Source: Rhizobium sp. CF122 (GTDB lineage: Bacteria > Pseudomonadota > Alphaproteobacteria > Rhizobiales > Rhizobiaceae). From it: a DNA stretch of 64,000 nt. The notes beneath the pieces are model-generated. The model was not told where the DNA came from. It worked only from the letters and a program-made list of their open reading frames with translations, and made no database searches. Of the stretch, positions 1-64,000 are shown in pieces (position 1 is the first letter of the stretch; each line of letters opens with the position of its first letter). Location: NCBI RefSeq assembly GCF_000282035.1, contig NZ_AKKA01000087.1, forward strand, positions 62,001-126,000. The letters are read 5' to 3'. Position numbers and translations under genes: made by a program.

Positions 1-214
1 TAAATGTCTTGGGTCGAATTGCGTCCGACAGCTTGGTCCTGATTTTGTCAGTGAGCGCGCCCAGCCCCTCATCGAACACAAGGCGCTTGATCTGACGCGT
101 ACGACGGTTCAGCTGTGTGCGTGCTGTCGTCACGATCGCAATTGCCGACGCGAGGAGACTGACGCCCGAAAACTTCTTTGATGTAAGTGGCAATCGTGCC
201 GTCTCCGTGCCCAA
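1..214 (-). CDS. Possible 5' part of an unidentified gene, cut by the left edge
   Basis: A reading frame on the minus strand is open from about 258 to the edge of the window, closed upstream by an in-frame TGA near 260. The codons downstream of a candidate TTG start at 214 end mostly in G or C, like the clear genes nearby. The peptide includes a short hydrophobic stretch (LLASAIAIV) followed by a basic region (RTQLNRRTRQIKR). I do not recognise the family. A competing ATG-started frame overlaps it but stops at about 69 and has a less natural composition. Start and reality are both uncertain. Confidence 0.35.
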   Translation of the reverse strand, partial: MGTETARLPLTSKKFSGVSLLASAIAIVTTARTQLNRRTRQIKRLVFDEGLGALTDKIRTKLSDAIRPKTF

Positions 215-508
215 TGCGTTCTTTACGCTCGCCTGCCGCGACGGTGTCTTTCCGCCTGGTCAATTGCGTCTGCATGACCAATTTCAATCCTATTCTATAA
301 ATTACTTTCGCTACGCAATGTAAAACTGGCAAATTGATTTCACGCGTACTCCTTTCGATCTATCGAATACCGATTTTTGTTTTCTTTACTCGAAGGATAA
401 AAAAAGACTTCTTTGTCTTCAGTACATTGTTCAGCTGGGGGCGCGTTTTATGCTCGAGGTAAATGACGATCCGCTGGGATCAAGCGGTTGCTACGCGAGG
501 CGGATGCC
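215..508. other. Upstream region of the polysaccharide operon
   Basis: About 290 bases lie between the possible edge gene and the first acyltransferase. The stretch 300-460 is richer in A and T than its surroundings, as expected for a promoter region. A GAGG ribosome binding site at 497-500 precedes the ATG at 509. I could not assign a convincing -35/-10 pair and see no RNA gene here. Confidence 0.4.
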
Positions 509-1015
509 ATGATCGCACAAAGCGTAAGGCTGGGCGATGACGTCGTGATCCATCATCCAGATCTCGTAAATCTTTACGGCTGCTCGATCGGCCGGGGCTC
601 ACGCATCGGAACCTTTGTCGAGATCCAGAAGAACGCCTCAATCGCAGAAAACTGCAAGATCTCCAGCCACTCTTTCATCTGCGAAGGCGTCACCATCGAA
701 GACGGCGTCTTTGTAGGCCACGGCGTGATGTTCACCAACGATCTGCATCCACGTGCCGTCAATCTCGATGGCACCCTTCAATCCGACGCGGACTGGTCGG
801 TCGTGCCGACGCTCGTCAAGCGTTACGCCTCGATCGGCAGCAACGCGACCATCGTCGCCGGCATAACGATTGGCGAAGGCGCGCAGATTGGCGCAGGTGC
901 GGTCGTCACCAAGGACGTGCCTGCCTACGCAATTGTTGCCGGCGTACCGGCAAGAGTTATCGGCCGCGCAAAGGATGCGCCGCTCGAAGTCATTTCATCC
1001 GGGAGAGCAAGATGA
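509..1015 (+). CDS. Left-handed beta-helix N-acetyltransferase, WbpD-like
   Basis: The 168-residue protein consists almost wholly of hexapeptide repeats (for example GCSIGRGSRIG, GVTIEDGVFVG, IGSNATIVAGITIGEGAQIGAG), the hallmark of left-handed beta-helix acyltransferases. A GHGVMFTNDLHPRA segment resembles the active-site region of WbpD/WlbB enzymes, which acetylate the 3-amino group of UDP-GlcNAc(3NH2)A. A TTG at 488 is also in frame, but the ATG at 509 has GAGG at good spacing. The stop overlaps the next ATG (ATGA, 1012-1015). The oxidoreductase and aminotransferase that follow match the WbpB and WbpE steps, which supports the assignment; the exact sugar is inferred. Confidence 0.8.
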   Translation: MIAQSVRLGDDVVIHHPDLVNLYGCSIGRGSRIGTFVEIQKNASIAENCKISSHSFICEGVTIEDGVFVGHGVMFTNDLHPRAVNLDGTLQSDADWSVVPTLVKRYASIGSNATIVAGITIGEGAQIGAGAVVTKDVPAYAIVAGVPARVIGRAKDAPLEVISSGRAR

Positions 1016-2049
1016 TTGGGGTTGCTGTCGTCGGTTACGGGTATTGGGGGCCGAATCTGGTCCGCAATCTTGCAGAAACGCCGGGCGCAAAGCTTGTCTG
1101 GGTATGCGATCTCAAGAAGGATCGCCTTGCCGGCGTCCAGCTGCGCTATCCGACAGTCCAGATCACCGACGATTTCGACGAGGTGTTGCGTGATCCCCGC
1201 GTTGATGCCGTCGCCATCGCGACGCCGGTATCGGCTCACTACATGCTGGCGATGAAAGCCCTGATGGCCGGAAAACATGTGTTTGTTGAAAAGCCGATGG
1301 CGTCAACCTCCGAAGAGGCTCGCCGAATGGTGGATGAGGCGGCGCGCCGCCATCTTGTTCTCGCTGTCGACCACACCTTCATTCATACCGGCGCCGTCCG
1401 CAAGATGCGGGAAATCATCGAGAATGGTCTCGGAGAGATCTATTACTACGATTCCGTGCGCGTCAATCTCGGCCTGTTCCAGCATGATGTCAGCGTCATT
1501 TGGGATCTCGCCGTCCACGATCTGTCGATCATGGACTACGTCCTGCCGGAAAAGCCGGTGGCGGTGTCGGCGACGGGCATGGGTCACGTTGCCGGCGAGC
1601 CCGAGAACATCGCCTATCTGACGCTTTTCTTCGAGAGCAAGCTGATCGCCCACATCCACGTCAACTGGCTCGCACCCGTAAAGGTGCGCCGTACGCTGAT
1701 CGGCGGCAGCAGCAAGATGATCGTCTATGACGATCTGGAGCCAAGTGAGAAGATCAAGGTCTACGACAAGGGTATCACGCTCAACGGCAATCCGCAGTCG
1801 GACGGCGAGAAGGTCTACGACATGCGCGTAGGCTACCGCACCGGCGACATGTACGCCCCACAACTCGACATGACGGAAGCACTTGGCCGGGAGCTCAAGC
1901 AGTTTGTCGATTGTGTCATGACAAACAGCCAGCCGATTGCCGATGGCCATGCAGGACTGCGCGTCGTGCGCATTCTTGAAGCCGCCACCCAGTCGCTCGC
2001 ACAGCGCGGGCGTGTCATCGAACTCGAGCCGGCGAGGCTGATCGCATGA
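1012..2049 (+). CDS. Gfo/Idh/MocA-family NAD-dependent sugar oxidoreductase, WbpB-like
   Basis: The 345-residue protein has an N-terminal Rossmann fold with VGYGYWGPN near residue 8, the EKP motif (HVFVEKPM) near residue 93, and a conserved WDLAVHDLS segment near residue 165. These define the Gfo/Idh/MocA family. Placed between a WbpD-like acetyltransferase and a WbpE-like aminotransferase, it probably oxidises C3 of a UDP-N-acetylhexosamine or uronic acid to give the 3-keto substrate of the aminotransferase. It is translationally coupled by ATGA overlaps on both sides. The substrate itself is inferred from context. Confidence 0.82.
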   Translation: MIGVAVVGYGYWGPNLVRNLAETPGAKLVWVCDLKKDRLAGVQLRYPTVQITDDFDEVLRDPRVDAVAIATPVSAHYMLAMKALMAGKHVFVEKPMASTSEEARRMVDEAARRHLVLAVDHTFIHTGAVRKMREIIENGLGEIYYYDSVRVNLGLFQHDVSVIWDLAVHDLSIMDYVLPEKPVAVSATGMGHVAGEPENIAYLTLFFESKLIAHIHVNWLAPVKVRRTLIGGSSKMIVYDDLEPSEKIKVYDKGITLNGNPQSDGEKVYDMRVGYRTGDMYAPQLDMTEALGRELKQFVDCVMTNSQPIADGHAGLRVVRILEAATQSLAQRGRVIELEPARLIA

Positions 2050-3152
2050 TCCCCCTTCTCGACCTCAAGGCTCAGTATGCCTCTATCAAGAGCGAGGTCG
2101 AGCCCGCCGTGATGCGCGTGCTCGCCTCGGGCCATTATGTCCTCGGCGAGGAAGTCGCTCGCTTTGAGGACGAATTTGCGGTCTATTGCGATGCCAAGCA
2201 TGCGATCGCGGTCAACACCGGGACAAGCGCTTTGCATCTTGCCCTGCTTGCTGCCGGCGTAGGTCCAGGTGACGAGGTTATTACCGTTTCCTTCACGTTT
2301 GTCGCGACCGCATCCGCAGTCTGCTACACGGGCGCTCGTCCGGTCTTCGTTGATGTCGAGCCAGCGACGCTGACAATGGATCCGGCTAAGCTGGAAGCCG
2401 CGATAACACCGCGGACCAAGGCCATCATGCCCGTCCATCTTTATGGGCAGATGGCCGACATGGACGCAATCAAGTCTATCGCTGACAAGCATGGAATTGC
2501 GGTGATCGAAGACGCCTGCCAGGCCCATGGCGCCGAATATAAGGGACGGCGTGCGGGAAGCATCGGTGTGTCGAGCTGCTTCAGCTTTTACCCCGGCAAA
2601 AACCTCGGCGCCTGTGGCGAAGGTGGTATCGTCGTCACCAACGATGACGAACATGCCAAGAAAATCAGAATGTTGCGGGACTGGGGTCAGGAGCAGCGCT
2701 ATCACCACACGCTGAAGGGCTTCAACTACCGCATGGATGAGATCCAGGGCGCGATCCTGCGGATCAAGCTTCGACATCTCGAAGCCTGGACCGAAGCACG
2801 ACGGGTTCGTGCCGATCGCTATTCAACGCTTTTGGCCGATTCGCGCTCGGTGCGCGTTCCCGTTGTGATGATGGATCGCCGCCATGTCTACCACGTCTAC
2901 GCCGTGCGCAGCCGCGACCGTGAGCATCTGCAGCACTCGTTGCGGTCCGAGGGCATCCATACCGGGCTCCACTATCCGATCCCGATCCACCTGCAGAAAG
3001 CGCATGTTGATCTTGGGTATCGTGCCGGAGATCTCCCGGTATCGGAGGCCGCAGCGCGTGAGGTGCTCTCGCTGCCGATCTATCCGGAGCTGACATTGGA
3101 GCAAGTCGATCAGATTGCAGCTGCTGTGGAGCAGGACGCCTATGTCAGCTGA
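2046..3152 (+). CDS. DegT/DnrJ/EryC1-family sugar aminotransferase, WbpE-like
   Basis: The 368-residue protein is a PLP-dependent sugar aminotransferase. It shows the start motif IPLLDLKAQY, the NTGTSALHLAL cofactor region, the VIEDACQAHGA segment holding the PLP-contacting Asp, and SFYPGKNLGACGEGG with the Schiff-base Lys. The opening and length fit WbpE/FdtB-type enzymes that aminate 3-keto nucleotide sugars. The ATG overlaps the stop of the WbpB-like gene (2046-2049), so the two are probably coupled and act in sequence. Confidence 0.85.
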   Translation: MIPLLDLKAQYASIKSEVEPAVMRVLASGHYVLGEEVARFEDEFAVYCDAKHAIAVNTGTSALHLALLAAGVGPGDEVITVSFTFVATASAVCYTGARPVFVDVEPATLTMDPAKLEAAITPRTKAIMPVHLYGQMADMDAIKSIADKHGIAVIEDACQAHGAEYKGRRAGSIGVSSCFSFYPGKNLGACGEGGIVVTNDDEHAKKIRMLRDWGQEQRYHHTLKGFNYRMDEIQGAILRIKLRHLEAWTEARRVRADRYSTLLADSRSVRVPVVMMDRRHVYHVYAVRSRDREHLQHSLRSEGIHTGLHYPIPIHLQKAHVDLGYRAGDLPVSEAAAREVLSLPIYPELTLEQVDQIAAAVEQDAYVS

Positions 3153-3852
3153 CCCCGTCACCGGCGTGCGTCTTGTCCTGGCTGTCCATGGGCGCCAGCA
3201 AACCTCCGTGGACCCCGACTATGTCGTTCATCTGGCCGAAGAGTTGACGCGCTCCTATGGTACCGTGGGCCTCGTAGAACTCTACGCACGCTTCGCGACC
3301 GGCGACGGTTTTGTTGACAGTTTCATGCGCAAGGCGATCTGGAAAAGCCTGGCGCGCGCCTGTGGCAACGGCTTGCAGGTCGGCAGCGGCGCCGGTTTCA
3401 AACATCCGGAAACCTTCGAAATCGGCGACGGGGTTTTTATCGGCGCACAAGCCTACATTCAGGGCAGATTCGACGGCACGTGCCGCATCGGAAACAACGT
3501 CTGGATCGGCCCCCAGGCCTATTTTGATGCGCGTGACCTGGTGCTTGAGGATCATGTTGGGTGGGGGCCAGGCGCGAAGGTCCTGGGCTCAAGCCATACT
3601 GCAATGCCAGTCGATATGCCGATTATCCGCACCGACCTCGAAATCAAACCGGTCCGCATTGGCGCATGGGCAGACATCGGCACCAGTGCCACGATCCTTC
3701 CCGGCGTGACTGTCGGCAAAGGCGCAATTGTCGGCGCGGGTGCCGTTGTTGTTGACGATGTTGCCCCCTTCTCTGTCGTCGCCGGCGTTCCTGCAAAATT
3801 CCTCCGCTGGCGAACGGATCAGGATTCGAGCGGACCAAATTCGGAGTGTTAG
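3142..3852 (+). CDS. Second hexapeptide-repeat acyltransferase, LacA/WcaF-like
   Basis: The ATG at 3142 lies 11 bases inside the preceding gene and has GGAG upstream. It gives a 236-residue protein. After an alpha-helical N-terminal part of about 75 residues come hexapeptide repeats ending in ADIGTSATILPGVTVGKG and AGAVVVDDVAPFSVVAGVPAKF, the standard coil end of O-acetyltransferases such as WcaF and LacA. An SSHTAMPVDMPI segment supplies the likely catalytic His. It may acetylate the sugar made by this operon or the growing polysaccharide. The acceptor cannot be told from sequence. Confidence 0.78.
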   Translation: MSADPVTGVRLVLAVHGRQQTSVDPDYVVHLAEELTRSYGTVGLVELYARFATGDGFVDSFMRKAIWKSLARACGNGLQVGSGAGFKHPETFEIGDGVFIGAQAYIQGRFDGTCRIGNNVWIGPQAYFDARDLVLEDHVGWGPGAKVLGSSHTAMPVDMPIIRTDLEIKPVRIGAWADIGTSATILPGVTVGKGAIVGAGAVVVDDVAPFSVVAGVPAKFLRWRTDQDSSGPNSEC

Positions 3853-3855
3853 AGT

Positions 3856-4830
3856 ATGAAGGATAAGCGGATTTTGATCACCGGCGGTGCCGGTCTCATC
3901 GGCTCGCACATTGCCGATCTCGTCGCCCGCGAGGAACCCAAGGAAATAGTGATCCTGGACAATTTCGTCCGCGGCAGGCGTGAGAACCTGGCCGACGCCG
4001 TCAACCGGGCTCCCGTGACGATAGTCGAGGGCGACATCAGGGATCGCGCGCTTATCAAGGAAGTGAGCCAAGGCATCGATGTTGTCTTCCACCAGGCCGC
4101 CATTCGCATCACGCAGTGCGCCGAGGAACCGCGGCTTGCTTTTGATGTCCTGGCAGGCGGGACATTCGACGTGCTTGAAGCGGCGGTGCAGGCCGGGGTG
4201 TCGAAAGTTGTGGCCGCGTCCTCAGCGTCGGTCCTTGGACTGGCCGACACCTTCCCGACCACCGAGGAACATCACCCCTACAACAATCGTACCATCTATG
4301 GCGCCGCCAAAGCCTTCAACGAGGGTGTGCTGCGCAGCTTTGCGGAGATGTATGGCCTGCGCTACGTGGCGCTTCGCTACTTCAACGTCTACGGTCCGCG
4401 CATGGATGTCTACGGCGCCTACACGGAAGTTCTGATCCGCTGGATGGAACGCATTGCCGGCGGCTTGCCGCCGATCATCCTCGGGGACGGTACGCAGACG
4501 ATGGATTTCGTTCATGTGCACGACATCGCGCGGGCCAATCTGCTTGCCGCGAAATCCGATGTGACTGACGAAGTCTTCAACGTCGCAAGCGGCACCGAGA
4601 CGAGCTTGCGTGAGCTTGCAGCCCTGTTGACCAAGGTCATGGGCTCGTCGTTGGAGCCGCAATTCGGACCGGCGCGTAAAGTCAACGCCGTGCCGCGGCG
4701 CCTTGCCTCGACCGCCAAGGCCGAGAAGCTTCTTGGCTTCAGCTCAAAGGTGACAATGGAAGAGGGCCTGCGCGATCTCGTAGAGTGGTGGCGCCAGGAA
4801 AAGAGCCTGAACGCAGGAGAGGCAGCATGA
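3856..4830 (+). CDS. NAD-dependent epimerase/dehydratase of extended SDR type
   Basis: The 324-residue protein begins ILITGGAGLIGSHI, the nucleotide-binding glycine motif, and has the catalytic YGAAK (YxxxK) near residue 155 after an ASSASVLG Ser region. RYFNVYGPRM and DFVHVHDIARA are typical of UDP-glucose 4-epimerase-like and nucleotide-sugar dehydratase enzymes. It sits between an acyltransferase and an aminotransferase in the same operon, so it probably supplies an epimerised or keto nucleotide sugar to the following aminotransferase. The exact reaction is not determinable here. Confidence 0.83.
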   Translation: MKDKRILITGGAGLIGSHIADLVAREEPKEIVILDNFVRGRRENLADAVNRAPVTIVEGDIRDRALIKEVSQGIDVVFHQAAIRITQCAEEPRLAFDVLAGGTFDVLEAAVQAGVSKVVAASSASVLGLADTFPTTEEHHPYNNRTIYGAAKAFNEGVLRSFAEMYGLRYVALRYFNVYGPRMDVYGAYTEVLIRWMERIAGGLPPIILGDGTQTMDFVHVHDIARANLLAAKSDVTDEVFNVASGTETSLRELAALLTKVMGSSLEPQFGPARKVNAVPRRLASTAKAEKLLGFSSKVTMEEGLRDLVEWWRQEKSLNAGEAA

Positions 4831-6008
4831 ACCAGATCCCGGTTGCCAAGCCCGTCCTCGATGAGCAGGAGGTCGAGGCGGTTCGCCGCGTCATTCTGTC
4901 CGGTTGGGTTACACAAGGGCCAGAGGTCGCTGCCTTCGAAGAAGAGTTCGCCGATTTTGTCGGTGCCCGGCATGCATGTGCCGTTTCCAATTGCACGACC
5001 GCGCTTCACCTCGCCCTGAAGGCGGTCGGCGTCGAGGCCGGCGATGAAGTCATCACCGTTAGCCACACCTTCATCGCAACAGCAAATGCGATCCGCTATT
5101 GCGGTGCCGTGCCCGTCTTCGTCGATATCGAAAAAGACGGCTACAACATCGATCCCGACCTGATCGAGGCGGCCATCACGCCCCGTACCAAGGCCATCAT
5201 TTGCGTCCATCAGCTCGGAATGCCTTGCGATCTGCATCGCGTCGTTGCGATCGCGGCCCGTCATTCCATCCCCGTGATCGAGGATGCCGCTTGCGCCACC
5301 GGCAGCGAAATTCTCTGGAAGGGCCGCTGGGAAAAGATCGGCAAGCCCCACGGCGATATAGCCTGTTTTTCGTTTCATCCTCGCAAGGTGGTGACAACGG
5401 GTGACGGCGGCATGCTGACGACGGCCAATCCCGAGTATGATCGAAAGTTCCGCCTGTGGCGGCAACATGGAATGAGCGTCACCGATGCTGTGCGGCACGG
5501 TTCGAAGCAGGTTATTTTCGAGTCCTATCCCGAGCTTGGATACAATTATCGGATGACGGACATGCAGGCAGCCGTTGGCCGCGAGCAACTCAAGCGTTTG
5601 CCGGCGATCATTGTGCGTCGGCGCGAACTTGCGAGCCAGTATGCCGAACAGCTTTATGCAGCAGCGGGGGTTGCGCCGCCCATCGAGCCCTCGTGGGCGC
5701 GCAGCAATTGGCAGAGCTTCTGCTTGGGATTGTCACTAGATCTCGACCAGCATGACGTCATGCAGGAGTTGCTTGATCAGGGCGTCTCGACGAGACGCGG
5801 GATCATGAACATCCATCTTGAGGCCGCCTATGCCGAACCTGGCTCGCATCGCGTCGCGACGAGCCTGCAACAAAGTGTCCTGGCACAGCAGCATTCGATC
5901 ATTCTCCCGCTGTTTGTGCAGATGACGGCGAGCGAATTGACATCGGTTGCCGAGGCAGTGAAAGCGTCCGTTTGCGCGCCTGAATTGGCAATCGAACAGG
6001 TGGGTTGA
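4827..6008 (+). CDS. Second DegT/DnrJ/EryC1-family sugar aminotransferase
   Basis: The ATG at 4827 overlaps the epimerase stop (ATGA) and follows AGGAGA, so it is preferred to the upstream in-frame ATG at 4785. The 393-residue protein has IPVAKPVLDEQEVEAV at its start, SNCTTALHLAL, VIEDAACATGSE and a SFHPRKVVTTGDGG Schiff-base Lys motif. This resembles perosamine-synthase-like (RfbE/PerA) or PglE/PseC-type enzymes that aminate 4-keto sugars. With the epimerase just upstream it may form a second amino-sugar branch beside the Wbp-like set. It is the last gene of the plus-strand operon. Confidence 0.83.
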   Translation: MNQIPVAKPVLDEQEVEAVRRVILSGWVTQGPEVAAFEEEFADFVGARHACAVSNCTTALHLALKAVGVEAGDEVITVSHTFIATANAIRYCGAVPVFVDIEKDGYNIDPDLIEAAITPRTKAIICVHQLGMPCDLHRVVAIAARHSIPVIEDAACATGSEILWKGRWEKIGKPHGDIACFSFHPRKVVTTGDGGMLTTANPEYDRKFRLWRQHGMSVTDAVRHGSKQVIFESYPELGYNYRMTDMQAAVGREQLKRLPAIIVRRRELASQYAEQLYAAAGVAPPIEPSWARSNWQSFCLGLSLDLDQHDVMQELLDQGVSTRRGIMNIHLEAAYAEPGSHRVATSLQQSVLAQQHSIILPLFVQMTASELTSVAEAVKASVCAPELAIEQVG

Positions 6009-6090
6009 TCTTTCACGCTGTGTCTTGCCCAAAGTCTCAATCTCACTGGCCCGCATCCGCCAACCATCGAGATGGAGGGGCCGTGGATAT

Positions 6091-7659
6091 TTATGCACCC
6101 CGTATACTTTCAAGCAGCGGCCGAATTGCTTTCGGGAACATGTGTTGTGGAAGCAGACCAGCCAGCATCCTCAGCGAGAATAGACCAACCAGAATTGCGA
6201 TACACAGTCCAAGGCTTGTTGCTTGCCAGAGCGGCAAACACTGGAATGCGCCGAAGACAAGTGCCGATATCGGGAGATAGGCCGTAATTAATTTGCGATT
6301 GGCGGGTGACCAGCGGAAGTTCGTGAAGCGTCGCGCCACGCAATACATCAGGACGCTGTGCCAAACATAAAGGCCGAAGAAGGCAAGGCCAGCGCCTGCG
6401 GCGCCAAGTGCCGGCACACACAGCCACGCGAGTCCAACGTGAACGACGGCGGCAGCGACTTCTGACCAGAAGAAAATCGCTTTTGCACCCTTGGCGAGAA
6501 TAATGAATCCGATCGGCCAGGCCACAATGCGCAGCATCATTCCAAGGCAAATCCAGCGCAGAATATCGACCGCTCCCTGAAATGCAGAGGAGTAGAACAG
6601 CGCCATGACGGCCGGGGCAAGTGTTAGCGTCGCAATCAGGCCAGGACCGGCCAACAGGATGCTGACTTCAGTCTGTTCGTTGACCAGCCGGTTGCATTCT
6701 GCATTGTTCTCGCAGACGGCCGTGAGGCGCGGATAGAAGTCGGTGCCCATGGCCTGTAGGATGAAGCCCGCATAAAGCCCTCCCAGTGACCAGGCTGCTT
6801 GGTAAAGGCCGGCCGCATGCAATCCGCTCTCTGATGACACGATAAGGCGGATGGCATAGGCACTGCCCATGGTTAAAAAGCCACTCGCCATGAACACGAT
6901 GCCGAGCTTGAACAGCGCGCTGGTTTCCTGCAAGGCCCGTCGCGCAGTAACAGGGACGCGAGGTATATCAATCCTCCGGCTGAACCACCATGAGGCTACG
7001 AAGCTTGCGAAGGCTGCAGCTACCAGCGATATCGCAATTCCAGGCTCTCCGAAGAAGTAAATGATCGGCACCCCGACCACTACGCTGAAAAGGCCCCCAA
7101 GAACGCTCATCCAGGCAAGGCTGGAGATATCACGCATGCCCTGTATCAGCGCGGCTCTTCCTCCCGCTGCCACCTGAAAGAATACTGCTAGCGATAAGAG
7201 CATCACTCCAACGGTATGCTGGCGGGTACCGAAGGTAAATTGCGCAACAGGTTCCGAAAAGAGCAGTAAAAGGGCTGTTCCGACGAAGCCCAAAAGCAAG
7301 GAAACGCGGCGCAGCACCGCTACGACCTCGGCTATCTGCACAGTGTCTTTTGAATTGACAGCGGCAATCTGGCGAACACCGCTCGCATTGATGCCAAGCC
7401 CCGCCACGGTCTGTGAAATGTCTGCGATCGAACTATAAAGAGCCATCACTCCGATGCCCTCGGGCCCGAGAAGCAGCGCCATGGCTTTGTTTCGGATGAT
7501 GGAAAACATCACATTGATAACCGACGACCCGCCGATAAGCATCGTCGACTTGACTATCTGTAAGTAACTCTTGCTCCCGGTGCCGATGGGAGGGGTCATC
7601 TTTGACGGGCCTGGCGTCGGCTTTTCAACACGATCGTCGTTGTCGAGGTCGCTGATCAT
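6091..7659 (-). CDS. Wzx-like polysaccharide flippase
   Basis: The 522-residue integral membrane protein has about 12-14 hydrophobic segments beginning near residue 35. The early segment MLIGGSSVINVMFSIIRNKA followed by LLGPEGIGVMALYSS is typical of the O-antigen translocase branch of the MATE-like (PST/Wzx) superfamily. It would flip undecaprenyl-linked repeat units across the inner membrane. Its ATG overlaps the stop of the upstream export gene (ATGA at 7656-7659), so the two form a minus-strand operon converging on the sugar-biosynthesis operon. This fits a Wzx/Wzy-type pathway, though no Wzy is seen here. Confidence 0.85.
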   Translation of the reverse strand: MISDLDNDDRVEKPTPGPSKMTPPIGTGSKSYLQIVKSTMLIGGSSVINVMFSIIRNKAMALLLGPEGIGVMALYSSIADISQTVAGLGINASGVRQIAAVNSKDTVQIAEVVAVLRRVSLLLGFVGTALLLLFSEPVAQFTFGTRQHTVGVMLLSLAVFFQVAAGGRAALIQGMRDISSLAWMSVLGGLFSVVVGVPIIYFFGEPGIAISLVAAAFASFVASWWFSRRIDIPRVPVTARRALQETSALFKLGIVFMASGFLTMGSAYAIRLIVSSESGLHAAGLYQAAWSLGGLYAGFILQAMGTDFYPRLTAVCENNAECNRLVNEQTEVSILLAGPGLIATLTLAPAVMALFYSSAFQGAVDILRWICLGMMLRIVAWPIGFIILAKGAKAIFFWSEVAAAVVHVGLAWLCVPALGAAGAGLAFFGLYVWHSVLMYCVARRFTNFRWSPANRKLITAYLPISALVFGAFQCLPLWQATSLGLCIAILVGLFSLRMLAGLLPQHMFPKAIRPLLESIRGA

Positions 7660-8969
7660 TGGCTGATGTTGCGCGCAGTCGTTTCGGCCGCCTTCAGGGA
7701 ATTTGACGCGGAGGTTTGGGAGCCTGGCCGCAGGGTAACTTTCAGGACATCTCCAGGCATCATCGTGGTAGTTTCGGAGGCGTCGATTTCGTTGCTTTTT
7801 CCAGCAAGATTGCGAACGATGCTGAATGCGAGCTTCGGATCTTCATTGGGCCGCGCGGCGCTGCTGGATGACAGGCTGTCCATCAGCAGCTTCTGACTGG
7901 TATCTCTCTTCACTCGTAACTGTCCTATGGTCGCCCGCTCGGCCTGCAATTCCGAAGCAACTTCCGTCTGTCTTCTATCGTATAGACCCTCGAGATCTCG
8001 CGTTGCCTGACTTATGCTTTGGCGGGCCCGCATTATTGCAACCGTGAGATCAAGGCGGTCGTTTTGATAGCCTCTCATGACACGCTCGACCTCGGCCTGT
8101 CGCGTTGCAACGATAGCGCCCTTCTCAATGAGGGCAATCGTGCTGTCGAGCTGCTGTTGCACCGAGCCTATGTTCGCGTCCGTGCTTTTTACCTTCTCCT
8201 GCAGTACGTTGATTTCCTCTGACAGGAGGTCACGTAGTCCCGACAGTGATTTCGACTGTCTGGTCAGCTCATTTGCCCTGGCGGAGAATATTGCCTCTTC
8301 CTGCTTATAAATGGCAGCAGTCAACGGGTTCGCATTCGCGCCCTCTTGTCGGGATTGTAGGCTCTTTTCCCCGGCCATTTCCGCTTCCAGACGCTCGATT
8401 CTGGCCGTGCTGCGGATGATGGCGTCGTCGATTTCCTTTAGGTCGCCCACCAGTTTGGTAGTGTCCACCGAGTTTTGCGAACCAGCTGAGGCGCGCATTT
8501 GGCCGCCTCCCATTGCGAAGGCCTGCAGGACGGTGATGTCGGTGTGAAACGCATACTCACCGGGATTTGTAACATCGCCAACGACATAGATTGGTGGATA
8601 TTTGAGGATCTCGATAGTGGCGGCTGGCTCGTCGACAAGCCCGATCTTTTCCTTCAACTGCTTTGCAATGGCCGATGCCAGCGTTGCCTCATCCATGTTT
8701 CCAACGGAAACAGGTCCAAGCAGGGGGATCGATATCGTTCCTGCGTCCGAGACGGTATATTCGCCTCCGACCGTGGCCCATTGCTCGTAGCTCCCCTTGG
8801 TCGGCATCCACTGGACGAGTGTCAACCGGACCTTCGTGTTCGGAAGAAGTGGGCTGCCGCAAGCCGCGCCGACATTCAGGAAAACGAGTGCAGCAATCGC
8901 TGCGGCGGGAAGCCGCGCTAGTGGCCGTAAAAGGTTGCCGAAGCCCATCCTCAATATCAAATAGTGCAT
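7656..8969 (-). CDS. Outer-membrane polysaccharide export protein, ExoF-like
   Basis: I start at the ATG at 8969 because GGAAG precedes it at 7 bases; an upstream in-frame start at 9005 adds only 12 polar residues. The 437-residue product has an N-terminal hydrophobic export signal ending near GAACGSP. A Poly_export-type domain includes GGEYTVSDAGTISIPLLGPV, followed by an SLBB-like segment (YVVGDVTNPGEYAFH). Then comes a long coiled-coil region (about residues 160-370) rich in Glu, Arg and Leu. This is the rhizobial ExoF layout, the OPX partner of a chain-length protein. Confidence 0.8.
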   Translation of the reverse strand: MHYLILRMGFGNLLRPLARLPAAAIAALVFLNVGAACGSPLLPNTKVRLTLVQWMPTKGSYEQWATVGGEYTVSDAGTISIPLLGPVSVGNMDEATLASAIAKQLKEKIGLVDEPAATIEILKYPPIYVVGDVTNPGEYAFHTDITVLQAFAMGGGQMRASAGSQNSVDTTKLVGDLKEIDDAIIRSTARIERLEAEMAGEKSLQSRQEGANANPLTAAIYKQEEAIFSARANELTRQSKSLSGLRDLLSEEINVLQEKVKSTDANIGSVQQQLDSTIALIEKGAIVATRQAEVERVMRGYQNDRLDLTVAIMRARQSISQATRDLEGLYDRRQTEVASELQAERATIGQLRVKRDTSQKLLMDSLSSSSAARPNEDPKLAFSIVRNLAGKSNEIDASETTTMMPGDVLKVTLRPGSQTSASNSLKAAETTARNISQ

Positions 8970-9329
8970 CAGCAAACTTCCAGAGTTGGTTCTGCGTCGT
9001 TTCAAGTCTAATTTAGAGATGTCGCGAGAATTTTATTTTAGATCTATTCTCTGTTGCTTGAAGAATACATTCACATGCGACCATCCGACAAGGGGCGCCA
9101 AATAACCAAAAATGATGAGCGTCTGACAATGATGACGGAAAGGAAATCTCTCGGGGCATTGGGGTTAGCTTTGAAACGCGGCTCGCCTGGAACAAAAACT
9201 AGCCAAATGGACTAACAAACCGTTGGCGGCACACCCACTATCGATCAACTATCGTGGATCCAAAAACTGATCGAAGATGTCACCCCTACAGTACGCCGCT
9301 CTCGTTTCTTTAGTTCGGATGAATTCGTA
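8970..9329. promoter_or_regulatory. Divergent intergenic region between export genes
   Basis: About 360 bases separate the ExoF-like gene (minus) from the Wzz-like gene (plus), so both promoters must lie here. The stretch 9010-9060 is AT-rich. A 60-codon minus-strand frame inside it has no recognisable features and no coding-like composition, so I read the region as regulatory. I see no clear operator repeat and could not choose a confident promoter. Confidence 0.4.
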
Positions 9330-10784
9330 ATGGGTGACATCGATGTCCGTTTTTATCTTTCTATTCTGCTACGGAGATTGCCGTTAATTCTGTTGTGCGT
9401 GACCGTGACGACAGCTCTCGCTCTCACTGCTGCCCTCCTTTTGCCGCGTAGCTATCAGTCTACAGCCAAGATCCTGGTCGAGGCGCCACAGATTCCCGTT
9501 AATCTGGTACGCTCGACAGTGCCGACAAGTTCGCTTGGCCAGCTGCAAATAATCCAGCAGCATCTAACGACACGGGACAATCTGGTTAGACTCGCGGCCA
9601 AACTCGACATCTATGCGGGCGAGAAGGAGAAACCTCCTGTCGAGTATTTGGTGAAGGATTTGCGGTCCCGGCTCATCTTTGAGGAAACCGAGCTCAGCAG
9701 CGGCGATGGCGCATCGGTATTCACAATTGGATTCGAGGCTGGCACGCCCGCCTTGGCGGCACGTGTCGCTAACGAACTTGCGACATCGATCCTGCACAGC
9801 AATCAGAAGCAAAGAACCGATAGAGCGGGGGACACGCTGGAGTTCTTCAACGACGAGGTGAAGAGGCTGGACGACGACCTCGGTCGCATTGAAGCTGACC
9901 TATTGAAATTCAAGAACGAAAACAGGGATACGCTGCCTGAGAGCCTGGAGTTTCGTCGCACCCAGCAGAGCACCTTGCAAGAGCGCCTGATATCGCTTGA
10001 GCGTGAGGAATCGGATCTTCGCACGAGACGCAGTCTTTTGGTCGAGACCTATATGGTGACCGGCAAATATCCGACAGGCGAGCCGCTGACTGCCGAACAG
10101 CAGATGCTTTTGGATCTCAACAAAGCGCTCGCCGATCAGCTCTCGGTCTTTGCCGAAACGAGCCCCAACATTATCGCGCTGAGAGCACGCATTGCCGCCC
10201 TACGCGGAAAGGTCGTTCCCAAAAAGCAAGAGGGCGCCGATACCAAAGCGCAGTCCGGTCTTGACCTTCAGCTCTCCGACGTGGACAGGCGGATAGATGC
10301 AATCGAGAAGGAGCGGGTGCAGATAACCGAGAAGATCGCTTCTCTCACGCAATCCATAAGCGCCACGCCAGCCACCGATATCCGCCTGAACGCGCTTGAA
10401 CGCACGCTCTCAAACACGCAAACGCAATACAATACGGCGATTGCCAAACGCGCGGAAGCCTCATTGGGCCAGCAGATAGAGGCGCGCTCGGATGGTGGCC
10501 GATTCTCGCTATTGGAAGCGGCCACCGAGCCGCAATCACCGTTGCGATCGCGCCGGCGGCTTATCGTCCTTGCTGGCTTATTGGCCGGCATTGCGCTCAG
10601 TTTTGCGATCATCGCATTGCTTGAAATGCTGAACAGGACGATCCGCCGGCCGGTCGAATTGGTCCAGATGCTCCAGGCACAACCACTGGCGGTGATCCCG
10701 TTCATCAATACCCCCTACGAAACGCGAACGCCGCCATTGAAGAGGAAGCTCAATAGCGTCACGCGGATGTTCAGCTACCGTTGA
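9330..10784 (+). CDS. Wzz/GumC-type polysaccharide chain-length protein
   Basis: The 484-residue protein has a transmembrane helix near residues 14-38. The Wzz-type motif YQSTAKILVEAPQIP follows, then a long coiled coil from about residue 155 to 395 and a second transmembrane helix near 410-430 preceded by EPQSPLRSRRR. This is the PCP-2a/GNVR layout of ExoP, GumC and related proteins. The C-terminal kinase domain of rhizobial ExoP is absent: the protein ends about 50 residues after the second helix, and a kinase-like ATPase is encoded separately downstream. Confidence 0.85.
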   Translation: MGDIDVRFYLSILLRRLPLILLCVTVTTALALTAALLLPRSYQSTAKILVEAPQIPVNLVRSTVPTSSLGQLQIIQQHLTTRDNLVRLAAKLDIYAGEKEKPPVEYLVKDLRSRLIFEETELSSGDGASVFTIGFEAGTPALAARVANELATSILHSNQKQRTDRAGDTLEFFNDEVKRLDDDLGRIEADLLKFKNENRDTLPESLEFRRTQQSTLQERLISLEREESDLRTRRSLLVETYMVTGKYPTGEPLTAEQQMLLDLNKALADQLSVFAETSPNIIALRARIAALRGKVVPKKQEGADTKAQSGLDLQLSDVDRRIDAIEKERVQITEKIASLTQSISATPATDIRLNALERTLSNTQTQYNTAIAKRAEASLGQQIEARSDGGRFSLLEAATEPQSPLRSRRRLIVLAGLLAGIALSFAIIALLEMLNRTIRRPVELVQMLQAQPLAVIPFINTPYETRTPPLKRKLNSVTRMFSYR

Positions 10785-10881
10785 CGTTGAATTTGGGAAG
10801 AGGTTCCGCATTCCCAGACTGCTGGCCAAAGTGGTGAACCTAAATAGCGTCAGGCTTCGACGCAGTGATTGAGGACATGTA

Positions 10882-11673
10882 ATGGAATTTGTTGGCAGAT
10901 CGTCGCGTAGTAGAGGGGTTGCCGAGATGGACGATCGGAGTCCGGCGTTGCCGGAACCGCTTGAAATTGTGAGAGGGGCGTGGGAGGGACTGCCCCCACT
11001 TGTCATCGACCACGATGCAGCCGCCAACAATCGCGTTATCACGTTGGACCGGTTGTCCCCGGCCCATGGCGCCTTTGACATGATGCGGACGAAACTGCTC
11101 CGTCTCCTCAGGGAGAATAACTGGACCTCGGTCGCCATCACGTCGCCTACCCCGGCATGCGGGAAGACGTGCATTGCGCTCAATCTCGCATTCAGTCTGG
11201 CCAATCAGAGGGATTGTCGAACTGTCCTTGTCGATCTCGATTTACGGCGCCCGCAGATCGGCAAGACCCTTGCCATTAAGAATCCAGGCTCTATCGAGAG
11301 TTTCCTGAAGGGCGACGCTGGCTTACGCGAAACCTTTTTCCGATACGGCGACAACCTCGCGATTGGGCCAAACCGGCAGGCGGTACAGTATTCGGCGGAA
11401 CTCCTTCAAAGTGCCGCGGCAGCTCAATCGCTACGAGAGATGCGTCAGGAGATAAAGCCGGACGTCATCCTCTATGACTTGCCGCCAATGCTATCGACCG
11501 ACGATGTGCTCGCCTTCCTGCCGAATGTGGACGGCGTCGTCCTCGTTGCCGCTTCCGACCAGAGCACAGTCAGCGAAGTGGATATTTGCGAGCAGAGCCT
11601 GCGCGAGAAAACGAATGTGCTAGGGGTTGTCCTCAACAAGAGCCAGTACAGTCAGGAACAGTATGGCTATTAG
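10882..11673 (+). CDS. BY-kinase-like P-loop ATPase (CpsD/CapB/ExoP C-terminal type)
   Basis: The 263-residue soluble protein carries a Walker A at about residues 88-96 (SPTPACGKT), an A' motif at 117-124 (VDLDLRRP) and a Walker B near 195 (DVILYDLPPM). This trio defines bacterial tyrosine kinases of polysaccharide export. The C-terminus has three tyrosines (YSQEQYGY), a short version of the usual autophosphorylated cluster. GAGGAC precedes the ATG. The Walker A reads PACGKT where GEGKT or GCGKS is usual. It presumably works with the separate Wzz-like protein encoded 97 bases upstream. Confidence 0.8.
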   Translation: MEFVGRSSRSRGVAEMDDRSPALPEPLEIVRGAWEGLPPLVIDHDAAANNRVITLDRLSPAHGAFDMMRTKLLRLLRENNWTSVAITSPTPACGKTCIALNLAFSLANQRDCRTVLVDLDLRRPQIGKTLAIKNPGSIESFLKGDAGLRETFFRYGDNLAIGPNRQAVQYSAELLQSAAAAQSLREMRQEIKPDVILYDLPPMLSTDDVLAFLPNVDGVVLVAASDQSTVSEVDICEQSLREKTNVLGVVLNKSQYSQEQYGY

Positions 11674-11738
11674 GAAAAGAGGCCGCCCCGGACAGTCCTT
11701 CTTGGCATTCAACCCTCGCTCGAGGTCCCGCGCTTTCC

Positions 11739-13766
11739 TCAGGCACTCTCGAACTGATTGCAAGGCGGCTCAGTTAGATCATTTGCTGCGAGTTCTTTGA
11801 GCTTCGCCGCAATTTCAGTAAGTCCACGCTCTTCAGCATAGTGCATCAGGCCACCGCGCCAGCGCGGGAATCCATATCCATGGATTTCCACGAGGTCGAT
11901 GTCGGAGGCCCTGAGCGCGACCTTCTCGTGCAGGATCTTCGCGGCCTCGTTGACCATTGGAAGGACAATGCAATCAATGATGTCGGCTTCATCCCACTGC
12001 CGTTGGGATATTCCTTTGGCTTCCCCCGCAATGATATCAGCGACGATATCAGAGGGTTGCGGAGTACGGTCGCCCTTCGCGTAGTCGTACCATCCCCCGC
12101 CACTTTTCTGCCCAAAGCGCTCCAACGCACAAAGCCGTTCGGCGATCGGCGCAAAGGGCGTTTCGCCACGGGCGCGCGCCGCCCGGCGCTGGAACGCGGC
12201 GATGTCGAGACCGCCGAGGTCCTGAGCCTCGAAGGGACCCATGGACAGGCCGAAGCTGCGCATCGCCGCATCGACCGCCTTTGGTGTCGCACCTGATAGC
12301 AGCAGGCGTTCGGCTTGGGCGCGGGTGATTTTCAGGATCCGGTTGCCGATAAAGCCATCGCAAATGCCGGCGCGCACGGGAATCTTCTTCAGCATGCGGG
12401 CGAGCGCGAAACCCGTCGCGAGTGTCGCCGGCGTCGTATGAGCGGTCGGCACGATCTCAAGCAGTTTCATGACATGGGCCGGGCTGAAGAAGTGCAACCC
12501 GAAAAAGCGCTCCGGGTGTTTGATGCCGGCCGCTATCTGCTCGGGGTCAAGGTAGGAGGTGTTCGTGGCGAGCACGGCATCGGGACGGCAGACGGTGGAA
12601 AGCTTGCCGAAGACCTCGCGCTTCACGTCGAGATCTTCAAACACCGCTTCAATGACGACGTCGACCCGAGCAAGAAGCTCGTAGTTGGTCGTGCCGATTA
12701 CACCGGACAGTCGCTCGGCCGCCGTTTCAGAGGTGATCCTGCCGCGCTTGACCGAGTTTTCAAAAATCGAACGCAGGTTCGATAGTCCCCGCTCGACTGC
12801 CGCCTCGTCGCGTTCCACGAGAGTGACCGGAAGGCCTGCATCGCGAAGGGCTGCCACAATCCCTGCTCCCATCGTGCCGCCGCCGATGACGGCGGCAGAA
12901 CGGATCGAGCGGGTCTCAACGCCGGCGAGCTCAGGGGGCCGTGGCGCGCTACGCTCTGCGAAGAAAACGTGGCGCAAGGCGGCAGCCTGGGACGAGCCGC
13001 GCAATTCGAGAAATGTCTGGCGCTCGAAGGCCATTGCAGTGTCGAAATCTGCTTCGACCGCCTTGCGCACGCAGGCAAGCGCGCGGAGCGGCGCGTCTTC
13101 GCGCTTGGCGCGATCGGCAACGGCCCTAGACGTTGTTTCCCAGAAAGTCGCGTCCACTGCGGGCACGCTTCGCTCGCTGAGTGGAAGCGGAAGAGATTGA
13201 TCTACGGCCGCCCGTGCAAAGTCGATCGCTCCCCGTTCCAGATCACCCTCGACGATAGCGTCGATCAGCCCCTGCGATCGAGCCTTCGGCGCCGCCAGCG
13301 GGGTACCAGATGTAACCATGTCGGCAGCGAGCGCCGGTCCGATCAGTCGTGGCAGGCGCACGGTCCCTCCGGCCCCTGGAACGATGCCTAGCCGGACCTC
13401 GGGCAAGCCGACGCTCGCCGACGGTACGGCAATGCGGAAACGGCAGCCGAGCGCCACTTCGCAACCGCCTCCGAGCGCACTGCCATGAATTGCCGCTATC
13501 CATGGTTTGGTCGCCGTCTCTATACGAGCGACGAGATCTGGAAGGTGAGGGGGCATCGGCGGCTTGCCGAGTTCGTTGACATCGGCACCTGCGATGAATG
13601 TCCGCCCTTGGCAGATCAGGACCACGGCGCGCACCGAGGGGTCGGCGTCCAGCGTTTCCGCCGCATTCCACAGATCCTGGCGCAGGCCCTGCGAGAGCGC
13701 GTTGACGGGCGGGTTGTCAATGGTGACGACGGCGACGTCGCCAGTGCGTTCGATGGTCACGGTCAT
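11739..13766 (-). CDS. Fused enoyl-CoA hydratase / 3-hydroxyacyl-CoA dehydrogenase (FadB/FadJ-like)
   Basis: The 675-residue protein has a crotonase domain at about 1-190. Its acidic residues fall in GGGCEVALG (Glu103) and LPEVRLGIVPGAGGT (Glu123). An NAD-binding dehydrogenase domain starts at GGGTMGAGI (295-302), with the catalytic His in LHFFSPAHVMKLLE near residue 430. It is the last gene of the paaN-liv operon, starting 4 bases after livF ends. Separate paaF and paaH are absent, so this fusion probably does hydration of 2,3-dehydroadipyl-CoA and oxidation of 3-hydroxyadipyl-CoA. That role is inferred from context. The start at 13,766 replaces an upstream frame start lacking the domain. 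Confidence 0.85.
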   Translation of the reverse strand: MTVTIERTGDVAVVTIDNPPVNALSQGLRQDLWNAAETLDADPSVRAVVLICQGRTFIAGADVNELGKPPMPPHLPDLVARIETATKPWIAAIHGSALGGGCEVALGCRFRIAVPSASVGLPEVRLGIVPGAGGTVRLPRLIGPALAADMVTSGTPLAAPKARSQGLIDAIVEGDLERGAIDFARAAVDQSLPLPLSERSVPAVDATFWETTSRAVADRAKREDAPLRALACVRKAVEADFDTAMAFERQTFLELRGSSQAAALRHVFFAERSAPRPPELAGVETRSIRSAAVIGGGTMGAGIVAALRDAGLPVTLVERDEAAVERGLSNLRSIFENSVKRGRITSETAAERLSGVIGTTNYELLARVDVVIEAVFEDLDVKREVFGKLSTVCRPDAVLATNTSYLDPEQIAAGIKHPERFFGLHFFSPAHVMKLLEIVPTAHTTPATLATGFALARMLKKIPVRAGICDGFIGNRILKITRAQAERLLLSGATPKAVDAAMRSFGLSMGPFEAQDLGGLDIAAFQRRAARARGETPFAPIAERLCALERFGQKSGGGWYDYAKGDRTPQPSDIVADIIAGEAKGISQRQWDEADIIDCIVLPMVNEAAKILHEKVALRASDIDLVEIHGYGFPRWRGGLMHYAEERGLTEIAAKLKELAANDLTEPPCNQFESA

Positions 13767-13770
13767 GATG

Positions 13771-14472
13771 TCATAGTCCCAGGTAGGCTTCGCGAATACG
13801 TTCGTCGGCAATCAGCTCCGGCGCTGGTCCCGACATTGTAATACGGCCGGTCTCCATCACGTAGCCACGGTCGGCGATGGAGAGTGCGCCGAAGGCGTTC
13901 TGTTCGACCAGCAGCACGGTGACATTGAGCGCGCGTAAGCCCTTCACCACCTCGAAGATCTGCGCGACGAGGATCGGAGCCAGCCCCATGCTCGGCTCGT
14001 CAAGCAGCAGGCAGGAGGGACGGGCCATAAGGGCGCGGGTGATGGCAAGCATCTGCTGCTGACCGCCAGAGAGGCCGCCGGCCGCCAGATTGCGCTTCTC
14101 GCGCAGGATCGGGAACATGGCGAATGCGTCCTCCATGTCCCGTTCGACCTTGTCATCCGAATAGAGGAAAGCGCCCAGACGCAGGTTTTCCTCGACAGAA
14201 AGATTTGTGAAGATCTGCCTGCCCTCCGGCGATTGCGAGAGACCGCGTGCTGCGCGACGGTAAGCCGGAACGGCGTTCAGGGCCTCGCCACGAAACACGA
14301 TGGTGCCGGCTGAAACCGGCTGTATGCCGGATAGGCATCGCAGGAGCGTCGTCTTGCCAGCCCCGTTCGCGCCCACCACCGTGACGATTTCACCGGAGCC
14401 CACCTCAAGGTCGATGCCGTGCAGCACCTCGATGCGGCCGTAACGAGAGCGGAGTCCCTCAACAGTCAACAT
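13771..14472 (-). CDS. livF: Branched-chain-type ABC transporter ATPase LivF
   Basis: The start at 14,472 gives MLTVEGLRSRYGRIEVLHG, the normal LivF opening, and overlaps the end of livG by 14 bases. The 233-residue protein has Walker A GANGAGKTT, signature LSGGQQQM, Walker B LLLDEPSMGLAP and the switch His in LLVEQNAF context. It is one of two ATPases of a hydrophobic amino acid/amide (HAAT) family importer. Its place between paaN and the FadB-like gene suggests the importer carries phenylacetate or a related aromatic acid rather than leucine; this is inference. Confidence 0.9.
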   Translation of the reverse strand: MLTVEGLRSRYGRIEVLHGIDLEVGSGEIVTVVGANGAGKTTLLRCLSGIQPVSAGTIVFRGEALNAVPAYRRAARGLSQSPEGRQIFTNLSVEENLRLGAFLYSDDKVERDMEDAFAMFPILREKRNLAAGGLSGGQQQMLAITRALMARPSCLLLDEPSMGLAPILVAQIFEVVKGLRALNVTVLLVEQNAFGALSIADRGYVMETGRITMSGPAPELIADERIREAYLGL

Positions 14473-15244
14473 TGGCCGCCTCCACACCCTGTGCACCGAG
14501 ATAGGCTTCGACGACCCGCGGATTGCGCGCCACGGTCGACGGTTCTCCCTCGGCGATCTTTTCGCCGTGATCGAGGACCACGATATGGTTCGATATTCGC
14601 ATGACCATCTTCATGTCGTGCTCCACCAGCAGAATGGAAACGCCCGCAGCGGCGATCTCGGCGATCAGGTGATCGATCTCCTCTGTCTCAACGGCATTGC
14701 AGCCTGCGGCAGGTTCATCGAGAAGCAGGACACGCGGCCGCAAGGCGAGCGCGCGGGCGATTTCCAGGCGCTTCAGCGCACCATAAGACAGCGAACCGGC
14801 AGTTCTTTCCGCCGCCTGGGCAAGGCCCACCCGTTCCAGTAATGTGTAGGCGCCAGCCTCCGAAGTACGGCTTCGGCGGCGCGACGCCGGTAGAGCCAAA
14901 AGATCGGCCAGGACGGATCCCCGCTCATGCAGGTGATGGCCCACGGTGACATTTTCGAGGACGGTCATCGTCTGGAATATCTGCAGGTTCTGAAAGGTGC
15001 GCGACAGACCGCGCTCGGCCAAAAGATGCGGGCCGAGGCCGGTGACCTCTTCCCCGGCGAGCAATATTCGCCCGCGCCCGGGCAGGTAGACGCCTGAGAT
15101 CATGTTGAAGAGCGTCGTCTTACCGGCGCCATTCGGCCCGATCACCGAAACGATTTCGCCCGCCTTCAGGGAAAAGCTCACATCGTTGACGGCACGCAGA
15201 CCGCCAAAGTCGATCCCTAGGCTCTCGACTTGAAGCAGGCTCAT
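14459..15244 (-). CDS. livG: Branched-chain-type ABC transporter ATPase LivG
   Basis: The 261-residue ATPase has Walker A GPNGAGKTT, the LivG-type signature LSYGALKRLEIARAL, Walker B RVLLLDEPAAG and a switch region LVEHDMKMVM. The C-terminal IVVLDHGEKIAEGEP segment is typical of LivG. The ATG overlaps the livM stop (ATGA, 15,241-15,244). It pairs with LivF on the cytoplasmic face of the LivHM permease. Confidence 0.92.
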   Translation of the reverse strand: MSLLQVESLGIDFGGLRAVNDVSFSLKAGEIVSVIGPNGAGKTTLFNMISGVYLPGRGRILLAGEEVTGLGPHLLAERGLSRTFQNLQIFQTMTVLENVTVGHHLHERGSVLADLLALPASRRRSRTSEAGAYTLLERVGLAQAAERTAGSLSYGALKRLEIARALALRPRVLLLDEPAAGCNAVETEEIDHLIAEIAAAGVSILLVEHDMKMVMRISNHIVVLDHGEKIAEGEPSTVARNPRVVEAYLGAQGVEAANVDC

Positions 15245-16203
15245 TCTCCCCTCCCTCTGATCAGGCGCGCAAGGCTCGGCAGCAGGCCGTCGCGCATGAA
15301 GATCATGACAAGCATCATGATAAGGCCGAGCACCAGCTGTTCGTATTCCTGGAACACGGTCAGAACCTGCGGCAACGTCGTCAGGATCGCCGCGCCGAGG
15401 ATCGCGCCGGCGACCGAACCCGCACCGCCCAGAACCGCCATGGTCACCAGTTCGATCGAGTGCATGTAGCCGGCCACGTCGGGCGTGATGAACTTGTTCT
15501 GCAGAGCCAGTAGCGATCCTGCGACCGACGCGTAGACGGCGGAGATCACGAATGCCCGCAGCTTGTAGTTGGCGACATCGACGCCCACGGTCCGAGCCGC
15601 GATCTCCGAGCCGTGCAGCGCGCGCAGCGCCCGCCCGGTGGGGCTGTGAAAGAGGTTGAGTGCAAGCCAGGCGCCGATCAGCATGATGAGCCCGGTAAAT
15701 GCGTACCAGAAGACGGGGTTCGACATGTCGAGGCCGAGCGATTTCAGCAGCGCCCGAAGTCCGAGATCTGCGACAGCGATGCCGTCGGGCCCGCCGGTCC
15801 AGGCGGCCTCGTTGGCAAGTACCATGGCGACCAGCGCTCCAAGCCCCAGGCTTGCGACAGCGAGATAATATCCCTTGAGCCTCAGGATCGGTCGGCCGAC
15901 CAGCCAGGCGACGAGGGCGCAGAGCACGGCGCCAAGGATAGCGGCCAGAGCGGGATGTAGGCCGAGATGGAGCGGCGCAAGCGCGCAGCTATAGCCGCCG
16001 ATGCCGACGAAGCCGGCATGGCCGAGGCTGATCTGGCCGGCATATCCGGTGAGGATGACGAGGCCCGTGACCGCAAGTCCGTTGACAAAGATCAGCGAGC
16101 CGACGCGGAAATAGTAGGACGAGGGAAACAGGAAGGGCAGCGCAATGACGAGGAGCGCAAGCACCAGTAAGGTGGTGGCTTTCGAGGAGAGTTTCATCGT
16201 CAT
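15241..16203 (-). CDS. livM: Branched-chain-type ABC transporter permease LivM
   Basis: The 320-residue protein has about nine hydrophobic helices. It carries LivM landmarks GYAGQISLGHAGFVGIGGYS, SPTGRALRALHGSEIAARTVGVD (the coupling helix) and GGAGSVAGAILGA. The start ATG overlaps the livH stop; a second in-frame ATG two codons later is equally possible. It forms the transmembrane channel with LivH. Confidence 0.92.
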   Translation of the reverse strand: MTMKLSSKATTLLVLALLVIALPFLFPSSYYFRVGSLIFVNGLAVTGLVILTGYAGQISLGHAGFVGIGGYSCALAPLHLGLHPALAAILGAVLCALVAWLVGRPILRLKGYYLAVASLGLGALVAMVLANEAAWTGGPDGIAVADLGLRALLKSLGLDMSNPVFWYAFTGLIMLIGAWLALNLFHSPTGRALRALHGSEIAARTVGVDVANYKLRAFVISAVYASVAGSLLALQNKFITPDVAGYMHSIELVTMAVLGGAGSVAGAILGAAILTTLPQVLTVFQEYEQLVLGLIMMLVMIFMRDGLLPSLARLIRGRGE

Positions 16204-17072
16204 ACCCGATCCGTGACTTTGCGGCCAAAAATGCCCTGCGGCATGGCGAAGAGGACGGCGAGGATGACGATGAAGGCGGCAGCGTCCTTGTACTGTGAGC
16301 TGATGTAGCCGGCCGTCATTGCTTCGAGCATGCCGAGCAGAAGGCCGCCCACCAGCGCTCCCTTGGGATTGCCCATGCCGCCCAGCATGGCGGCGGCAAA
16401 TCCCTTCAACGCGAGCGAGATGCCGACGTCATAGCTGGTCAGCGTGATCGGCGTCACGAGAACCCCCGCCAGCGCGCCGATCGCCGCCGAAAGCGCGAAG
16501 CTCAGCGTCATAATGTAGCGGGTGTTGATGCCGACCAGCTGCGCGGCGATGCGATTGTTGGCAGTCGCCAGCACCGCGCGCCCGGTCAGCGTTTTGGTAA
16601 AAAACAGCCAAAGGCCAATGAAGACTGCCAACGCGCCAGCAACGACCCACAGGCTTTGCGGCAAAATGGTCGCTCCGGCGATCGCGATCGGCGTATCACC
16701 TGAAAAGGCGGGAAAGCGATGCAGTTGCTTGTCGAAGGTGATCTGCGTCAGCCCGCGGATGAAGATCGAGGCGCCGATCGTGATGATGATCAGGGACACG
16801 ACGGGAGCCCCTCGCGCAGGCTCGATGGCGAGCTTGTTGAGCGCGATCCCGATTGCCGCTGTGACGAGGATTGCGAGGATCGCCGCCAGGGGCAGAGGAA
16901 TGGCCGCCTGATAGGAAAAGACGGTGATCATGCCGCCAAGCATGACGAACTCGCCCTGAGCGAAATTCACGACATCGGATGCGTTGTAGATGATGGTGAA
17001 GCCGAGCGCGACCAGCGCGTAGACCGCGCCGACCGTCACCCCGGACAGCAAAAATTGCATGAACTCGGCCAT
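16200..17072 (-). CDS. livH: Branched-chain-type ABC transporter permease LivH
   Basis: The ATG at 17,072 has GGAGG at ideal spacing, so upstream in-frame codons are excluded. The 290-residue protein shows LLSGVTVGAVYALVALGFTI, NFAQGEFVMLGG and GMGNPKGALVGGLLLGMLEA, all typical of LivH. It has about eight transmembrane helices. It follows the substrate-binding protein gene after a gap that contains a hairpin. Confidence 0.92.
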   Translation of the reverse strand: MAEFMQFLLSGVTVGAVYALVALGFTIIYNASDVVNFAQGEFVMLGGMITVFSYQAAIPLPLAAILAILVTAAIGIALNKLAIEPARGAPVVSLIIITIGASIFIRGLTQITFDKQLHRFPAFSGDTPIAIAGATILPQSLWVVAGALAVFIGLWLFFTKTLTGRAVLATANNRIAAQLVGINTRYIMTLSFALSAAIGALAGVLVTPITLTSYDVGISLALKGFAAAMLGGMGNPKGALVGGLLLGMLEAMTAGYISSQYKDAAAFIVILAVLFAMPQGIFGRKVTDRV

Positions 17073-17098
17073 GGGTCCCTCCGTTTGCGCTGCACAAG

Positions 17099-17123
17099 GT
17101 CGGGAGAGCTGGTCCCTCCCGAC
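17099..17123 (-). promoter_or_regulatory. Intercistronic hairpin between binding-protein gene and livH
   Basis: An 8-bp perfect stem (GTCGGGAG / CTCCCGAC) with a 9-base loop lies just after the stop of the binding-protein gene and before the livH ribosome binding site. Such stem-loops often protect binding-protein mRNA or partly stop transcription, giving more binding protein than permease. There is no following T-run on the minus strand, so full termination is unlikely. Confidence 0.5.
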
Positions 17124-17140
17124 GGAAGCGGTTTTGCGCG

Positions 17141-18289
17141 TCAGTCGACGATCTTCCAACCGCCGTCTCGGATCTCGAGCATACGGAAGGCGGTGAGATC
17201 GAGGCCGAGGTGGTCGTCTTTTGCCATGGTGACTGTGCCGGTCGTTCCGACGACGCCCTTCGTCCCTTCGATGGCTTCGCGGATAGCCGCCGGATCGGCC
17301 TTGCCGGCGCGGTTGATCGCGTCGACCAGAATCCGCAGTGCATCATGGGCATAGCCCCCGAAGGTCGATACCGGCTTGCCGGTCGCTGCTTCGTAGCTCT
17401 TCTTGTAGGCAGCAACGACGGCGCGCTGCGGATCATTTTCGGGCAACAGGTCGGCCACCAAAAGAGCCGTGCCCGGCAGCCGAATACCTTCGGCAGCACT
17501 TGCACCGGCAAGATCGATGAAGCCGTTCGAGGCAACGCCGTGCGACTGATAGAGCGGCAGTCCGACGGCGAGCTGTGCGTAGTTTCGCGTGACGATCGCC
17601 GGCCCCTGGCCAAAGCCCGGGTTGAGGATCGCCTGGACGCCAGCCGTGTTCTTGATGTTGGTAAGCTGCGGGGTCATGTCCGCATCGCTCGGTCCATAGG
17701 TTTCGTCAGCAACCACCTCAATGCCGTACTCGCCGATGATTGCCATGCACTGCTTGTGCATCGAGGCGCCAAAGCCGTCGGAACCGGAAATCATGCCGAT
17801 CTTCGTGAAGCCCTTCTTTTTCATGTCATCGAAGATCTTTGCGCATGCCATGCGATCGGTGTGCGGTGTCTTGAAGGTATAGGGCTTCACCGGGTCGACA
17901 ATTTCGATTGCGCCGGCAAGCGAGATGAAGGGGATCTCGGCATCTTCGACGACCGGAATGATCGCCATCGAGGTGCCGGTGGTGGTGCCGCCGATCACGG
18001 CAGTTACTTCGTCGTCCTCGACCAGTCGCGTTGCGAAGGTGCGTGCCTTGTTCGGGTCGCCACCATCGTCGTAGATGACGAGTTCGAGTTTCTCGCCAAG
18101 AACGCCGCCGGCGGCATTGATCTCGTCGATCAGAAGCTTCAGCGTCTTTGCTTCCGGATCGCCGAGGAACGAGGCGGGACCGGTTTCCGAGATGGTTGCG
18201 CCGATACGGATATCGGCAAGGGCGGGGCCGGCCAGACCGAGGGCAAACGCCAGCGTGCCCGCCAGCGCGGTCGTTATCGCAAATTTCAT
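17141..18289 (-). CDS. Periplasmic substrate-binding protein of the Liv-type transporter
   Basis: The ATG at 18,289 has GGAGGAGA upstream and starts a clear signal peptide (MKFAITTALAGTLAFALG, cleavage after ALA near residue 25). The 382-residue product begins DIRIGATISETGPASFLGDPE, typical of type I periplasmic binding proteins that bind amino acids or aromatic acids. GGTTTGTSMAIIPV and YGGYAHDALRILVDAI are family landmarks. It lies 42 bases after paaN, so it is probably in the same transcript. The ligand may be phenylacetate or a related aromatic acid, by context only. Confidence 0.86.
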   Translation of the reverse strand: MKFAITTALAGTLAFALGLAGPALADIRIGATISETGPASFLGDPEAKTLKLLIDEINAAGGVLGEKLELVIYDDGGDPNKARTFATRLVEDDEVTAVIGGTTTGTSMAIIPVVEDAEIPFISLAGAIEIVDPVKPYTFKTPHTDRMACAKIFDDMKKKGFTKIGMISGSDGFGASMHKQCMAIIGEYGIEVVADETYGPSDADMTPQLTNIKNTAGVQAILNPGFGQGPAIVTRNYAQLAVGLPLYQSHGVASNGFIDLAGASAAEGIRLPGTALLVADLLPENDPQRAVVAAYKKSYEAATGKPVSTFGGYAHDALRILVDAINRAGKADPAAIREAIEGTKGVVGTTGTVTMAKDDHLGLDLTAFRMLEIRDGGWKIVD

Positions 18290-18331
18290 GTCAGTCTCCT
18301 CCCAAGAGAACAAAGGTTAAATCAAAGCCCG

Positions 18332-19990
18332 TCACGCCGCCTTCGGGCGGCGCCACATGACGGTGCGGAATCGGTTGGCCACGAAGGCCGCATCGGTCAG
18401 GCTGGCATTGCCGGCCGGGTTGGCGCCGGTGACGTGGAAATCGCTGAAGGCGGCGCTCTGGTTCACGTAGATGCTGCCGGTGAGGTTGACCGAGAGGTTG
18501 ACGCCAGCGGCGGCAAAGGCATCGACAGCCACGTGGATACGGCTGTCGTCGGTGTCGTAAAGCCCTGCGGTAATTGCACCCTTGCGACGGGCAAGCGAGG
18601 TCGCCTGCGCAATACCGTCGGTCGCATCGGCTACGGCGACGATGAAGACGATCGGACCGAAGAGCTCTTGCGCATGCGCATTCGTTTCGTTGCCATCGAC
18701 GGCAAGGATGAGGGGGGTCGCGGTGCGCGCATCACCTGACCCGATCCGGGCAGAGTCGCGAATGATTTTTCCAAGGCTGCGTGCGGCTTCGACACGCTGA
18801 ACGGTCGCAGGGTTGGCGATCGCTCCACAGACGCCGGCGGCACGCGCCGGATCGGCAAGCAGATCGTCGATCGCCGCGGCAATGCCCGCTGCCACCTCGT
18901 CAAAACTCTTGTGACCCTCATTCGTCTGGATGCCGGTCTTGGCGACGTAGATGTTCTGTGGCGCGGTACACATCTGGCCGCTGTAAAGGGACAGGGAAAA
19001 GGCGATGTTGGCGCACATGCCGACAAAGTCGCCGGTGGCGGCGATGACGATCGAATTGACGCCGGCCTCTTCGGTATAGACCTGCGCCTCGCCAGCATGC
19101 TTGCGCACCCATTCGCCAAAGCTGTTCGAGCCAGTGTAGTCGATAATCGACACCGCATCGCTCTTTACGAGATCGCCGGTGATTTCGGCTCCTGGCGCAT
19201 CGGCCGCAAGGAGTGCGATATTGGCGTCAAATCCCTCCTCAACAAGCACTTCGCGAATGACTGCAACCGTGATCGCCAAGGGCAGGATTGCGCCCGGATG
19301 CGGTTTGACGATGACTGTGTTGCCGGTCGCAAGGCTGGCAAACAGGCCCGGATAGCTATTCCAGGTCGGAAAGGTCTGGCAGCCGATCACCAGTGAGACG
19401 CCGCGCGGTGCGATCCGCCAATGCTTTTCCAGTACAATCGGCTCGCCTTTGCCTTGCGGCTTGGTCCACAGGGCCTGTGTCGGGGTGCGGGTCATCTCTG
19501 CGTAGGCATAGGCAACAGCCTCAAGGCCGCGATCTTGCGCATGCGGTCCACCAGCCTGAAACGCCATGGCAAAGGCCTGTCCCGTCGTATGCATGACGGC
19601 GTTGGCCATTTCGAAGCTGCGCCGATTGAGGCGGGCGAGAATTTCAAGGCAGATGCCGACACGTGTCTTCACAGAGGCGGTGGCCCATCCCGGTGCTGCA
19701 GACTGCGAGGCGGCAATCAGGGTGCCGGCATCGGCAGCCGGATAGGTGATATCGAGCGTCGGGCCGAACGGCGAAACTTCCGCACCGACCTGTGCCGTTA
19801 CGGGATGACCGGACATGTCGAAGGGCTTGCCAAGCCGGGCGTTGTAGGATGCCAGACCATCGTCCTTGGCGGTTTCGCCATAGATCTTGCCACTCGGGAT
19901 TTCCGGGTAGGCCGACCAATAGCCGCGTTCCTGCGCAGCCTTTAGGGCTGCGGTAAGTGTCGGCTGGTGGCGGTCAAAAAGGGCATCCAT
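18332..19990 (-). CDS. paaN: Phenylacetate degradation aldehyde dehydrogenase PaaN
   Basis: The 552-residue protein fits PaaN, an aldehyde dehydrogenase-superfamily enzyme of the phenylacetate pathway. Visible landmarks are the N-terminal ALKAAQERGYWSAYPEIPS, GCQTFPTWNSYPGLFASLATGN, SIIDYTGSNSFGEW and the Cys-containing SLYSGQMCTAPQNIYV. The ATG at 19,990 is used; an in-frame GTG directly before it is less likely given GAAAGGAAC spacing. It heads the minus-strand operon with the liv genes and lies divergent from paaG across a shared operator. PaaZ is also encoded in this window, so the two ring-opening/aldehyde functions may overlap. Confidence 0.85.
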   Translation of the reverse strand: MDALFDRHQPTLTAALKAAQERGYWSAYPEIPSGKIYGETAKDDGLASYNARLGKPFDMSGHPVTAQVGAEVSPFGPTLDITYPAADAGTLIAASQSAAPGWATASVKTRVGICLEILARLNRRSFEMANAVMHTTGQAFAMAFQAGGPHAQDRGLEAVAYAYAEMTRTPTQALWTKPQGKGEPIVLEKHWRIAPRGVSLVIGCQTFPTWNSYPGLFASLATGNTVIVKPHPGAILPLAITVAVIREVLVEEGFDANIALLAADAPGAEITGDLVKSDAVSIIDYTGSNSFGEWVRKHAGEAQVYTEEAGVNSIVIAATGDFVGMCANIAFSLSLYSGQMCTAPQNIYVAKTGIQTNEGHKSFDEVAAGIAAAIDDLLADPARAAGVCGAIANPATVQRVEAARSLGKIIRDSARIGSGDARTATPLILAVDGNETNAHAQELFGPIVFIVAVADATDGIAQATSLARRKGAITAGLYDTDDSRIHVAVDAFAAAGVNLSVNLTGSIYVNQSAAFSDFHVTGANPAGNASLTDAAFVANRFRTVMWRRPKAA

Positions 19991-20013
19991 CACATGTTCC
20001 TTTCATGCTGTGA

Positions 20014-20045
20014 TTTATAATTGACCGGCCGGTCGGTTTATGCAA
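20014..20045 (-). promoter_or_regulatory. Candidate paaN promoter enclosing the operator
   Basis: On the minus strand TTGCAT (20,040-20,045) could serve as a -35 box, with AATTAT or TATAAA (down to 20,014) as a -10 box at 17-20 bases. The inverted repeat at 20,022-20,038 fills the spacer. A regulator bound there would block polymerase. The box assignment is by eye and only moderately convincing. Confidence 0.4.
20022..20038 (-). promoter_or_regulatory. Operator-like inverted repeat, paaN/paaG divergent region
   Basis: Read on the minus strand the site is AACCGACCGGCCGGTCA, holding the perfect 12-bp palindrome GACCGGCCGGTC (20,023-20,034). The same 17-base pattern, differing only at the two central bases, stands in front of pcaF-paaABCDE at 43,837-43,853. 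Sites of the ACCGACC-GGTCGGT type are known for TetR-family catabolic regulators. The TetR-family gene at 22,783 in this cluster is the obvious candidate ligand. Confidence 0.72.
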
Positions 20046-20090
20046 GAGTTTTTTCATGCACCGCCCGATCCTGGCGGAACTGGAGGAAAC

Positions 20091-20885
20091 ATGTCCGAAT
20101 CCGACACCGTCCTATCGGCGTTTGCAGGTGGCGTCCTTACTTTGGCCCTCAACCGCCCCGACAAGCTCAATGCCTTCAACGAAGAGATGCATCTGGCGCT
20201 GCGCGCCGGCTTCGAACGCGCGCATCAGGATGCATCCGTGCGGGCTGTGCTTCTGACTGGCGCCGGTCGGGCTTTTTGTGCCGGGCAGGATCTCGGCGAT
20301 CGCGATCCGCGCAATGGTGGGGCGGCCCCCGACCTTGGACGCACGATCGAGCTTTTCTACAACCCCCTGATCCGTTTGATCAGGACACTCGAAAAGCCGG
20401 TCATCTGCGCCGTGAACGGCGTTGCCGCAGGTGCCGGCGCCAATATCGCGCTTGCTTGCGACATCACATTGGCTGCGCGCTCGGCGCGTTTCATTCAGGC
20501 CTTCGCCAAGATCGGTCTGGTACCCGATTCCGGCGGCACCTGGAGCCTGCCACGCCTGCTTGGTGAGGCGCGCGCCAAGGCGCTGGCATTGACCGCCGAA
20601 CCGCTCGATGCGGAAACAGCGGCAAGCTGGGGCCTGATCTGGAAGGCGGTCGACGATGCTGAGCTTCTTGATGAAGCCAATACTCTTGCCACCAGACTCG
20701 CAGCCGGACCGACAAAGGGCCTTGGCATGACCAAGCGCGCCATCCAGGCTGCGGCGACCAATTCGCTGGACGAGCAACTGGAGCTTGAACGCGATCTGCA
20801 GCGCGAGGCTGGACGTAGCGCGGACTACGCCGAAGGCGTCTTAGCCTTCCTGGAAAAGCGCAAGCCGGAGTTCAAGGGACAATGA
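20091..20885 (+). CDS. paaG: 1,2-epoxyphenylacetyl-CoA isomerase PaaG
   Basis: The ATG at 20,091 follows TGGAGGAAAC at the right spacing. The 264-residue crotonase-family protein is close to the usual PaaG length. It has the oxyanion-hole segments RAFCAGQDLGDR and NGVAAGAGANIALACD, and the single catalytic Asp (Asp146) in IGLVPDSGGTW, a position that is Glu in ordinary hydratases. PaaG converts ring-1,2-epoxyphenylacetyl-CoA to the oxepin. It is the first gene of the paaG-paaI-paaK-tetR operon and overlaps paaI by ATGA. Confidence 0.92.
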   Translation: MSESDTVLSAFAGGVLTLALNRPDKLNAFNEEMHLALRAGFERAHQDASVRAVLLTGAGRAFCAGQDLGDRDPRNGGAAPDLGRTIELFYNPLIRLIRTLEKPVICAVNGVAAGAGANIALACDITLAARSARFIQAFAKIGLVPDSGGTWSLPRLLGEARAKALALTAEPLDAETAASWGLIWKAVDDAELLDEANTLATRLAAGPTKGLGMTKRAIQAAATNSLDEQLELERDLQREAGRSADYAEGVLAFLEKRKPEFKGQ

Positions 20886-21331
20886 CGGATAGGCTCGTTC
20901 TGACAGCGCAGGGGCTTGCCGATGCCTGCGCCGACGCAATGTGGCGCGAGGATAATGCGACGCGTCACCTCGGCATGGCGATGGAACGCGTGGCGCCCGG
21001 GATGGCGGTGATATCGATGGTCATCAAGCCTGAGATGACCAACGGCCACGGGACCTGCCACGGCGGATACATCTTCACGCTGGCCGATTCCGCATTCGCC
21101 TTTGCTTGCAACACCTACAATCACCGGGCCGTCGCACAGCACTGTTCGGTCACCTATATCGCACCGGCCTTTGCCGGCGACTGCCTGACGGCAATCGCGC
21201 GGGAGGTCTCGCGGCGCGGTCGTGGCGGCATTTACGATATCAACGTGACCAATCAGAACGGCGAGCACATTGCCGAGTTCCGCGGCCACTCGCGCACCGT
21301 CAAGGGCACGCTTTTGCCGGAAAGGGCGTAA
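20882..21331 (+). CDS. paaI: Phenylacetyl-CoA thioesterase PaaI
   Basis: The 149-residue hotdog-fold protein has the motif GHGTCHGGYIFTLADSAFAF, in which the central acidic residue and the preceding His/Gly region define PaaI-type thioesterases. It probably hydrolyses stalled ring-hydroxylated or phenylacetyl-CoA intermediates to free CoA. The start overlaps the paaG stop, and paaK follows after 33 bases. Confidence 0.9.
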   Translation: MTDRLVLTAQGLADACADAMWREDNATRHLGMAMERVAPGMAVISMVIKPEMTNGHGTCHGGYIFTLADSAFAFACNTYNHRAVAQHCSVTYIAPAFAGDCLTAIAREVSRRGRGGIYDINVTNQNGEHIAEFRGHSRTVKGTLLPERA

Positions 21332-21364
21332 AGCCGCCGGTCATTCATCTCGGAGGAGACAGAC

Positions 21365-22675
21365 ATGGAAGACCTATCACCCCGCCCTGGGGATCTCGAC
21401 GCGATAGAAACAGCATCGCGTGACGAGATTGCAGCACTTCAGCTTGACCGGATGAAATGGTCGCTGAGCCACGCCTACGAGAACTCACCCTTCTACCGTG
21501 CGCGATTTGACGAGGCAGGCGTCCATCCGTCGGATCTGAAATCGCTGGCCGATCTGGCAAAGTTCCCCTTCACGACCAAGAAGGACCTCCGCGATACCTA
21601 TCCGTTCGGAATGTTTGCCGTCCCACGCGAAAAGCTGACCCGCATTCATGGTTCATCCGGCACCACCGGCAAGCCGACCGTCGTCGGCTATACGCAGAAG
21701 GATATCGATATCTGGGCGGATGTGGTGGCACGCTCCATTCGCGCCGCCGGCGGCCGCCGCGGCGATATGGTTCATGTCGCTTACGGCTATGGGCTCTTCA
21801 CCGGCGGCCTGGGTGCCCACTACGGCGCCGAGCGGCTTGGCTGTACTGTCGTGCCGATGTCCGGTGGCATGACCGAGCGGCAGGTCACGCTGATGCAGGA
21901 CTTCAAGCCACGCATCATCATGGTGACGCCCTCCTATATGCTCTCCATCCTCGACGAATTCCGCCGCCAAGGGATCGATCCGCGCGAAAGCTCGCTGGCC
22001 GTTGGCATCTTTGGCGCCGAGCCTTGGACAAACGCCATGCGCCAGGAGATCGAGCAGTCGTTCGACATGCATGCGGTCGATATTTACGGTCTTTCGGAAG
22101 TCATGGGGCCCGGCGTTGCCAGTGAGTGCGTCGAGACCAAGGATGGTCTGCACATCTGGGAAGATCACTTCTATCCGGAGATCGTTGACCCGGCGACGGG
22201 CAACGTTCTGCCCGATGGCGAAATGGGCGAACTCGTCTTCACGACGCTGACCAAGGAAGGCTTGCCGATCATTCGTTATCGCACCCGCGACCTGACGCGG
22301 CTCCTGCCTGGCACGGCGCGCTCCATGCGGCGCATCGAAAAGATCACCGGTCGATCGGACGACATGATGATCCTTCGCGGCGTCAACGTCTTCCCGACGC
22401 AGATCGAAGAGCAGATCCTGAAGTGTCAGGGGCTTGCCCCGCATTTCCAGATCGAGCTCAGCCGCACCGGCCGCATGGACGAGATGACGGTTCATGTCGA
22501 GTGTACGCCGGAGGCTGCCGACGAAATTGCACGTGCTTCCTCGGCAAAATCCCTTGCCCACTACATCAAGAGCGTCGTTGGTGTTACCACAAAGATCGAG
22601 ATTCGCGACCCGGGTGGAGTCGCACGGTCCGAGGGCAAGGCGAAACGGGTCGTCGACAACAGACCGAAGGAATAA
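21365..22675 (+). CDS. paaK: Phenylacetate-CoA ligase PaaK
   Basis: The 436-residue ANL-superfamily enzyme has the P-loop-like HGSSGTTGKPTVVGYT near residue 97 and IYGLSEVMGPGVASEC. It also has YRTRDLTRLLPG and the hinge region RSDDMMILRGVNVFPTQIEE, all standard for PaaK. It activates phenylacetate with ATP and CoA, the committed first step of the pathway. GGAGGAGAC stands before the ATG. Length equals that of known PaaK proteins. Confidence 0.95.
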   Translation: MEDLSPRPGDLDAIETASRDEIAALQLDRMKWSLSHAYENSPFYRARFDEAGVHPSDLKSLADLAKFPFTTKKDLRDTYPFGMFAVPREKLTRIHGSSGTTGKPTVVGYTQKDIDIWADVVARSIRAAGGRRGDMVHVAYGYGLFTGGLGAHYGAERLGCTVVPMSGGMTERQVTLMQDFKPRIIMVTPSYMLSILDEFRRQGIDPRESSLAVGIFGAEPWTNAMRQEIEQSFDMHAVDIYGLSEVMGPGVASECVETKDGLHIWEDHFYPEIVDPATGNVLPDGEMGELVFTTLTKEGLPIIRYRTRDLTRLLPGTARSMRRIEKITGRSDDMMILRGVNVFPTQIEEQILKCQGLAPHFQIELSRTGRMDEMTVHVECTPEAADEIARASSAKSLAHYIKSVVGVTTKIEIRDPGGVARSEGKAKRVVDNRPKE

Positions 22676-22782
22676 GGATGACGGCTTCCCGGCGTGATGA
22701 CCATTCCGGTAAGCACCCAACAAGAGCTGTCACGAGCTCGTCGCGTGGAGGGCGCGGAGGAAGAACAGGAACGCAGGACAAC

Positions 22783-23379
22783 ATGGCACGAACGCGCGCG
22801 ATCGACTTTGAAGAGAAACAACGCAGCCTCTTGAGCAGCGCCGCCGCCGTCTTTGCCGAGATGGGGATGGAGAAAGCCTCCATGGCTCACATTGCCTCGC
22901 GCAGCAACGTTTCCAAAGCCCTGCTCTACCATTACTACCCGAGCAAGGACGCGTTGATTTTCGACATCATTCGCAACCATCTCGAGGAACTGGAAGCCGC
23001 CGTCGCCGCCGCAGACGAACCTGAGGCGACGCCTCAGGAGAGACTTCGGCTGCTGGTGCGGCAGGTGCTGGAAAATTATCGCGACGCGGACAACGAGCAT
23101 AAAGTGCAGCTGAACGGCACGAGCGCGCTCTCAACTGAGCAGCTTGACGAACTGCGGGCAATCGAGCGCCGGATCGTCAAGCGCTTTTCCAACACAATCA
23201 TCGAGATCAATCCGGATCTCAATGCGAGCAAGCCGCTGCTGATGCCCGTGACAATGTCGCTCTTCGGGATGATGAACTGGGTCTATATGTGGTTCCGCCC
23301 GGGCGGTCCCGTCAGTCGCGACGAATATGCCGACATCGCCACCACCCTGATCCTCGAGGGCGTCAAGGCGGTGCGCTGA
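22783..23379 (+). CDS. TetR-family transcriptional regulator, PaaR-like
   Basis: The 198-residue protein opens with a TetR helix-turn-helix (AHIASRSNVSKALLYHYYPSKDAL, in overlapping parts at about residues 30-55) and a C-terminal ligand domain. An ATG at 22,678 in the same frame would add 35 low-complexity residues rich in Ser, Arg and Gly. I prefer the ATG at 22,783, preceded by AGGAC, where conserved sequence begins. It ends the paaGIK operon. By analogy with TetR-type PaaR proteins it may bind phenylacetyl-CoA and repress from the inverted repeats at 20,022 and 43,837. Confidence 0.8.
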   Translation: MARTRAIDFEEKQRSLLSSAAAVFAEMGMEKASMAHIASRSNVSKALLYHYYPSKDALIFDIIRNHLEELEAAVAAADEPEATPQERLRLLVRQVLENYRDADNEHKVQLNGTSALSTEQLDELRAIERRIVKRFSNTIIEINPDLNASKPLLMPVTMSLFGMMNWVYMWFRPGGPVSRDEYADIATTLILEGVKAVR

Positions 23380-23498
23380 GCGCTAAGCTTAATCGCCGAA
23401 TTTCAGATTCACTTGTTGCGTTTTAGTCTCGTATTGCTGAGCGAAGGCCGGAGCTGGCCGGCGCCATCCTGCGCTTCTCCGGTGAGATGGCCCTACCC

Positions 23499-25634
23499 TT
23501 ACCACGTATAGCGCAGCCCGAAATCGCCTCGAACGCCATCGCGCTCGTGGCCATCGGTGTCCTCAACCGCGAACTGATACCCAGCCTGGGCATAAAAGCT
23601 CAGCCCGGCGTTGATTTTGGTGGTCACCCCGGCGCTCAGATCAACTCGCGTTGCCTGTTCCAGCAACGGAACCCGATCGACGCCCGAAAACGTCGTGGTC
23701 GGCTGTGCGCCCCAATCGCGCCACAAGTTGGCGCGCACATAAGGCTGCCAAACCTGACCATCATCGCTGACGATGGTCCAGCGGCCGCGCAGACCGAGCC
23801 GTCCGCTCGCTCCCGATGTTGAACCGAGCGCGACATCGCCCAAGCCGTCATTGTCGTCGTCGAACGAGACATGTTGCCAGATAATTTGCGCCTGCGGCTC
23901 CAGCACGAAGCCGGGACCGAGTCCCGGTATAGGAATGGGATAGCCCGCTTCCAGCGAGGAGGCGAAGCCGGTACCATTGGGCGACAGACTGGCGAAGTTC
24001 GTCGACGCCGAGCCTTCGTAGACTGTTGCCTGCAACACTGCATCGAGATACCAGCCGGTCGGGCCGTGGTGTGTCCAATAGGCGCCGCCCGACCAACCAT
24101 TGAGATTAACGCTGCCGGTCTTGCGTAGCGTATAGTTCGTTGCAGTCTCGTTGGTGACGAGGCCGGTCACGTCGACATTGGCATTGGCGAAGGCGAAGTA
24201 GATGCCGGCGACGTCGCGATGGCCGGGCAGCCATTCCCCGCGCAGCAGGTCGATGCCGCTCTGAAGGCCGCCCAAATAGCCGTCGGTGCGCGGATCGGCG
24301 AAGGCGCGATAGCGGTCGTTAATCTGCTCACCGAAGGCGCGGCCCCAAGCGGAACTGGCCCGGTTCCCGCCGCTGCTTTCCGGATTCCCTGTCGCAAGCG
24401 TGTCACCAATACGCTCATGCAAGGTCCCGAGCGTGGCTAGTCCAAGCTGCCGGGCAGTCGGCTGTACCGTACCGTAAGTCGCAATCTCCGGTCCGATGAT
24501 TGGATAAACCCCTGGCGGCAGTGTCGCCGGCAAGTCTTCCGGCAGTGCTTCTGGCGGCAGTTCGTCCGGCGGTGTGATCGGCCCATTGCCACCGTTGCCG
24601 TTGTCGCCGTTAAAATCCGAACGGAGGAACCAGTCATCGGCGTCGCTGTCGTTGAGGCCGCCGCGGAAGAGACGGTAGTCGATGAATCCGCCGCGCACCT
24701 CGCCGGCGAGCGTAAAGGCACCCTCCGTTGTCGTGCCGCCGTTGGTCGCGTCAACCACCAGGATACCGTCCGCCGCCGTGTAGGCGCCGGGGCTGTTCGG
24801 GCCAGAGATAATGTGCAGAAATGTGTTGCCCATTGCTTGGGCTGGACCATCGATCGTGATCGTACTGCCATCGATTACGAGCTTGTCGGACGGCGAGCTA
24901 TCGTCTCCCAGATCCGTTCTCAGGTAAATGGAACCCCCGGTGCCGTTATAGGGACCGAAGACAGTGAGCTCGTTGCCAACGCTGCTGTCGTCGCTGTTTG
25001 CAACAATGATGCTGCCGGCGTTGTCGATAGCACCCGTTGTCATCCCGGTTGTCGTCGAACGTCCCGACATGTCGAGCGTACCGTTTGACGCGATCACGAA
25101 TTTCGCCACGTCTCCAGTGGAGGCGCTCGTGAACTTGATCGTGCCGCCGCCAACGAGGCCTACATTGACGGTCGGTCTGTTGGCCGGAGTGTCGATCACG
25201 AACCCCGCGCCGTTGACGGTAAAGGTACTGTTGTTCTCCAAGCTCAGGACATAGCCTAGGGCGGTAAAATTGAGCCTGCCAATGGACTGGTTATTTTGGT
25301 CGCGGACCGTTCTGTTGCTCACCGTAGCCAGGTTTGTGAAGTTCGCAACCAGGAGCGGCGTAGCCTTGATGTCCCAGTTGTTTTGATTGTTCCACTGATT
25401 TGTTCCCGTACCGCCGATCCATGTCGCCGGCTCGTTGGTGGTGGCGAACACCTCCTGCGCGGCGGCCTGCGCCGACAGTCCAAGCGATGCGACCATAGGC
25501 AAGGCAAAAAGCCACGGCGGCCGCCAACTCGATGACACAAGACCGAACACGAGCGGCTTGCGCCGCTGGTGTTGTCCGTTGGAAAAGCCGTCAAAGGAAC
25601 AAGGTGCTTCGAAACAAAATCCACACATGCCCAT
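23499..25634 (-). CDS. Autotransporter with beta-barrel domain (type Va)
   Basis: The product is about 711 residues; the ATG at 25,634 follows GGGGGCGG, though nearby in-frame starts are possible. An extended signal region ends near AQAAAQE. The passenger (about residues 45-390) is rich in Asn, Thr and Gly and contains beta-helix-like repeats such as TVNGAGFVIDTP and GAIDNAGSIIVANS. A Pro-rich linker (PPDELPPEALPEDLPATLPPG) follows. The C-terminal barrel of roughly 270 residues ends in FGLRYTW, with the aromatic last residue needed for BAM recognition. No protease or lipase motif is visible in the passenger. It converges on the tetR gene. Confidence 0.85.
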   Translation of the reverse strand: MGMCGFCFEAPCSFDGFSNGQHQRRKPLVFGLVSSSWRPPWLFALPMVASLGLSAQAAAQEVFATTNEPATWIGGTGTNQWNNQNNWDIKATPLLVANFTNLATVSNRTVRDQNNQSIGRLNFTALGYVLSLENNSTFTVNGAGFVIDTPANRPTVNVGLVGGGTIKFTSASTGDVAKFVIASNGTLDMSGRSTTTGMTTGAIDNAGSIIVANSDDSSVGNELTVFGPYNGTGGSIYLRTDLGDDSSPSDKLVIDGSTITIDGPAQAMGNTFLHIISGPNSPGAYTAADGILVVDATNGGTTTEGAFTLAGEVRGGFIDYRLFRGGLNDSDADDWFLRSDFNGDNGNGGNGPITPPDELPPEALPEDLPATLPPGVYPIIGPEIATYGTVQPTARQLGLATLGTLHERIGDTLATGNPESSGGNRASSAWGRAFGEQINDRYRAFADPRTDGYLGGLQSGIDLLRGEWLPGHRDVAGIYFAFANANVDVTGLVTNETATNYTLRKTGSVNLNGWSGGAYWTHHGPTGWYLDAVLQATVYEGSASTNFASLSPNGTGFASSLEAGYPIPIPGLGPGFVLEPQAQIIWQHVSFDDDNDGLGDVALGSTSGASGRLGLRGRWTIVSDDGQVWQPYVRANLWRDWGAQPTTTFSGVDRVPLLEQATRVDLSAGVTTKINAGLSFYAQAGYQFAVEDTDGHERDGVRGDFGLRYTW

Positions 25635-26009
25635 CCGCCCCCAAACCAAGTCGCGAAAACATCAAAAGCGCGTCGCTGCCTATGTGGCTCGGATGCGCAA
25701 ATGCACGGAGCGTCACACCGGATCGTCTTGGGCGGCGGAGCGCAGGAATTGGCACAGTCAGGTCAGTATTCATACGAAGTGAGCCAGCGCACAATTTGTT
25801 GCTGTATTAGCATGCGCTTGCGCAACTGGATTTCCCGACGGCTGTTGCTATCGCGTCACACCGAGCCGTGCGCGCGCCGATCTCTGATTGGCGGCGAATT
25901 CACTTGGCGGAGGCGGGGTCCTTATCGGCCAGCGATGATCTTGTTCGATGATCAGAACTCGGACGTTTGAGAGGTCCATTCGGCAAGCAACCGCGACTAC
26001 CGCTGCATT
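25635..26009. other. Intergenic stretch with no identified gene
   Basis: This part lies upstream of the autotransporter and should contain its promoter. Short overlapping frames on both strands have no recognisable motif. I see no convincing regulatory repeat. The right part grades into the decayed transposase. Confidence 0.4.
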
Positions 26010-26414
26010 GTGCTTGGGGACTGTACGGCCGAGTTGATCGCGGCTGACGCGCCCCGCAGCAACCATGAAGCGTCACTTCTCGCAATCGAGATTTTATTCG
26101 GCTGGACTGCCGAATCCGGTGCGGTGATAGACGCTCGGCGGAGATGCTTGGTTGGCTGGTGCACGAACAAGGCATCGACCCGCACATTCCGGTCTTTGAT
26201 AGGTCGGGCAGAACGGATGGCACATTCTCGCGCAAGGACTTCACGGGGGGATCGACAGAACGACGTTTATCACTGCCCTGCAGGCAAGACGCTTTCTACC
26301 AGCGGCACAGAGCCGGCACGGAAGGTTCCACGATCAATCCATGAAGGTGCGCGAGACAGGGCACGCGATATCGCCAAAACCGCAGAGGGTGATCACCGAC
26401 GGGGCCAAACCTAA
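26010..26414 (+). pseudogene. Degenerate IS1182-family transposase fragment
   Basis: Two plus-strand frames together carry pieces of an IS1182-type DDE transposase. One frame (from 26,141) has EMLGWLVHEQGIDPHIPVFD followed by RSGRTDGTFSRKDFT. After a frameshift near 26,250 another frame has NDVYHCPAGKTLSTSGT and then PARKVPRSIHEGARDRARD. In intact relatives, as I remember them, the Cys-rich segment between these last two pieces is longer, so an internal deletion is likely. The N-terminal part and the C-terminal end are missing and I see no terminal inverted repeats. It marks an old insertion between the two phenylacetate blocks. Confidence 0.72.
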
Positions 26415-26422
26415 ACGGTTGA

Positions 26423-27184
26423 TTATTTCGGCTTGACGGGCAGTAGATTACCGAGCTCCATCGGAAAGGGAAACAAGATCGTTGAGCTCTTTTCGCTGGC
26501 GATGATGTTCAAAGTGCTTAAATAGCGTAGTTGCATAGCCTCCGGCTGCCTGGCGAGTATTTCGGCCGCTTCGAGGAGCTTTGCGGCTGCCTGCTGTTCA
26601 CCCTCGGCATTGATGACCTTTGCGCGGCGCTCGCGCTCGGCTTCCGCTTGGCGGGCAATCGCGCGGATCATCGATTCGTTGATGTCGACATGTTTGATCT
26701 CGACAGTGGCGACTTTGATGCCCCAAGCATCCGTCTGAGCGTCAAGGATTTCCTGAATGTCGGAGTTGAGCCTGTCACGTTCCGCCAGCATTTCATCGAG
26801 GTCGTGCTTGCCGAGTACCGAGCGTAATGTCGTCTGGGCAAGCTGGCTTGTCGCCATCATGAAGTCCTCGACCTGAATCGTCGACTTCTCGGGATCGATG
26901 ACCCGGAAGTAAATCACTGCGCTGACGCGGACCGAGACATTGTCATGAGAAATAACGTCCTGACTGGGGACATCGAGTACTCGCGTGCGCAAGTCGACCC
27001 GTATCATCTGCTGGACGTAGGGGATGAGGAATATCAAGCCGGGTCCCTTGACGCCGGTAAAGCGGCCAAGCGTGAAAACGACGCCGCGTTCGTATTCCCG
27101 CAGGATCTTGACCGCGGATGCGACGATGATGAGCAAGATAAGGATCGCCACGAGATAAAAGGCGAGATTTACAAACATACCCAT
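26423..27184 (-). CDS. Slipin/stomatin-like SPFH-domain membrane protein
   Basis: The 253-residue protein has one N-terminal transmembrane helix (about residues 6-26). An SPFH/Band 7 domain follows ([60 protein letters not shown]). The C-terminal SSTILFPFP segment is typical of slipins. GGAGGAGACGTC precedes the ATG. It lies 28 bases after the NfeD-like protease gene on the same strand. Slipin and NfeD form a widely conserved pair in which NfeD may cleave the slipin C-terminus; the role is in membrane microdomain organisation. Confidence 0.9.
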
Positions 27185-27212
27185 GACGTCTCCTCCTGCT
27201 TTCTGAAGGCCG

Positions 27213-28625
27213 CTAAGTCTCGTTGGGGCGCCTCTCGACCTCGAGAGTCAGCCCGTTGCGGGCGATCACGCTGACGGCGTCGCCAGCGGTAAGCGTCTCG
27301 GTGGAAATCGCTTTCCAGCGCTCGCCATGCGCGATGACGTAACCCGTGGCCCCACCCCAGCTCTCAACCTGGCCCGAAATCCCGATCATCTGCTCCGCAC
27401 CAGTAGCGACTTCGCGCCACCGCGAGGTAAATGCGAGGCGAGCAACGAGAAGGCTGAAAGCGAGGCATGCAAGAGCGATTGCGCCCAGTACCGGGCGCGA
27501 AACCTCCAGGCCTGGCATATCCGTATCAAACAGAATGGTTGCGCCCAGGATCACGGCTACCCCGCCACCGACGCCCAAGGCGCCGAAGCTTGGCGAATGT
27601 ATCTCAGCCACTGTCAATCCGACGCCGAGGAAAATAAGCCCAATGCCGGCAAAACTCACCGGGAGCAATGCCAAGGCATAGAGACCAAGAAGGAGGCAGA
27701 TGCCGCCGATCGTGCCGGGAAGCATTGTCCCGGGGGCAAGAAATTCGAAGATCAGGCCATAGATACCGACCATCATCAGGATGATCGCGATGTTCGGATC
27801 GGTAATCACGGAAAGCAGGCGTGTGCGCCAGTCCGGCTCGAATTCCTGCACGGCTAAACCGGCGGTATCGAGGCGGACATCCGTTTGACCGACCCGCACC
27901 ATGCGCGCCTGTGTCTGCGCAAGGAGATCGTTGACATCAACTGCCGTGAAATCAATGACATGTTCGCGCGCGGCAGCAGTCGATGAAAGGCTTGCGGCTT
28001 CCCGCACAGCCCGCTCTGCCCATTCGGCATTGCGATTGCGCAATTCCGCAAGCCCGCGAATGTACGCCACCGCGTCGTTAACGAGTTTTTTGTCGCTGGC
28101 GCTGCCTGGAGCCTCGGCCTGCTTGTCATTTTGCTTGCTCGGTTCTTGTTCGGGTTTCGTATCGCCGCCAAAAGGGTTTGCGCCGAGCGCGATCGGTGTC
28201 GCTGCTCCTAAGTTGGTGCCTGGCGCCATCGCCGCAATGTGGCTTGCGTAGAGAATATAGGTGCCGGCGCTGGCAGCCCGTGCCCCGCTCGGTGCGACGA
28301 AGCCCGCGACAGGCACGGGCGAGGCAAGGATCGCGCGAATGATTTTCCGCATGGAGGTGTCAAGGCCGCCGGGTGTGTCCATCTGCAGGATGATCAAGCC
28401 CGCTCCATGTTCGCCAGCACGCTGAAGGCCTCGTATCACATAATCTGCTGTTGCGGGCCCGATGGCGCCGTTCACCTTCAGGACGACCGCAGCGCGGTTG
28501 GATTGCGACGACGCCGATAGCGTGAAGATGCCCAGAGTTGATAGCAGCGAGAACAACAAGATCAGGATTGGCGGCAGCCACCGCCAACGCTTTAAGTTCA
28601 GCGCTACGACCTGCGGAACGCGCAT
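27213..28625 (-). CDS. NfeD-family membrane-bound serine protease (long form)
   Basis: The 470-residue protein has an N-terminal signal anchor and a ClpP-like protease domain (about 40-250). That domain includes [16 protein letters not shown] and [13 protein letters not shown], which carries the likely nucleophile Ser; a Lys-containing [19 protein letters not shown] follows. Several transmembrane helices (about 280-410) and a C-terminal OB-fold NfeD domain ([13 protein letters not shown] onward) complete it. This is the full NfeD1b form. A Pro/Glu/Lys/Gln-rich insertion (about 155-180) interrupts the protease domain. It is the first gene of the pair with the slipin. Confidence 0.88.
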
Positions 28626-29066
28626 GATTTCTAATATATGTCAGAAATCACAAAGAGAAAGGAAAGCATCGCAGGGTACGTCCAAAGACGAACGCAAAGC
28701 TCAAGCTTTCGCTCGAACGCTTGAGCTTGCGAGGATGCGACGTCTCGATCCTCGGACGGGCTGCAAAGCGCAACGGCGATTGTTGCCGCAACCCCTTCAT
28801 CAGAAAGCTTCGGAGGTCGGAAAACTGACCCCAGAACTGCGATGGCCACCAGGGCAAAAATACAGAAAATGCTAATACAGACACTCTAAATATAGCTCCC
28901 GATGTGATAAAATTTGCAACTCGCTCGAGGATGAGATGCCGGGCGACGTTTCGACTTTTCGCAGAGTGGTTCGCCTGTGTGTCGAGGTAGCGTTTCCGCC
29001 ATGCTGGAAAGACTGAATCCCCGATAAAGAGGCCTCGGGATAACATCTCGGAATGGGAGGTGTACA
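28626..29066. other. Divergent intergenic region nfeD / carbohydrate ABC operon
   Basis: About 440 bases separate the two start codons. A 139-codon frame on the minus strand spans most of it but shows no family motif and overlaps the only structured part, so I do not call it a gene. The left part holds two adjacent hairpins, described separately. The right part (28,850-28,930) is AT-rich and probably contains the promoter of the plus-strand operon; GGGAGGT precedes its first ATG. Confidence 0.45.
28694..28754. repeat. Two adjacent inverted repeats (hairpins) upstream of nfeD
   Basis: The first is a 10-bp perfect stem, AAGCTCAAGC (28,697-28,706) with GCTTGAGCTT (28,719-28,728), extendable by CGC/GCG across one bulged base. 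Its loop can fold further as TTCG/CGAA. The second is a 7-bp stem, CGAGGAT (28,730-28,736) with ATCCTCG (28,748-28,754). They lie 70-130 bases upstream of nfeD. They could be a leader-RNA structure, a small RNA terminator or a regulator site; the sequence does not decide. Confidence 0.5.
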
Positions 29067-30326
29067 ATGCTTCGCAGATTGTTTCTCACCTTGGCTATTG
29101 CGACTTCCGCGCTGGCGATCAACGGAGCCGCATGGGCTGACATCACGATCCTCGTGCCATCGGGCAGCGAGGGCGACGGTCTCAGGGCCGCTGCCGAAGA
29201 CTATGGAAAGTTGAAGGGCACGAAGGTGGAGGCCGTCCAGGCGCCCTATGCCAACGTGTTCGAGCAGGGCGCCAATGCCGGCGCGACCAAGTCCGGTGTC
29301 TTCGACATTATCCTGATGGACGATCCGTGGATTCCGTTTTTCGCCGAGAATGGACATCTGGAAGATCTGACCGCCTACTTCAAGAAGGCCGGAATGGAGG
29401 GGCCTGACAGTGATTTCCTTTCGAAGTCGCTGGCGGTCTGCCGCAATCCCTACAATACGGGGCCCTATGTATGTCTACCCTACGTGGGAAATGCGCAGAT
29501 GTTTTTCTATGATGCTGCCAAGTACAAGGAAGCTGGCGTAGATGCTCCAAAGACTTGGGATGACGTGTTGAAGGCGAGCACGAAGCTGACAGAAAGCGGA
29601 GGTGGCCGTTATTTCGGTTACGTCTTCCGAGGCGGCCAGGGAAATCCGGTGGTTGCCGATTTCATGCCGATCTTCTGGTCCTATGGTGCGGATATGTTCA
29701 GCGCCGACCGAACCAAGGTAACGATCGACACGTCTGAAGGGGCCGCTGCCATGAAGACATTCATGGCGCTACGCGATGTCTCGCCGAAGGGAGTGGAGAG
29801 CTACAATGCCAACGAGGTTGGCACGGCGCTAGCCGCCGGTACTGCTGCTTCATCGATCAACTGGCCGAACTGGGTGGCGACCTTTGAAGATCCGACCCAA
29901 TCGAAGATGGTCGGCAAAATCTCCTACAGTCCCATTCCTGCTGGAACGAAACCGGGCAGCTCGGAAATCGGCCACTGGACCATGGGCATCATGTCGGCCT
30001 CCAAGAATAAGCAGGAAGCTTTCGACTTCATGATGTGGGCGACCTCGCCTGAACAGATCAAGATTTCGGCCCTACGGGGCAATCCGCCTGTCCGGACCTC
30101 GGTCTTCACCGACCCGGAACTGACCTCGCAGGAGAAGTTCCGGCACTATCCGGTGTTGATGGAGGCGATCCAGGCCTCGACTCCCCGTCCGCGTCACCCG
30201 AAGTGGCCAGAGATCGAGAACGCCTTCGGCATCGAGCTTTCCAAGGCGGTCGCAGGTACGATCACGCCGGAAGAGGCTCTGAAGAACTCGCAGGAGGCGG
30301 TCTCACGGATTACCAACCTTTACTAG
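29067..30326 (+). CDS. Carbohydrate ABC transporter substrate-binding protein (CUT1)
   Basis: The 419-residue protein has a signal peptide (LRRLFLTLAIATSALAING, cleavage after AWA near residue 25) and a family 1 extracellular solute-binding fold. Typical parts are GVFDIILMDDPWIPFFAENGHLEDL (read in shorter pieces), YNTGPYVCLPYVGNAQMFFY, KTWDDVLKASTKL and a C-terminal TPEEALKNSQEAV. GGGAGGT precedes the ATG. It opens a six-gene operon with two permeases, an ATPase and two exported proteins. The ligand is likely a sugar, polyol or related compound; sequence alone does not tell which. Confidence 0.86.
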   Translation: MLRRLFLTLAIATSALAINGAAWADITILVPSGSEGDGLRAAAEDYGKLKGTKVEAVQAPYANVFEQGANAGATKSGVFDIILMDDPWIPFFAENGHLEDLTAYFKKAGMEGPDSDFLSKSLAVCRNPYNTGPYVCLPYVGNAQMFFYDAAKYKEAGVDAPKTWDDVLKASTKLTESGGGRYFGYVFRGGQGNPVVADFMPIFWSYGADMFSADRTKVTIDTSEGAAAMKTFMALRDVSPKGVESYNANEVGTALAAGTAASSINWPNWVATFEDPTQSKMVGKISYSPIPAGTKPGSSEIGHWTMGIMSASKNKQEAFDFMMWATSPEQIKISALRGNPPVRTSVFTDPELTSQEKFRHYPVLMEAIQASTPRPRHPKWPEIENAFGIELSKAVAGTITPEEALKNSQEAVSRITNLY

Positions 30327-30339
30327 GCAACAGCTATTC

Positions 30340-30365
30340 GGAGCGGGGTTTTCGGACGCCGCTCC
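30340..30365 (+). promoter_or_regulatory. Intercistronic hairpin after the binding-protein gene
   Basis: A 7-bp stem (GGAGCGG / CCGCTCC) with a 12-base loop begins 14 bases after the stop codon and about 85 bases before the first permease gene. Its position matches the usual hairpin that keeps binding-protein mRNA more abundant than the permease part. It has no T-run. Confidence 0.5.
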
Positions 30366-30448
30366 CTTGCTGCGCCGGCAATCGCGTCCGATGAGCTTGA
30401 AACCCGAGAATTCAGGCGTGTCGGGGCAGGGCTTTACGGGAGAGGTCA

Positions 30449-31372
30449 ATGTTGACGTCGGAGAGCGGAACTGTGGCCGCGCCGCTTCCAACGGGTGGCG
30501 GTTTGGAGCGATGGGTAGAGCGGCATTTGCGCTTCCTCATGCCTGCGCCGACAGTTCTCATACTCCTCGGCCTGACGATCTTTCCCAGCGTCTACATGTT
30601 CTATGCGGCGGTTCACAAAATCAGCCCGAATCCCGATCTGCCCTGGACGTTCGTCGGTGCCGGTAATTTCGCGCGGCTTTTTTCCGACACGCAATTTCAC
30701 GTCGCGCTCTGGAACACCACCGTATTTACGGTCGCGGCGGTGACGGCGGAATTCATCCTCGGTCTCGGCCTGGCGCTGCTCCTCGATAAATTCATTCGCA
30801 AGTTGACCTTTCTGAAGACAGTCCTGATGATCCCCATGATGCTGCCGCCGATCGCGGTCGCGATCACATGGAAGCTCATCTATGAACCTCAGTTCGGCGT
30901 CCTGAACGAAATCATGTTCCGCCTCGGTCTGCCATTGCAGGCATGGGCGGGCGACGTGAATCTTGCGATGTTCTCGATCATCGTCGCTGATGTCTGGCAA
31001 TGGACACCCTTCATATTCCTTCTAATGTTGGCGGGGTTGGCCAGCTTGCCGGTCGAGCCCTACGAGGCCGCCGCGCTCGACGGAGCCTCGTCCTGGCAGC
31101 AGTTCCGGGACCTGACGCTGCCGTTCCTCAAGCCGGTTATCGCCATTGCGCTCCTTCTGCGTGTCATGGATGCACTGCGTCTTTTCGATCTGGTCTTCAT
31201 ACTGACGGGAGGAGGGCCGGCTGACCGGACCAAGGTCTTGAGCCTTTATATCTATCAAGTCGCCTACCGCTTCGCCGATCCAGGCTACGCGGCGGCGATG
31301 TCGCTTTTCGTGCTGTTTGTGACGATCGTCTTAAGCACCTGGTTCATGAAACGCATGCGGTTGGCGGAATGA
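30449..31372 (+). CDS. Carbohydrate ABC transporter permease (CUT1, MalF-like)
   Basis: The 307-residue protein has six predicted transmembrane helices, the first at about residues 28-50 (LILLGLTIFPSVYMFYAAV). The EAA loop reads PYEAAALDGASSWQQFRDLTLP. GGGAGAGG lies before the ATG. It forms the channel with the next permease and overlaps it by ATGA at 31,369-31,372. Confidence 0.92.
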   Translation: MLTSESGTVAAPLPTGGGLERWVERHLRFLMPAPTVLILLGLTIFPSVYMFYAAVHKISPNPDLPWTFVGAGNFARLFSDTQFHVALWNTTVFTVAAVTAEFILGLGLALLLDKFIRKLTFLKTVLMIPMMLPPIAVAITWKLIYEPQFGVLNEIMFRLGLPLQAWAGDVNLAMFSIIVADVWQWTPFIFLLMLAGLASLPVEPYEAAALDGASSWQQFRDLTLPFLKPVIAIALLLRVMDALRLFDLVFILTGGGPADRTKVLSLYIYQVAYRFADPGYAAAMSLFVLFVTIVLSTWFMKRMRLAE

Positions 31373-32244
31373 CCATGACACTGCCCAAAACCATACACGC
31401 GCGCAGTCGGACCACAGAGGTGCTCATTCGCCTGCTGGCCTATCTGACGATCGTTGTCGCGCTGGTCGTCACACTTTTTCCGATCTATTGGATCGCGACC
31501 AACTCGTTTAAATATGATATCGACATATTCGCGGTGCCGCCGGAGTGGCTACCGCGCAACCCCACCCTAAAACACTATAGCGAAGCGTTTATTCAGCGTC
31601 CGTTCCTACGCTACGCGTTGAATAGCTTTCTCGTCGCTGTAGGAACGACGATCATTTCCGTGACCTTCGGCACCATGGCCGGCTATGCCTTGGCACGGTT
31701 CAGCTATCCCTGGCAGTGGCGGAAGCAGATTTCGTTCTGGATCCTGTCGACGCGCATGATGCCGCCTATCGTCAGTATCATTCCGCTCTACCTGTTCTTC
31801 AACTATTTCGACATGCTCAACACCAAGTCGGCTCTTATCGTCGCCTACACTGCCTTCAATCTGCCGTTCGCAACGTGGATGATGAAGAGTTATTTCCAGG
31901 ATCTTCCGGTCGAACTGGAGGAGGCGGCGATCGTCGACGGCGACACACGGTGGGGCGCATTCCTGCATGTGGCGTTACCTCTTGCCCGGCCTGGGCTTGC
32001 GGCCACCGCGATCTTCTGTCTGATCATCTCGTGGAACGAGTTTCTACTTTCCCTCATCATCACGCTCACCGAGCAGTCGCAGACGCTGCCGATCGGCATT
32101 GCCGGGCGCGTAACGCAGTACAACACCTATTGGGGTGAAATCAGTGCGGCGGGCTTCATGGCCTGCGTGCCAATCGTCATCTTCGCCTTCATCGTCCAGA
32201 AGCATCTCGTCCGGGGATTGTCCCTGGGTGCCATCAAAGGTTGA
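31369..32244 (+). CDS. Carbohydrate ABC transporter permease (CUT1, MalG-like)
   Basis: The 291-residue protein shows the MalG-type features SFKYDIDIFAVPPEWLP, six helices and an EAA loop reading EEAAIVDGDTRWGAFLHVAL. Its C-terminus VRGLSLGAIKG is typical of this subfamily. A second ATG two codons after the first could equally be the start. It is translationally coupled to the upstream permease. Confidence 0.92.
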   Translation: MTMTLPKTIHARSRTTEVLIRLLAYLTIVVALVVTLFPIYWIATNSFKYDIDIFAVPPEWLPRNPTLKHYSEAFIQRPFLRYALNSFLVAVGTTIISVTFGTMAGYALARFSYPWQWRKQISFWILSTRMMPPIVSIIPLYLFFNYFDMLNTKSALIVAYTAFNLPFATWMMKSYFQDLPVELEEAAIVDGDTRWGAFLHVALPLARPGLAATAIFCLIISWNEFLLSLIITLTEQSQTLPIGIAGRVTQYNTYWGEISAAGFMACVPIVIFAFIVQKHLVRGLSLGAIKG

Positions 32245-32249
32245 GACCT

Positions 32250-33311
32250 ATGGCGTCCGTCACATTCAAGAACGTCTGCAAGAAATTCGGCGAATTCGTT
32301 GCCGTAAATGATTTCAACCTCGACATCAGGGACAAGGAGTTTCTCGTTTTGCTCGGACCTTCCGGTTGCGGCAAGACAACGACCATGCGGATGGTCGCGG
32401 GTCTCGAGGAAGCGACGTTCGGCGACATCTACATCAACGAGGACCGCGTCAACGGTGTCCTTCCCAAGTATCGCGACGTTGCAATGGTATTCCAGTCATA
32501 TGCTTTGTATCCGCACCTTACCGTCGAAGACAACATCGGCTACCCGCTGAAGATCCGCAAAGTGCCGCCCGCTGAATGCAAGCGACGAATAGCAGAGGTT
32601 GCACGGCGTGTAGAACTCGACTCTATGTTGTCGCGGCTGCCGAAGGAACTTTCCGGCGGGCAGCGCCAGCGCGTGGCACTTGCCCGCGCTATCGTGCGCA
32701 CGCCACGCGTCTTTCTGATGGACGAGCCGCTGTCCAATCTCGATGCCAAGCTGCGCACACAGATGCGCGCCGAGCTGAAGCATCTGCAACATGAGCTGCA
32801 GGTCACGACGATCTACGTCACCCATGACCAGATCGAAGCGATGACGCTTGCCCATCGCGTGGCCGTGATGAACAAGGGCGTTATCGAGCAGCTTGGGACG
32901 CCGCGGGAGATCTATAACGACCCGCGCACGCTCTTCGTTGCCGGCTTTATTGGCTCGCCGCCGATGAACCTAATTCCAGGAGAAGTGAGAGACGGTGTGT
33001 TCGTTAGCGGCGGTCTCAGGGTCGGCGGTATCGGCCGGGCGACCCTCTCTGGCGCTGTCCTCGGCGTCCGGCCGGAGGACGTCCACCCGACTGATGCCGG
33101 TGACGCAGACGTCAATCTGGTCGCGCCGATCTATTCGGCGGAACTCACCGGCGAGAACACGCTTGTGAGCCTACGGTTGGGAGGTCAACTCATGACCTTG
33201 CGTGCCGACAAGAATTTCACGGGTCAGATCGACCAGCAGATCGGCGTCAAGGTCGCGGCGGATCGCGTATTTCTGTTCAATGGCGAGACCAAAGATCGTG
33301 TTGACTTCTAG
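32250..33311 (+). CDS. Carbohydrate ABC transporter ATPase (CUT1, MalK/UgpC-like)
   Basis: The ATG at 32,250 gives MASVTFKNVCKKFGEF, the usual opening; an in-frame TTG at 32,241 is disregarded. The 353-residue protein has Walker A GPSGCGKTTT, Q-loop VFQSYALYPH, signature LSGGQRQRVALARAI, Walker B VFLMDEPLSNLDAK and switch YVTHDQIEAMT. A C-terminal TOBE-like domain contains GVRPEDVHPTD. Its last 32 bases overlap the next gene. Confidence 0.93.
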   Translation: MASVTFKNVCKKFGEFVAVNDFNLDIRDKEFLVLLGPSGCGKTTTMRMVAGLEEATFGDIYINEDRVNGVLPKYRDVAMVFQSYALYPHLTVEDNIGYPLKIRKVPPAECKRRIAEVARRVELDSMLSRLPKELSGGQRQRVALARAIVRTPRVFLMDEPLSNLDAKLRTQMRAELKHLQHELQVTTIYVTHDQIEAMTLAHRVAVMNKGVIEQLGTPREIYNDPRTLFVAGFIGSPPMNLIPGEVRDGVFVSGGLRVGGIGRATLSGAVLGVRPEDVHPTDAGDADVNLVAPIYSAELTGENTLVSLRLGGQLMTLRADKNFTGQIDQQIGVKVAADRVFLFNGETKDRVDF

Positions 33312-34068
33312 CCTTTGGGCGGCAGTGATGGTGATCATCCTTGCATTTGCTGCGACCGCTGACGATGGCGGCCTCATCGCTGGAAATCCGCTGATTGAGA
33401 TTCCTCCCGGGACGTTCATCTTCGGCCGCGACGACGGCCCCGAAAACGAAAGCCCGCGGCGCGAACTGGAGGGGCAGGCGTTTGCAATCAATCGCACCGA
33501 GATTACAAACCAGCAATATGGGCTCTTCGTCAAGGAGACCGGCCATCGTGCAGCCTTTTACGCCAATCATCCAATCCTGGGATTGGACGACCGGCCGGTC
33601 GTCGGGGTGAGTTGGGGAGATGCCGATGCATTTTGCCGTCACTATGGGTTGGTTCTTCCATCGGAACAACAATACGAGCGGGCGGCGCGAGGAACTCAGG
33701 GCAGCGCGTTTCCATGGGGCGAGGTGCCACCGGGCAATGCGCGGGCAAATTCGGGAGCGGATGTCTGTTGTTCCGGTGACGTGCGCGATGGGTATCCGAT
33801 GACCGCACCAGCGGTGTCCTTCGCTGATGGCGCAAGCAAAGAGGGCATCTTCAATCTTGTCGGCAACGTCTGGGAGTGGACCCGTGACGTCTACGCGCCG
33901 TATGAAGGCGGGAGCGCGGTGAGGAGTGCCGGGCTGTACCGCGTGCTTCGTGGTGGCTCTTGGAACAGCGATCCAAACCACCTGACAACGACCTATCGGC
34001 TCGCCTATGATCCGGAATTCCGGTTCTCAGCCAACGGTGGCTTCAGATGCGTCCGTTCTACACCTTGA
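33280..34068 (+). CDS. Exported SUMF1/EgtB/PvdO-fold protein
   Basis: The ATG at 33,280 gives 262 residues starting with a hydrophobic export signal (TSSLWAAVMVIILAFAATA). The rest is a formylglycine-generating-enzyme (FGE-sulfatase) fold: IPPGTFIFGRDD, FAINRTEITNQQYGLFV, RPVVGVSWGDADAFCRHYG, FNLVGNVWEWTRDVY, LRGGSWNSDP. True formylglycine-generating enzymes carry active-site cysteines just after the GGS(W/Y) motif; here that stretch reads NSDPNHLTTTYRLA with none. It is therefore probably not a sulfatase activator but a periplasmic protein with a reused fold. It overlaps both neighbours, implying tight coupling to the ABC transporter. Confidence 0.82.
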   Translation: MARPKIVLTSSLWAAVMVIILAFAATADDGGLIAGNPLIEIPPGTFIFGRDDGPENESPRRELEGQAFAINRTEITNQQYGLFVKETGHRAAFYANHPILGLDDRPVVGVSWGDADAFCRHYGLVLPSEQQYERAARGTQGSAFPWGEVPPGNARANSGADVCCSGDVRDGYPMTAPAVSFADGASKEGIFNLVGNVWEWTRDVYAPYEGGSAVRSAGLYRVLRGGSWNSDPNHLTTTYRLAYDPEFRFSANGGFRCVRSTP

Positions 34069-35054
34069 TTGTCGTCACCGGTTTTCTGCTGCTAGCCGCC
34101 GGCGCCGGTGCGGAACCGACGGCGCCGCCCGGCTACACGCTTAAGACCTTCAACACGCCTGGTGCCGCCTTCGCCGGCCTATCTCGCGACGCCGAAGGCC
34201 TGCTCGTCAGTGATCTCGCCAGCGGCCGGCTCTACCGGCGCGGCGCGGACGGCAAGCTTGTCGCATTCGGCCCGGTATTTCCCCATGGCCTCGACGTGAT
34301 CGGCGACCCGACCGGTCCATATCGTGTCGTGCGCGCCCACGATGGCCTTGTCGTCGCTCAGGGATGGACGCCAGTCGGCTCCAAAGAAGGGCCGTTTGAC
34401 CACGCGCTCGTTGCGCTCGACGCGGCCGGTCAGGTCCGCGTGATCAGCAGCGATTTCTGGAATCCGTTCGACTTCATTGCGGCGAGCGGAAGCTACTACG
34501 TGATAGACTCCGCTCGAAACAGTGTCGAACGTCTACTGCCGGGCGGCAGCAAAAGCACGATTCTGACATTCCGCCGCATGGGGCAGGCGGCCACGGCACT
34601 CCGCAGCCTTTCGCCGACGGAGTTCACCGAAGGCAACAGCTACGAAACCGATGCGGTGCCGGCCGGTATCGCCCTTCACGGCGGGCGCCTCTATATAGCG
34701 CTGTTCGGCGGCTTTCCCTTCCTTACCGGTGCCGGAGAGATTGTTTCGATTCCCGAGGCTGGCGATCAGTCAATGCCGCAGATTGACGTCGAAGCGCTCA
34801 ATGCGCCCGTCAGTATTGCTTTCGACAACGATGGAGAGATGCTTGTCCTCGAGCACGGCACCTACGACCAGAAGGAAGGTTTTCGCAAGGCGAGTGGGAG
34901 ATTGCTTAAGTTCAATAAGATGACGCGGGAACCGAAGGTTATTCTCGAGGGCCTGACCCGCCCGGTGTCTGTGCTTGTCTGGGACGAGCGGCGGATGGTC
35001 GTTTCCGCGTTGGACGGCAACCTCTATGTTCTGACGCGCGAATCTGCTCGCTAA
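34047..35054 (+). CDS. Exported ScyD/ScyE-like beta-propeller protein
   Basis: The 335-residue protein has a signal peptide (LIVVTGFLLLAAGAGA) and repeated propeller-type blades such as GLSRDAEGLLVSDLASGRLYR, YYVIDSARNSVERLLPGG and GEMLVLEHGTYDQ (read as short parts). A segment PTEFTEGNSYETDAVPAGIALHGGRLY resembles ScyD/ScyE-family proteins as I remember them. The start overlaps the SUMF1-like gene by 22 bases. Function is unknown; a secreted binding or hydrolytic role tied to the transporter substrate is possible. It is the last gene of the six-gene operon. Confidence 0.7.
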   Translation: MRPFYTLIVVTGFLLLAAGAGAEPTAPPGYTLKTFNTPGAAFAGLSRDAEGLLVSDLASGRLYRRGADGKLVAFGPVFPHGLDVIGDPTGPYRVVRAHDGLVVAQGWTPVGSKEGPFDHALVALDAAGQVRVISSDFWNPFDFIAASGSYYVIDSARNSVERLLPGGSKSTILTFRRMGQAATALRSLSPTEFTEGNSYETDAVPAGIALHGGRLYIALFGGFPFLTGAGEIVSIPEAGDQSMPQIDVEALNAPVSIAFDNDGEMLVLEHGTYDQKEGFRKASGRLLKFNKMTREPKVILEGLTRPVSVLVWDERRMVVSALDGNLYVLTRESAR

Positions 35055-35082
35055 CCGTGGCGATCCCGGTTTTGGTCCTAGA

Positions 35083-35259
35083 TTAATGCACATGCTTGCT
35101 TGGCGCCTTGAGCAGTTGCGCTGCCTTATCCACGACGGCCGCGAGCTTTTTCCAGCCGAGAAGATCGCGTTCACCTATCCGCTCTTGAATGGCCGATAGC
35201 ATCCAGCTGGCCGCGGCTGCATGTCTTTGTCCCGAACCCCTTTCCTGTTCGGGGGACAT
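35083..35259 (-). CDS. Small unidentified protein after paaY
   Basis: An ATG at 35,259, 8 bases after the paaY stop, opens a 58-codon frame. An in-frame TTG at 35,271 overlaps the paaY stop. The product is hydrophilic with amphipathic helices (ASWMLSAIQERIG, KKLAAVVDKAAQLL) and a His-rich end (SKHVH). Codon choice is GC-rich like that of its neighbours. The ribosome binding site is weak (AAGG very close to the ATG). I do not recognise the family. Confidence 0.4.
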   Translation of the reverse strand: MSPEQERGSGQRHAAAASWMLSAIQERIGERDLLGWKKLAAVVDKAAQLLKAPSKHVH

Positions 35260-35267
35260 GCCTTGGC

Positions 35268-35882
35268 TCAATCACCGAATTTCAGCCGCTCCAAGATCAG
35301 CGGGTCATACGCGGGAGCCTGGATCCGCCGGCGATCCGCCTCTGGTTCGCTGAGCGGCTCGACGGGTCGAAGTTTGTCCTTGGCTTCCAGCGCGAGGCGC
35401 TGATAGACGCCCGTTCCCTGGCGCTTCCAGGCGATTTCTTTTTCGCTGAGTTCGCGAATGACCCTGGCAGGTGATCCGACCGCCAGGCTGTTTGCCGGGA
35501 TTTCCGCACCTGCCTTGACGAAAGCCATGGCGGCAACAATCGAATTTTCGCCGATCACCGCTTCGTCCATGACGACCGCATTCATCCCGACCATGGCATT
35601 GCGACCGATGCGGCAGCCGTGCAGCACGGCGCCGTGGCCGATATGACCGTCTTCGCCGATCACCACCTCCACATCAGGAAAGCTATGAACGACGCAGGTC
35701 TCCTGGACGTTCGAGCCACGTTCCATGACGATCCGCCCGAAATCGCCGCGCAATACGGCGCAGGGGCCAACATAGCAGGCCGATCCAATGATGACGTCAC
35801 CAATCACTACGGCGGCCGGATGGACGAAAGCCGTTGGGTGGATCACCGGTACGACGCCATCATAGGAATAGACCTGCGCCAT
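35268..35882 (-). CDS. paaY: Phenylacetate pathway thioesterase-like hexapeptide protein PaaY
   Basis: The ATG at 35,882 lies 5 bases after the paaZ stop. The 204-residue protein is a gamma-carbonic-anhydrase-like left-handed beta-helix: [64 protein letters not shown]. The C-terminal [18 protein letters not shown] is typical of PaaY. PaaY has been linked to hydrolysis of dead-end CoA thioesters formed when ring opening stalls. Its place directly after paaZ agrees. Confidence 0.9.
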
Positions 35883-35887
35883 CTTAA

Positions 35888-37945
<2,058 letters not shown>

Positions 37946-37961
37946 TGTCTTATCCTTCCGG

Positions 37962-38717
37962 TCAGTTCAGATTGAGCGCAGCAAGCTGCGCATCGACGGC
38001 TGCCTGCCATTCAGATAGCAGCGTCTCGTTGGGAGTATGGCGCAGACCGAAACGTGCCAGCGTTTCGTAGCGGGTCGAGCCGGAGAGTCCGAAGCTTGCA
38101 GCAACGCGCGGGCGCCAGTAGGCGATCGCTTCACGCGCGGCCGTCGCTCCGTCTTCATTTTCAGCAATCCGCTTCAGCGCCTCGATGCCAAGTTCGGTGT
38201 GATGCGCCTCTCGCGGCAGAACCGCGCGGAACACTTCGGCAAGCGGCTGGTAGGAGACGTGGGTCAGTTCCCGCAGCTGGATGGTGCCTGCAGTGCCCAT
38301 CAGCATATTCATGACAACCGCGTCGATCCATCCCTGCAAGGGATAGTGGAAGACCGAGAGGCGCATGTCGCCGCCCTGGCGTGCTGCACCGATATCGGCC
38401 TCACGCGTCAGGCGGGCACCCCACGGATGATGCACGGCATAGCGGTCGGTGTCTGCACCGAAGCTGCCCATGATCTCCAGCACGCGGCCGGCGTGGTCGG
38501 TCTTTTCAAGCACGATCTTGGCGGACGCAATGCGTTCCTTGATGCCCGGCGCATCGTTGATCGTGTCTGCAAAGCCGGCCGCACCCGCAAGCTCGCTGTC
38601 GACGAAGCTCGCCATCAGGCGCAGAAGCTCGCCGCGATAGCGCGGGGTCACATTGTCAGGCGACGTCAGCACGCCGCCCTTGAGCAGATATTCCTCGATC
38701 GGCATCGTATCTGACAT
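37962..38717 (-). CDS. PaaA/PaaC-family protein, extra epoxidase-like subunit
   Basis: Two ATGs six bases apart are possible; GGGAGGA abuts the first (38,723) and sits 6 bases from the second, so 38,717 is chosen. The 251-residue helical protein belongs to the phenylacetic acid catabolic family (ferritin-like). Putative metal ligands are visible in QLRELTHVSY, EKTDHAGR and REAHHTELG (ExxH). It lies between paaE and paaZ, where the E. coli operon has no gene. It is not paaA or paaC, both of which are present, so it may be a second oxygenase or accessory subunit. Confidence 0.75.
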   Translation of the reverse strand: MSDTMPIEEYLLKGGVLTSPDNVTPRYRGELLRLMASFVDSELAGAAGFADTINDAPGIKERIASAKIVLEKTDHAGRVLEIMGSFGADTDRYAVHHPWGARLTREADIGAARQGGDMRLSVFHYPLQGWIDAVVMNMLMGTAGTIQLRELTHVSYQPLAEVFRAVLPREAHHTELGIEALKRIAENEDGATAAREAIAYWRPRVAASFGLSGSTRYETLARFGLRHTPNETLLSEWQAAVDAQLAALNLN

Positions 38718-38744
38718 CGGCATTCCTCCCTCGATCTCGCCACC

Positions 38745-39821
38745 TTACTGGTCGTAGCTGACCACGACGCGGTCGCTCAGCGGATAACATTGGCAGGTCA
38801 ACACGTAGCCCTGGCGGACCTCGTAGTCCTCCAGCGCATGATTGACCTCCATCTCGGTCTCGCCCTCAATCACCTTGGCCCTGCACGTGGAACAGACACC
38901 TGCCTTGCAGGCATAGGGCGCGTCCATGCTGTTCTTAAGAGCGGCCTCGAGCAGTGTTTGTCCCTGCTTCGGCATCTTGAAGACGCGGGTCGCGCCGTCG
39001 AGGGTAACTGTCGCCTCGCATGCCGCTCCCCTGTCGGCAGCGACAGCACTCTCGCTCTTTCGGCGTGCGCGGCCGGGCTGCGAGGACGCAAAGAGCTCGA
39101 ACTTGATCTGCTCCTCGCGCATGCCGCGATCGCGAAGGGCGGCTGCGATCGTCAGCATCATCGGTTCGGGACCGCAGATGAAGACGGTGTCGACTGATTT
39201 GAGGTCAATCCAGTGCTTGAACAGTGCTGCGCATTTGTCAGCGTCGATACGGCCCGTGAAGAGATCGATGTCCTGGGCTTCGCTTTCCAGCACATGCAGA
39301 ATGGAGAGCCGCCCAAGATAAGTATTCTTCAGGTCCTCCAGTTCTTCGCGGAACATGATCGAACTGATCTGGCGGTTCGCGTAGACGAGCGTGAAGCGCG
39401 AGCGGGGCTCGCGCGCAAGCGTCGTCTTGATGATGGACAGCACCGGCGTGATGCCGCTGCCGCCGGCAAAGCCGAGATAGCTTTTGGAGATCTCAGGTTC
39501 AATCGCGGTGAAGAATGCGCCCATCGGCGGCATCGCTTCCAGCCTGTCACCGATCCGCAATTCTTCATTCGCCCAGGTTGAGAAGCAGCCGCCATCGACC
39601 CGCTTGATGCCGACCCTCAGGACGCCTTCATCACGTCCAGCACAGATCGAATAAGACCGGCGCAGCTCCTCGCCGTCGAACTTGCGGCGGAACGTCAGGT
39701 ACTGGCCCTGCGTGAAATCGAACGCACCGCGGTCCTCGTCTTGCGGAGCGAGCGTGACGACCACGGCATCGCGCGTCTCGCGCCTGACGTCGGTGACTTG
39801 AAGGGAATGGAAACGCGCCAT
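38745..39821 (-). CDS. paaE: Phenylacetyl-CoA epoxidase reductase PaaE
   Basis: The 358-residue protein starts with MARFHSLQVTDVRRETRDAV. It has the flavin motif RRSYS (54-58), NAD(P) motif GGSGITP (120-126) and a C-terminal plant-type [2Fe-2S] cluster (Cys305, Cys310, Cys313, Cys343). This is the reductase that passes electrons to PaaABC. GAGG lies about 9 bases before the ATG at 39,821; an upstream in-frame ATG inside the end of paaD is less likely. Length matches the E. coli protein. Confidence 0.94.
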   Translation of the reverse strand: MARFHSLQVTDVRRETRDAVVVTLAPQDEDRGAFDFTQGQYLTFRRKFDGEELRRSYSICAGRDEGVLRVGIKRVDGGCFSTWANEELRIGDRLEAMPPMGAFFTAIEPEISKSYLGFAGGSGITPVLSIIKTTLAREPRSRFTLVYANRQISSIMFREELEDLKNTYLGRLSILHVLESEAQDIDLFTGRIDADKCAALFKHWIDLKSVDTVFICGPEPMMLTIAAALRDRGMREEQIKFELFASSQPGRARRKSESAVAADRGAACEATVTLDGATRVFKMPKQGQTLLEAALKNSMDAPYACKAGVCSTCRAKVIEGETEMEVNHALEDYEVRQGYVLTCQCYPLSDRVVVSYDQ

Positions 39822-39847
39822 ATTGCGGACCTCACTGGGCAAAAGGG

Positions 39848-40372
39848 TCAGATGCACTTGAAGTAGTCGAATGGTTCAAGACAGTCGGTGCAGCGATAGC
39901 TCGCCTTGCAGGGCGTCGAGCCGAACTGGCTGATCTTTTCCGTGTTCGTCGATCCGCAGCGCGGACAGGCGATTGTCAGATTGGAGCGGCCGGACAGCCG
40001 GTCGATACGCTGGCGCAGAATGCCATCTATCGCGGTGCCGTCCACCGGCGGGGCAATGCCGTAGGTGCGCAGCTTGTCGCGACCCGCCGGGCTGATCCAG
40101 TCGGTTGTCCAGGCAGGCGAAAGCTGGCGTTCCAGCCGCAGCTTGTCGATCCCCTTTTCCTTGAGTGCCTGCTCGATATCGAGGTTGATGATCGCAGTTG
40201 CCGGGCAGCCGGAATAGGTCGGCGTCACTGTCACGACCAGTGTGTCCTCCTTCCAGGCGACACCACGGATGATGCCGAGATCGACAAGCGAGATCACCGG
40301 GATTTCCGGATCCGGGACTTCCTCAAGCCATTGCCAGACATCGGCGATCGAAGGCAAAGTCTCGGCTATCAT
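39848..40372 (-). CDS. paaD: Phenylacetyl-CoA epoxidase accessory protein PaaD
   Basis: The 174-residue protein has an N-terminal MIP18/DUF59 domain (PDPEIPVISLVDLGIIRGV, TYSGCPATAIINLDIEQAL) and a C-terminal Cys-rich part (CPRCGS, STPC, CTDC). PaaD is needed for maturation of the multi-component oxygenase, probably in Fe-S or diiron assembly. GGAGG precedes the ATG. It sits in canonical order between paaC and paaE. Confidence 0.93.
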   Translation of the reverse strand: MIAETLPSIADVWQWLEEVPDPEIPVISLVDLGIIRGVAWKEDTLVVTVTPTYSGCPATAIINLDIEQALKEKGIDKLRLERQLSPAWTTDWISPAGRDKLRTYGIAPPVDGTAIDGILRQRIDRLSGRSNLTIACPRCGSTNTEKISQFGSTPCKASYRCTDCLEPFDYFKCI

Positions 40373-40388
40373 AACCGCCTCCTTCCGG

Positions 40389-41168
40389 TTACCAGTTCGC
40401 GCCCGGATAGGCGCGCTGCAGGAACTGCAGTTCAGCGAGGATGAAGCCCATGTGCTCTGTATGAACGCCGCGCTTGCCGCCCTTATGCATAAAGCCGTCG
40501 GCCGGCTTCTTCAGCGTCGCTTCTGAAAGCGCGTCATCAACCAGCTCGTCCCACGCGGCCTTGAGGCTTTCGGGTTCCGGTGCAATGCCGGCCGCAGCAA
40601 GCTCGGCATCTGAGGCGTCGCCCACGAAAAGCTCGCCGGTATAAGCCCACAGATCGTCAAGCGCCTCCTGCATTCGCCGGTGGCTTTCGGCGGTGCCGTC
40701 GCCAAGACGGATGATCAGATCGCGGCTGCGATCGAGATGGTAGGCAACTTCCTTCGAGGTTTTTTCGGCGATGTCGGCGATGCGCTTGTCGGTCGAGGCG
40801 CACAGTGCCTTCAGCGTCAGGAAATGCCAGGCGTCGAACAGGAATTGACGCATCAGCGTCTTTGCGAAATCACCGTTTGGGCGCTCGACGAGCAGGACGT
40901 TGCGGAAATCGCGGGTATCGCGCAGATAGGCAAGATTGTCGGCACTGCGCCCCCTACCTTCGATCTCGCCGGCAAGGCCGAGCCAGAGCTGGGTCTGTCC
41001 GATCAGATCAAGCGCGGTGTTGGAGAGAGCAATGTCCTCTTCGAGTGCCGGCGCATGCCCGCACCACTCGGATACGCGATGACCGAGGATCAGGGTGTTG
41101 TCGCCGATCCGCGTCAGGAACTCAAAGAGTGCCGTCGGGCTGACGGTCGTATTGGAGATGGCGCTCAT
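40389..41168 (-). CDS. paaC: Phenylacetyl-CoA epoxidase structural subunit PaaC
   Basis: The 259-residue helical protein opens with LFEFLTRIGDNTLILGHRVSEWCG and contains EEDIALSNTALDLIGQTQ and LAYLRDTRDFRNVLLVERPNGDFA, all typical of PaaC. It supports the catalytic PaaA subunit. The C-terminal HTEHMGFILAELQFLQRAYPG is also characteristic. The start codon overlaps the paaB stop (TGATG at 41,168). Confidence 0.95.
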   Translation of the reverse strand: MSAISNTTVSPTALFEFLTRIGDNTLILGHRVSEWCGHAPALEEDIALSNTALDLIGQTQLWLGLAGEIEGRGRSADNLAYLRDTRDFRNVLLVERPNGDFAKTLMRQFLFDAWHFLTLKALCASTDKRIADIAEKTSKEVAYHLDRSRDLIIRLGDGTAESHRRMQEALDDLWAYTGELFVGDASDAELAAAGIAPEPESLKAAWDELVDDALSEATLKKPADGFMHKGGKRGVHTEHMGFILAELQFLQRAYPGANW

Positions 41169-41452
41169 CACATATGCCCCACTTCATCGGGAATGTCGAA
41201 GAACGTCGGATGGCGATAGACCTTGGAGTTCGACGGATCGAACAGCGGGCCCTTGTCCGACGGTGCGCTTGCCGTGATATCGTTGGACCGGACCACCCAG
41301 ATGCTCACTCCCTCGTTTCGACGGGTGTAGACGTCGCGGGCGTTGTTGACGGCCATCTCGGCATCGGGTGCATGAAGGCTGCCAACATGCCGGTGATTGA
41401 GGCCGTGCTGGCCGCGGATGAAAACTTCCCAAAGGGGCCATTCGCTGGACAT
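41168..41452 (-). CDS. paaB: Phenylacetyl-CoA epoxidase small subunit PaaB
   Basis: The 94-residue protein starts SSEWPLWEVFIRGQHGLNHR after an AGGAGAAAC ribosome binding site and contains HVGSLHAPDAEMAVNNARDVY. Both are PaaB hallmarks. The size matches the family. A 100-base gap separates it from paaA; it may hold a small GGCC-based stem-loop (41,478-41,493) that tunes relative expression. Confidence 0.95.
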   Translation of the reverse strand: MSSEWPLWEVFIRGQHGLNHRHVGSLHAPDAEMAVNNARDVYTRRNEGVSIWVVRSNDITASAPSDKGPLFDPSNSKVYRHPTFFDIPDEVGHM

Positions 41453-41552
41453 CGGTGTTTCTCCTGCTTGCGACTCCTCGGCCGAAGGCCCGAAAATCGC
41501 GTACTTGTTACGATAGCAACTGCTCAGAGCGGGGCCCTGCCGGCGCCTTGAT

Positions 41553-42557
41553 TTACTCGGCGGCGGTCCGCGCTGCGGCGTGGCGCGACGCCATCTTCTC
41601 GGCATGGGCAACGAGACCATCGCGGAACCAGGCACCGTCGTGCCACGCCTTCTGTCGGGCGCTGAGGCGCTCGACATTGCACGGGCCGTTGCCGGCGATG
41701 ACGGCGAAGAACTCGGTCCAGTCAGGCTCGCCGAAATCATAGCCGCCCTTTTCCTCGTTCCACTTCAAATCCGGATCCGGTACCGTCAGGCCGAGGTATT
41801 CGGCTTGCGGGACTGTCTGGTCGACAAACTTCTGGCGCAGCTCGTCATTGGAGTTCTGCTTGATCTTCCAGGACATCGACTGGGCCGAATGCACTGATGC
41901 GTCGTCAGAGGGACCAAACATCATCAGCGACGGCCACCACCAGCGATTCAGCGCGTCCTGGACCATTTCCTTCTGGGCGGGCGTGCCCTTCACCATCTTC
42001 ATCAGAATGTCGAAGCCCTGCCGCTGATGGAAGCTTTCTTCCTTGCAGATGCGGACCATGGCGCGGGCATAAGGCCCGTAGGAACAGCGCTGCAGCGGCA
42101 CCTGGTTCATGATCGCCGCACCATCAACCAGCCAACCGATCGCGCCGATGTCGGCCCAGCTCAGCGTCGGGTAGTTGAAGATCGAGGAGTATTTCGCCTT
42201 GCCGCTATGCAGTTGCTCATACATCTCGTCCCGGCTGATGCCGAGCGTTTCGGCGGCACAGTAGAGGTAAAGACCGTGGCCGGCCTCGTCCTGCACCTTG
42301 GCGAGCAATATCGCCTTGCGCTCCAGCGTCGGGGCGCGGGTGATCCAGTTGCCTTCCGGCAGCTGGCCGACGATTTCGGAATGCGCATGCTGACTGATCT
42401 GGCGCATCAGCGTCTTGCGATAGCCTTCCGGCATCCATTCCTTCGGCTCGATCTTCTGGCCAGCATCGATGCGCTCCTGAAAGGCACGTTCGACCGGATC
42501 CATCTCATCAAGCGTTTTGACGCGGGCGCTGTCGGTTTTGACCATCTGTGCGTACAT
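41553..42557 (-). CDS. paaA: Phenylacetyl-CoA epoxidase catalytic subunit PaaA
   Basis: The 334-residue protein has diiron-type motifs: [38 protein letters not shown] (ExxH) and [11 protein letters not shown] (ExxxH). The [20 protein letters not shown] and [16 protein letters not shown] segments are also standard. It inserts one oxygen atom into the aromatic ring of phenylacetyl-CoA. The ATG at 42,557 is preceded by AGGGAGACGAACC, ruling out 30 upstream in-frame codons. Confidence 0.96.
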
Positions 42558-42582
42558 GGTTCGTCTCCCTTGCCTTCGCGCG

Positions 42583-43788
42583 TCAGACGCGCTCGAGAAT
42601 GATTGCGATGCCCTGGCCGACGCCGATGCACATGGTGCAAAGCGCATAGCGACCGCCCTGACGGTGCAATTGGTAGGTTGCCGTCGTGACCAATCGGGCG
42701 CCGCTCATGCCCAGCGGATGGCCCATCGCAATAGCGCCGCCATTCGGATTGACATGGGGTGCATCGTCGCGAAGGTCCAGATCGCGCAGCACGGCGAGCG
42801 CCTGGGCGGCAAATGCCTCGTTCAGTTCGATCACATCCATCTGGCCGATGGTCAGTCCTGCGCGTTCGAGCACACGCCGGGCGGCCGGTGCTGGACCAAC
42901 GCCCATGATCCGCGGCTCGACACCGGCCGCCGCCATTGCGACGATGCGGGCCCTCGGTGTCAGACCTTGCGCCTTCGCGGCCGCCTCGCTTGCGACGACA
43001 AGGGCCGCAGCACCATCGTTGACGCCCGAGGCGTTGCCAGCGGTGACGCTGAGGTCCGGGCCATTGACGCCCTTGAGCTTGGAAAGCTGATCGACGGTCG
43101 TACCGGGGCGCGGATGCTCGTCGCGGTCGACGACAACAGGATCGCCTCTTCTCTGCGGAACCTTGACGCTGACCAATTCGTCAACGAACAGGCCGGCTTC
43201 CTGGGCCGCCGCCCAGCGGGCCTGACTGCGGGCCGCGAACGCGTCCTGATCGGCGCGGGTGACGCCAAAATCGGCCGCCACATTGTCGGCGGTCTGCGGC
43301 ATCGAATCGACGCCGAACTCAGCCTTCATCTTCGAATTGACGAAGCGCCAGCCGATCGTCGTGTCGTAGACGGCATTGGCACGCGAAAAAGCGCTGTCTG
43401 CCTTCGGCATGACAAAAGGCGCCCGGCTCATGCTCTCGACGCCACCGGCGATCACGAGGTCACAGTCGCCGGCGCGGATCGCCCTTGCCGCCATGCCGAC
43501 GGCATCCATGCCGGAGCCGCACAGGCGGTTGACGGTGGTCGCGGGAATGGTGATCGGCATGCCCGAAAGCAGCACGGCCATGCGGGCTACATTGCGATTG
43601 TCTTCGCCAGCCTGGTTGGCGCAGCCATAGATGAGATCGTCGACCTTGCTCCAGTCGACCTCAGGGTTACGTTCCATCAGCGCAGTGAGGGGGAGGGCTG
43701 CCAGATCGTCTGCGCGAACCGCAGCAAGCGCACCGCCATAGCGGCCGATAGGTGTGCGAACGGCATCACAGATGAACGCTTCCGACAT
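42583..43788 (-). CDS. paaJ: 3-oxoadipyl-CoA thiolase PaaJ/PcaF
   Basis: The 401-residue thiolase has the nucleophile Cys90 in NRLCGSGM, the [13 protein letters not shown] segment, the catalytic His in [16 protein letters not shown] and the second Cys in [10 protein letters not shown]. It cleaves 3-oxoadipyl-CoA to succinyl-CoA and acetyl-CoA, the last step of phenylacetate degradation. Position at the head of the paaABCDE operon favours the PaaJ role; PcaF of the beta-ketoadipate pathway is nearly identical in sequence. AGGAGGAAG precedes the ATG. Confidence 0.92.
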
Positions 43789-43836
43789 GCGCGACTTCCT
43801 CCTGCTCCCACAATACCGATCAATCTAGTATTGATT

Positions 43837-43853
43837 AACCGACCGATCGGTCA
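43837..43853. promoter_or_regulatory. Operator-like inverted repeat before paaJ-paaABCDE
   Basis: The sequence AACCGACCGATCGGTCA contains the perfect 12-bp palindrome GACCGATCGGTC (43,841-43,852). It matches the paaN/paaG site at 20,022-20,038 at all but the two central positions. It lies directly downstream of the predicted -10 box, where a bound repressor would block initiation. Confidence 0.75.
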
Positions 43854-43855
43854 TG

Positions 43856-43884
43856 TATTTATCATGCGATATGTCACAGATCAA
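43856..43884 (-). promoter_or_regulatory. Candidate promoter of paaJ-paaABCDE-paaZY
   Basis: On the minus strand TTGATC (43,884-43,879) and TAAATA (43,861-43,856) are separated by exactly 17 bases, a good sigma-70 type arrangement. The operator palindrome begins 3 bases downstream of the -10 box. A short ATCAAT/ATTGAT stem (43,819-43,835) follows in the leader before the ribosome binding site. Confidence 0.6.
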
Positions 43885-43980
43885 TGGATTATTTGCATAG
43901 ATGTGTGATGTTTAATGTTAACGAGGAAAATTCTAGCACAAAAGACGCGCACCGACCTGAAAAGCCTCAGGAACGGAGGG

Positions 43981-44874
43981 CTAAATGGCCTCGTGGGCTA
44001 GCATCTCGAGGCGAAAGTCTGTTGTGGGGGTTGAAGCGGCAAGGGGGCCGGAGGCTGTCACAAAGGTGTGGGCTACGAACGCATCAGTTGCCGGTGAGAG
44101 CCGTCGATAAAGCTGTGCAAACAGCTGCCGAGCCGCTTTGCCTGGCCAGTTGTCGGGAAGTGCAGCGGCTGGCAGCCTTGGATCGTGCAGATGAACTGTG
44201 CGAAAGCGATGCACGAGGAGGAGCCGGATCGTCAGCGCCATCGCGGGCGAAAAACCGGGGGCGCTGGGCGAATCGGATAGGACGCGGAACTGCGTCAGGA
44301 ATGTTTCGTATGCCTCCGCATGACCTGCAAGATCCCAATATTCGGAGGCAAACGCCTGCAAGGCATTGTGGTCCTGCGGGACGTCTGCGCGGAAAATCAA
44401 GGCAGGAATTGCGGCTGCCATCGGCCTTGCAGGACCAACTGCAAGGCGGGTGTTGAGACGCGCATGGCCGGCACGCCTGAGCGACTGCATGGCCTCTTCG
44501 ACGGCCGGTCCCATCACCTGAACGAACTGCCATCCGCTCTCTTCGGGAACGCCGAAAAGCACGCGTGCGGCGGCCGCGAACTCGCTGCCGGCCGAACGCG
44601 ACAGCCGGTAATAGCTGCGTCGACCCTCTCTTTCTCCGGAGAGCTGGCCGGCGGCGACAAGCCGAGAGACGGCAGTGCGCACGAGCGTTTCGCTGATGCC
44701 GACTTCTGCGCAGGTCTCGATCAGGTTGCCGATCCATGCGATGCCGCCACGCGGCTCGACGACATCGCCGTAGATTGTCACGATAAAGCCCGCTGCCTTA
44801 AGCGGGCTTTCGGCAAGAATCCGTCGGATCAGTTCGCTGGCCTGGACATCTGCCTGGTTGGTCGCTGCCGTCAC
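43981..44874 (-). CDS. paaX: Phenylacetate-responsive transcriptional repressor PaaX
   Basis: The 297-residue protein begins with a GTG at 44,874 preceded by AAGGAGGAGCCG. It has the PaaX N-terminal winged-helix domain (AGFIVTIYGDVVEPRGG, SETLVRTAVSRLVAAGQLSGEREGR in parts, SYYRLS) and the PaaX C-terminal domain (PALPDNWPGKAARQLFAQLYRRL). PaaX is the phenylacetyl-CoA-sensing repressor of paa genes. It lies immediately upstream of paaJ on the same strand. A TetR-family regulator in block A is a second likely controller. Confidence 0.9.
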   Translation of the reverse strand: MTAATNQADVQASELIRRILAESPLKAAGFIVTIYGDVVEPRGGIAWIGNLIETCAEVGISETLVRTAVSRLVAAGQLSGEREGRRSYYRLSRSAGSEFAAAARVLFGVPEESGWQFVQVMGPAVEEAMQSLRRAGHARLNTRLAVGPARPMAAAIPALIFRADVPQDHNALQAFASEYWDLAGHAEAYETFLTQFRVLSDSPSAPGFSPAMALTIRLLLVHRFRTVHLHDPRLPAAALPDNWPGKAARQLFAQLYRRLSPATDAFVAHTFVTASGPLAASTPTTDFRLEMLAHEAI

Positions 44875-44929
44875 CGGCTCCTCCTTGGATGGTGAGGGTG
44901 CGATCTATCATATTCAGCAGGCTGCCGCA

Positions 44930-44949
44930 CCCCCACCGCGTCGTGGGGG
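44930..44949. repeat. Inverted repeat between paaX and the type I secretion operon
   Basis: A 7-bp perfect stem (CCCCCAC / GTGGGGG) with a 6-base loop lies between the paaX start and the end of the secretion operon. It may act with the stronger hairpin at 44,976 to insulate the two units. There is no T-run. Confidence 0.35.
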
Positions 44950-44975
44950 GCGAAATCGCGATGCAGCCGTTGTTC

Positions 44976-44998
44976 GAGAGGCACCGATGGTGCCTCTC
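44976..44998 (-). terminator. Terminator-like hairpin after the secretion operon
   Basis: A perfect 10-bp stem GAGAGGCACC / GGTGCCTCTC with a 3-base loop starts 7 bases after the stop codon of the membrane-fusion gene on the minus strand. Such strength and position fit an operon-end terminator. A U-rich tail is missing on the minus strand, and only TT follows on the plus strand, so it may depend on other factors or serve as an mRNA 3' cap. Confidence 0.6.
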
Positions 44999-45004
44999 TT
45001 CGTA

Positions 45005-46411
45005 TCACGGCTCCCGAATTGCGCTATCCAGTCCTCGCAGGATGGGATAGAGGAAGTATGAGATGACGGTGCGATGACCGACCATGATCTCGGCTGAAAC
45101 GGTCATACCGGGCAAAAGTCGCACGGGCTCGTCTGAGCCTTTCAGCCTTGGATCCGCCAACGGGATACGTGCCTTGAAGTAAGGCGCGGTCGTTTGAGTC
45201 GCTGCCTCTTGCTGAGACGGCGTGAACGCGTCACGGCTCACCGTTCGAACCGTTCCCGACGCGGTACCGAATTTTTGGAACGGATAGGCATCGAACTTGA
45301 TCCGCGCTTCCTTGCCCGTGGTGATGCGGCCAATGTCGCGCGTATTGACCGAGACCTCGGCCTCCAGCGGTACATTGAGAGGAACCAGCGTCACGATGGG
45401 CTCGGCCTCTCGAACCACCGAGCCGACCGAGCGCGCCGCCAAGTCGAGCACGACGGCATTGGCTGGTGCCGTTAGTACCACCATGTCGCGCCGGAGTTCC
45501 ATCTTCTTCAGTTCCTCGGCGGCAGTGTCGCGCTGGCTACGCAGATCTACAAGCTGCTCCATGGCGGCGCGTCGGAAGTCTTCAATGAATGCCTGTCGAT
45601 CCGCCTTGAGCTTGGCGAAGGTATGCTCGGCTTCATCGGCCTTGCCCCGGACAGCCGTAAGGCTGGTCTCAACGTCAAGACGGGCGTCACGCGATCCCAG
45701 GAGTGTTATCAAAGATCCGCTCTCGCGATCATATAGCCGTTCTCTGGCGCCTTCGATCTGCGACAGCGTTTCGCGTCGATTGGCAAGGACTGCCTCCTGG
45801 TTCCGGCTTGAGGCAATCGTCGCCGCCTGGGCCGCAATTTGCTGATCGTAGTTCTGCAACTGCGCCGCATGATAGGCGCGGCGCTGCCCAAACAACTGCA
45901 TCTGAAGCAGTTCGTCGCGCGACAAGCCGGCAGTCTTGGTGTAGTCCGTGCCGTCAAGCTCGGCTTCCAGGCGTTTTACCTGGGCGTCGAGGGCTACGAA
46001 TTTGGCTCGTTGCTGATCGACGTCAGACTGGCTGAACGTCGCATCGAGCGTAGCAAGCACCTGACCTTTTTCCACGATCTCCCCGGCGGTGACATTGATT
46101 GTCCGGATGATCGATGTCTCCAGCGGCTGCACCACGATGGTCGGCTGGGTCGTAATCAGCTTGCCGGGTGCGACGACGACCTCATCGATCGACGATACCG
46201 ACGCCCAGACGATTGCCGCGGTAATCAGCGCAGTAATGCCGTAGAGCGTCATGCGGGCGACCCTTGGCGGCGCGCGCTCTTCAAGTTCCACAGCATCTGA
46301 CTGGAACTCTGCGATTGCAGCTGGAAACGAGCGCCTGAGGGCTGGTTGCGTGACTTGGGCCGCCGTCGGAACAGGCAGGTTCTCCTTTGGTTTTTCAGCG
46401 CGCGCGTTCAT
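45005..46411 (-). CDS. Type I secretion membrane fusion protein (HlyD/PrtE family)
   Basis: The ATG at 46,411 overlaps the stop of the ABC gene (ATGA). The 468-residue protein has a cytoplasmic N-terminus of about 53 residues, one transmembrane helix (about 54-74), and lipoyl-type half-motifs (VVVAPGKLITTQPTIVVQPL). A coiled coil of about 190 residues and a C-terminal beta domain (EAEVSVNTRDIGRITTGKEARI, GMTVSAEIMVGHRTVISYFL) complete the HlyD pattern. It bridges the inner-membrane ABC exporter to a TolC-type channel, which is not in this window. Confidence 0.9.
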   Translation of the reverse strand: MNARAEKPKENLPVPTAAQVTQPALRRSFPAAIAEFQSDAVELEERAPPRVARMTLYGITALITAAIVWASVSSIDEVVVAPGKLITTQPTIVVQPLETSIIRTINVTAGEIVEKGQVLATLDATFSQSDVDQQRAKFVALDAQVKRLEAELDGTDYTKTAGLSRDELLQMQLFGQRRAYHAAQLQNYDQQIAAQAATIASSRNQEAVLANRRETLSQIEGARERLYDRESGSLITLLGSRDARLDVETSLTAVRGKADEAEHTFAKLKADRQAFIEDFRRAAMEQLVDLRSQRDTAAEELKKMELRRDMVVLTAPANAVVLDLAARSVGSVVREAEPIVTLVPLNVPLEAEVSVNTRDIGRITTGKEARIKFDAYPFQKFGTASGTVRTVSRDAFTPSQQEAATQTTAPYFKARIPLADPRLKGSDEPVRLLPGMTVSAEIMVGHRTVISYFLYPILRGLDSAIREP

Positions 46412-48552
46412 GCTACCTGCCTCATCTGCTGAGACCACAGGTGACGGTATGTCATGCAGCGCGTCACGAGTTGATCATGCCTGCCGATATCGGCGATCTT
46501 GCCCCGTTCGACGACGAGGATGGCATCGGCATCGACAAGCGTGGAGAGGCGGTGCGAAACGATGACCACCGTTCGCCCGGCCGCAATCTGGCTGAGGTTC
46601 TGGCGGATGATCGTCTCGCTGTCGGGGTCAAGCGCGCTGGTGGCCTCATCCAGGATCAGGAGTTTCGGATCGGTGATGAGTGCGCGGGCTATGGCCAGGC
46701 GTTGCCTCTGCCCGCCGGACAGGTTCGAGGCGTTTTCCTCCAGCATTGTGTCGAAACCACGCGGAAGCCGTTCGATGAACTCCTCGGCGCCGGCAATACG
46801 CGCGACCTCCATGATCTCCTCGATGCTTGCATCGGGCTTTGCTGCCGCGATGTTCTCGCGAACGGTGCCACGAAACAGGAAGTTGTCCTGGAGCACGACG
46901 CCAGTACTCGTTCTCAGATGCACGAGGTCGATCTCCCGACTGTCATAACCATCCATTCGAACGATGCCCTGCTGGTTCTGATAAAGACCCTGGATCAGGC
47001 GAGTGATCGTGGTTTTGCCAGAACCGCTCTTGCCAACGACGCCAAATACCGAGCCGGCGGGAATACTGAAGGAGACGTCGTCGAGCGCAGGGGGCCCATC
47101 CGGCCCATAGCGGAACGTTACCTTGTCGAATTCGATGTTGCCTCTGAGATGCGGGCGGATGCCGCGACCGCGACCGGCTTGTTCCGGACGCTGGTTCATG
47201 ATCTCGCCCAGCATACGCACCGAAAGCGCAACCTCCTGGTACTCATGCACCATCGTGACGATCTGGACAAGCGGACCCGAGACCCGCCCAGCCAGCATGT
47301 TGAATGCAACCAGCGCGCCAATCGTCATGGCGCCGCTGAAGACGTCAAGGGCACCGAGCCCGATAATGGCGACGCTCATCAGTTTCTCGAGAAGCCCGGT
47401 CATCGACTGAGCGACGGTGGAGATTTTCTCGACACGGAACCGCACGGATATCGATTGCGCCGAATAGTCATCCCAGGCGCGACGCTGGCGCGGTTCAAGC
47501 GCCAGCGACTTGACGGTCCGCATGCCGTGAACGGTTTCAACGAGCAGGGCCTGCCGGTCGCCTTCAGCCTTGTAGAGCGCCTGGAGACGGCGCTGGAATG
47601 GGCCGACAAGAAGCATGACGACGAGACCGACAAGCGCGGCAAAGCCGATGACGACGAGCGTCAGCTTCACGCTGTAGAGAAGCAGGATCGGAATGAAGAC
47701 CAGCAAGGAAACGCCGTCGAGGAGCGTCAGGAAGAGGCGGCCTGTCAGAAACTCGCGAATCCTGCCGGTTTGCTGCATGTGCTTGACGAGAACACCTGCA
47801 GATGCCTGCTCGAACAAAGCGATTGGAAGATTGAGCAGATGCCCGAAGGTGCGGGTTGCAATACGGATATCGATCCTGTTCGTGGCATAGAGCAACAGGT
47901 AGCGGCGCAGGAAGCTGAAGGCAGCATCGAAGACAAGGGCGATGGCGATGCCAATGGTCAGGACCGTCAGCGTTGCATAGCTTTGATGAACCAGCACCTT
48001 GTCGATGACGAGCTGGAAGAAGATCGGGGTCATCAGGCCAAGGCCGTAGAGGACGATGGCGGCAAGGGCAACATCGCGGAAGAAGCTGCGCTGTTTGATG
48101 ATCTCGGGAATGAACCAGCGGAAGCCGAAGGGCTGGTCGGCATCATTGAGACTGAAGTTTCGCTTCAGCATCACCACGGATCCACACCAGGATCTGGTGA
48201 ACTGCTCCTCGTTCAGGAGAATGAAGTCAGGGCGCACGGCCAGGGGGTCGAGAACCCTGATCTTGGCCTCCTCCTCACCCATGGCGGGGCCGGCAATGAC
48301 CACCCAGTTGCCGTTTTCGAGTTCCGCTAGAACCGGGAAGGCCTCCCCCAACTGGAGCAGCGCAGTCCAGGAGAGGCTGATCTGCCGTGCGCGCAGTCCA
48401 GCATCCTTGGCCATGCGCAGCAGTTGCCGGACTTCGACCGGCCGCTCGTCGACAGCATAGTCGTGCTGTAGGCGCTCGGGGGACAGATCGACGCCGTGAT
48501 GGCGCGCGACGAGTGCAAGGCAGTGTAGATTGGTGTGCAAAAATGTACTCAT
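46408..48552 (-). CDS. Type I secretion ABC exporter with C39-like domain (HlyB type)
   Basis: The 714-residue exporter has an N-terminal C39-like domain (about 1-130), an ABC transmembrane domain (about 150-440) and an ATPase domain. The ATPase carries Walker A GKSGSGKTT near 509, signature NLSGGQRQRLAIARAL near 615 and Walker B LLILDEATSALD. In the N-terminal domain the segment TNLHCLALVARHHG keeps the second Cys of the C39 pattern, but Thr stands where the catalytic Cys would be. It is thus a non-cleaving HlyB-like domain, as in RTX exporters. The likely cargo is the giant protein at the head of the operon. Confidence 0.92.
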   Translation of the reverse strand: MSTFLHTNLHCLALVARHHGVDLSPERLQHDYAVDERPVEVRQLLRMAKDAGLRARQISLSWTALLQLGEAFPVLAELENGNWVVIAGPAMGEEEAKIRVLDPLAVRPDFILLNEEQFTRSWCGSVVMLKRNFSLNDADQPFGFRWFIPEIIKQRSFFRDVALAAIVLYGLGLMTPIFFQLVIDKVLVHQSYATLTVLTIGIAIALVFDAAFSFLRRYLLLYATNRIDIRIATRTFGHLLNLPIALFEQASAGVLVKHMQQTGRIREFLTGRLFLTLLDGVSLLVFIPILLLYSVKLTLVVIGFAALVGLVVMLLVGPFQRRLQALYKAEGDRQALLVETVHGMRTVKSLALEPRQRRAWDDYSAQSISVRFRVEKISTVAQSMTGLLEKLMSVAIIGLGALDVFSGAMTIGALVAFNMLAGRVSGPLVQIVTMVHEYQEVALSVRMLGEIMNQRPEQAGRGRGIRPHLRGNIEFDKVTFRYGPDGPPALDDVSFSIPAGSVFGVVGKSGSGKTTITRLIQGLYQNQQGIVRMDGYDSREIDLVHLRTSTGVVLQDNFLFRGTVRENIAAAKPDASIEEIMEVARIAGAEEFIERLPRGFDTMLEENASNLSGGQRQRLAIARALITDPKLLILDEATSALDPDSETIIRQNLSQIAAGRTVVIVSHRLSTLVDADAILVVERGKIADIGRHDQLVTRCMTYRHLWSQQMRQVA

Positions 48553-48591
48553 GGCCCACCCGAGTGTCTGCGTTGAAGAGGAACTTTTTGG

Positions 48592-48900
48592 TCAGTTGAA
48601 ATTGGGTGAGGCGTTTACCGCGCTACCCGACGGTTGGATGATTTCAGCCTTCGGGCTTGATGGCTGATCGTTGATACGGCGCACGGCACCGGCCTCGACC
48701 AATCCACCCAGTGCCTTCTGCATCAGGTCGACTGCGTTTGCAAAAGCGTCGACCGGCATGATGATGCGCTGGCGGAAGACGGGCTTCGGGTTGTTGCTCG
48801 CATCGCGCTCGGTGGCCGACAGCGACATCAGATCGATGCGCACGATGGTGCCGGTGATGGTGATTTCGCCAATTCCGTCTGCATAGAGTTCATTGCTCAT
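48592..48900 (-). CDS. Unidentified 102-residue protein in the secretion operon
   Basis: The ATG at 48,900 follows GAGGAGACGACA. The protein starts SNELYADGIGEITITGTIVRIDL and continues with beta-rich sequence up to FRQRIIMPVDAFANAVDLMQKALG, then a Ser/Pro-rich tail. This looks like a small single-domain cytoplasmic protein. I do not recognise the family, but its start, codon use and position between the GTPase and the exporter make it a real gene. It could be a cargo chaperone or regulator of the secretion system; that is a guess. Confidence 0.72.
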   Translation of the reverse strand: MSNELYADGIGEITITGTIVRIDLMSLSATERDASNNPKPVFRQRIIMPVDAFANAVDLMQKALGGLVEAGAVRRINDQPSSPKAEIIQPSGSAVNASPNFN

Positions 48901-48926
48901 TGTCGTCTCCTCGTTTTGATGAGTGA

Positions 48927-50150
48927 TCATGGATGGTGATGCTGCGCGTGTTGCCAGGCCGGGAACGGATCCGTGAGACCTCTGCCGAGATCGGGGTCAA
49001 AGCTTGCCTCTTCTCCGATCAGGCAGTCGTCGAGCGCGGCGCTGATTGCCTGCTGATCGAAGCCCGCGCCAATGAACACGAGTTCCTGGCGGCGATCGCC
49101 CCAGACTGCGTCCCAATGGCGGTCGAGCAGCTGGCGGAATTGCGGATAACGTGGCCAATGTGCCTTTGACACGCTCGCCCACCAGAAGCCCTTTGTGTCG
49201 GTGCGCCGCTGTGTGCCGGCGATGGAAAGCAGGCCGATTTCGTTCGGTCGTGTTGCCAGCCAGAAGTGCCCCTTGGCGCGGATGAGGCCCGGCCACTGCT
49301 GCGCGAGAAAGCGATCGAGTGCAGCCGGGTCGAAGGGGCGGCGTGCGCGATAGACGAAGCTCGAAATACCGTACTCTTCGGTTTCTGGGACATGATTGCC
49401 CCAACCGTAGAGCTCCTTGTGCCAGTACGGGTGACGAGCAGACTTCGCCTCGCTGAAAAGACCGGTATCCAGAATGGTGGAAAGCGGCAGATCGCCGAAG
49501 TCCGTCTCGATGACACGGGCATCGGGATTAAGCGCGGCAACGATCTGGTGCACCATCGCGCGTGTTTCTAAACTGACCTCCGAGACCTTGTTGATCACAA
49601 CGACATCGGCAAACTCGATCTGTTCCACGAGGAGATCGACGAGTATTCGTTCGTCATCGGTGTCACGAGTTTCACCGCGATCACTGAGGAAATCTGCGCT
49701 CGAGTAATCCGCCAGGAGGTTTGCCGCGTCGACGACGGAAACCATCGTATCCAGCCGCGCGACGTCGCAGAGCGCACTGCCATTTTCGTCGCGGAAGGAA
49801 AATGTGGCGGCGATCGGCAGAGGTTCGGCGATCCCGGTGCCCTCGATCAGCAGGTAGTCGAAGCGATCATCGGCAGCAAGCCGACGCACCTCGCTCAAGA
49901 GATCGTCGCGCAGCGTGCAACAGATGCACCCATTGGTGAATTCAACCAGCGTTTCATTGGTGTGCGAGAGGTTGGCGCCGCCATCACGAACGAGCTCGGC
50001 ATCGATGTTGATCTCGCTCATGTCGTTGACGATGACAGCGACCCGGCGACCCTCCCGGTTACGCAATACATGGTTGAGGATGGTTGTTTTTCCCGCGCCG
50101 AGGAAACCCGCCAAAACCGTTACTGGGAGGCGCTTGTCGCCACCTGTCAT
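48927..50150 (-). CDS. COG0523/CobW-family metal chaperone GTPase
   Basis: The 407-residue protein has GFLGAGKTT (Walker A, about 15-23), the metal-binding GCICC motif (Cys75, Cys77, Cys78), the Walker B-like [11 protein letters not shown] and the base motif [10 protein letters not shown]-terminal CobW_C domain includes [14 protein letters not shown]. The last residues HAQHHHP form a His-rich tail often seen in zinc-handling members. GTPases of this family insert or deliver metal, usually zinc, to client proteins. Here it is the second gene of a type I secretion operon, 20 bases after the giant cargo gene, an unusual setting. Confidence 0.88.
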
Positions 50151-50170
50151 TGATACTCCCCCACCCGCTG

Positions 50171-53100
50171 TTACGCTGCGAGCTGCTGCCTGAATGCCAC
50201 GTCCACATAGTAGTTGGTGCTGTTGAATGTACTTGTCGGGAACAGCCCGCTGGAGCCGTAGCCATAGACGCCGTTGCCACCACTGAGCGCTGACGACATG
50301 GCCTGCAGGTTGCCGTTTGTCGTGCTGTCAGCGAAGTAGTTGCCTGTTGCCGAATAGTTGCCGTTGGTGCTGTAGGAGACGACGTATGTCGTACCGGCAT
50401 CGATTGCGACCTGTTGCGAGAGATTGACGGACTGCCAACCGCTTGCGCTCTCGTTGGTGAAGGTCGCGCTTGCAAGCAATGTGCCGCTTGCCGTCCACAG
50501 ATAGCCCGTATGGGGTCCGGTATTTTCCTCGCTCTTGTAGAAGCGAATACCGGTGATCCAGCCGGCTGCATCCGATTGGAACTTCATGCCGAGATTGACC
50601 GGGCTGCTGTCGTTGACCGAGCTGATTGCGGGGGTCGTGCCGGCGGCAAAGACATTTTGCTCGGGACCCTGGTTGGTCACGCTAACCGCGACATTGGCCG
50701 TTGAGGTCTGGCCTTGAGAATCCTTGATCGTGTAGTCAAAGCTGGCTGCACCGGAGTACCCGGCCAGGGGGGTGAAGGTGATCGCGCCGGATTGGCTGTC
50801 GAAAGCCACCGTACCATTGATCGCGTTGGCAACGCTGGCAACCGAGATCTGATCCCCGTCAGGATCGCTGTCATTGGCAATGAGGCTTGATGCCTGGATG
50901 ACGACCGGCGTTCCAACCCCCGTGGAAATTCCATTGTCATTGACGGCAACCGGCGCAGTGTTTTGTGACGACTGTTGATAGAGGACGTCGACCCAGTAGT
51001 TGGCCGAATTGTAGGTCGCGGTTGGAAACAGGCTGCCGCTTCCGTATCCGTAGACGCCATTTCCGCCGCTTTCCGAACTGGACGGCGCTGTCAACACACC
51101 GTTGCTATGGCTCGTCGTGAAGTAGTTGGGCGTCGCTGCATAAAAGCCATTCGAATGATAGCTTGCGACATAGGTCACGTCTACAGAAATGCTAACCGGC
51201 TGCGAGAAGGTGACGGTCTGCCAGCCGCTTGCCGTTTCGTTGGTGAAGGTTGCCGTCGCGAGAAGTTGGCCGGTGCTGCTCCAGAGTGAGCCGATATGGG
51301 TGCCGACGTCCTGAGCACTCTTATAGTAGCGCAAGCCGGTGATTTCGCCGCGTGCAGATGCCACGAACTTGACGCCCAATTCAACGGAGGAGGAATCGTT
51401 CTCGGCGGCAGTACTTGGTGTGTCCGTGGTGGCAAATAGGCCCGCACCGCTGGCTTGGGCTCCGACGTTGAGTGAAACAGTGGCTGTCGACGTTCCACCG
51501 CGACCGTCGGAAATCGAGTAGCTGAAGCTTGCCGCGCCTACGTAATCTGTCGTCGGTGTGAAGACGACGGAGTTGGTTTGGCTATCAAATGCCACAGTGC
51601 CATTTGTTGCGCCATTCGCCCCCGTGATCGTCAGCCCATCGCCGTCAGGGTCCGTGTCATTGGCAAGCAGACTTGCCGCCGCGATTGACAGGACCGTGTT
51701 CGAATAGGTGGTGAACCCGTTGTCGTTGGCCGCAACCGGCGCACTATTGACCGTTGATTGGTTGAATACGACGTCGACCCAGTAATTCGCTGCCTGGTAG
51801 CTGGATGTGGGGAACGTCGTGTTCGTCCCATAGGAGAAAACGCCGTTGCCGCCACTGGCAGAGCTTGCCAAGGCCGTCAGCGCGCCGCTGGTGTGGGCAG
51901 TCGAAAAGTAATCGGTGGTTGCGACATAATTGCCCGTCGTATGGTAGGAAGCAATGTAGGTCGTTCCGGCCGTAATCTGGATCGGCGAGGAGAACTTGGC
52001 CGTCTGCCAACCGCTCAGGGACTCACTTGTGAATGTGACTGTGCCGATCAGCGTGCCGTCCGCAGCCCATATTGAGCCGGTGTGGGCGCCTGTATCACCG
52101 GCAGCCTTGTAGAAGCGAATGCCGGTGAGGGTCCCGCTTGTCGAGGCGGTAAACTTCATGCCCAGTTCCAGCGGAGCATTTTCATGGATACCGGCGCCAC
52201 TCGGGCCTTCGCCGGGCTGGAACAGTGTCTGGCCGACCGGTCCTTCTTCGACGGTCAGACTGACGTTGCCTTCGTCGGTGCCACCGCGCCCATCAGAAAG
52301 TGTGTAGTTGAAGCTTGCCGGGCCGGTGTAGTTCGCATTCGGTGTGAAGATGACATTGCCTGTCTGTGTATCGAGCGAGACCGTGCCGTTCGTGGCATTC
52401 CCGACCGCCGAGATGGTGAGCGCGTCACCGTTTGGATCGACGTCGTTGGCAACAAGCGAAGCGATAGAAATCGTCAGCGTACCGTTGCGGGAAATAGAGA
52501 AGCCGCTGTCATCGGTGGCAACCGGGACGCTGTTCGGACCAGCGTCGAAAATGACGTCAACCCAATAGTTGGAGCCTCCTGGGCTATTGCCCGGGAAGGT
52601 GCCGGCACTGGTACTGTAAGCATAGACACCACCACCATCGACGGCCTTCAGCGCTCCATTGCTGTATGTCGAACCGAAATAGTTCTCGGTAAGGGAGAAG
52701 AACCCGTTGCTATGATAGGATGCGACATAGGTCGTGCCAGCCGAAATGGCGATCGGGCTGGAGAACATGACGGTCTGCCAACCCGAGAGTGACTCGTTGA
52801 CGGAGACGCCGGTCGCAATCAGCGTTCCGGTGCTGGTCCAGAGACTGACGACATGTTCGCCAGTGTTATAAAAGCCCTTGTAGAAACGGACACCCTGTAC
52901 AAAGCCGCCCGTTGTAGCCTGGAAGCGCACGCCAAGCTCCACGGGATCGCGATCGATCGCGGTTTCCACGGTCGGCTTTGATGCAAGCGTCCACAGACTT
53001 GATGTCGCCGGCAGGACGACGGTGACCTGCTTGCCGACGGAAGGGGTTTCCATGTTGACGCTGTCATCGACTGCGCGCGACATGATGGTATACGTGCCGC

Positions 53101-55516
53101 TTGCCTGCACATTCCAGCTGTAGCTCCAGTTCTCGCGGCCGGTGGCCTTGAACCAGTGTTGCCCGCCGTCCGTGGAAACTTCGATGCCGGCAATGATGCC
53201 GCCACCGAAATCCAGGGCCGTGCCGGTGATCGTAACATGCTGTCCTTCGACAAAGCTTGCGCCAATGACCGGCGAGGTGATCGTCGATGTTGGCTTTAGA
53301 GTATCTGTCGACTGCGTTGCCAAAATCAGGCTGGCATCCAGAGTGGTCGGCTGGATACCCATGTCCGCGAACATGTTGACCATGGCCTGCTGGACGTTCG
53401 GATCTGTTGGCGTTGCTGCCCCCTCATGCTGGTCGTTCAGACCCCAGGACCAGAAAACGGTGCCTGCGCCAAAGACCAATGCGCCGCTTTCTGCCCGGTA
53501 CATCGTCAGGCTGTGTTCAACCACGGCGTCGCCAACTGTTGTCCCGTAGTCACGCAAATAGCTGCTGACCGACACGCTGGAGAGCGAAAGGTTTATCAGG
53601 CCGTCCGGTCGAAACCCGTTTTGGACGTCGGAATCCCACTCGTAGCCGAGCAAATTCTGCACGAGATTGTACGTTTCTCCGGGCTGGAGGTTGGCGACAT
53701 CGGTGTTTCGCCAGAAGCGCAGGTTCGAGTAATCATAAGGGATGGAGATTGTATCCAAACGGTAGCCGTCGACGGTAAACATGGTGCCGGTGAGGGAGTT
53801 TTCCGGCTCCTGTCCTGGGTCGGCGTAGCGCGGATCGCGCCAGGTCCCAGTGCCGATGTTGCTCGGATCAGTGCTGGTTCCCCAGGTTTCCTTGTAACAG
53901 ACCATCGTCCGATAAGCTTGGCCGTTGCCGTCAATGCTGCTTTCCCAGCGGACCTTCCAGTAGCATTCGTTGCCGCTCCAGAATGCGAGGTTGACGCCGC
54001 TGTCGCGTGCGGCCTCGACATTGGCGCGCTGCTCGGCAGACCAGTATTCGTCGTGCCCGACCGACAGGTAGGCCTGGTGGTTGAGCAGCAGGCTGCCATT
54101 TCGGGCGGCATCGACGCCCGTGACGTAGGATACGTCGTAGCCATTCTGCTCCAACCACTGGATAGCGGAATGCTCGACGCCGAAAATGAAGTCGTGTGTG
54201 CCGCCAATCGGGCTGGTGTTGGTAATAATCGGTCGATTGTAGCTGATCGCAGATGCACGACCGATCGCCGTCAAACCGCAGCTGCAGTTCGGAGGCAGGT
54301 ATCCGATCATATTTGCAGGATCAGTCGGAACCTCTCCGTAGTAGAGGCTTGCTCCACCCCAGGCATTGTAGGCCTGCCAGGTGGTGTCTGAGGTCTGGAA
54401 GACGATGTCGCTCGTTGAGGCGTCGTCACGCACGACGAACGGAATGATGCTTGCGTCTTCCGTGCCGTCCTCACGCACCAGCTTGGCGATATAGACACCT
54501 GATACAGCGTCTGCCGGGATCTGCCAGCTCGCCGATACCGACCAGTTGCCGCAGTCGATCAAACCGAGGGACATATCTACGATTGGGTGAGGCTGGATTT
54601 GCGCTGTCGTCAGCGATTTGTCGATCGAGGCAACTTTGCGCGCACCGTCGCCGCCATAATAGCCCAAGCGATAGATGTCGATGCGGTAGTGGGTCGAATC
54701 TGTGGCAATCTTGAAATCGACGGTCTGGCCGACATTGGTGCTGATTTCGGTTGCAAAGCCTTGGATGGTGCCGCCGCCGTCACCGTCAATGCCCCATTCG
54801 CTGATCGGATTGCCCTGCTTCATGTTTTCGAGAGCGGTCTTGTTCAGCGTGACGGGAGCAACTGGAGCCACTGTCGTCACTGTGGCCACCGCGGATGAAC
54901 TATCCTGCTCTGGAGCAACAACTGCAGCCACTGTCGTCACTGTGGCCACCGAGGCCGTTGTCGCCATGGTCGCCGGCGCGGATGAACTATCCTGCTCTGC
55001 CGTTCCGATACTTGTAATCGCAAAGCTCAAGACCGGAATACTCGATGTGTCACTCACGTCTGAGACAGTGAGCGTGGCAGTGGGAGCATCCGACAAATCG
55101 GGCTCCACAGACGTCGTGGCGATGAGCGTGGAGGGGTCGGGAGGCAGGACGGTGCGTGGCTTTGTTGCCGGTTGTGGATCCGTCGTCGAAGAACTTGTTG
55201 TCGACGTTGCGGCGTCGCCCAAAGCGAATTCGGCACCGCTGGGCGAGTCGAGAGGAGAGACGGCACCTGCTGCCGGCGACACCTGCGGCGCTGTGGCATC
55301 ATTCGTCAAAGGAGATGTCGTCGTCTGGGATCCCGTGAGTGAGACGCTCACCGAGCCAACAGCGTCCAGATCGGCAATTGGCCGGTCGCCGCCGACTGAC
55401 GAACCTACTGTTGCGTTCACGAGAAGAGCGCTGCCCGTTGCGGCTGCGCTGTAAACACTCGAGGTGCCACCGTACGCGCTCAAATAATCGCGGTTCTTGA
55501 TGTTAATCCTCAGCAT
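50171..55516 (-). CDS. Giant multidomain protein: dimethylformamidase-beta-like, Ig-like, DUF4082 and cadherin-like modules
   Basis: The 1781-residue protein lacks an N-terminal signal peptide. Residues 1-230 are a low-complexity Thr/Ser/Ala/Val region. About 232-720 resemble the N,N-dimethylformamidase beta subunit ([69 protein letters not shown]). About 743-830 are an Ig-like domain. Then come four DUF4082 modules (about 840-990, 1093-1250, 1355-1512, 1617-1778; each has LGxxF, GxRFYK and YWVDV-type ends) alternating with three cadherin-like modules (ANDxDPxGD). RTX nonapeptides are absent. The downstream ABC and HlyD-type genes make type I export likely. Confidence 0.85.
54867..54999. repeat. 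Short direct repeats in the N-terminal region of the giant gene
   Basis: A 25-base block beginning GCCACTGTCGTCACTGTGGC occurs at 54,867-54,891 and again at 54,927-54,951. A 22-base block beginning GCGGATGAACTATCCTGCTC occurs at 54,891-54,912 and 54,978-54,999. On the coding strand they encode repeated EQDSSSA and VATVTTVA peptides, so the low-complexity N-terminus has grown by local duplication and is a likely site of length variation. Confidence 0.75.
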
Positions 55517-55994
55517 TTAGAACGCCCCCAATCGCAATGCGACATGTGTCCAGAGGCACTATCCTGTCATGTTTATGGCGAGAGAGAACGACAGTAATCT
55601 GCGGTATGCTGCATGGCGGGCCATACCCCGATAGGCTTATTCATGCGTGTGGGAGGAAAACCGACCGGTTACTGTCTGCAGCCAATTGTCGGAAATAGAC
55701 CGCTTATGGTTGCGATCGGCATCGTTCCTTTGACGATCCGCGAACTGGCCCAATAGCTTCACCATTTTCACGCGGATCATCGATTGGCCTTTCGTCTTTT
55801 TCGGAGCGCTTCCTTCGTTCCCGCCACGACGGTACCACGTTGGCTCTTGTTGCAATCGCGTGCAGGCGCAGGTTTGGCCCCGCAGATAGGCTCAACACAC
55901 TTGTTCATAAAAGTTTCATACGGCGCTGCTGAGCCAGGTGCTTGCACGCTGTTGCAGCAATGTGCAGAGTTGTTGCAAACGGAGATTGAACCGC
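55517..55994. promoter_or_regulatory. Divergent intergenic region giant gene / lacI-type gene
   Basis: About 480 bases separate the two starts, so it should contain the promoters of the secretion operon and of the regulator. An imperfect inverted repeat GGTATG / CATACC (55,603-55,627) with an inner ATGG/CCAT stem lies about 90 bases upstream of the giant gene. Near the regulator, TTGCAGCAA and TTGTTGCAA boxes (55,953-55,981) could be operator half-sites. Short frames here show no protein features. Confidence 0.4.
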
Positions 55995-56999
55995 GTGTCG
56001 GAAAAGGTGTTTGTAAGCGCCCAGGAAGTCGCAGACAGGGCAGGGGTTTCACGATCCGCCGTATCGCGGACGTTCACGCCGGGTGCCAGCGTTTCAGCGC
56101 AAACGCGACGGCGCGTTCTCGAAGCTGCCGAAGCGCTTGGCTACCATGTCAATGAGCTTGCGCGCGGTCTCATGCGCAATGAGAGCGGCATCGTCTGTCT
56201 GATCGTCTCCGATGTCGCGACGCCGTACCGTTCTGCACTGCTGCGCGAAGTGACGTTGCTGCTCCAAAATAGCGGCAAGGTCGCGATGCTGATCAATACG
56301 GACCGCTCGGACGGCAGTGTCGACCACGCTCTTCGTCAGGCGATCCGCTATCGCGCTGATGCCTCGATCATCCTCTCGGGCATGCCTGACAAGTCCATCG
56401 TGCAACTGTGCTTGCGCAACGGACAGCGGCTTGTCCTCATCAATCGCGACGACGAGCAGCCCGGTCCTTTGCGGATCAACCTTGACGATGACGAGGCGGG
56501 CGGACGCGTGGCTACGGCCTTCGTCAGAGCCGGATGCCGAACGCTGGCCTTTGCCAATTCGGAAGTGGGAACACCGAGTTTGATGGCCAGAGAGCGCGGG
56601 TTTGTTGCAGCGGCCGCCGCGCTCGGGATGGAGGTTTCCGTCGAACGCCACGGCTGGACGGGCTATGAGGCGGGAAAAGTCCTGGCGCAGCGAATGCTGA
56701 CGCGCACCGAGCGGCCGGATGCCGTCTTCTGCGCAACCGATCTCCTGGCTTGTGGCTTCATGGATGCCGCCCGCCATCAATTCTCGATCTCGGTGCCGGG
56801 GCAGCTTTGCATTGCCGGCTTCGACGATATCGAACAGGCCGCATGGTCTTCTTATGACCTGACAACCTTCGCCCAGCCGATTTCGGCGATTGCTGCCAGG
56901 GCGGTCGAGTGGCTTTCGCATCCCCAGCCAGAAAATAGTGAGCAGTCGATCCGGCTTCATGCCGAATTGGTTTGGCGGGGCTCGATCAGAGGCGGCTAG
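55995..56999 (+). CDS. LacI-family transcriptional regulator
   Basis: The 334-residue protein starts at a GTG (55,995) with GGAG upstream, giving VSEKVFVSAQEVADRAGVSR. The LacI helix-turn-helix follows (VSRSAVSRTFTPGASVSAQTRRRV in overlapping parts) with hinge-helix ALGYHVNELARGL. A periplasmic-binding-type ligand domain ends with CIAGFDDIEQAAWSSYDLTTF. LacI proteins respond to sugars or related small molecules. No sugar genes adjoin it; the nearest units are the secretion operon upstream and the type II secretion locus downstream, so its targets are not clear. Confidence 0.88.
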   Translation: MSEKVFVSAQEVADRAGVSRSAVSRTFTPGASVSAQTRRRVLEAAEALGYHVNELARGLMRNESGIVCLIVSDVATPYRSALLREVTLLLQNSGKVAMLINTDRSDGSVDHALRQAIRYRADASIILSGMPDKSIVQLCLRNGQRLVLINRDDEQPGPLRINLDDDEAGGRVATAFVRAGCRTLAFANSEVGTPSLMARERGFVAAAAALGMEVSVERHGWTGYEAGKVLAQRMLTRTERPDAVFCATDLLACGFMDAARHQFSISVPGQLCIAGFDDIEQAAWSSYDLTTFAQPISAIAARAVEWLSHPQPENSEQSIRLHAELVWRGSIRGG

Positions 57000-57032
57000 A
57001 GCGAGCCAACAAGGGAATGGCGGGTGTGTACT

Positions 57033-57596
57033 TCAAGGAAGGGTGATCTCGCCCCATTGCGCCAAGTACCAGCCGAGCCAGATTGCCGGCGCCAGAAATG
57101 ACGCGTAGGGAATACGGGCCGTTGCCCGCCAGTGGCCCTGACGCCTGGTTCTGACGAGGACAAAGAGAAGCGCAGCCAGGGTTGCGAAGAAGACGACCAA
57201 GGCAAATTGCTGCCAGCCTACCCATATCCCCGCCGCCGCCGCCAATTTGATATCGCCGAGCCCCAGCCCCTCCATGCCACGAAGCCTGAAATAGGCCTCC
57301 CGTACGAGCAGCAGCGCGCCCCCGGTCAGCGCCGCATCTATGATGACGGTGAGAAGGGATCGTACGGCATCCGAGCCCAAAGGATCGATACCGAGGTGAA
57401 AGACAGCGATTCCCACCGCCGCCAACGCGATATTCATAGAGTCACGGACCCTGAAATTCCGCCAGTCCTCGATCGTGACTGATGCCATCATGGCGGCAAG
57501 CGCTGCGGCGAGAAACGCACGGGGCAGTGGCAGTGTCGTCCATCCGATCGCAAGTGCCGCCAGTGTTACCAAAGCGACTGCCGCCAGATCGGTCAT
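57033..57596 (-). CDS. Short prepilin peptidase (A24 family) of the type II secretion locus
   Basis: The 187-residue membrane protein has about six helices and the two aspartates of A24 aspartic peptidases: Asp44 in IEDWRNFRV and Asp115 in GLGLGDIKLA. It lacks the N-terminal Cys-rich methyltransferase domain of PilD/GspO (usually 260-290 residues), so it is a peptidase-only form like TadV/CpaA. It follows gspD by 20 bases on the same strand and presumably processes the pseudopilins. The ATG at 57,596 has GAAGGAC upstream. Confidence 0.85.
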   Translation of the reverse strand: MTDLAAVALVTLAALAIGWTTLPLPRAFLAAALAAMMASVTIEDWRNFRVRDSMNIALAAVGIAVFHLGIDPLGSDAVRSLLTVIIDAALTGGALLLVREAYFRLRGMEGLGLGDIKLAAAAGIWVGWQQFALVVFFATLAALLFVLVRTRRQGHWRATARIPYASFLAPAIWLGWYLAQWGEITLP

Positions 57597-57616
57597 GATG
57601 GTCCTTCGCCACGGCA

Positions 57617-59737
57617 CTATTTGATCTTACGCCCGCCCATGCCCCACATCTTTGATTGCAGCTCCTGGGCAACACTCTGCGCGTCTCGCCCGTCGCGAAT
57701 GACCATCGGCCGGATCAAAATCAGGAGCTCGGTCCGCGTATTGGCGCGGTTCTTGCTGCCGAACAGGTTGCCGACGACCTTCATCCGGTTGAGGCCCGGG
57801 ATACCGTCCTTTGCGCGCTGTGCCTGTTCGCTGATCAAGCCGCCGAGTAGGACGGTCTGGCCGTCGACGACGGAAACAGAACTGGAAATGCTCCGGTTGG
57901 AAATTGTCGGCGTCAGGCTGTCCGGCGACGAAGACGAGGAGATCTCCTGTTCAATGCGCATCGCCACGACACCGTTCTCAGCAATTCGTGGACGCACATT
58001 CATTATGATGCCGGTATCGCGATATTGCACCTCGTTACTGACAGGCGCGTCGGCCGAATCGACCGGTGTGACGGTGCGTGTGATGATCGGGATCTGGTCG
58101 CCGACCTGAAAGCGCGCAACCTCGTTTTCTAGCACGACCAGGGATGGCGACGAGAGAATCTGAACGTCGGTGACCTTATCCAAGGCGCTGATGATAATAT
58201 CCGGGCTGCTTTCGCTGCCCAAAACGAAGTTGAAACCGGGCACTTCGCGCGCGATGTTGTCGGCCAGGACGTTGAAGAGCCCAACCGAACCGTTGTCGCT
58301 TCCGGCTCCAAGGTGATGACTCTTGACGAAGTACTGGACGCCGAAACGCATATCGTCGGTCAAGCGCACCTCGGCCATCGTCACGCTGATTGCGACCTGC
58401 AGCTGCGGCACATCTATCCTAGTCAGCGCTCCGAGCACCCGCTGGCGCATTTCGAGATCGCCGTAGATCACGATCGAATTGTTCGAAGGGTCAGCGCGAA
58501 TGCGCACGGCGTCAGCACCCAGTTCATTTGATGTCGGCGCACCGAAGCGCGCAGGATCTATCTCGGCCGTGTCGGTTCCAGCGCCGGTGGCTGTGCTCGC
58601 CGCTGTTGGGGCAGCAGCCGCATCGGCCGTCTCAGGCGAAGCTTCGCCCGCCGCCGGCTTTTCCCCGTTTTCCGTGTCGTCGCCACTCGAAAACAGCTTT
58701 TGCAGGAGTTCGGCAATCTTCGTCGCGTCCCGGTATTTCACGCGGTAGACGTGAACGCTTTGGCCGAAGTCAGGGTTCTCCCGGTCCAGCCGACGGACCC
58801 AGGTCTGCGCACGCTCAGCAAGCGTGCGGGTTTGCGACACGGCCAGGATCGCGCGAAGCCGAGGCATCGGCATGAACTGAATTGCGCCGGTTTCCGTGCC
58901 CTTGGCTGCAAAAATGCGTTCGAGCTCGGGAATGACGGCCTCCGGGCGGGCATTCTGCAGGGGCAAAATGGCGACGGCCTGATCCTTCATCCAGTCAACG
59001 TCGAACGCGCTTGCCGTTTCCAGCGCTGCCTGACGATCAGCGCCGCTTCCGGCGATAACGAGGAGGTTCCGCGTTGTTTCCACGCGAATTGCGCCCGGCC
59101 TTGCGCCGAAACCGTCGATCAGTCGGGCCAATGTTTGTGCGCCAATGTACCGGACGGGAATGATCGTGAGCCCGAAGCCCGGCCCGCTTCCCCTCATGCT
59201 TGCCTGACCTGCCACCGCCGAACCGGCCTCGACGATCTGGTAGGTGTTGTTGCGCCGGACGAGATCGGCGCCGTTCATGCTCAAAAGGGTTTCCAGGATC
59301 GACAGCAGCTCGCCCTTTTCCACCGGGCGGGCGGTCGAGAGCGTCACGCTGCCCGATACCTTCGGATCGATCGTATAGGTCTGGCCAAGGGTATCTCCAA
59401 GGATCACCTGCACCACGTCCTTGAGGTCGGCGCCCTGGAAGTTCAGGTTCACTTCGTTTCCGGTGGCAGGCGTCTGGCCCGTGTGCATGGGATCAACGAC
59501 GCCATCACCCGGGGTCACATAGGTAACACCCTGAACGGAGCTGGGCCTGCCTCCATTGCTCGCTGCTGCCATCCCGTCGGGACGCGGCGAGCGAGCCGAG
59601 AGGTCGGCATTGGTCACAGATCCGAGGATGGACTTGGAACTATCCATCGAGCCGTGATCGGGTAGCACGCATCCAGTGGCCAAAAGACACCATCCGAAAA
59701 GCAATCCTGCCCGACCAATTGTATTGCTAGGTTTCAT
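57617..59737 (-). CDS. gspD: Type II secretion outer-membrane secretin GspD
   Basis: The 706-residue product begins with a lipoprotein signal (GWCLLATGC lipobox, Cys near residue 23). N0 (VNLNFQGADLKDVVQVILGDTLG) and repeated N1-N3 domains (VRYIGAQTLARLIDGF, LQNARPEAVIPELERIF, YRVKYRDATKIAELLQKLF) follow, and then the secretin domain (QVAISVTMAEVRLTDDMRFG, VQILSSPSLVVLENEVARF, VVDGQTVLLGGLI). An Ala/Thr/Glu-rich linker of about 50 residues (near 365-415) splits N3. The start at 59,737 is set by the lipobox; an in-frame ATG at 59,782 would put 15 residues before the signal. Confidence 0.92.
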   Translation of the reverse strand: MKPSNTIGRAGLLFGWCLLATGCVLPDHGSMDSSKSILGSVTNADLSARSPRPDGMAAASNGGRPSSVQGVTYVTPGDGVVDPMHTGQTPATGNEVNLNFQGADLKDVVQVILGDTLGQTYTIDPKVSGSVTLSTARPVEKGELLSILETLLSMNGADLVRRNNTYQIVEAGSAVAGQASMRGSGPGFGLTIIPVRYIGAQTLARLIDGFGARPGAIRVETTRNLLVIAGSGADRQAALETASAFDVDWMKDQAVAILPLQNARPEAVIPELERIFAAKGTETGAIQFMPMPRLRAILAVSQTRTLAERAQTWVRRLDRENPDFGQSVHVYRVKYRDATKIAELLQKLFSSGDDTENGEKPAAGEASPETADAAAAPTAASTATGAGTDTAEIDPARFGAPTSNELGADAVRIRADPSNNSIVIYGDLEMRQRVLGALTRIDVPQLQVAISVTMAEVRLTDDMRFGVQYFVKSHHLGAGSDNGSVGLFNVLADNIAREVPGFNFVLGSESSPDIIISALDKVTDVQILSSPSLVVLENEVARFQVGDQIPIITRTVTPVDSADAPVSNEVQYRDTGIIMNVRPRIAENGVVAMRIEQEISSSSSPDSLTPTISNRSISSSVSVVDGQTVLLGGLISEQAQRAKDGIPGLNRMKVVGNLFGSKNRANTRTELLILIRPMVIRDGRDAQSVAQELQSKMWGMGGRKIK

Positions 59738-59960
59738 CTCCCCTCGACTGATTCTCCAGCTTTCAGTGGTTGAGCCTAGCATTTTTCAGAGGGGGCACTA
59801 TCGTCTAATGGCGGCTATTCACATCTTACGGTAGGCGGCGTGCTAGGGCCTTCTTCGTTACGGCAAAGGTTGGCATGGACTTGCCGTTGAACTTCGCGGA
59901 AGCTGTCCTCATCGCTCACCGCAGGGAACGTGGGCAGGAGACCCAGGGCGAGAGCTCGAA
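59738..59960. promoter_or_regulatory. Divergent region between gspD and gspE
   Basis: About 220 bases lie between the two starts and must hold promoters for both. No inverted repeat or clear promoter boxes stand out. The region is less GC-rich near the gspD start. Confidence 0.35.
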
Positions 59961-61652
59961 ATGGCTGCCGCAATGACTTCGATCGACTTTGTCCGATACC
60001 TCACAATGAACGATGACCTCATCGGGCCATCCGAGCGGTTGTCGCTTGAGCGAATGCTCAAGGACCCGCCTTCGAGCTACAGCGGGCTTTGGGAGACGGG
60101 CATTCTTTCAGGGGATCAACTCGCCAAGGCGATTGCTGAATTTCACGGGCTCGCTCGTGCTGCCGTTGACCAGATCGAGTTCCGTCCCGAATTTACCGAG
60201 GACCTGTCGCCGCGATTTCTTCGTGCAGCTTGGGCCCTTCCAGCGCTCGAAAGAGGCCAGCAGATCCTTGTCATAGCCGACCCGACGCGCGAGGAGGCCA
60301 TCGAGGCCGCGTTGGCAGCCCTCGGGCAACGCGTGGAAATGAGGGTCGCGACATTCGAAGAAATGGCGATGCTCTTCGAACGCTTGCTTTCCAAGGATCG
60401 GACACCTGCCTTAGCGGCAACCGAACGAGCAGCCGCGCGTCCGGAGAGCACGGACGAGGATCTTGATCGCCTTCATGATCTCGCCAGCGGCGCGCCGATC
60501 GTTCGGGCCGTCGACCAGTTGCTGGAGACCGCGCTCAACCTGTCTGCAACGGACATCCATATCGAGCCGCAACCGGATGGCGTGCGGTTGCGAATGCGCG
60601 TCGATGGTATGCTGAGGACGATGCAGCCGCTTTCGAACGACATTGCACGAGGTGTCGTCTCGCGCATCAAGATCCTTGCGGGTCTTAACATTGCCGAGCA
60701 CCGGTTGCCGCAGGATGGGCGTGCGCGGATCACGATTAACACCACGCGCGCCGATTTTCGTGTGGCGACGATGCCGACGCTGCATGGGGAGGCGCTTGTG
60801 GCGAGAATTCTCGTCAAGGGTGCCGAGGCTCTCGATCTTTCGCGCCTCGGCATGGCGCCGCGCGATTTTTCGATTTTGAGCACGCAGGTTGCCGAACCGC
60901 ATGGCCTGATCGTCGTTGCCGGCCCGACCGGTTGCGGCAAGACAACGACGCTGACGGCGGCGCTGTCGAGCCTCAACAGTCCCGAGCGCAAGATCATGAC
61001 GATCGAAGACCCGATCGAGTATCAGATCGCCGGTGTCAGCCAGACTCAGGTGAAGCCGTCGATCAACCTGACGTTTGCAAATGCGATGCGCTCTTTCCTG
61101 CGCCAGGACCCCGATATCATGATGGTCGGCGAGATGCGCGACAGCGAGACGGCGTCGATCGGCATCCAGGCGGCCCTCACGGGCCACCTGGTGCTGACGA
61201 CCCTACACACGAACAGTGCGGCAGACGCGATCATACGACTAATGGATCTTGGCGTCGAAACCTTCCTCCTTGCGTCCGCCCTTAGGTGTGTCATTGCCCA
61301 GCGGCTTGTCCGGAGGCTCTGCGAACGCTGCAGGTCGCCTGTGGCCGATGGCGCGGGCGTTGAGCATGCCGCCCTTACACGCCGCGGCTTCGTATCGCGC
61401 CCCGGAGACACTTGTTTCCGAGCGGTCGGCTGTCCTTATTGCGGCGAGAGCGGTTATCGCGGACGCATCGGAATTTTCGAGGTTCTGCCTGTTGATGCCG
61501 AGTTGAGCGGGCTGATCCGTGAGGACGTCGATCCGCAGAAGATCCAGGCTGCAGCTGTGCGCGCCGGCATGACCACGATGCTCGACGATGGCTTTGCGAA
61601 ATACCGCAAGGGCATCACCTCGATCGAGGAGGTCCTGCGCGTTACGGTTTGA
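59961..61652 (+). CDS. gspE: Type II secretion ATPase GspE
   Basis: The 563-residue protein has an N1E-type N-terminal domain (about 20-150) and the ATPase domain. The latter has Walker A GPTGCGKTTT (about 319-328), an Asp box (MTIEDPIEYQ), Walker B DIMMVGEMRDSETA and a His box (GHLVLTTLHTNSAADA). The tetracysteine zinc module (RLCERC near 452, CPYCGESGYRGR near 489) is complete. GspE powers pseudopilus assembly. It is transcribed opposite to the other gsp genes and converges on the gspC-like gene with a 6-base gap. Confidence 0.95.
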   Translation: MAAAMTSIDFVRYLTMNDDLIGPSERLSLERMLKDPPSSYSGLWETGILSGDQLAKAIAEFHGLARAAVDQIEFRPEFTEDLSPRFLRAAWALPALERGQQILVIADPTREEAIEAALAALGQRVEMRVATFEEMAMLFERLLSKDRTPALAATERAAARPESTDEDLDRLHDLASGAPIVRAVDQLLETALNLSATDIHIEPQPDGVRLRMRVDGMLRTMQPLSNDIARGVVSRIKILAGLNIAEHRLPQDGRARITINTTRADFRVATMPTLHGEALVARILVKGAEALDLSRLGMAPRDFSILSTQVAEPHGLIVVAGPTGCGKTTTLTAALSSLNSPERKIMTIEDPIEYQIAGVSQTQVKPSINLTFANAMRSFLRQDPDIMMVGEMRDSETASIGIQAALTGHLVLTTLHTNSAADAIIRLMDLGVETFLLASALRCVIAQRLVRRLCERCRSPVADGAGVEHAALTRRGFVSRPGDTCFRAVGCPYCGESGYRGRIGIFEVLPVDAELSGLIREDVDPQKIQAAAVRAGMTTMLDDGFAKYRKGITSIEEVLRVTV

Positions 61653-61658
61653 GTGGCG

Positions 61659-62108
61659 CTACTGGGTCGGGGCAAACATCCGGTAGTCCTGGTGCTGGCC
61701 ATTCTTCTCGAGCTGGACGGTGCGATTATCGACGATGGACACCACCCAGTTTTGAAGCCTGTCGCCGCTCTTCAAGCGATGGATCTGGCCGCTTACGGGG
61801 TCCTGAAGGAGCGCCTGGCGTTTTCCGCTCGCCGAAATTATTCCAACGAGCTTCATCTGAGGCGGCGATACAGATGCTTCCGATATACTCGCAACCACAG
61901 GGGCAGCTTCGGCGATCGGCTCGTCGATGACTGGAGGCTGCCTTAGCGGTGAAAAAAGCGGATGAAGCCGTGTCGCCTTAAGCTTGTCCAGTGTAACACC
62001 GCTCAGCCATGGTGCTGCTGTGTCCGGCTCTGATTGCGACAAGGCCGCTTGCACTATCGCCAGCACGATGACGCCTGTCGCGGTACCAAGTCTTGCCCGA
62101 CCGTTCAC
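61659..62108 (-). CDS. Short GspC-like (HR-domain) type II secretion protein
   Basis: The start is a GTG at 62,108, overlapping the gspM stop as GTGA and preceded by AAGGAG at 6 bases. The 149-residue protein has one N-terminal transmembrane helix and a homology-region (HR) domain: MKLVGIISASGKRQALLQDP and SGQIHRLKSGDRLQNWVVSIVD. It has no PDZ domain. In the inner-membrane platform GspC links GspLM to the secretin; this is a minimal form, or a related GspN/P-type protein. Confidence 0.75.
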   Translation of the reverse strand: MNGRARLGTATGVIVLAIVQAALSQSEPDTAAPWLSGVTLDKLKATRLHPLFSPLRQPPVIDEPIAEAAPVVASISEASVSPPQMKLVGIISASGKRQALLQDPVSGQIHRLKSGDRLQNWVVSIVDNRTVQLEKNGQHQDYRMFAPTQ

Positions 62109-62668
62109 AGCTTGCTCCTTCGCCAATAGCCCTCAACCGAGGCCGAAACGCGCAGAGAAGGCGGCTCTTTATTGTCTACGCTCGATTCGGCGCTCTCGAT
62201 AGTGATGGATTTGAAGACGAGCGCTGTCCGGTTGCTTTCGGTGGCAAAGAGAATTTGCTGCAACGGCTCTGTCGTGGTCTCAAAAAGAACGCGCATTTCG
62301 ACGGTGCCGTCGTCGGACGCACCTTCCGCCGGCTCCACGAATTCAAACTGAGCAATCTTTGCTCCGGTTTGACTGATCATTTCAGTCATCAGCCGTTGCA
62401 ACTCGGCACCAGCGACAGCGGAAGTATCGCCCGCCAGGTAGATTGCGGCGCCATCTCCATCTGCATCGTTTGCGCTGCTGTCTTCGAGCGCTGCCAGCTT
62501 GGCTTTCAGCGCGTCGAGGGACAGTTGCTGTTCGGCATTTGCTTGTGACAGGTGGCGTGCTTCCATCAAGCTCCATGCCGCAATAGCGCCCGGAACCAAA
62601 AGCAGAGCTGCAAGGACCGCAATGACGGCCGCCCTAACGTTCTTCGCGGTACCCCTTTTGCGGTTCAT
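62105..62668 (-). CDS. gspM: Type II secretion inner-membrane protein GspM
   Basis: The 187-residue bitopic protein has a basic N-terminus, one transmembrane helix (about 12-33) and a coiled segment. A periplasmic ferredoxin-like domain follows (LQRLMTEMISQTGAKIAQFEF, VEMRVLFETTTEPLQQILF). This matches the T2SSM_b form found with GspL in alphaproteobacteria. Its start overlaps the gspL stop (ATGA) and its stop overlaps the next gene. Confidence 0.85.
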   Translation of the reverse strand: MNRKRGTAKNVRAAVIAVLAALLLVPGAIAAWSLMEARHLSQANAEQQLSLDALKAKLAALEDSSANDADGDGAAIYLAGDTSAVAGAELQRLMTEMISQTGAKIAQFEFVEPAEGASDDGTVEMRVLFETTTEPLQQILFATESNRTALVFKSITIESAESSVDNKEPPSLRVSASVEGYWRRSKL

Positions 62669-63714
62669 GGTGTTTTCGCTCCCACAAGACGGGCCAGGAT
62701 TTCAAACCGCTCCTTGCCGTTGTCGCCATCACGGACGACCGGCGCGGAGAAATTTGCCGCTTCCAGCATATCCGAGTCCTCGATGACCCTGATCAGGCTG
62801 GCAGCATCGGTTGAAAACCCTGCAATCCGCACATCCCGATCGGCAACATCAAGTGTGGTCAGATAGGTGGTTTCCGGAATGATTTTCGACAGCTCATCCA
62901 TCAGGACGACCATGGGGGCCTGATCCCATTTGCGCGCGAGCTTCACGCTGGAGCTGTCCGCCTGCTCGGCCTTCTGGCGAGCTTTATCGATTGTGCTGCG
63001 AAGACTGACGAGCGAGGCTTCGATTCGCTTGGCTTCCTGGGTCTCTTGGTAGAGCCGCCAGCCGCCGACCGTGATCATGAATGTCCCGATGGCTGCCAAG
63101 ACGCAAAGGGAAAGGAGCGCGATGCGCGAACGCCGCTCCGTGAGCGCCGCTTTCGCGCCCGGTAGTAAATTGATTGCACTGGCTTTTCCGAGCGGATCGG
63201 CCGCCAGGCCGACGACAACGGGCTTGATGCCCGCGGCACTGAAGGGGTCGATTGCCGACCGCATCGCGGACAGGGAGACAGCAACGACCCGCAGGTGGAG
63301 CTGATCAGAAGGGCTTGCCGCCTCGTCGTCCTGCAGGTCGTAGTCGAACGTCATCCTGTCCGCAGGCCAGGGAACAAGCTGTTCGAGCTGGTGACGGATG
63401 ATTGCATCGATATGATTTCTGCTGGCCGCCGGAAGCGTGAGGGATCGAACGACCGCACGATCGGCGCCAAGGCGCACTTCGACCGGTTGATTTCCGACGA
63501 CCTTGCTGAGCCAGGTGAGATCGTCACGCGGTCCATCGGCTTTGTGGATCGGTCCCGCCCTCGAGGCGCGATAGCAGACAAGCTTGGTCGGCTCTTCGAC
63601 AACGAGGAATGTCCCACGATTTCGGCGGGGGATATTGGCTGCTGCCTGCCAGGAAACCATCTCGCCCAGCAGTGCCGAACCGCTGCGTCTGATCGATGTA
63701 GCAAGGCCGGTCAT
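62665..63714 (-). CDS. gspL: Type II secretion inner-membrane protein GspL
   Basis: The ATG at 63,714 follows GGGGAG. The 349-residue protein has a cytoplasmic actin-like part with SRNHIDAIIRHQLEQLVPWPA, a transmembrane helix near 195-215 (LSLCVLAAIGTFMITVGGW), a coiled coil and a periplasmic PilN-like domain (ELSKIIPETTYLTTLDVADRDVRI in parts). This is the GspL/PilN pattern. GspL connects GspE to GspM. Upstream in-frame codons overlapping gspK are excluded. Confidence 0.88.
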   Translation of the reverse strand: MTGLATSIRRSGSALLGEMVSWQAAANIPRRNRGTFLVVEEPTKLVCYRASRAGPIHKADGPRDDLTWLSKVVGNQPVEVRLGADRAVVRSLTLPAASRNHIDAIIRHQLEQLVPWPADRMTFDYDLQDDEAASPSDQLHLRVVAVSLSAMRSAIDPFSAAGIKPVVVGLAADPLGKASAINLLPGAKAALTERRSRIALLSLCVLAAIGTFMITVGGWRLYQETQEAKRIEASLVSLRSTIDKARQKAEQADSSSVKLARKWDQAPMVVLMDELSKIIPETTYLTTLDVADRDVRIAGFSTDAASLIRVIEDSDMLEAANFSAPVVRDGDNGKERFEILARLVGAKTP

Positions 63715-63730
63715 TCGATACTCCCCGCCA

Positions 63731-64000
63731 TCAATGAGCCGCCGGTGCGGCGAGGTTCCACGAGTGGACGACATAGCCTTTTGGGCTGTCTTTGGCATCG
63801 CCCGCAATCATCTCGGCAGTTCCGGTGCGGCCGCTTTTGCTGCGTGCGACAAGCGTGATGCGATAAACCGTGGGCGTCTCCTGCGTCAGGAAGCTTTCGT
63901 ATTTCTTCAAAAGGGCTCGCTGCTCGTCGTTGTCTTCGGCGCCACGCAGTTCGGCAAGGGCCGATGCGTCCGCCTCGCTCATGTCAGGGATTGCTAGCAG
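63731..64000 (-). CDS. gspK: Type II secretion minor pseudopilin GspK, C-terminal part
   Basis: The frame runs off the right edge; 89 codons and the stop are present. The sequence LLAIPDMSEADASALAELR is the helix-hairpin-helix-like piece typical of GspK. The remaining domain (TPTVYRITLVARSKSGRTGTAEMI in parts) is the usual C-terminal beta region. The stop lies 16 bases before gspL. GspK caps the pseudopilus tip. The other pseudopilin genes are expected to the right. Confidence 0.82.
   Translation of the reverse strand: MLAIPDMSEADASALAELRGAEDNDEQRALLKKYESFLTQETPTVYRITLVARSKSGRTGTAEMIAGDAKDSPKGYVVHSWNLAAPAAH

What the first reader, a model, noticed from the sequence alone, without database searches (positions are those of the whole stretch)
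29067..35054. Carbohydrate ABC transporter fused in one operon to a SUMF1-fold protein and a propeller protein
Six plus-strand genes overlap or nearly touch; the last three overlap by 32 and 22 bases. The two additions are both exported. They may process or present the substrate in the periplasm before uptake, a layout I do not know from a characterised transporter.
Basis: partly seen in the sequence, partly recalled or inferred. Interest (0 to 1): 0.55.

Follow-up and report, generated by a model that had tools for sequence, protein, structure and literature searches.

The report
Sugar importer with two periplasmic add-ons
A rhizobial sugar-type ABC importer is repeatedly found with genes for two exported proteins of unknown role, one resembling the sulfatase-activating enzyme but without its catalytic cysteines and one a beta-propeller, so the six genes very likely work as one uptake machine.

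Summary
Six separate plus-strand genes lie at 29067-35054: solute-binding protein (SBP), two permeases, MalK/UgpC-type ATPase, a SUMF1-fold protein and a propeller. The 32- and 22-base overlaps are real; nothing is fused, and SBP and permease 1 are 122 bases apart. In the 52nd genome all six exist, but the SBP ends another contig beside a transposase gene. Starting from the SBP instead, 15 of 16 family genomes show the whole set; the 16th is that same genome. Neighbouring genes vary, and a promoter-like element recurs in 35 of 52 upstream regions. All six genes are under purifying selection. The SUMF1-fold protein lacks the cysteine pair of formylglycine-generating enzymes, which another protein of the same genome has. 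The propeller models as an NHL/SMP-30-type fold. New here: SBP and both permeases were exchanged as a block between lineages, while ATPase, SUMF1-fold protein and propeller stayed together. Most likely the exported pair captures or pre-processes a carbohydrate ligand for the SBP; this is inferred. Propellers encoded with metal ABC systems (AztD, PedA2) are partial precedents. Substrate unknown.

The parts
28872..28913 (+). conserved promoter-like element upstream of the SBP: CTAATACA-nn-CWCTCTAAAT, 9 bases, GATGTGATAAAAT; its end lies about 153 bases before the SBP start codon
   Evidence: 35 of 52 upstream regions score 20-31 of 31, best of 260 shuffles 19, 17 regions below 20. The consensus was taken from the same sequences and the shuffles are mononucleotide. 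No other copy within 2 mismatches of its first box in the genome
29067..30326 (+). solute-binding protein (SBP_bac_1), 419 aa, Sec-like N-terminus
   Evidence: PF01547 178.9 bits; 88% mean column identity over 19 rows
30449..31372 (+). inner-membrane permease 1
   Evidence: PF00528 67.6 bits
31369..32244 (+). inner-membrane permease 2
   Evidence: PF00528 71.5 bits
32250..33311 (+). ATPase, UgpC/MalK type
   Evidence: PF00005 109 bits, OB_MalK 28.1; NF008653 438.1 bits, cut-off 432
33280..34068 (+). exported SUMF1-fold protein, 262 aa; lacks the Cys pair of FGE; carries an adjacent Cys pair C163-C164 in all 40 rows aligned
   Evidence: PF03781 153.2 bits
34047..35054 (+). exported propeller, ScyD/ScyE-like, 335 aa, no cysteine
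   Evidence: NF033206 81.6 bits; sequence; AlphaFold2 model pLDDT 86.9; fold matches

Best explanation
The six genes form one self-contained uptake module. SBP, two permeases and ATPase make a carbohydrate-type (CUT1) ABC importer (shown by family membership). The SUMF1-fold protein and the propeller are exported and act as a periplasmic pair that captures, or prepares, a carbohydrate-containing ligand and hands it to the SBP (inferred). The SUMF1 fold would serve as a binding domain and not as a cysteine-oxidising enzyme. The back half (ATPase, SUMF1-fold protein, propeller) is inherited as a block that can be recombined with a diverged SBP-permease block, so the pair appears to serve the importer type and not one single SBP variant.
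For: Six genes in order on one contig in 51 of 52 loci from Rhizobium, Pararhizobium, Ensifer/Sinorhizobium, Phyllobacterium, Mesorhizobium and a distant proteobacterial MAG; in the 52nd, Pseudaminobacter arsenicus, the five others are together and the SBP is on a second contig end beside a transposase gene. Found from the SBP instead of the propeller: 15 of 16 family genomes show all six together, the 16th being that same genome. In the genus 8 of 100 genomes have an SBP of 78% identity or more (next best 33%) and all 8 show the six genes. The same 22 plasmid records hold all three marker proteins. 37 different nearest-neighbour pairs over 52 loci with a recurring upstream element. The 22-base overlap of SUMF1-fold and propeller genes is kept in 49 of 52. 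Block exchange. SBP positions aligned with what I recall as sugar contacts of the trehalose/maltose-binding protein 1eu8 (alignment) are invariant: D85, N142, W266, W304, R374. In the most distant carrier a xylF-type SBP, a pentonate dehydratase and a xylose isomerase gene lie within 10 kb.
Against: No tool shows that the pair touches the SBP or the ligand. Orthologs this close could stay together because they were inherited or transferred together, and many loci are related. The SUMF1-fold and propeller proteins diverge faster (mean column identity 69% over 40 rows and 72% over 52) than the SBP (88% over 19 rows) (different row sets), which is more than one might expect of parts fitted to a nearly unchanging SBP. 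ATPase and SUMF1-fold genes do not overlap in 9 of 52 loci (heuristic starts), so an internal promoter is possible there. 17 of 52 upstream regions do not score above the shuffles. The AlphaFold2 model of the SUMF1-fold protein failed (pLDDT 46.7). The pentose neighbourhood is a single locus.
Confidence: 0.5

Rival explanations
1. The pair is a periplasmic oxidoreductase or lactonase that chemically converts the ligand before uptake; the importer takes up the product. It would work like PvdO (SUMF1 fold) and ScyE (propeller family), both thought to carry out oxidative steps in the periplasm.
For: The final oxidation of pyoverdine in the periplasm depends on PvdO (passages). ScyE is posited to dimerise the scytonemin monomer oxidatively in the periplasm (passages). 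The propeller model aligns with lactonases and SMP-30-like proteins among others. Several polar residues of the propeller are invariant in 52 rows: D83, D118, H119, N139, D142, D154, N158, E192.
Against: No FGE cysteine pair and no DinB-type domain match. PvdO is a weaker profile match (3.5e-11) than SUMF1 (9.7e-34) and SUMF2 (3.2e-31). Pfam SMP-30 (PF08450) is listed for only 1 of 4 orthologs scanned, at E 0.17 and under its cut-off. PvdO as purified was itself inactive and without a detectable cofactor.
Confidence: 0.3
2. The module handles a metal or a metal-bound ligand: the propeller is a metallochaperone that loads the SBP, as AztD does for zinc in AztABCD.
For: AztD, a propeller encoded in the aztABC operon, transfers zinc directly to the SBP AztC (passages). 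A propeller protein, PedA2, is also encoded with the lanthanum ABC system PedA1A2BC (passages); what it does there is not said in the passages.
Against: SBP, permeases and ATPase match sugar-importer families best, and the SBP keeps tryptophans aligned with sugar-site ones. AztD is described as eight-bladed; this model aligns best with six-bladed designs and similar propellers. No AztD chain is among the 52 profile matches.
Confidence: 0.08
3. The two genes have an unrelated envelope function and are simply co-transcribed passengers.
For: No biochemical link is shown; a remote ScyD/ScyE relative in Spirosoma has no ABC transporter among the 16 annotated features around it; 9 of 52 loci have a gap before the SUMF1-fold gene.
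Against: In every ortholog-bearing genome examined all six genes were found, over many genomic contexts.
Confidence: 0.1
4. The SUMF1-fold protein is an active formylglycine-generating enzyme that modifies a cysteine of an exported partner.
For: Strong FGE-sulfatase domain match.
Against: The Cys pair is absent, while protein L001 of the same genome has it at the corresponding place. The propeller has no cysteine, and the SBP cysteines C125 and C136 lie in CRNPY and CLPYV, not CxPxR (that FGE needs the pair and reads CxPxR is recalled).
Confidence: 0.02

Closest known systems
CUT1 carbohydrate ABC importers (UgpBAEC, MalEFGK type; the name CUT1 is recalled)
   Same: SBP_bac_1 binding protein, two BPD_transp_1 permeases, one UgpC/MalK-type ATPase
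   Different: two exported accessory proteins in every complete locus examined; no regulator or catabolic enzyme recurs beside it in all lineages
AztABCD zinc importer with propeller AztD (PMC6689063, passages)
   Same: propeller protein encoded in the operon of an ABC importer; AztD passes its ligand to the SBP
   Different: metal importer; eight-bladed propeller; no SUMF1-fold partner in the passages seen
PedA1A2BC lanthanum ABC system (PMC12997753, passages)
   Same: propeller (PedA2), SBP, permease and ATPase encoded together
   Different: ATPase annotated as efflux type; sits in the PQQ alcohol-oxidation (ped) cluster; the word SUMF1 does not occur in the paper's main text
SUMF1/SUMF2/PvdO superfamily
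   Same: FGE-sulfatase domain, residues 38-259 of 262
   Different: lacks SUMF1's Cys pair; has an adjacent Cys pair not aligned with cysteines in SUMF1; sits with a transporter
ScyD/ScyE family (scytonemin cluster)
   Same: exported protein, NF033206 just over cut-off
   Different: partners are a SUMF1-fold protein and an importer, not scytonemin genes

Membership tests
CUT1 carbohydrate ABC importer | SBP_bac_1 protein, two permeases and a MalK/UgpC-type ATPase in one locus | tested here: met
CUT1 carbohydrate ABC importer | imports a carbohydrate | not testable with these tools
   residues aligned with recalled sugar contacts of 1eu8 are kept, but there are no binding data
Formylglycine-generating enzyme (SUMF1) | FGE-sulfatase fold | tested here: met
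   PF03781 153.2 bits, cut-off 23.3
Formylglycine-generating enzyme (SUMF1) | copper-binding Cys pair near the C-terminus | tested here: not met
   RGGSWNSDPNHLTTTYR in the window; W228-N229-S230-D231 invariant in 40 rows; protein L001 of the same genome has GGSHLCAPNYC (the role of the pair is recalled)
EgtB / SenA | DinB-type iron domain in front of the FGE domain | tested here: not met
   the FGE domain is the only Pfam match in a 262-aa protein (the domain layout of EgtB is recalled)
PvdO | equivalog-level match | tested here: not met
   NF051459 48.3 bits against a cut-off of 500
ScyD/ScyE family (NF033206) | score above the curated cut-off | tested here: met
   81.6 bits against 80; marginal
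SMP-30/gluconolactonase | Pfam PF08450 above cut-off | tested here: not met
   (4 orthologs; listed for one, 11.9 bits against 26.3); the fold alone is similar
SMP-30/gluconolactonase | metal-binding catalytic residues | not testable with these tools
   no coordinates of the model were available for superposition
AztD zinc metallochaperone | eight-bladed zinc-binding propeller | tested here: inconclusive
   the model aligns best with six-bladed designs and similar propellers; AztD is not in the rows shown

The most novel reading that the evidence does not exclude
A carbohydrate ABC importer with an obligatory two-protein periplasmic front end, a catalytically altered SUMF1-fold protein and a propeller, that captures or converts its ligand before the SBP. 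Its back half (ATPase plus periplasmic pair) is kept as an interchangeable block while SBP and permeases are swapped in one piece between lineages.
Probability: 0.4. Interest if true: 0.7.

Novelty: new variant of a known kind. Interest (0 to 1): 0.5.

Why it matters
Sugar ABC importers are usually described as SBP, permeases and ATPase, with ligand capture by the SBP alone. A six-gene unit that keeps two exported proteins across genera and contexts suggests that an extra periplasmic step is needed. The natural exchange of the SBP-permease block in front of a retained ATPase-accessory block gives a ready-made experiment on which parts must match. A sulfatase-modifying label for such a protein would be misleading here.

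Tried and rejected
Active FGE: rejected on the missing cysteines. EgtB/SenA-like iron enzyme: rejected, no DinB-type match. Substrate from a linked catabolic gene or regulator: no neighbour cluster recurs in more than 11 of the 58 stretches clustered, apart from the six genes themselves (cluster 6, 29 loci, holds ORFs read against the operon's own genes). Substrate from a regulon: the first box of the element has one exact place in the genome, at the operon, plus two at 3 mismatches; the reversed control pattern gave two. Structure of the SUMF1-fold protein: model failed, pLDDT 46.7. Fold search: propellers of many functions tie, so it does not name an activity. A different ligand for the exchanged SBP type: not supported, 26 fixed differences between 5 and 22 rows, but the mapped residues are the same. 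The distant MAG's order: 10 genomes searched, the propeller only in the MAG itself. Literature: searches, 97 of the held open-access library gave, in the rows listed, no paper I recognised as describing this operon; PMC5789663 and PMC3687685 were searched for passages without a relevant hit; PMC3454389 outline and abstract only; PMC7463823 seen in a listing only. The plasmid records carry almost no gene annotation at these loci. An error of mine, mended on re-checking: I had first taken genome G1068 (SBP without neighbours) for a plain contig cut; one search shows a gene for a transposase after the SBP, and searches show that the other five genes stand on another contig of the same genome, the one seen before as L073.
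Full report
WHAT IS THERE. The window lies at bases 62001-126000 of contig 87 of a 6.14-Mb genome. By its SBP (98%) Rhizobium tibeticum (L037) and Rhizobium sp. T136 (L009) are among its nearest named relatives. Six plus-strand ORFs run from 29067 to 35054 (details in the observation check). They are bounded by minus-strand genes: an NfeD/Band-7 pair upstream and phenylacetate genes downstream. Families are as stated; the ATPase reaches the UgpC subfamily cut-off. 'Fused' is wrong, and SBP and permease 1 are 122 bases apart.

IS IT A UNIT. The genome scan with a propeller alignment returned 44 loci. 51 of 52 carry all six genes in order on one contig; among these the SBP match is partial in L068 (residues 99-418) and permease 1 in L039 (residues 1-256). 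The exception is L073, Pseudaminobacter arsenicus, where the contig ends before the SBP.

The reverse test starts from the SBP at E 1e-90: 16 of 394 family genomes have it, and 15 of them show all six genes together. In the 16th, G1068, the SBP is followed by a DDE-type transposase gene and the contig end; the other five genes stand at the end of another contig of that genome, which is identical to the L073 stretch. So both exceptions are one genome that has all six genes, perhaps with an insertion between SBP and permease 1. Most genomes of this reverse test repeat loci of the first set, so only the search direction is independent. In the genus, 8 of 100 genomes have an SBP of 78% identity or more, the next best being 33%; all 8 show the six genes, with permease 1 partial in one. 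In the phylum sample only the window's genome has the SBP at E 1e-90 (1 of 398). The propeller is in 5 of 151 family genomes and matches 2 of 385 in the class sample, the window's genome and a partial 25-bit hit. Among plasmids, 22 records each hold SBP, SUMF1-fold protein and propeller at 60% identity or more, and they are the same 22. The module is therefore patchy and often on large plasmids. A 38-39% SBP relative in Burkholderia has two permeases but matches to neither extra gene, nor to the ATPase, in the 19 kb read.

CONTEXT AND PROMOTER. Nearest neighbours of 150 aa or more form 37 different pairs over 52 loci (the window and 51 others; mechanical ORFs, contig ends counted as a state). 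Yet an element CTAATACA-nn-CTCTCTAAAT ... GATGTGATAAAAT lies before the SBP, mostly ending 151-167 bases upstream, in many Rhizobium, Pararhizobium and Ensifer/Sinorhizobium loci. 35 of 52 regions score 20 or more of 31; the best of 260 shuffles was 19. The consensus came from these same sequences, the shuffles are mononucleotide and the sequences are related, so this shows conservation and not function. The 17 regions below 20 include Mesorhizobium, Phyllobacterium, the MAG, L042 and the S. terangae/psoraleae group. The 22-base overlap of the last two genes is kept in 49 of 52 loci; the ATPase and SUMF1-fold genes overlap in 43 and are separated in 9, with heuristic starts. dN/dS is 0.04-0.11 for the transporter genes and 0.19-0.33 for the two extras, in five comparisons each: all are constrained genes.

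BLOCK EXCHANGE. In five of the 28 rows put into trees (L015 R. jaguaris, L042, L050 R. calliandrae, L060 Sinorhizobium shofinae, L106) SBP and permeases are only 71-80% identical to the window's but 87-97% to each other, while L060's ATPase, SUMF1-fold protein and propeller are 94, 80 and 88% identical to those of S. americanum L070. The five front blocks form one clade (support 100/100). Holding their back blocks together is rejected (p-AU 0.0003), as is holding the front block of L060 with L061 and L070 (p-AU 2e-36). The groups were chosen after seeing the identities, which makes these p-values optimistic. Along the DNA, L060 and L070 agree at about 90% from the promoter to about window position 29230, fall to 62-80% over 29230-32215 (44% in one short, gappy stretch between SBP and permease 1), and return to 80-93% to the end, apart from one 77% stretch at the start of the SUMF1-fold gene. 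Two crossovers thus replaced most of the SBP and both permeases, leaving promoter, ATPase, SUMF1-fold protein and propeller. The back blocks of the five lie in two or three places on the tree (L106's place is weakly supported), so there were probably at least two exchanges. SBP positions mapped to sugar contacts are the same in both types, so the ligand class is probably unchanged.

THE TWO EXPORTED PROTEINS. The SUMF1-fold protein aligns with human FGE over residues 94-258 and more weakly over 34-90 but has RGGSWNSDPNHLTTTYR where FGE has its two cysteines. 22 of 28 orthologs fit the strict pattern RGG[SA]WNS.....T..[YF]R; the 6 others did not fit it and were not looked at singly, though W228-N229-S230-D231 are invariant in 40 rows. 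The same genome encodes a protein with both cysteines in that motif (L001). An adjacent pair C163-C164 is present in 28 of 28 and 40 of 40 rows. No usable model: pLDDT 46.7. The propeller model is good (pLDDT 86.9, pTM 0.86). Its best structural alignments are Cj1041c, designed six-bladed Pizza6 proteins, SMP-30-like lactonases and NHL domains, Z 25-28 with rmsd 2.1-2.9 over about 230-260 residues. Such ties do not reveal an activity.

SBP. The profile finds sugar and polyol binding proteins, best 5iai at 1.6e-39. D85, N142, W266, W304 and R374 align with chain positions 69, 122, 256, 294 and 363 of the trehalose/maltose-binding protein 1eu8, which I take to be D70, D123, W257, W295 and R364 (numbering and contact role recalled). 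All five are invariant among the 28 aligned SBP rows where these are filled. In the most distant carrier (L080, 44-67% identity) a D-xylose binding protein and a pentonate dehydratase, both over their cut-offs, and a xylose isomerase over the cut-off of one subfamily model lie within 10 kb; two possible xylose dehydrogenases are under theirs. This is one locus and only a lead towards pentoses.

MECHANISM. Shown: membership of the families, linkage, selection, block exchange. Inferred: export (N-termini only), one transcript, and a periplasmic pair that hands a captured or converted ligand to the SBP. The kept 22-base overlap suggests coupled synthesis of the two exported proteins and perhaps a complex. 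Whether the pair binds or converts cannot be told; loss of known FGE and EgtB catalytic features leans to binding, while PvdO and ScyE keep an oxidative role open.

KNOWN PRECEDENTS. AztD, a propeller encoded in the aztABC operon, passes zinc to its SBP (passages of PMC6689063). PedA2 is a propeller protein encoded with the lanthanum ABC system PedA1A2BC (passages of PMC12997753). I found no paper on a SUMF1-fold protein with an ABC importer in the rows listed (open-access library only).

VERDICT. A real, conserved, unusual transporter module; a new variant of a known kind; mechanism open but directly testable.

Noticed in passing
window 23499-25649 (-): Autotransporter with beta-domain (PF03797 120.4 bits) and autochaperone domain, upstream of the Band-7/NfeD pair.
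   Followed up: no
window 26423-28625 (-): Band-7/SPFH protein next to an NfeD-type membrane protein, transcribed away from the operon; the NfeD cluster is present in 7 of the stretches clustered.
   Followed up: no
window 35268-39857 (-): Phenylacetate-type genes (hexapeptide protein, aldehyde dehydrogenase-MaoC fusion, PaaA/PaaC, ferredoxin reductase) convergent with the operon; the same nearest neighbour in 4 other stretches only.
   Followed up: partly
L080:11129-20754: In the distant MAG the module lies near a pentose cluster: xylF-type SBP, ABC genes, pentonate dehydratase, xylose isomerase and possible xylose dehydrogenases.
   Followed up: partly
L105:174-1115: In genome G1068 (the genome of L073) a DDE-type transposase gene follows the SBP at a contig end; the other five operon genes are on another contig.
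   Followed up: partly
window 29067-30326 (SBP): Two cysteines, C125 and C136, invariant in 19 aligned rows, possibly a disulfide near N142.
   Followed up: no
L029 and L039 (Rhizobium freirei PRF 81), permease 1: The permease 1 alignment stops at residue 256 of 307, perhaps a frameshift or assembly error; likewise the SBP of L068/L033 (Mesorhizobium sp. L-8-3) matches only from residue 99.
   Followed up: no
L016:8509-16687 (Spirosoma oryzicola plasmid): A remote ScyD/ScyE-family protein stands about 2.4 kb before TonB-receptor and RagB/SusD-type nutrient-uptake genes (annotation).
   Followed up: no
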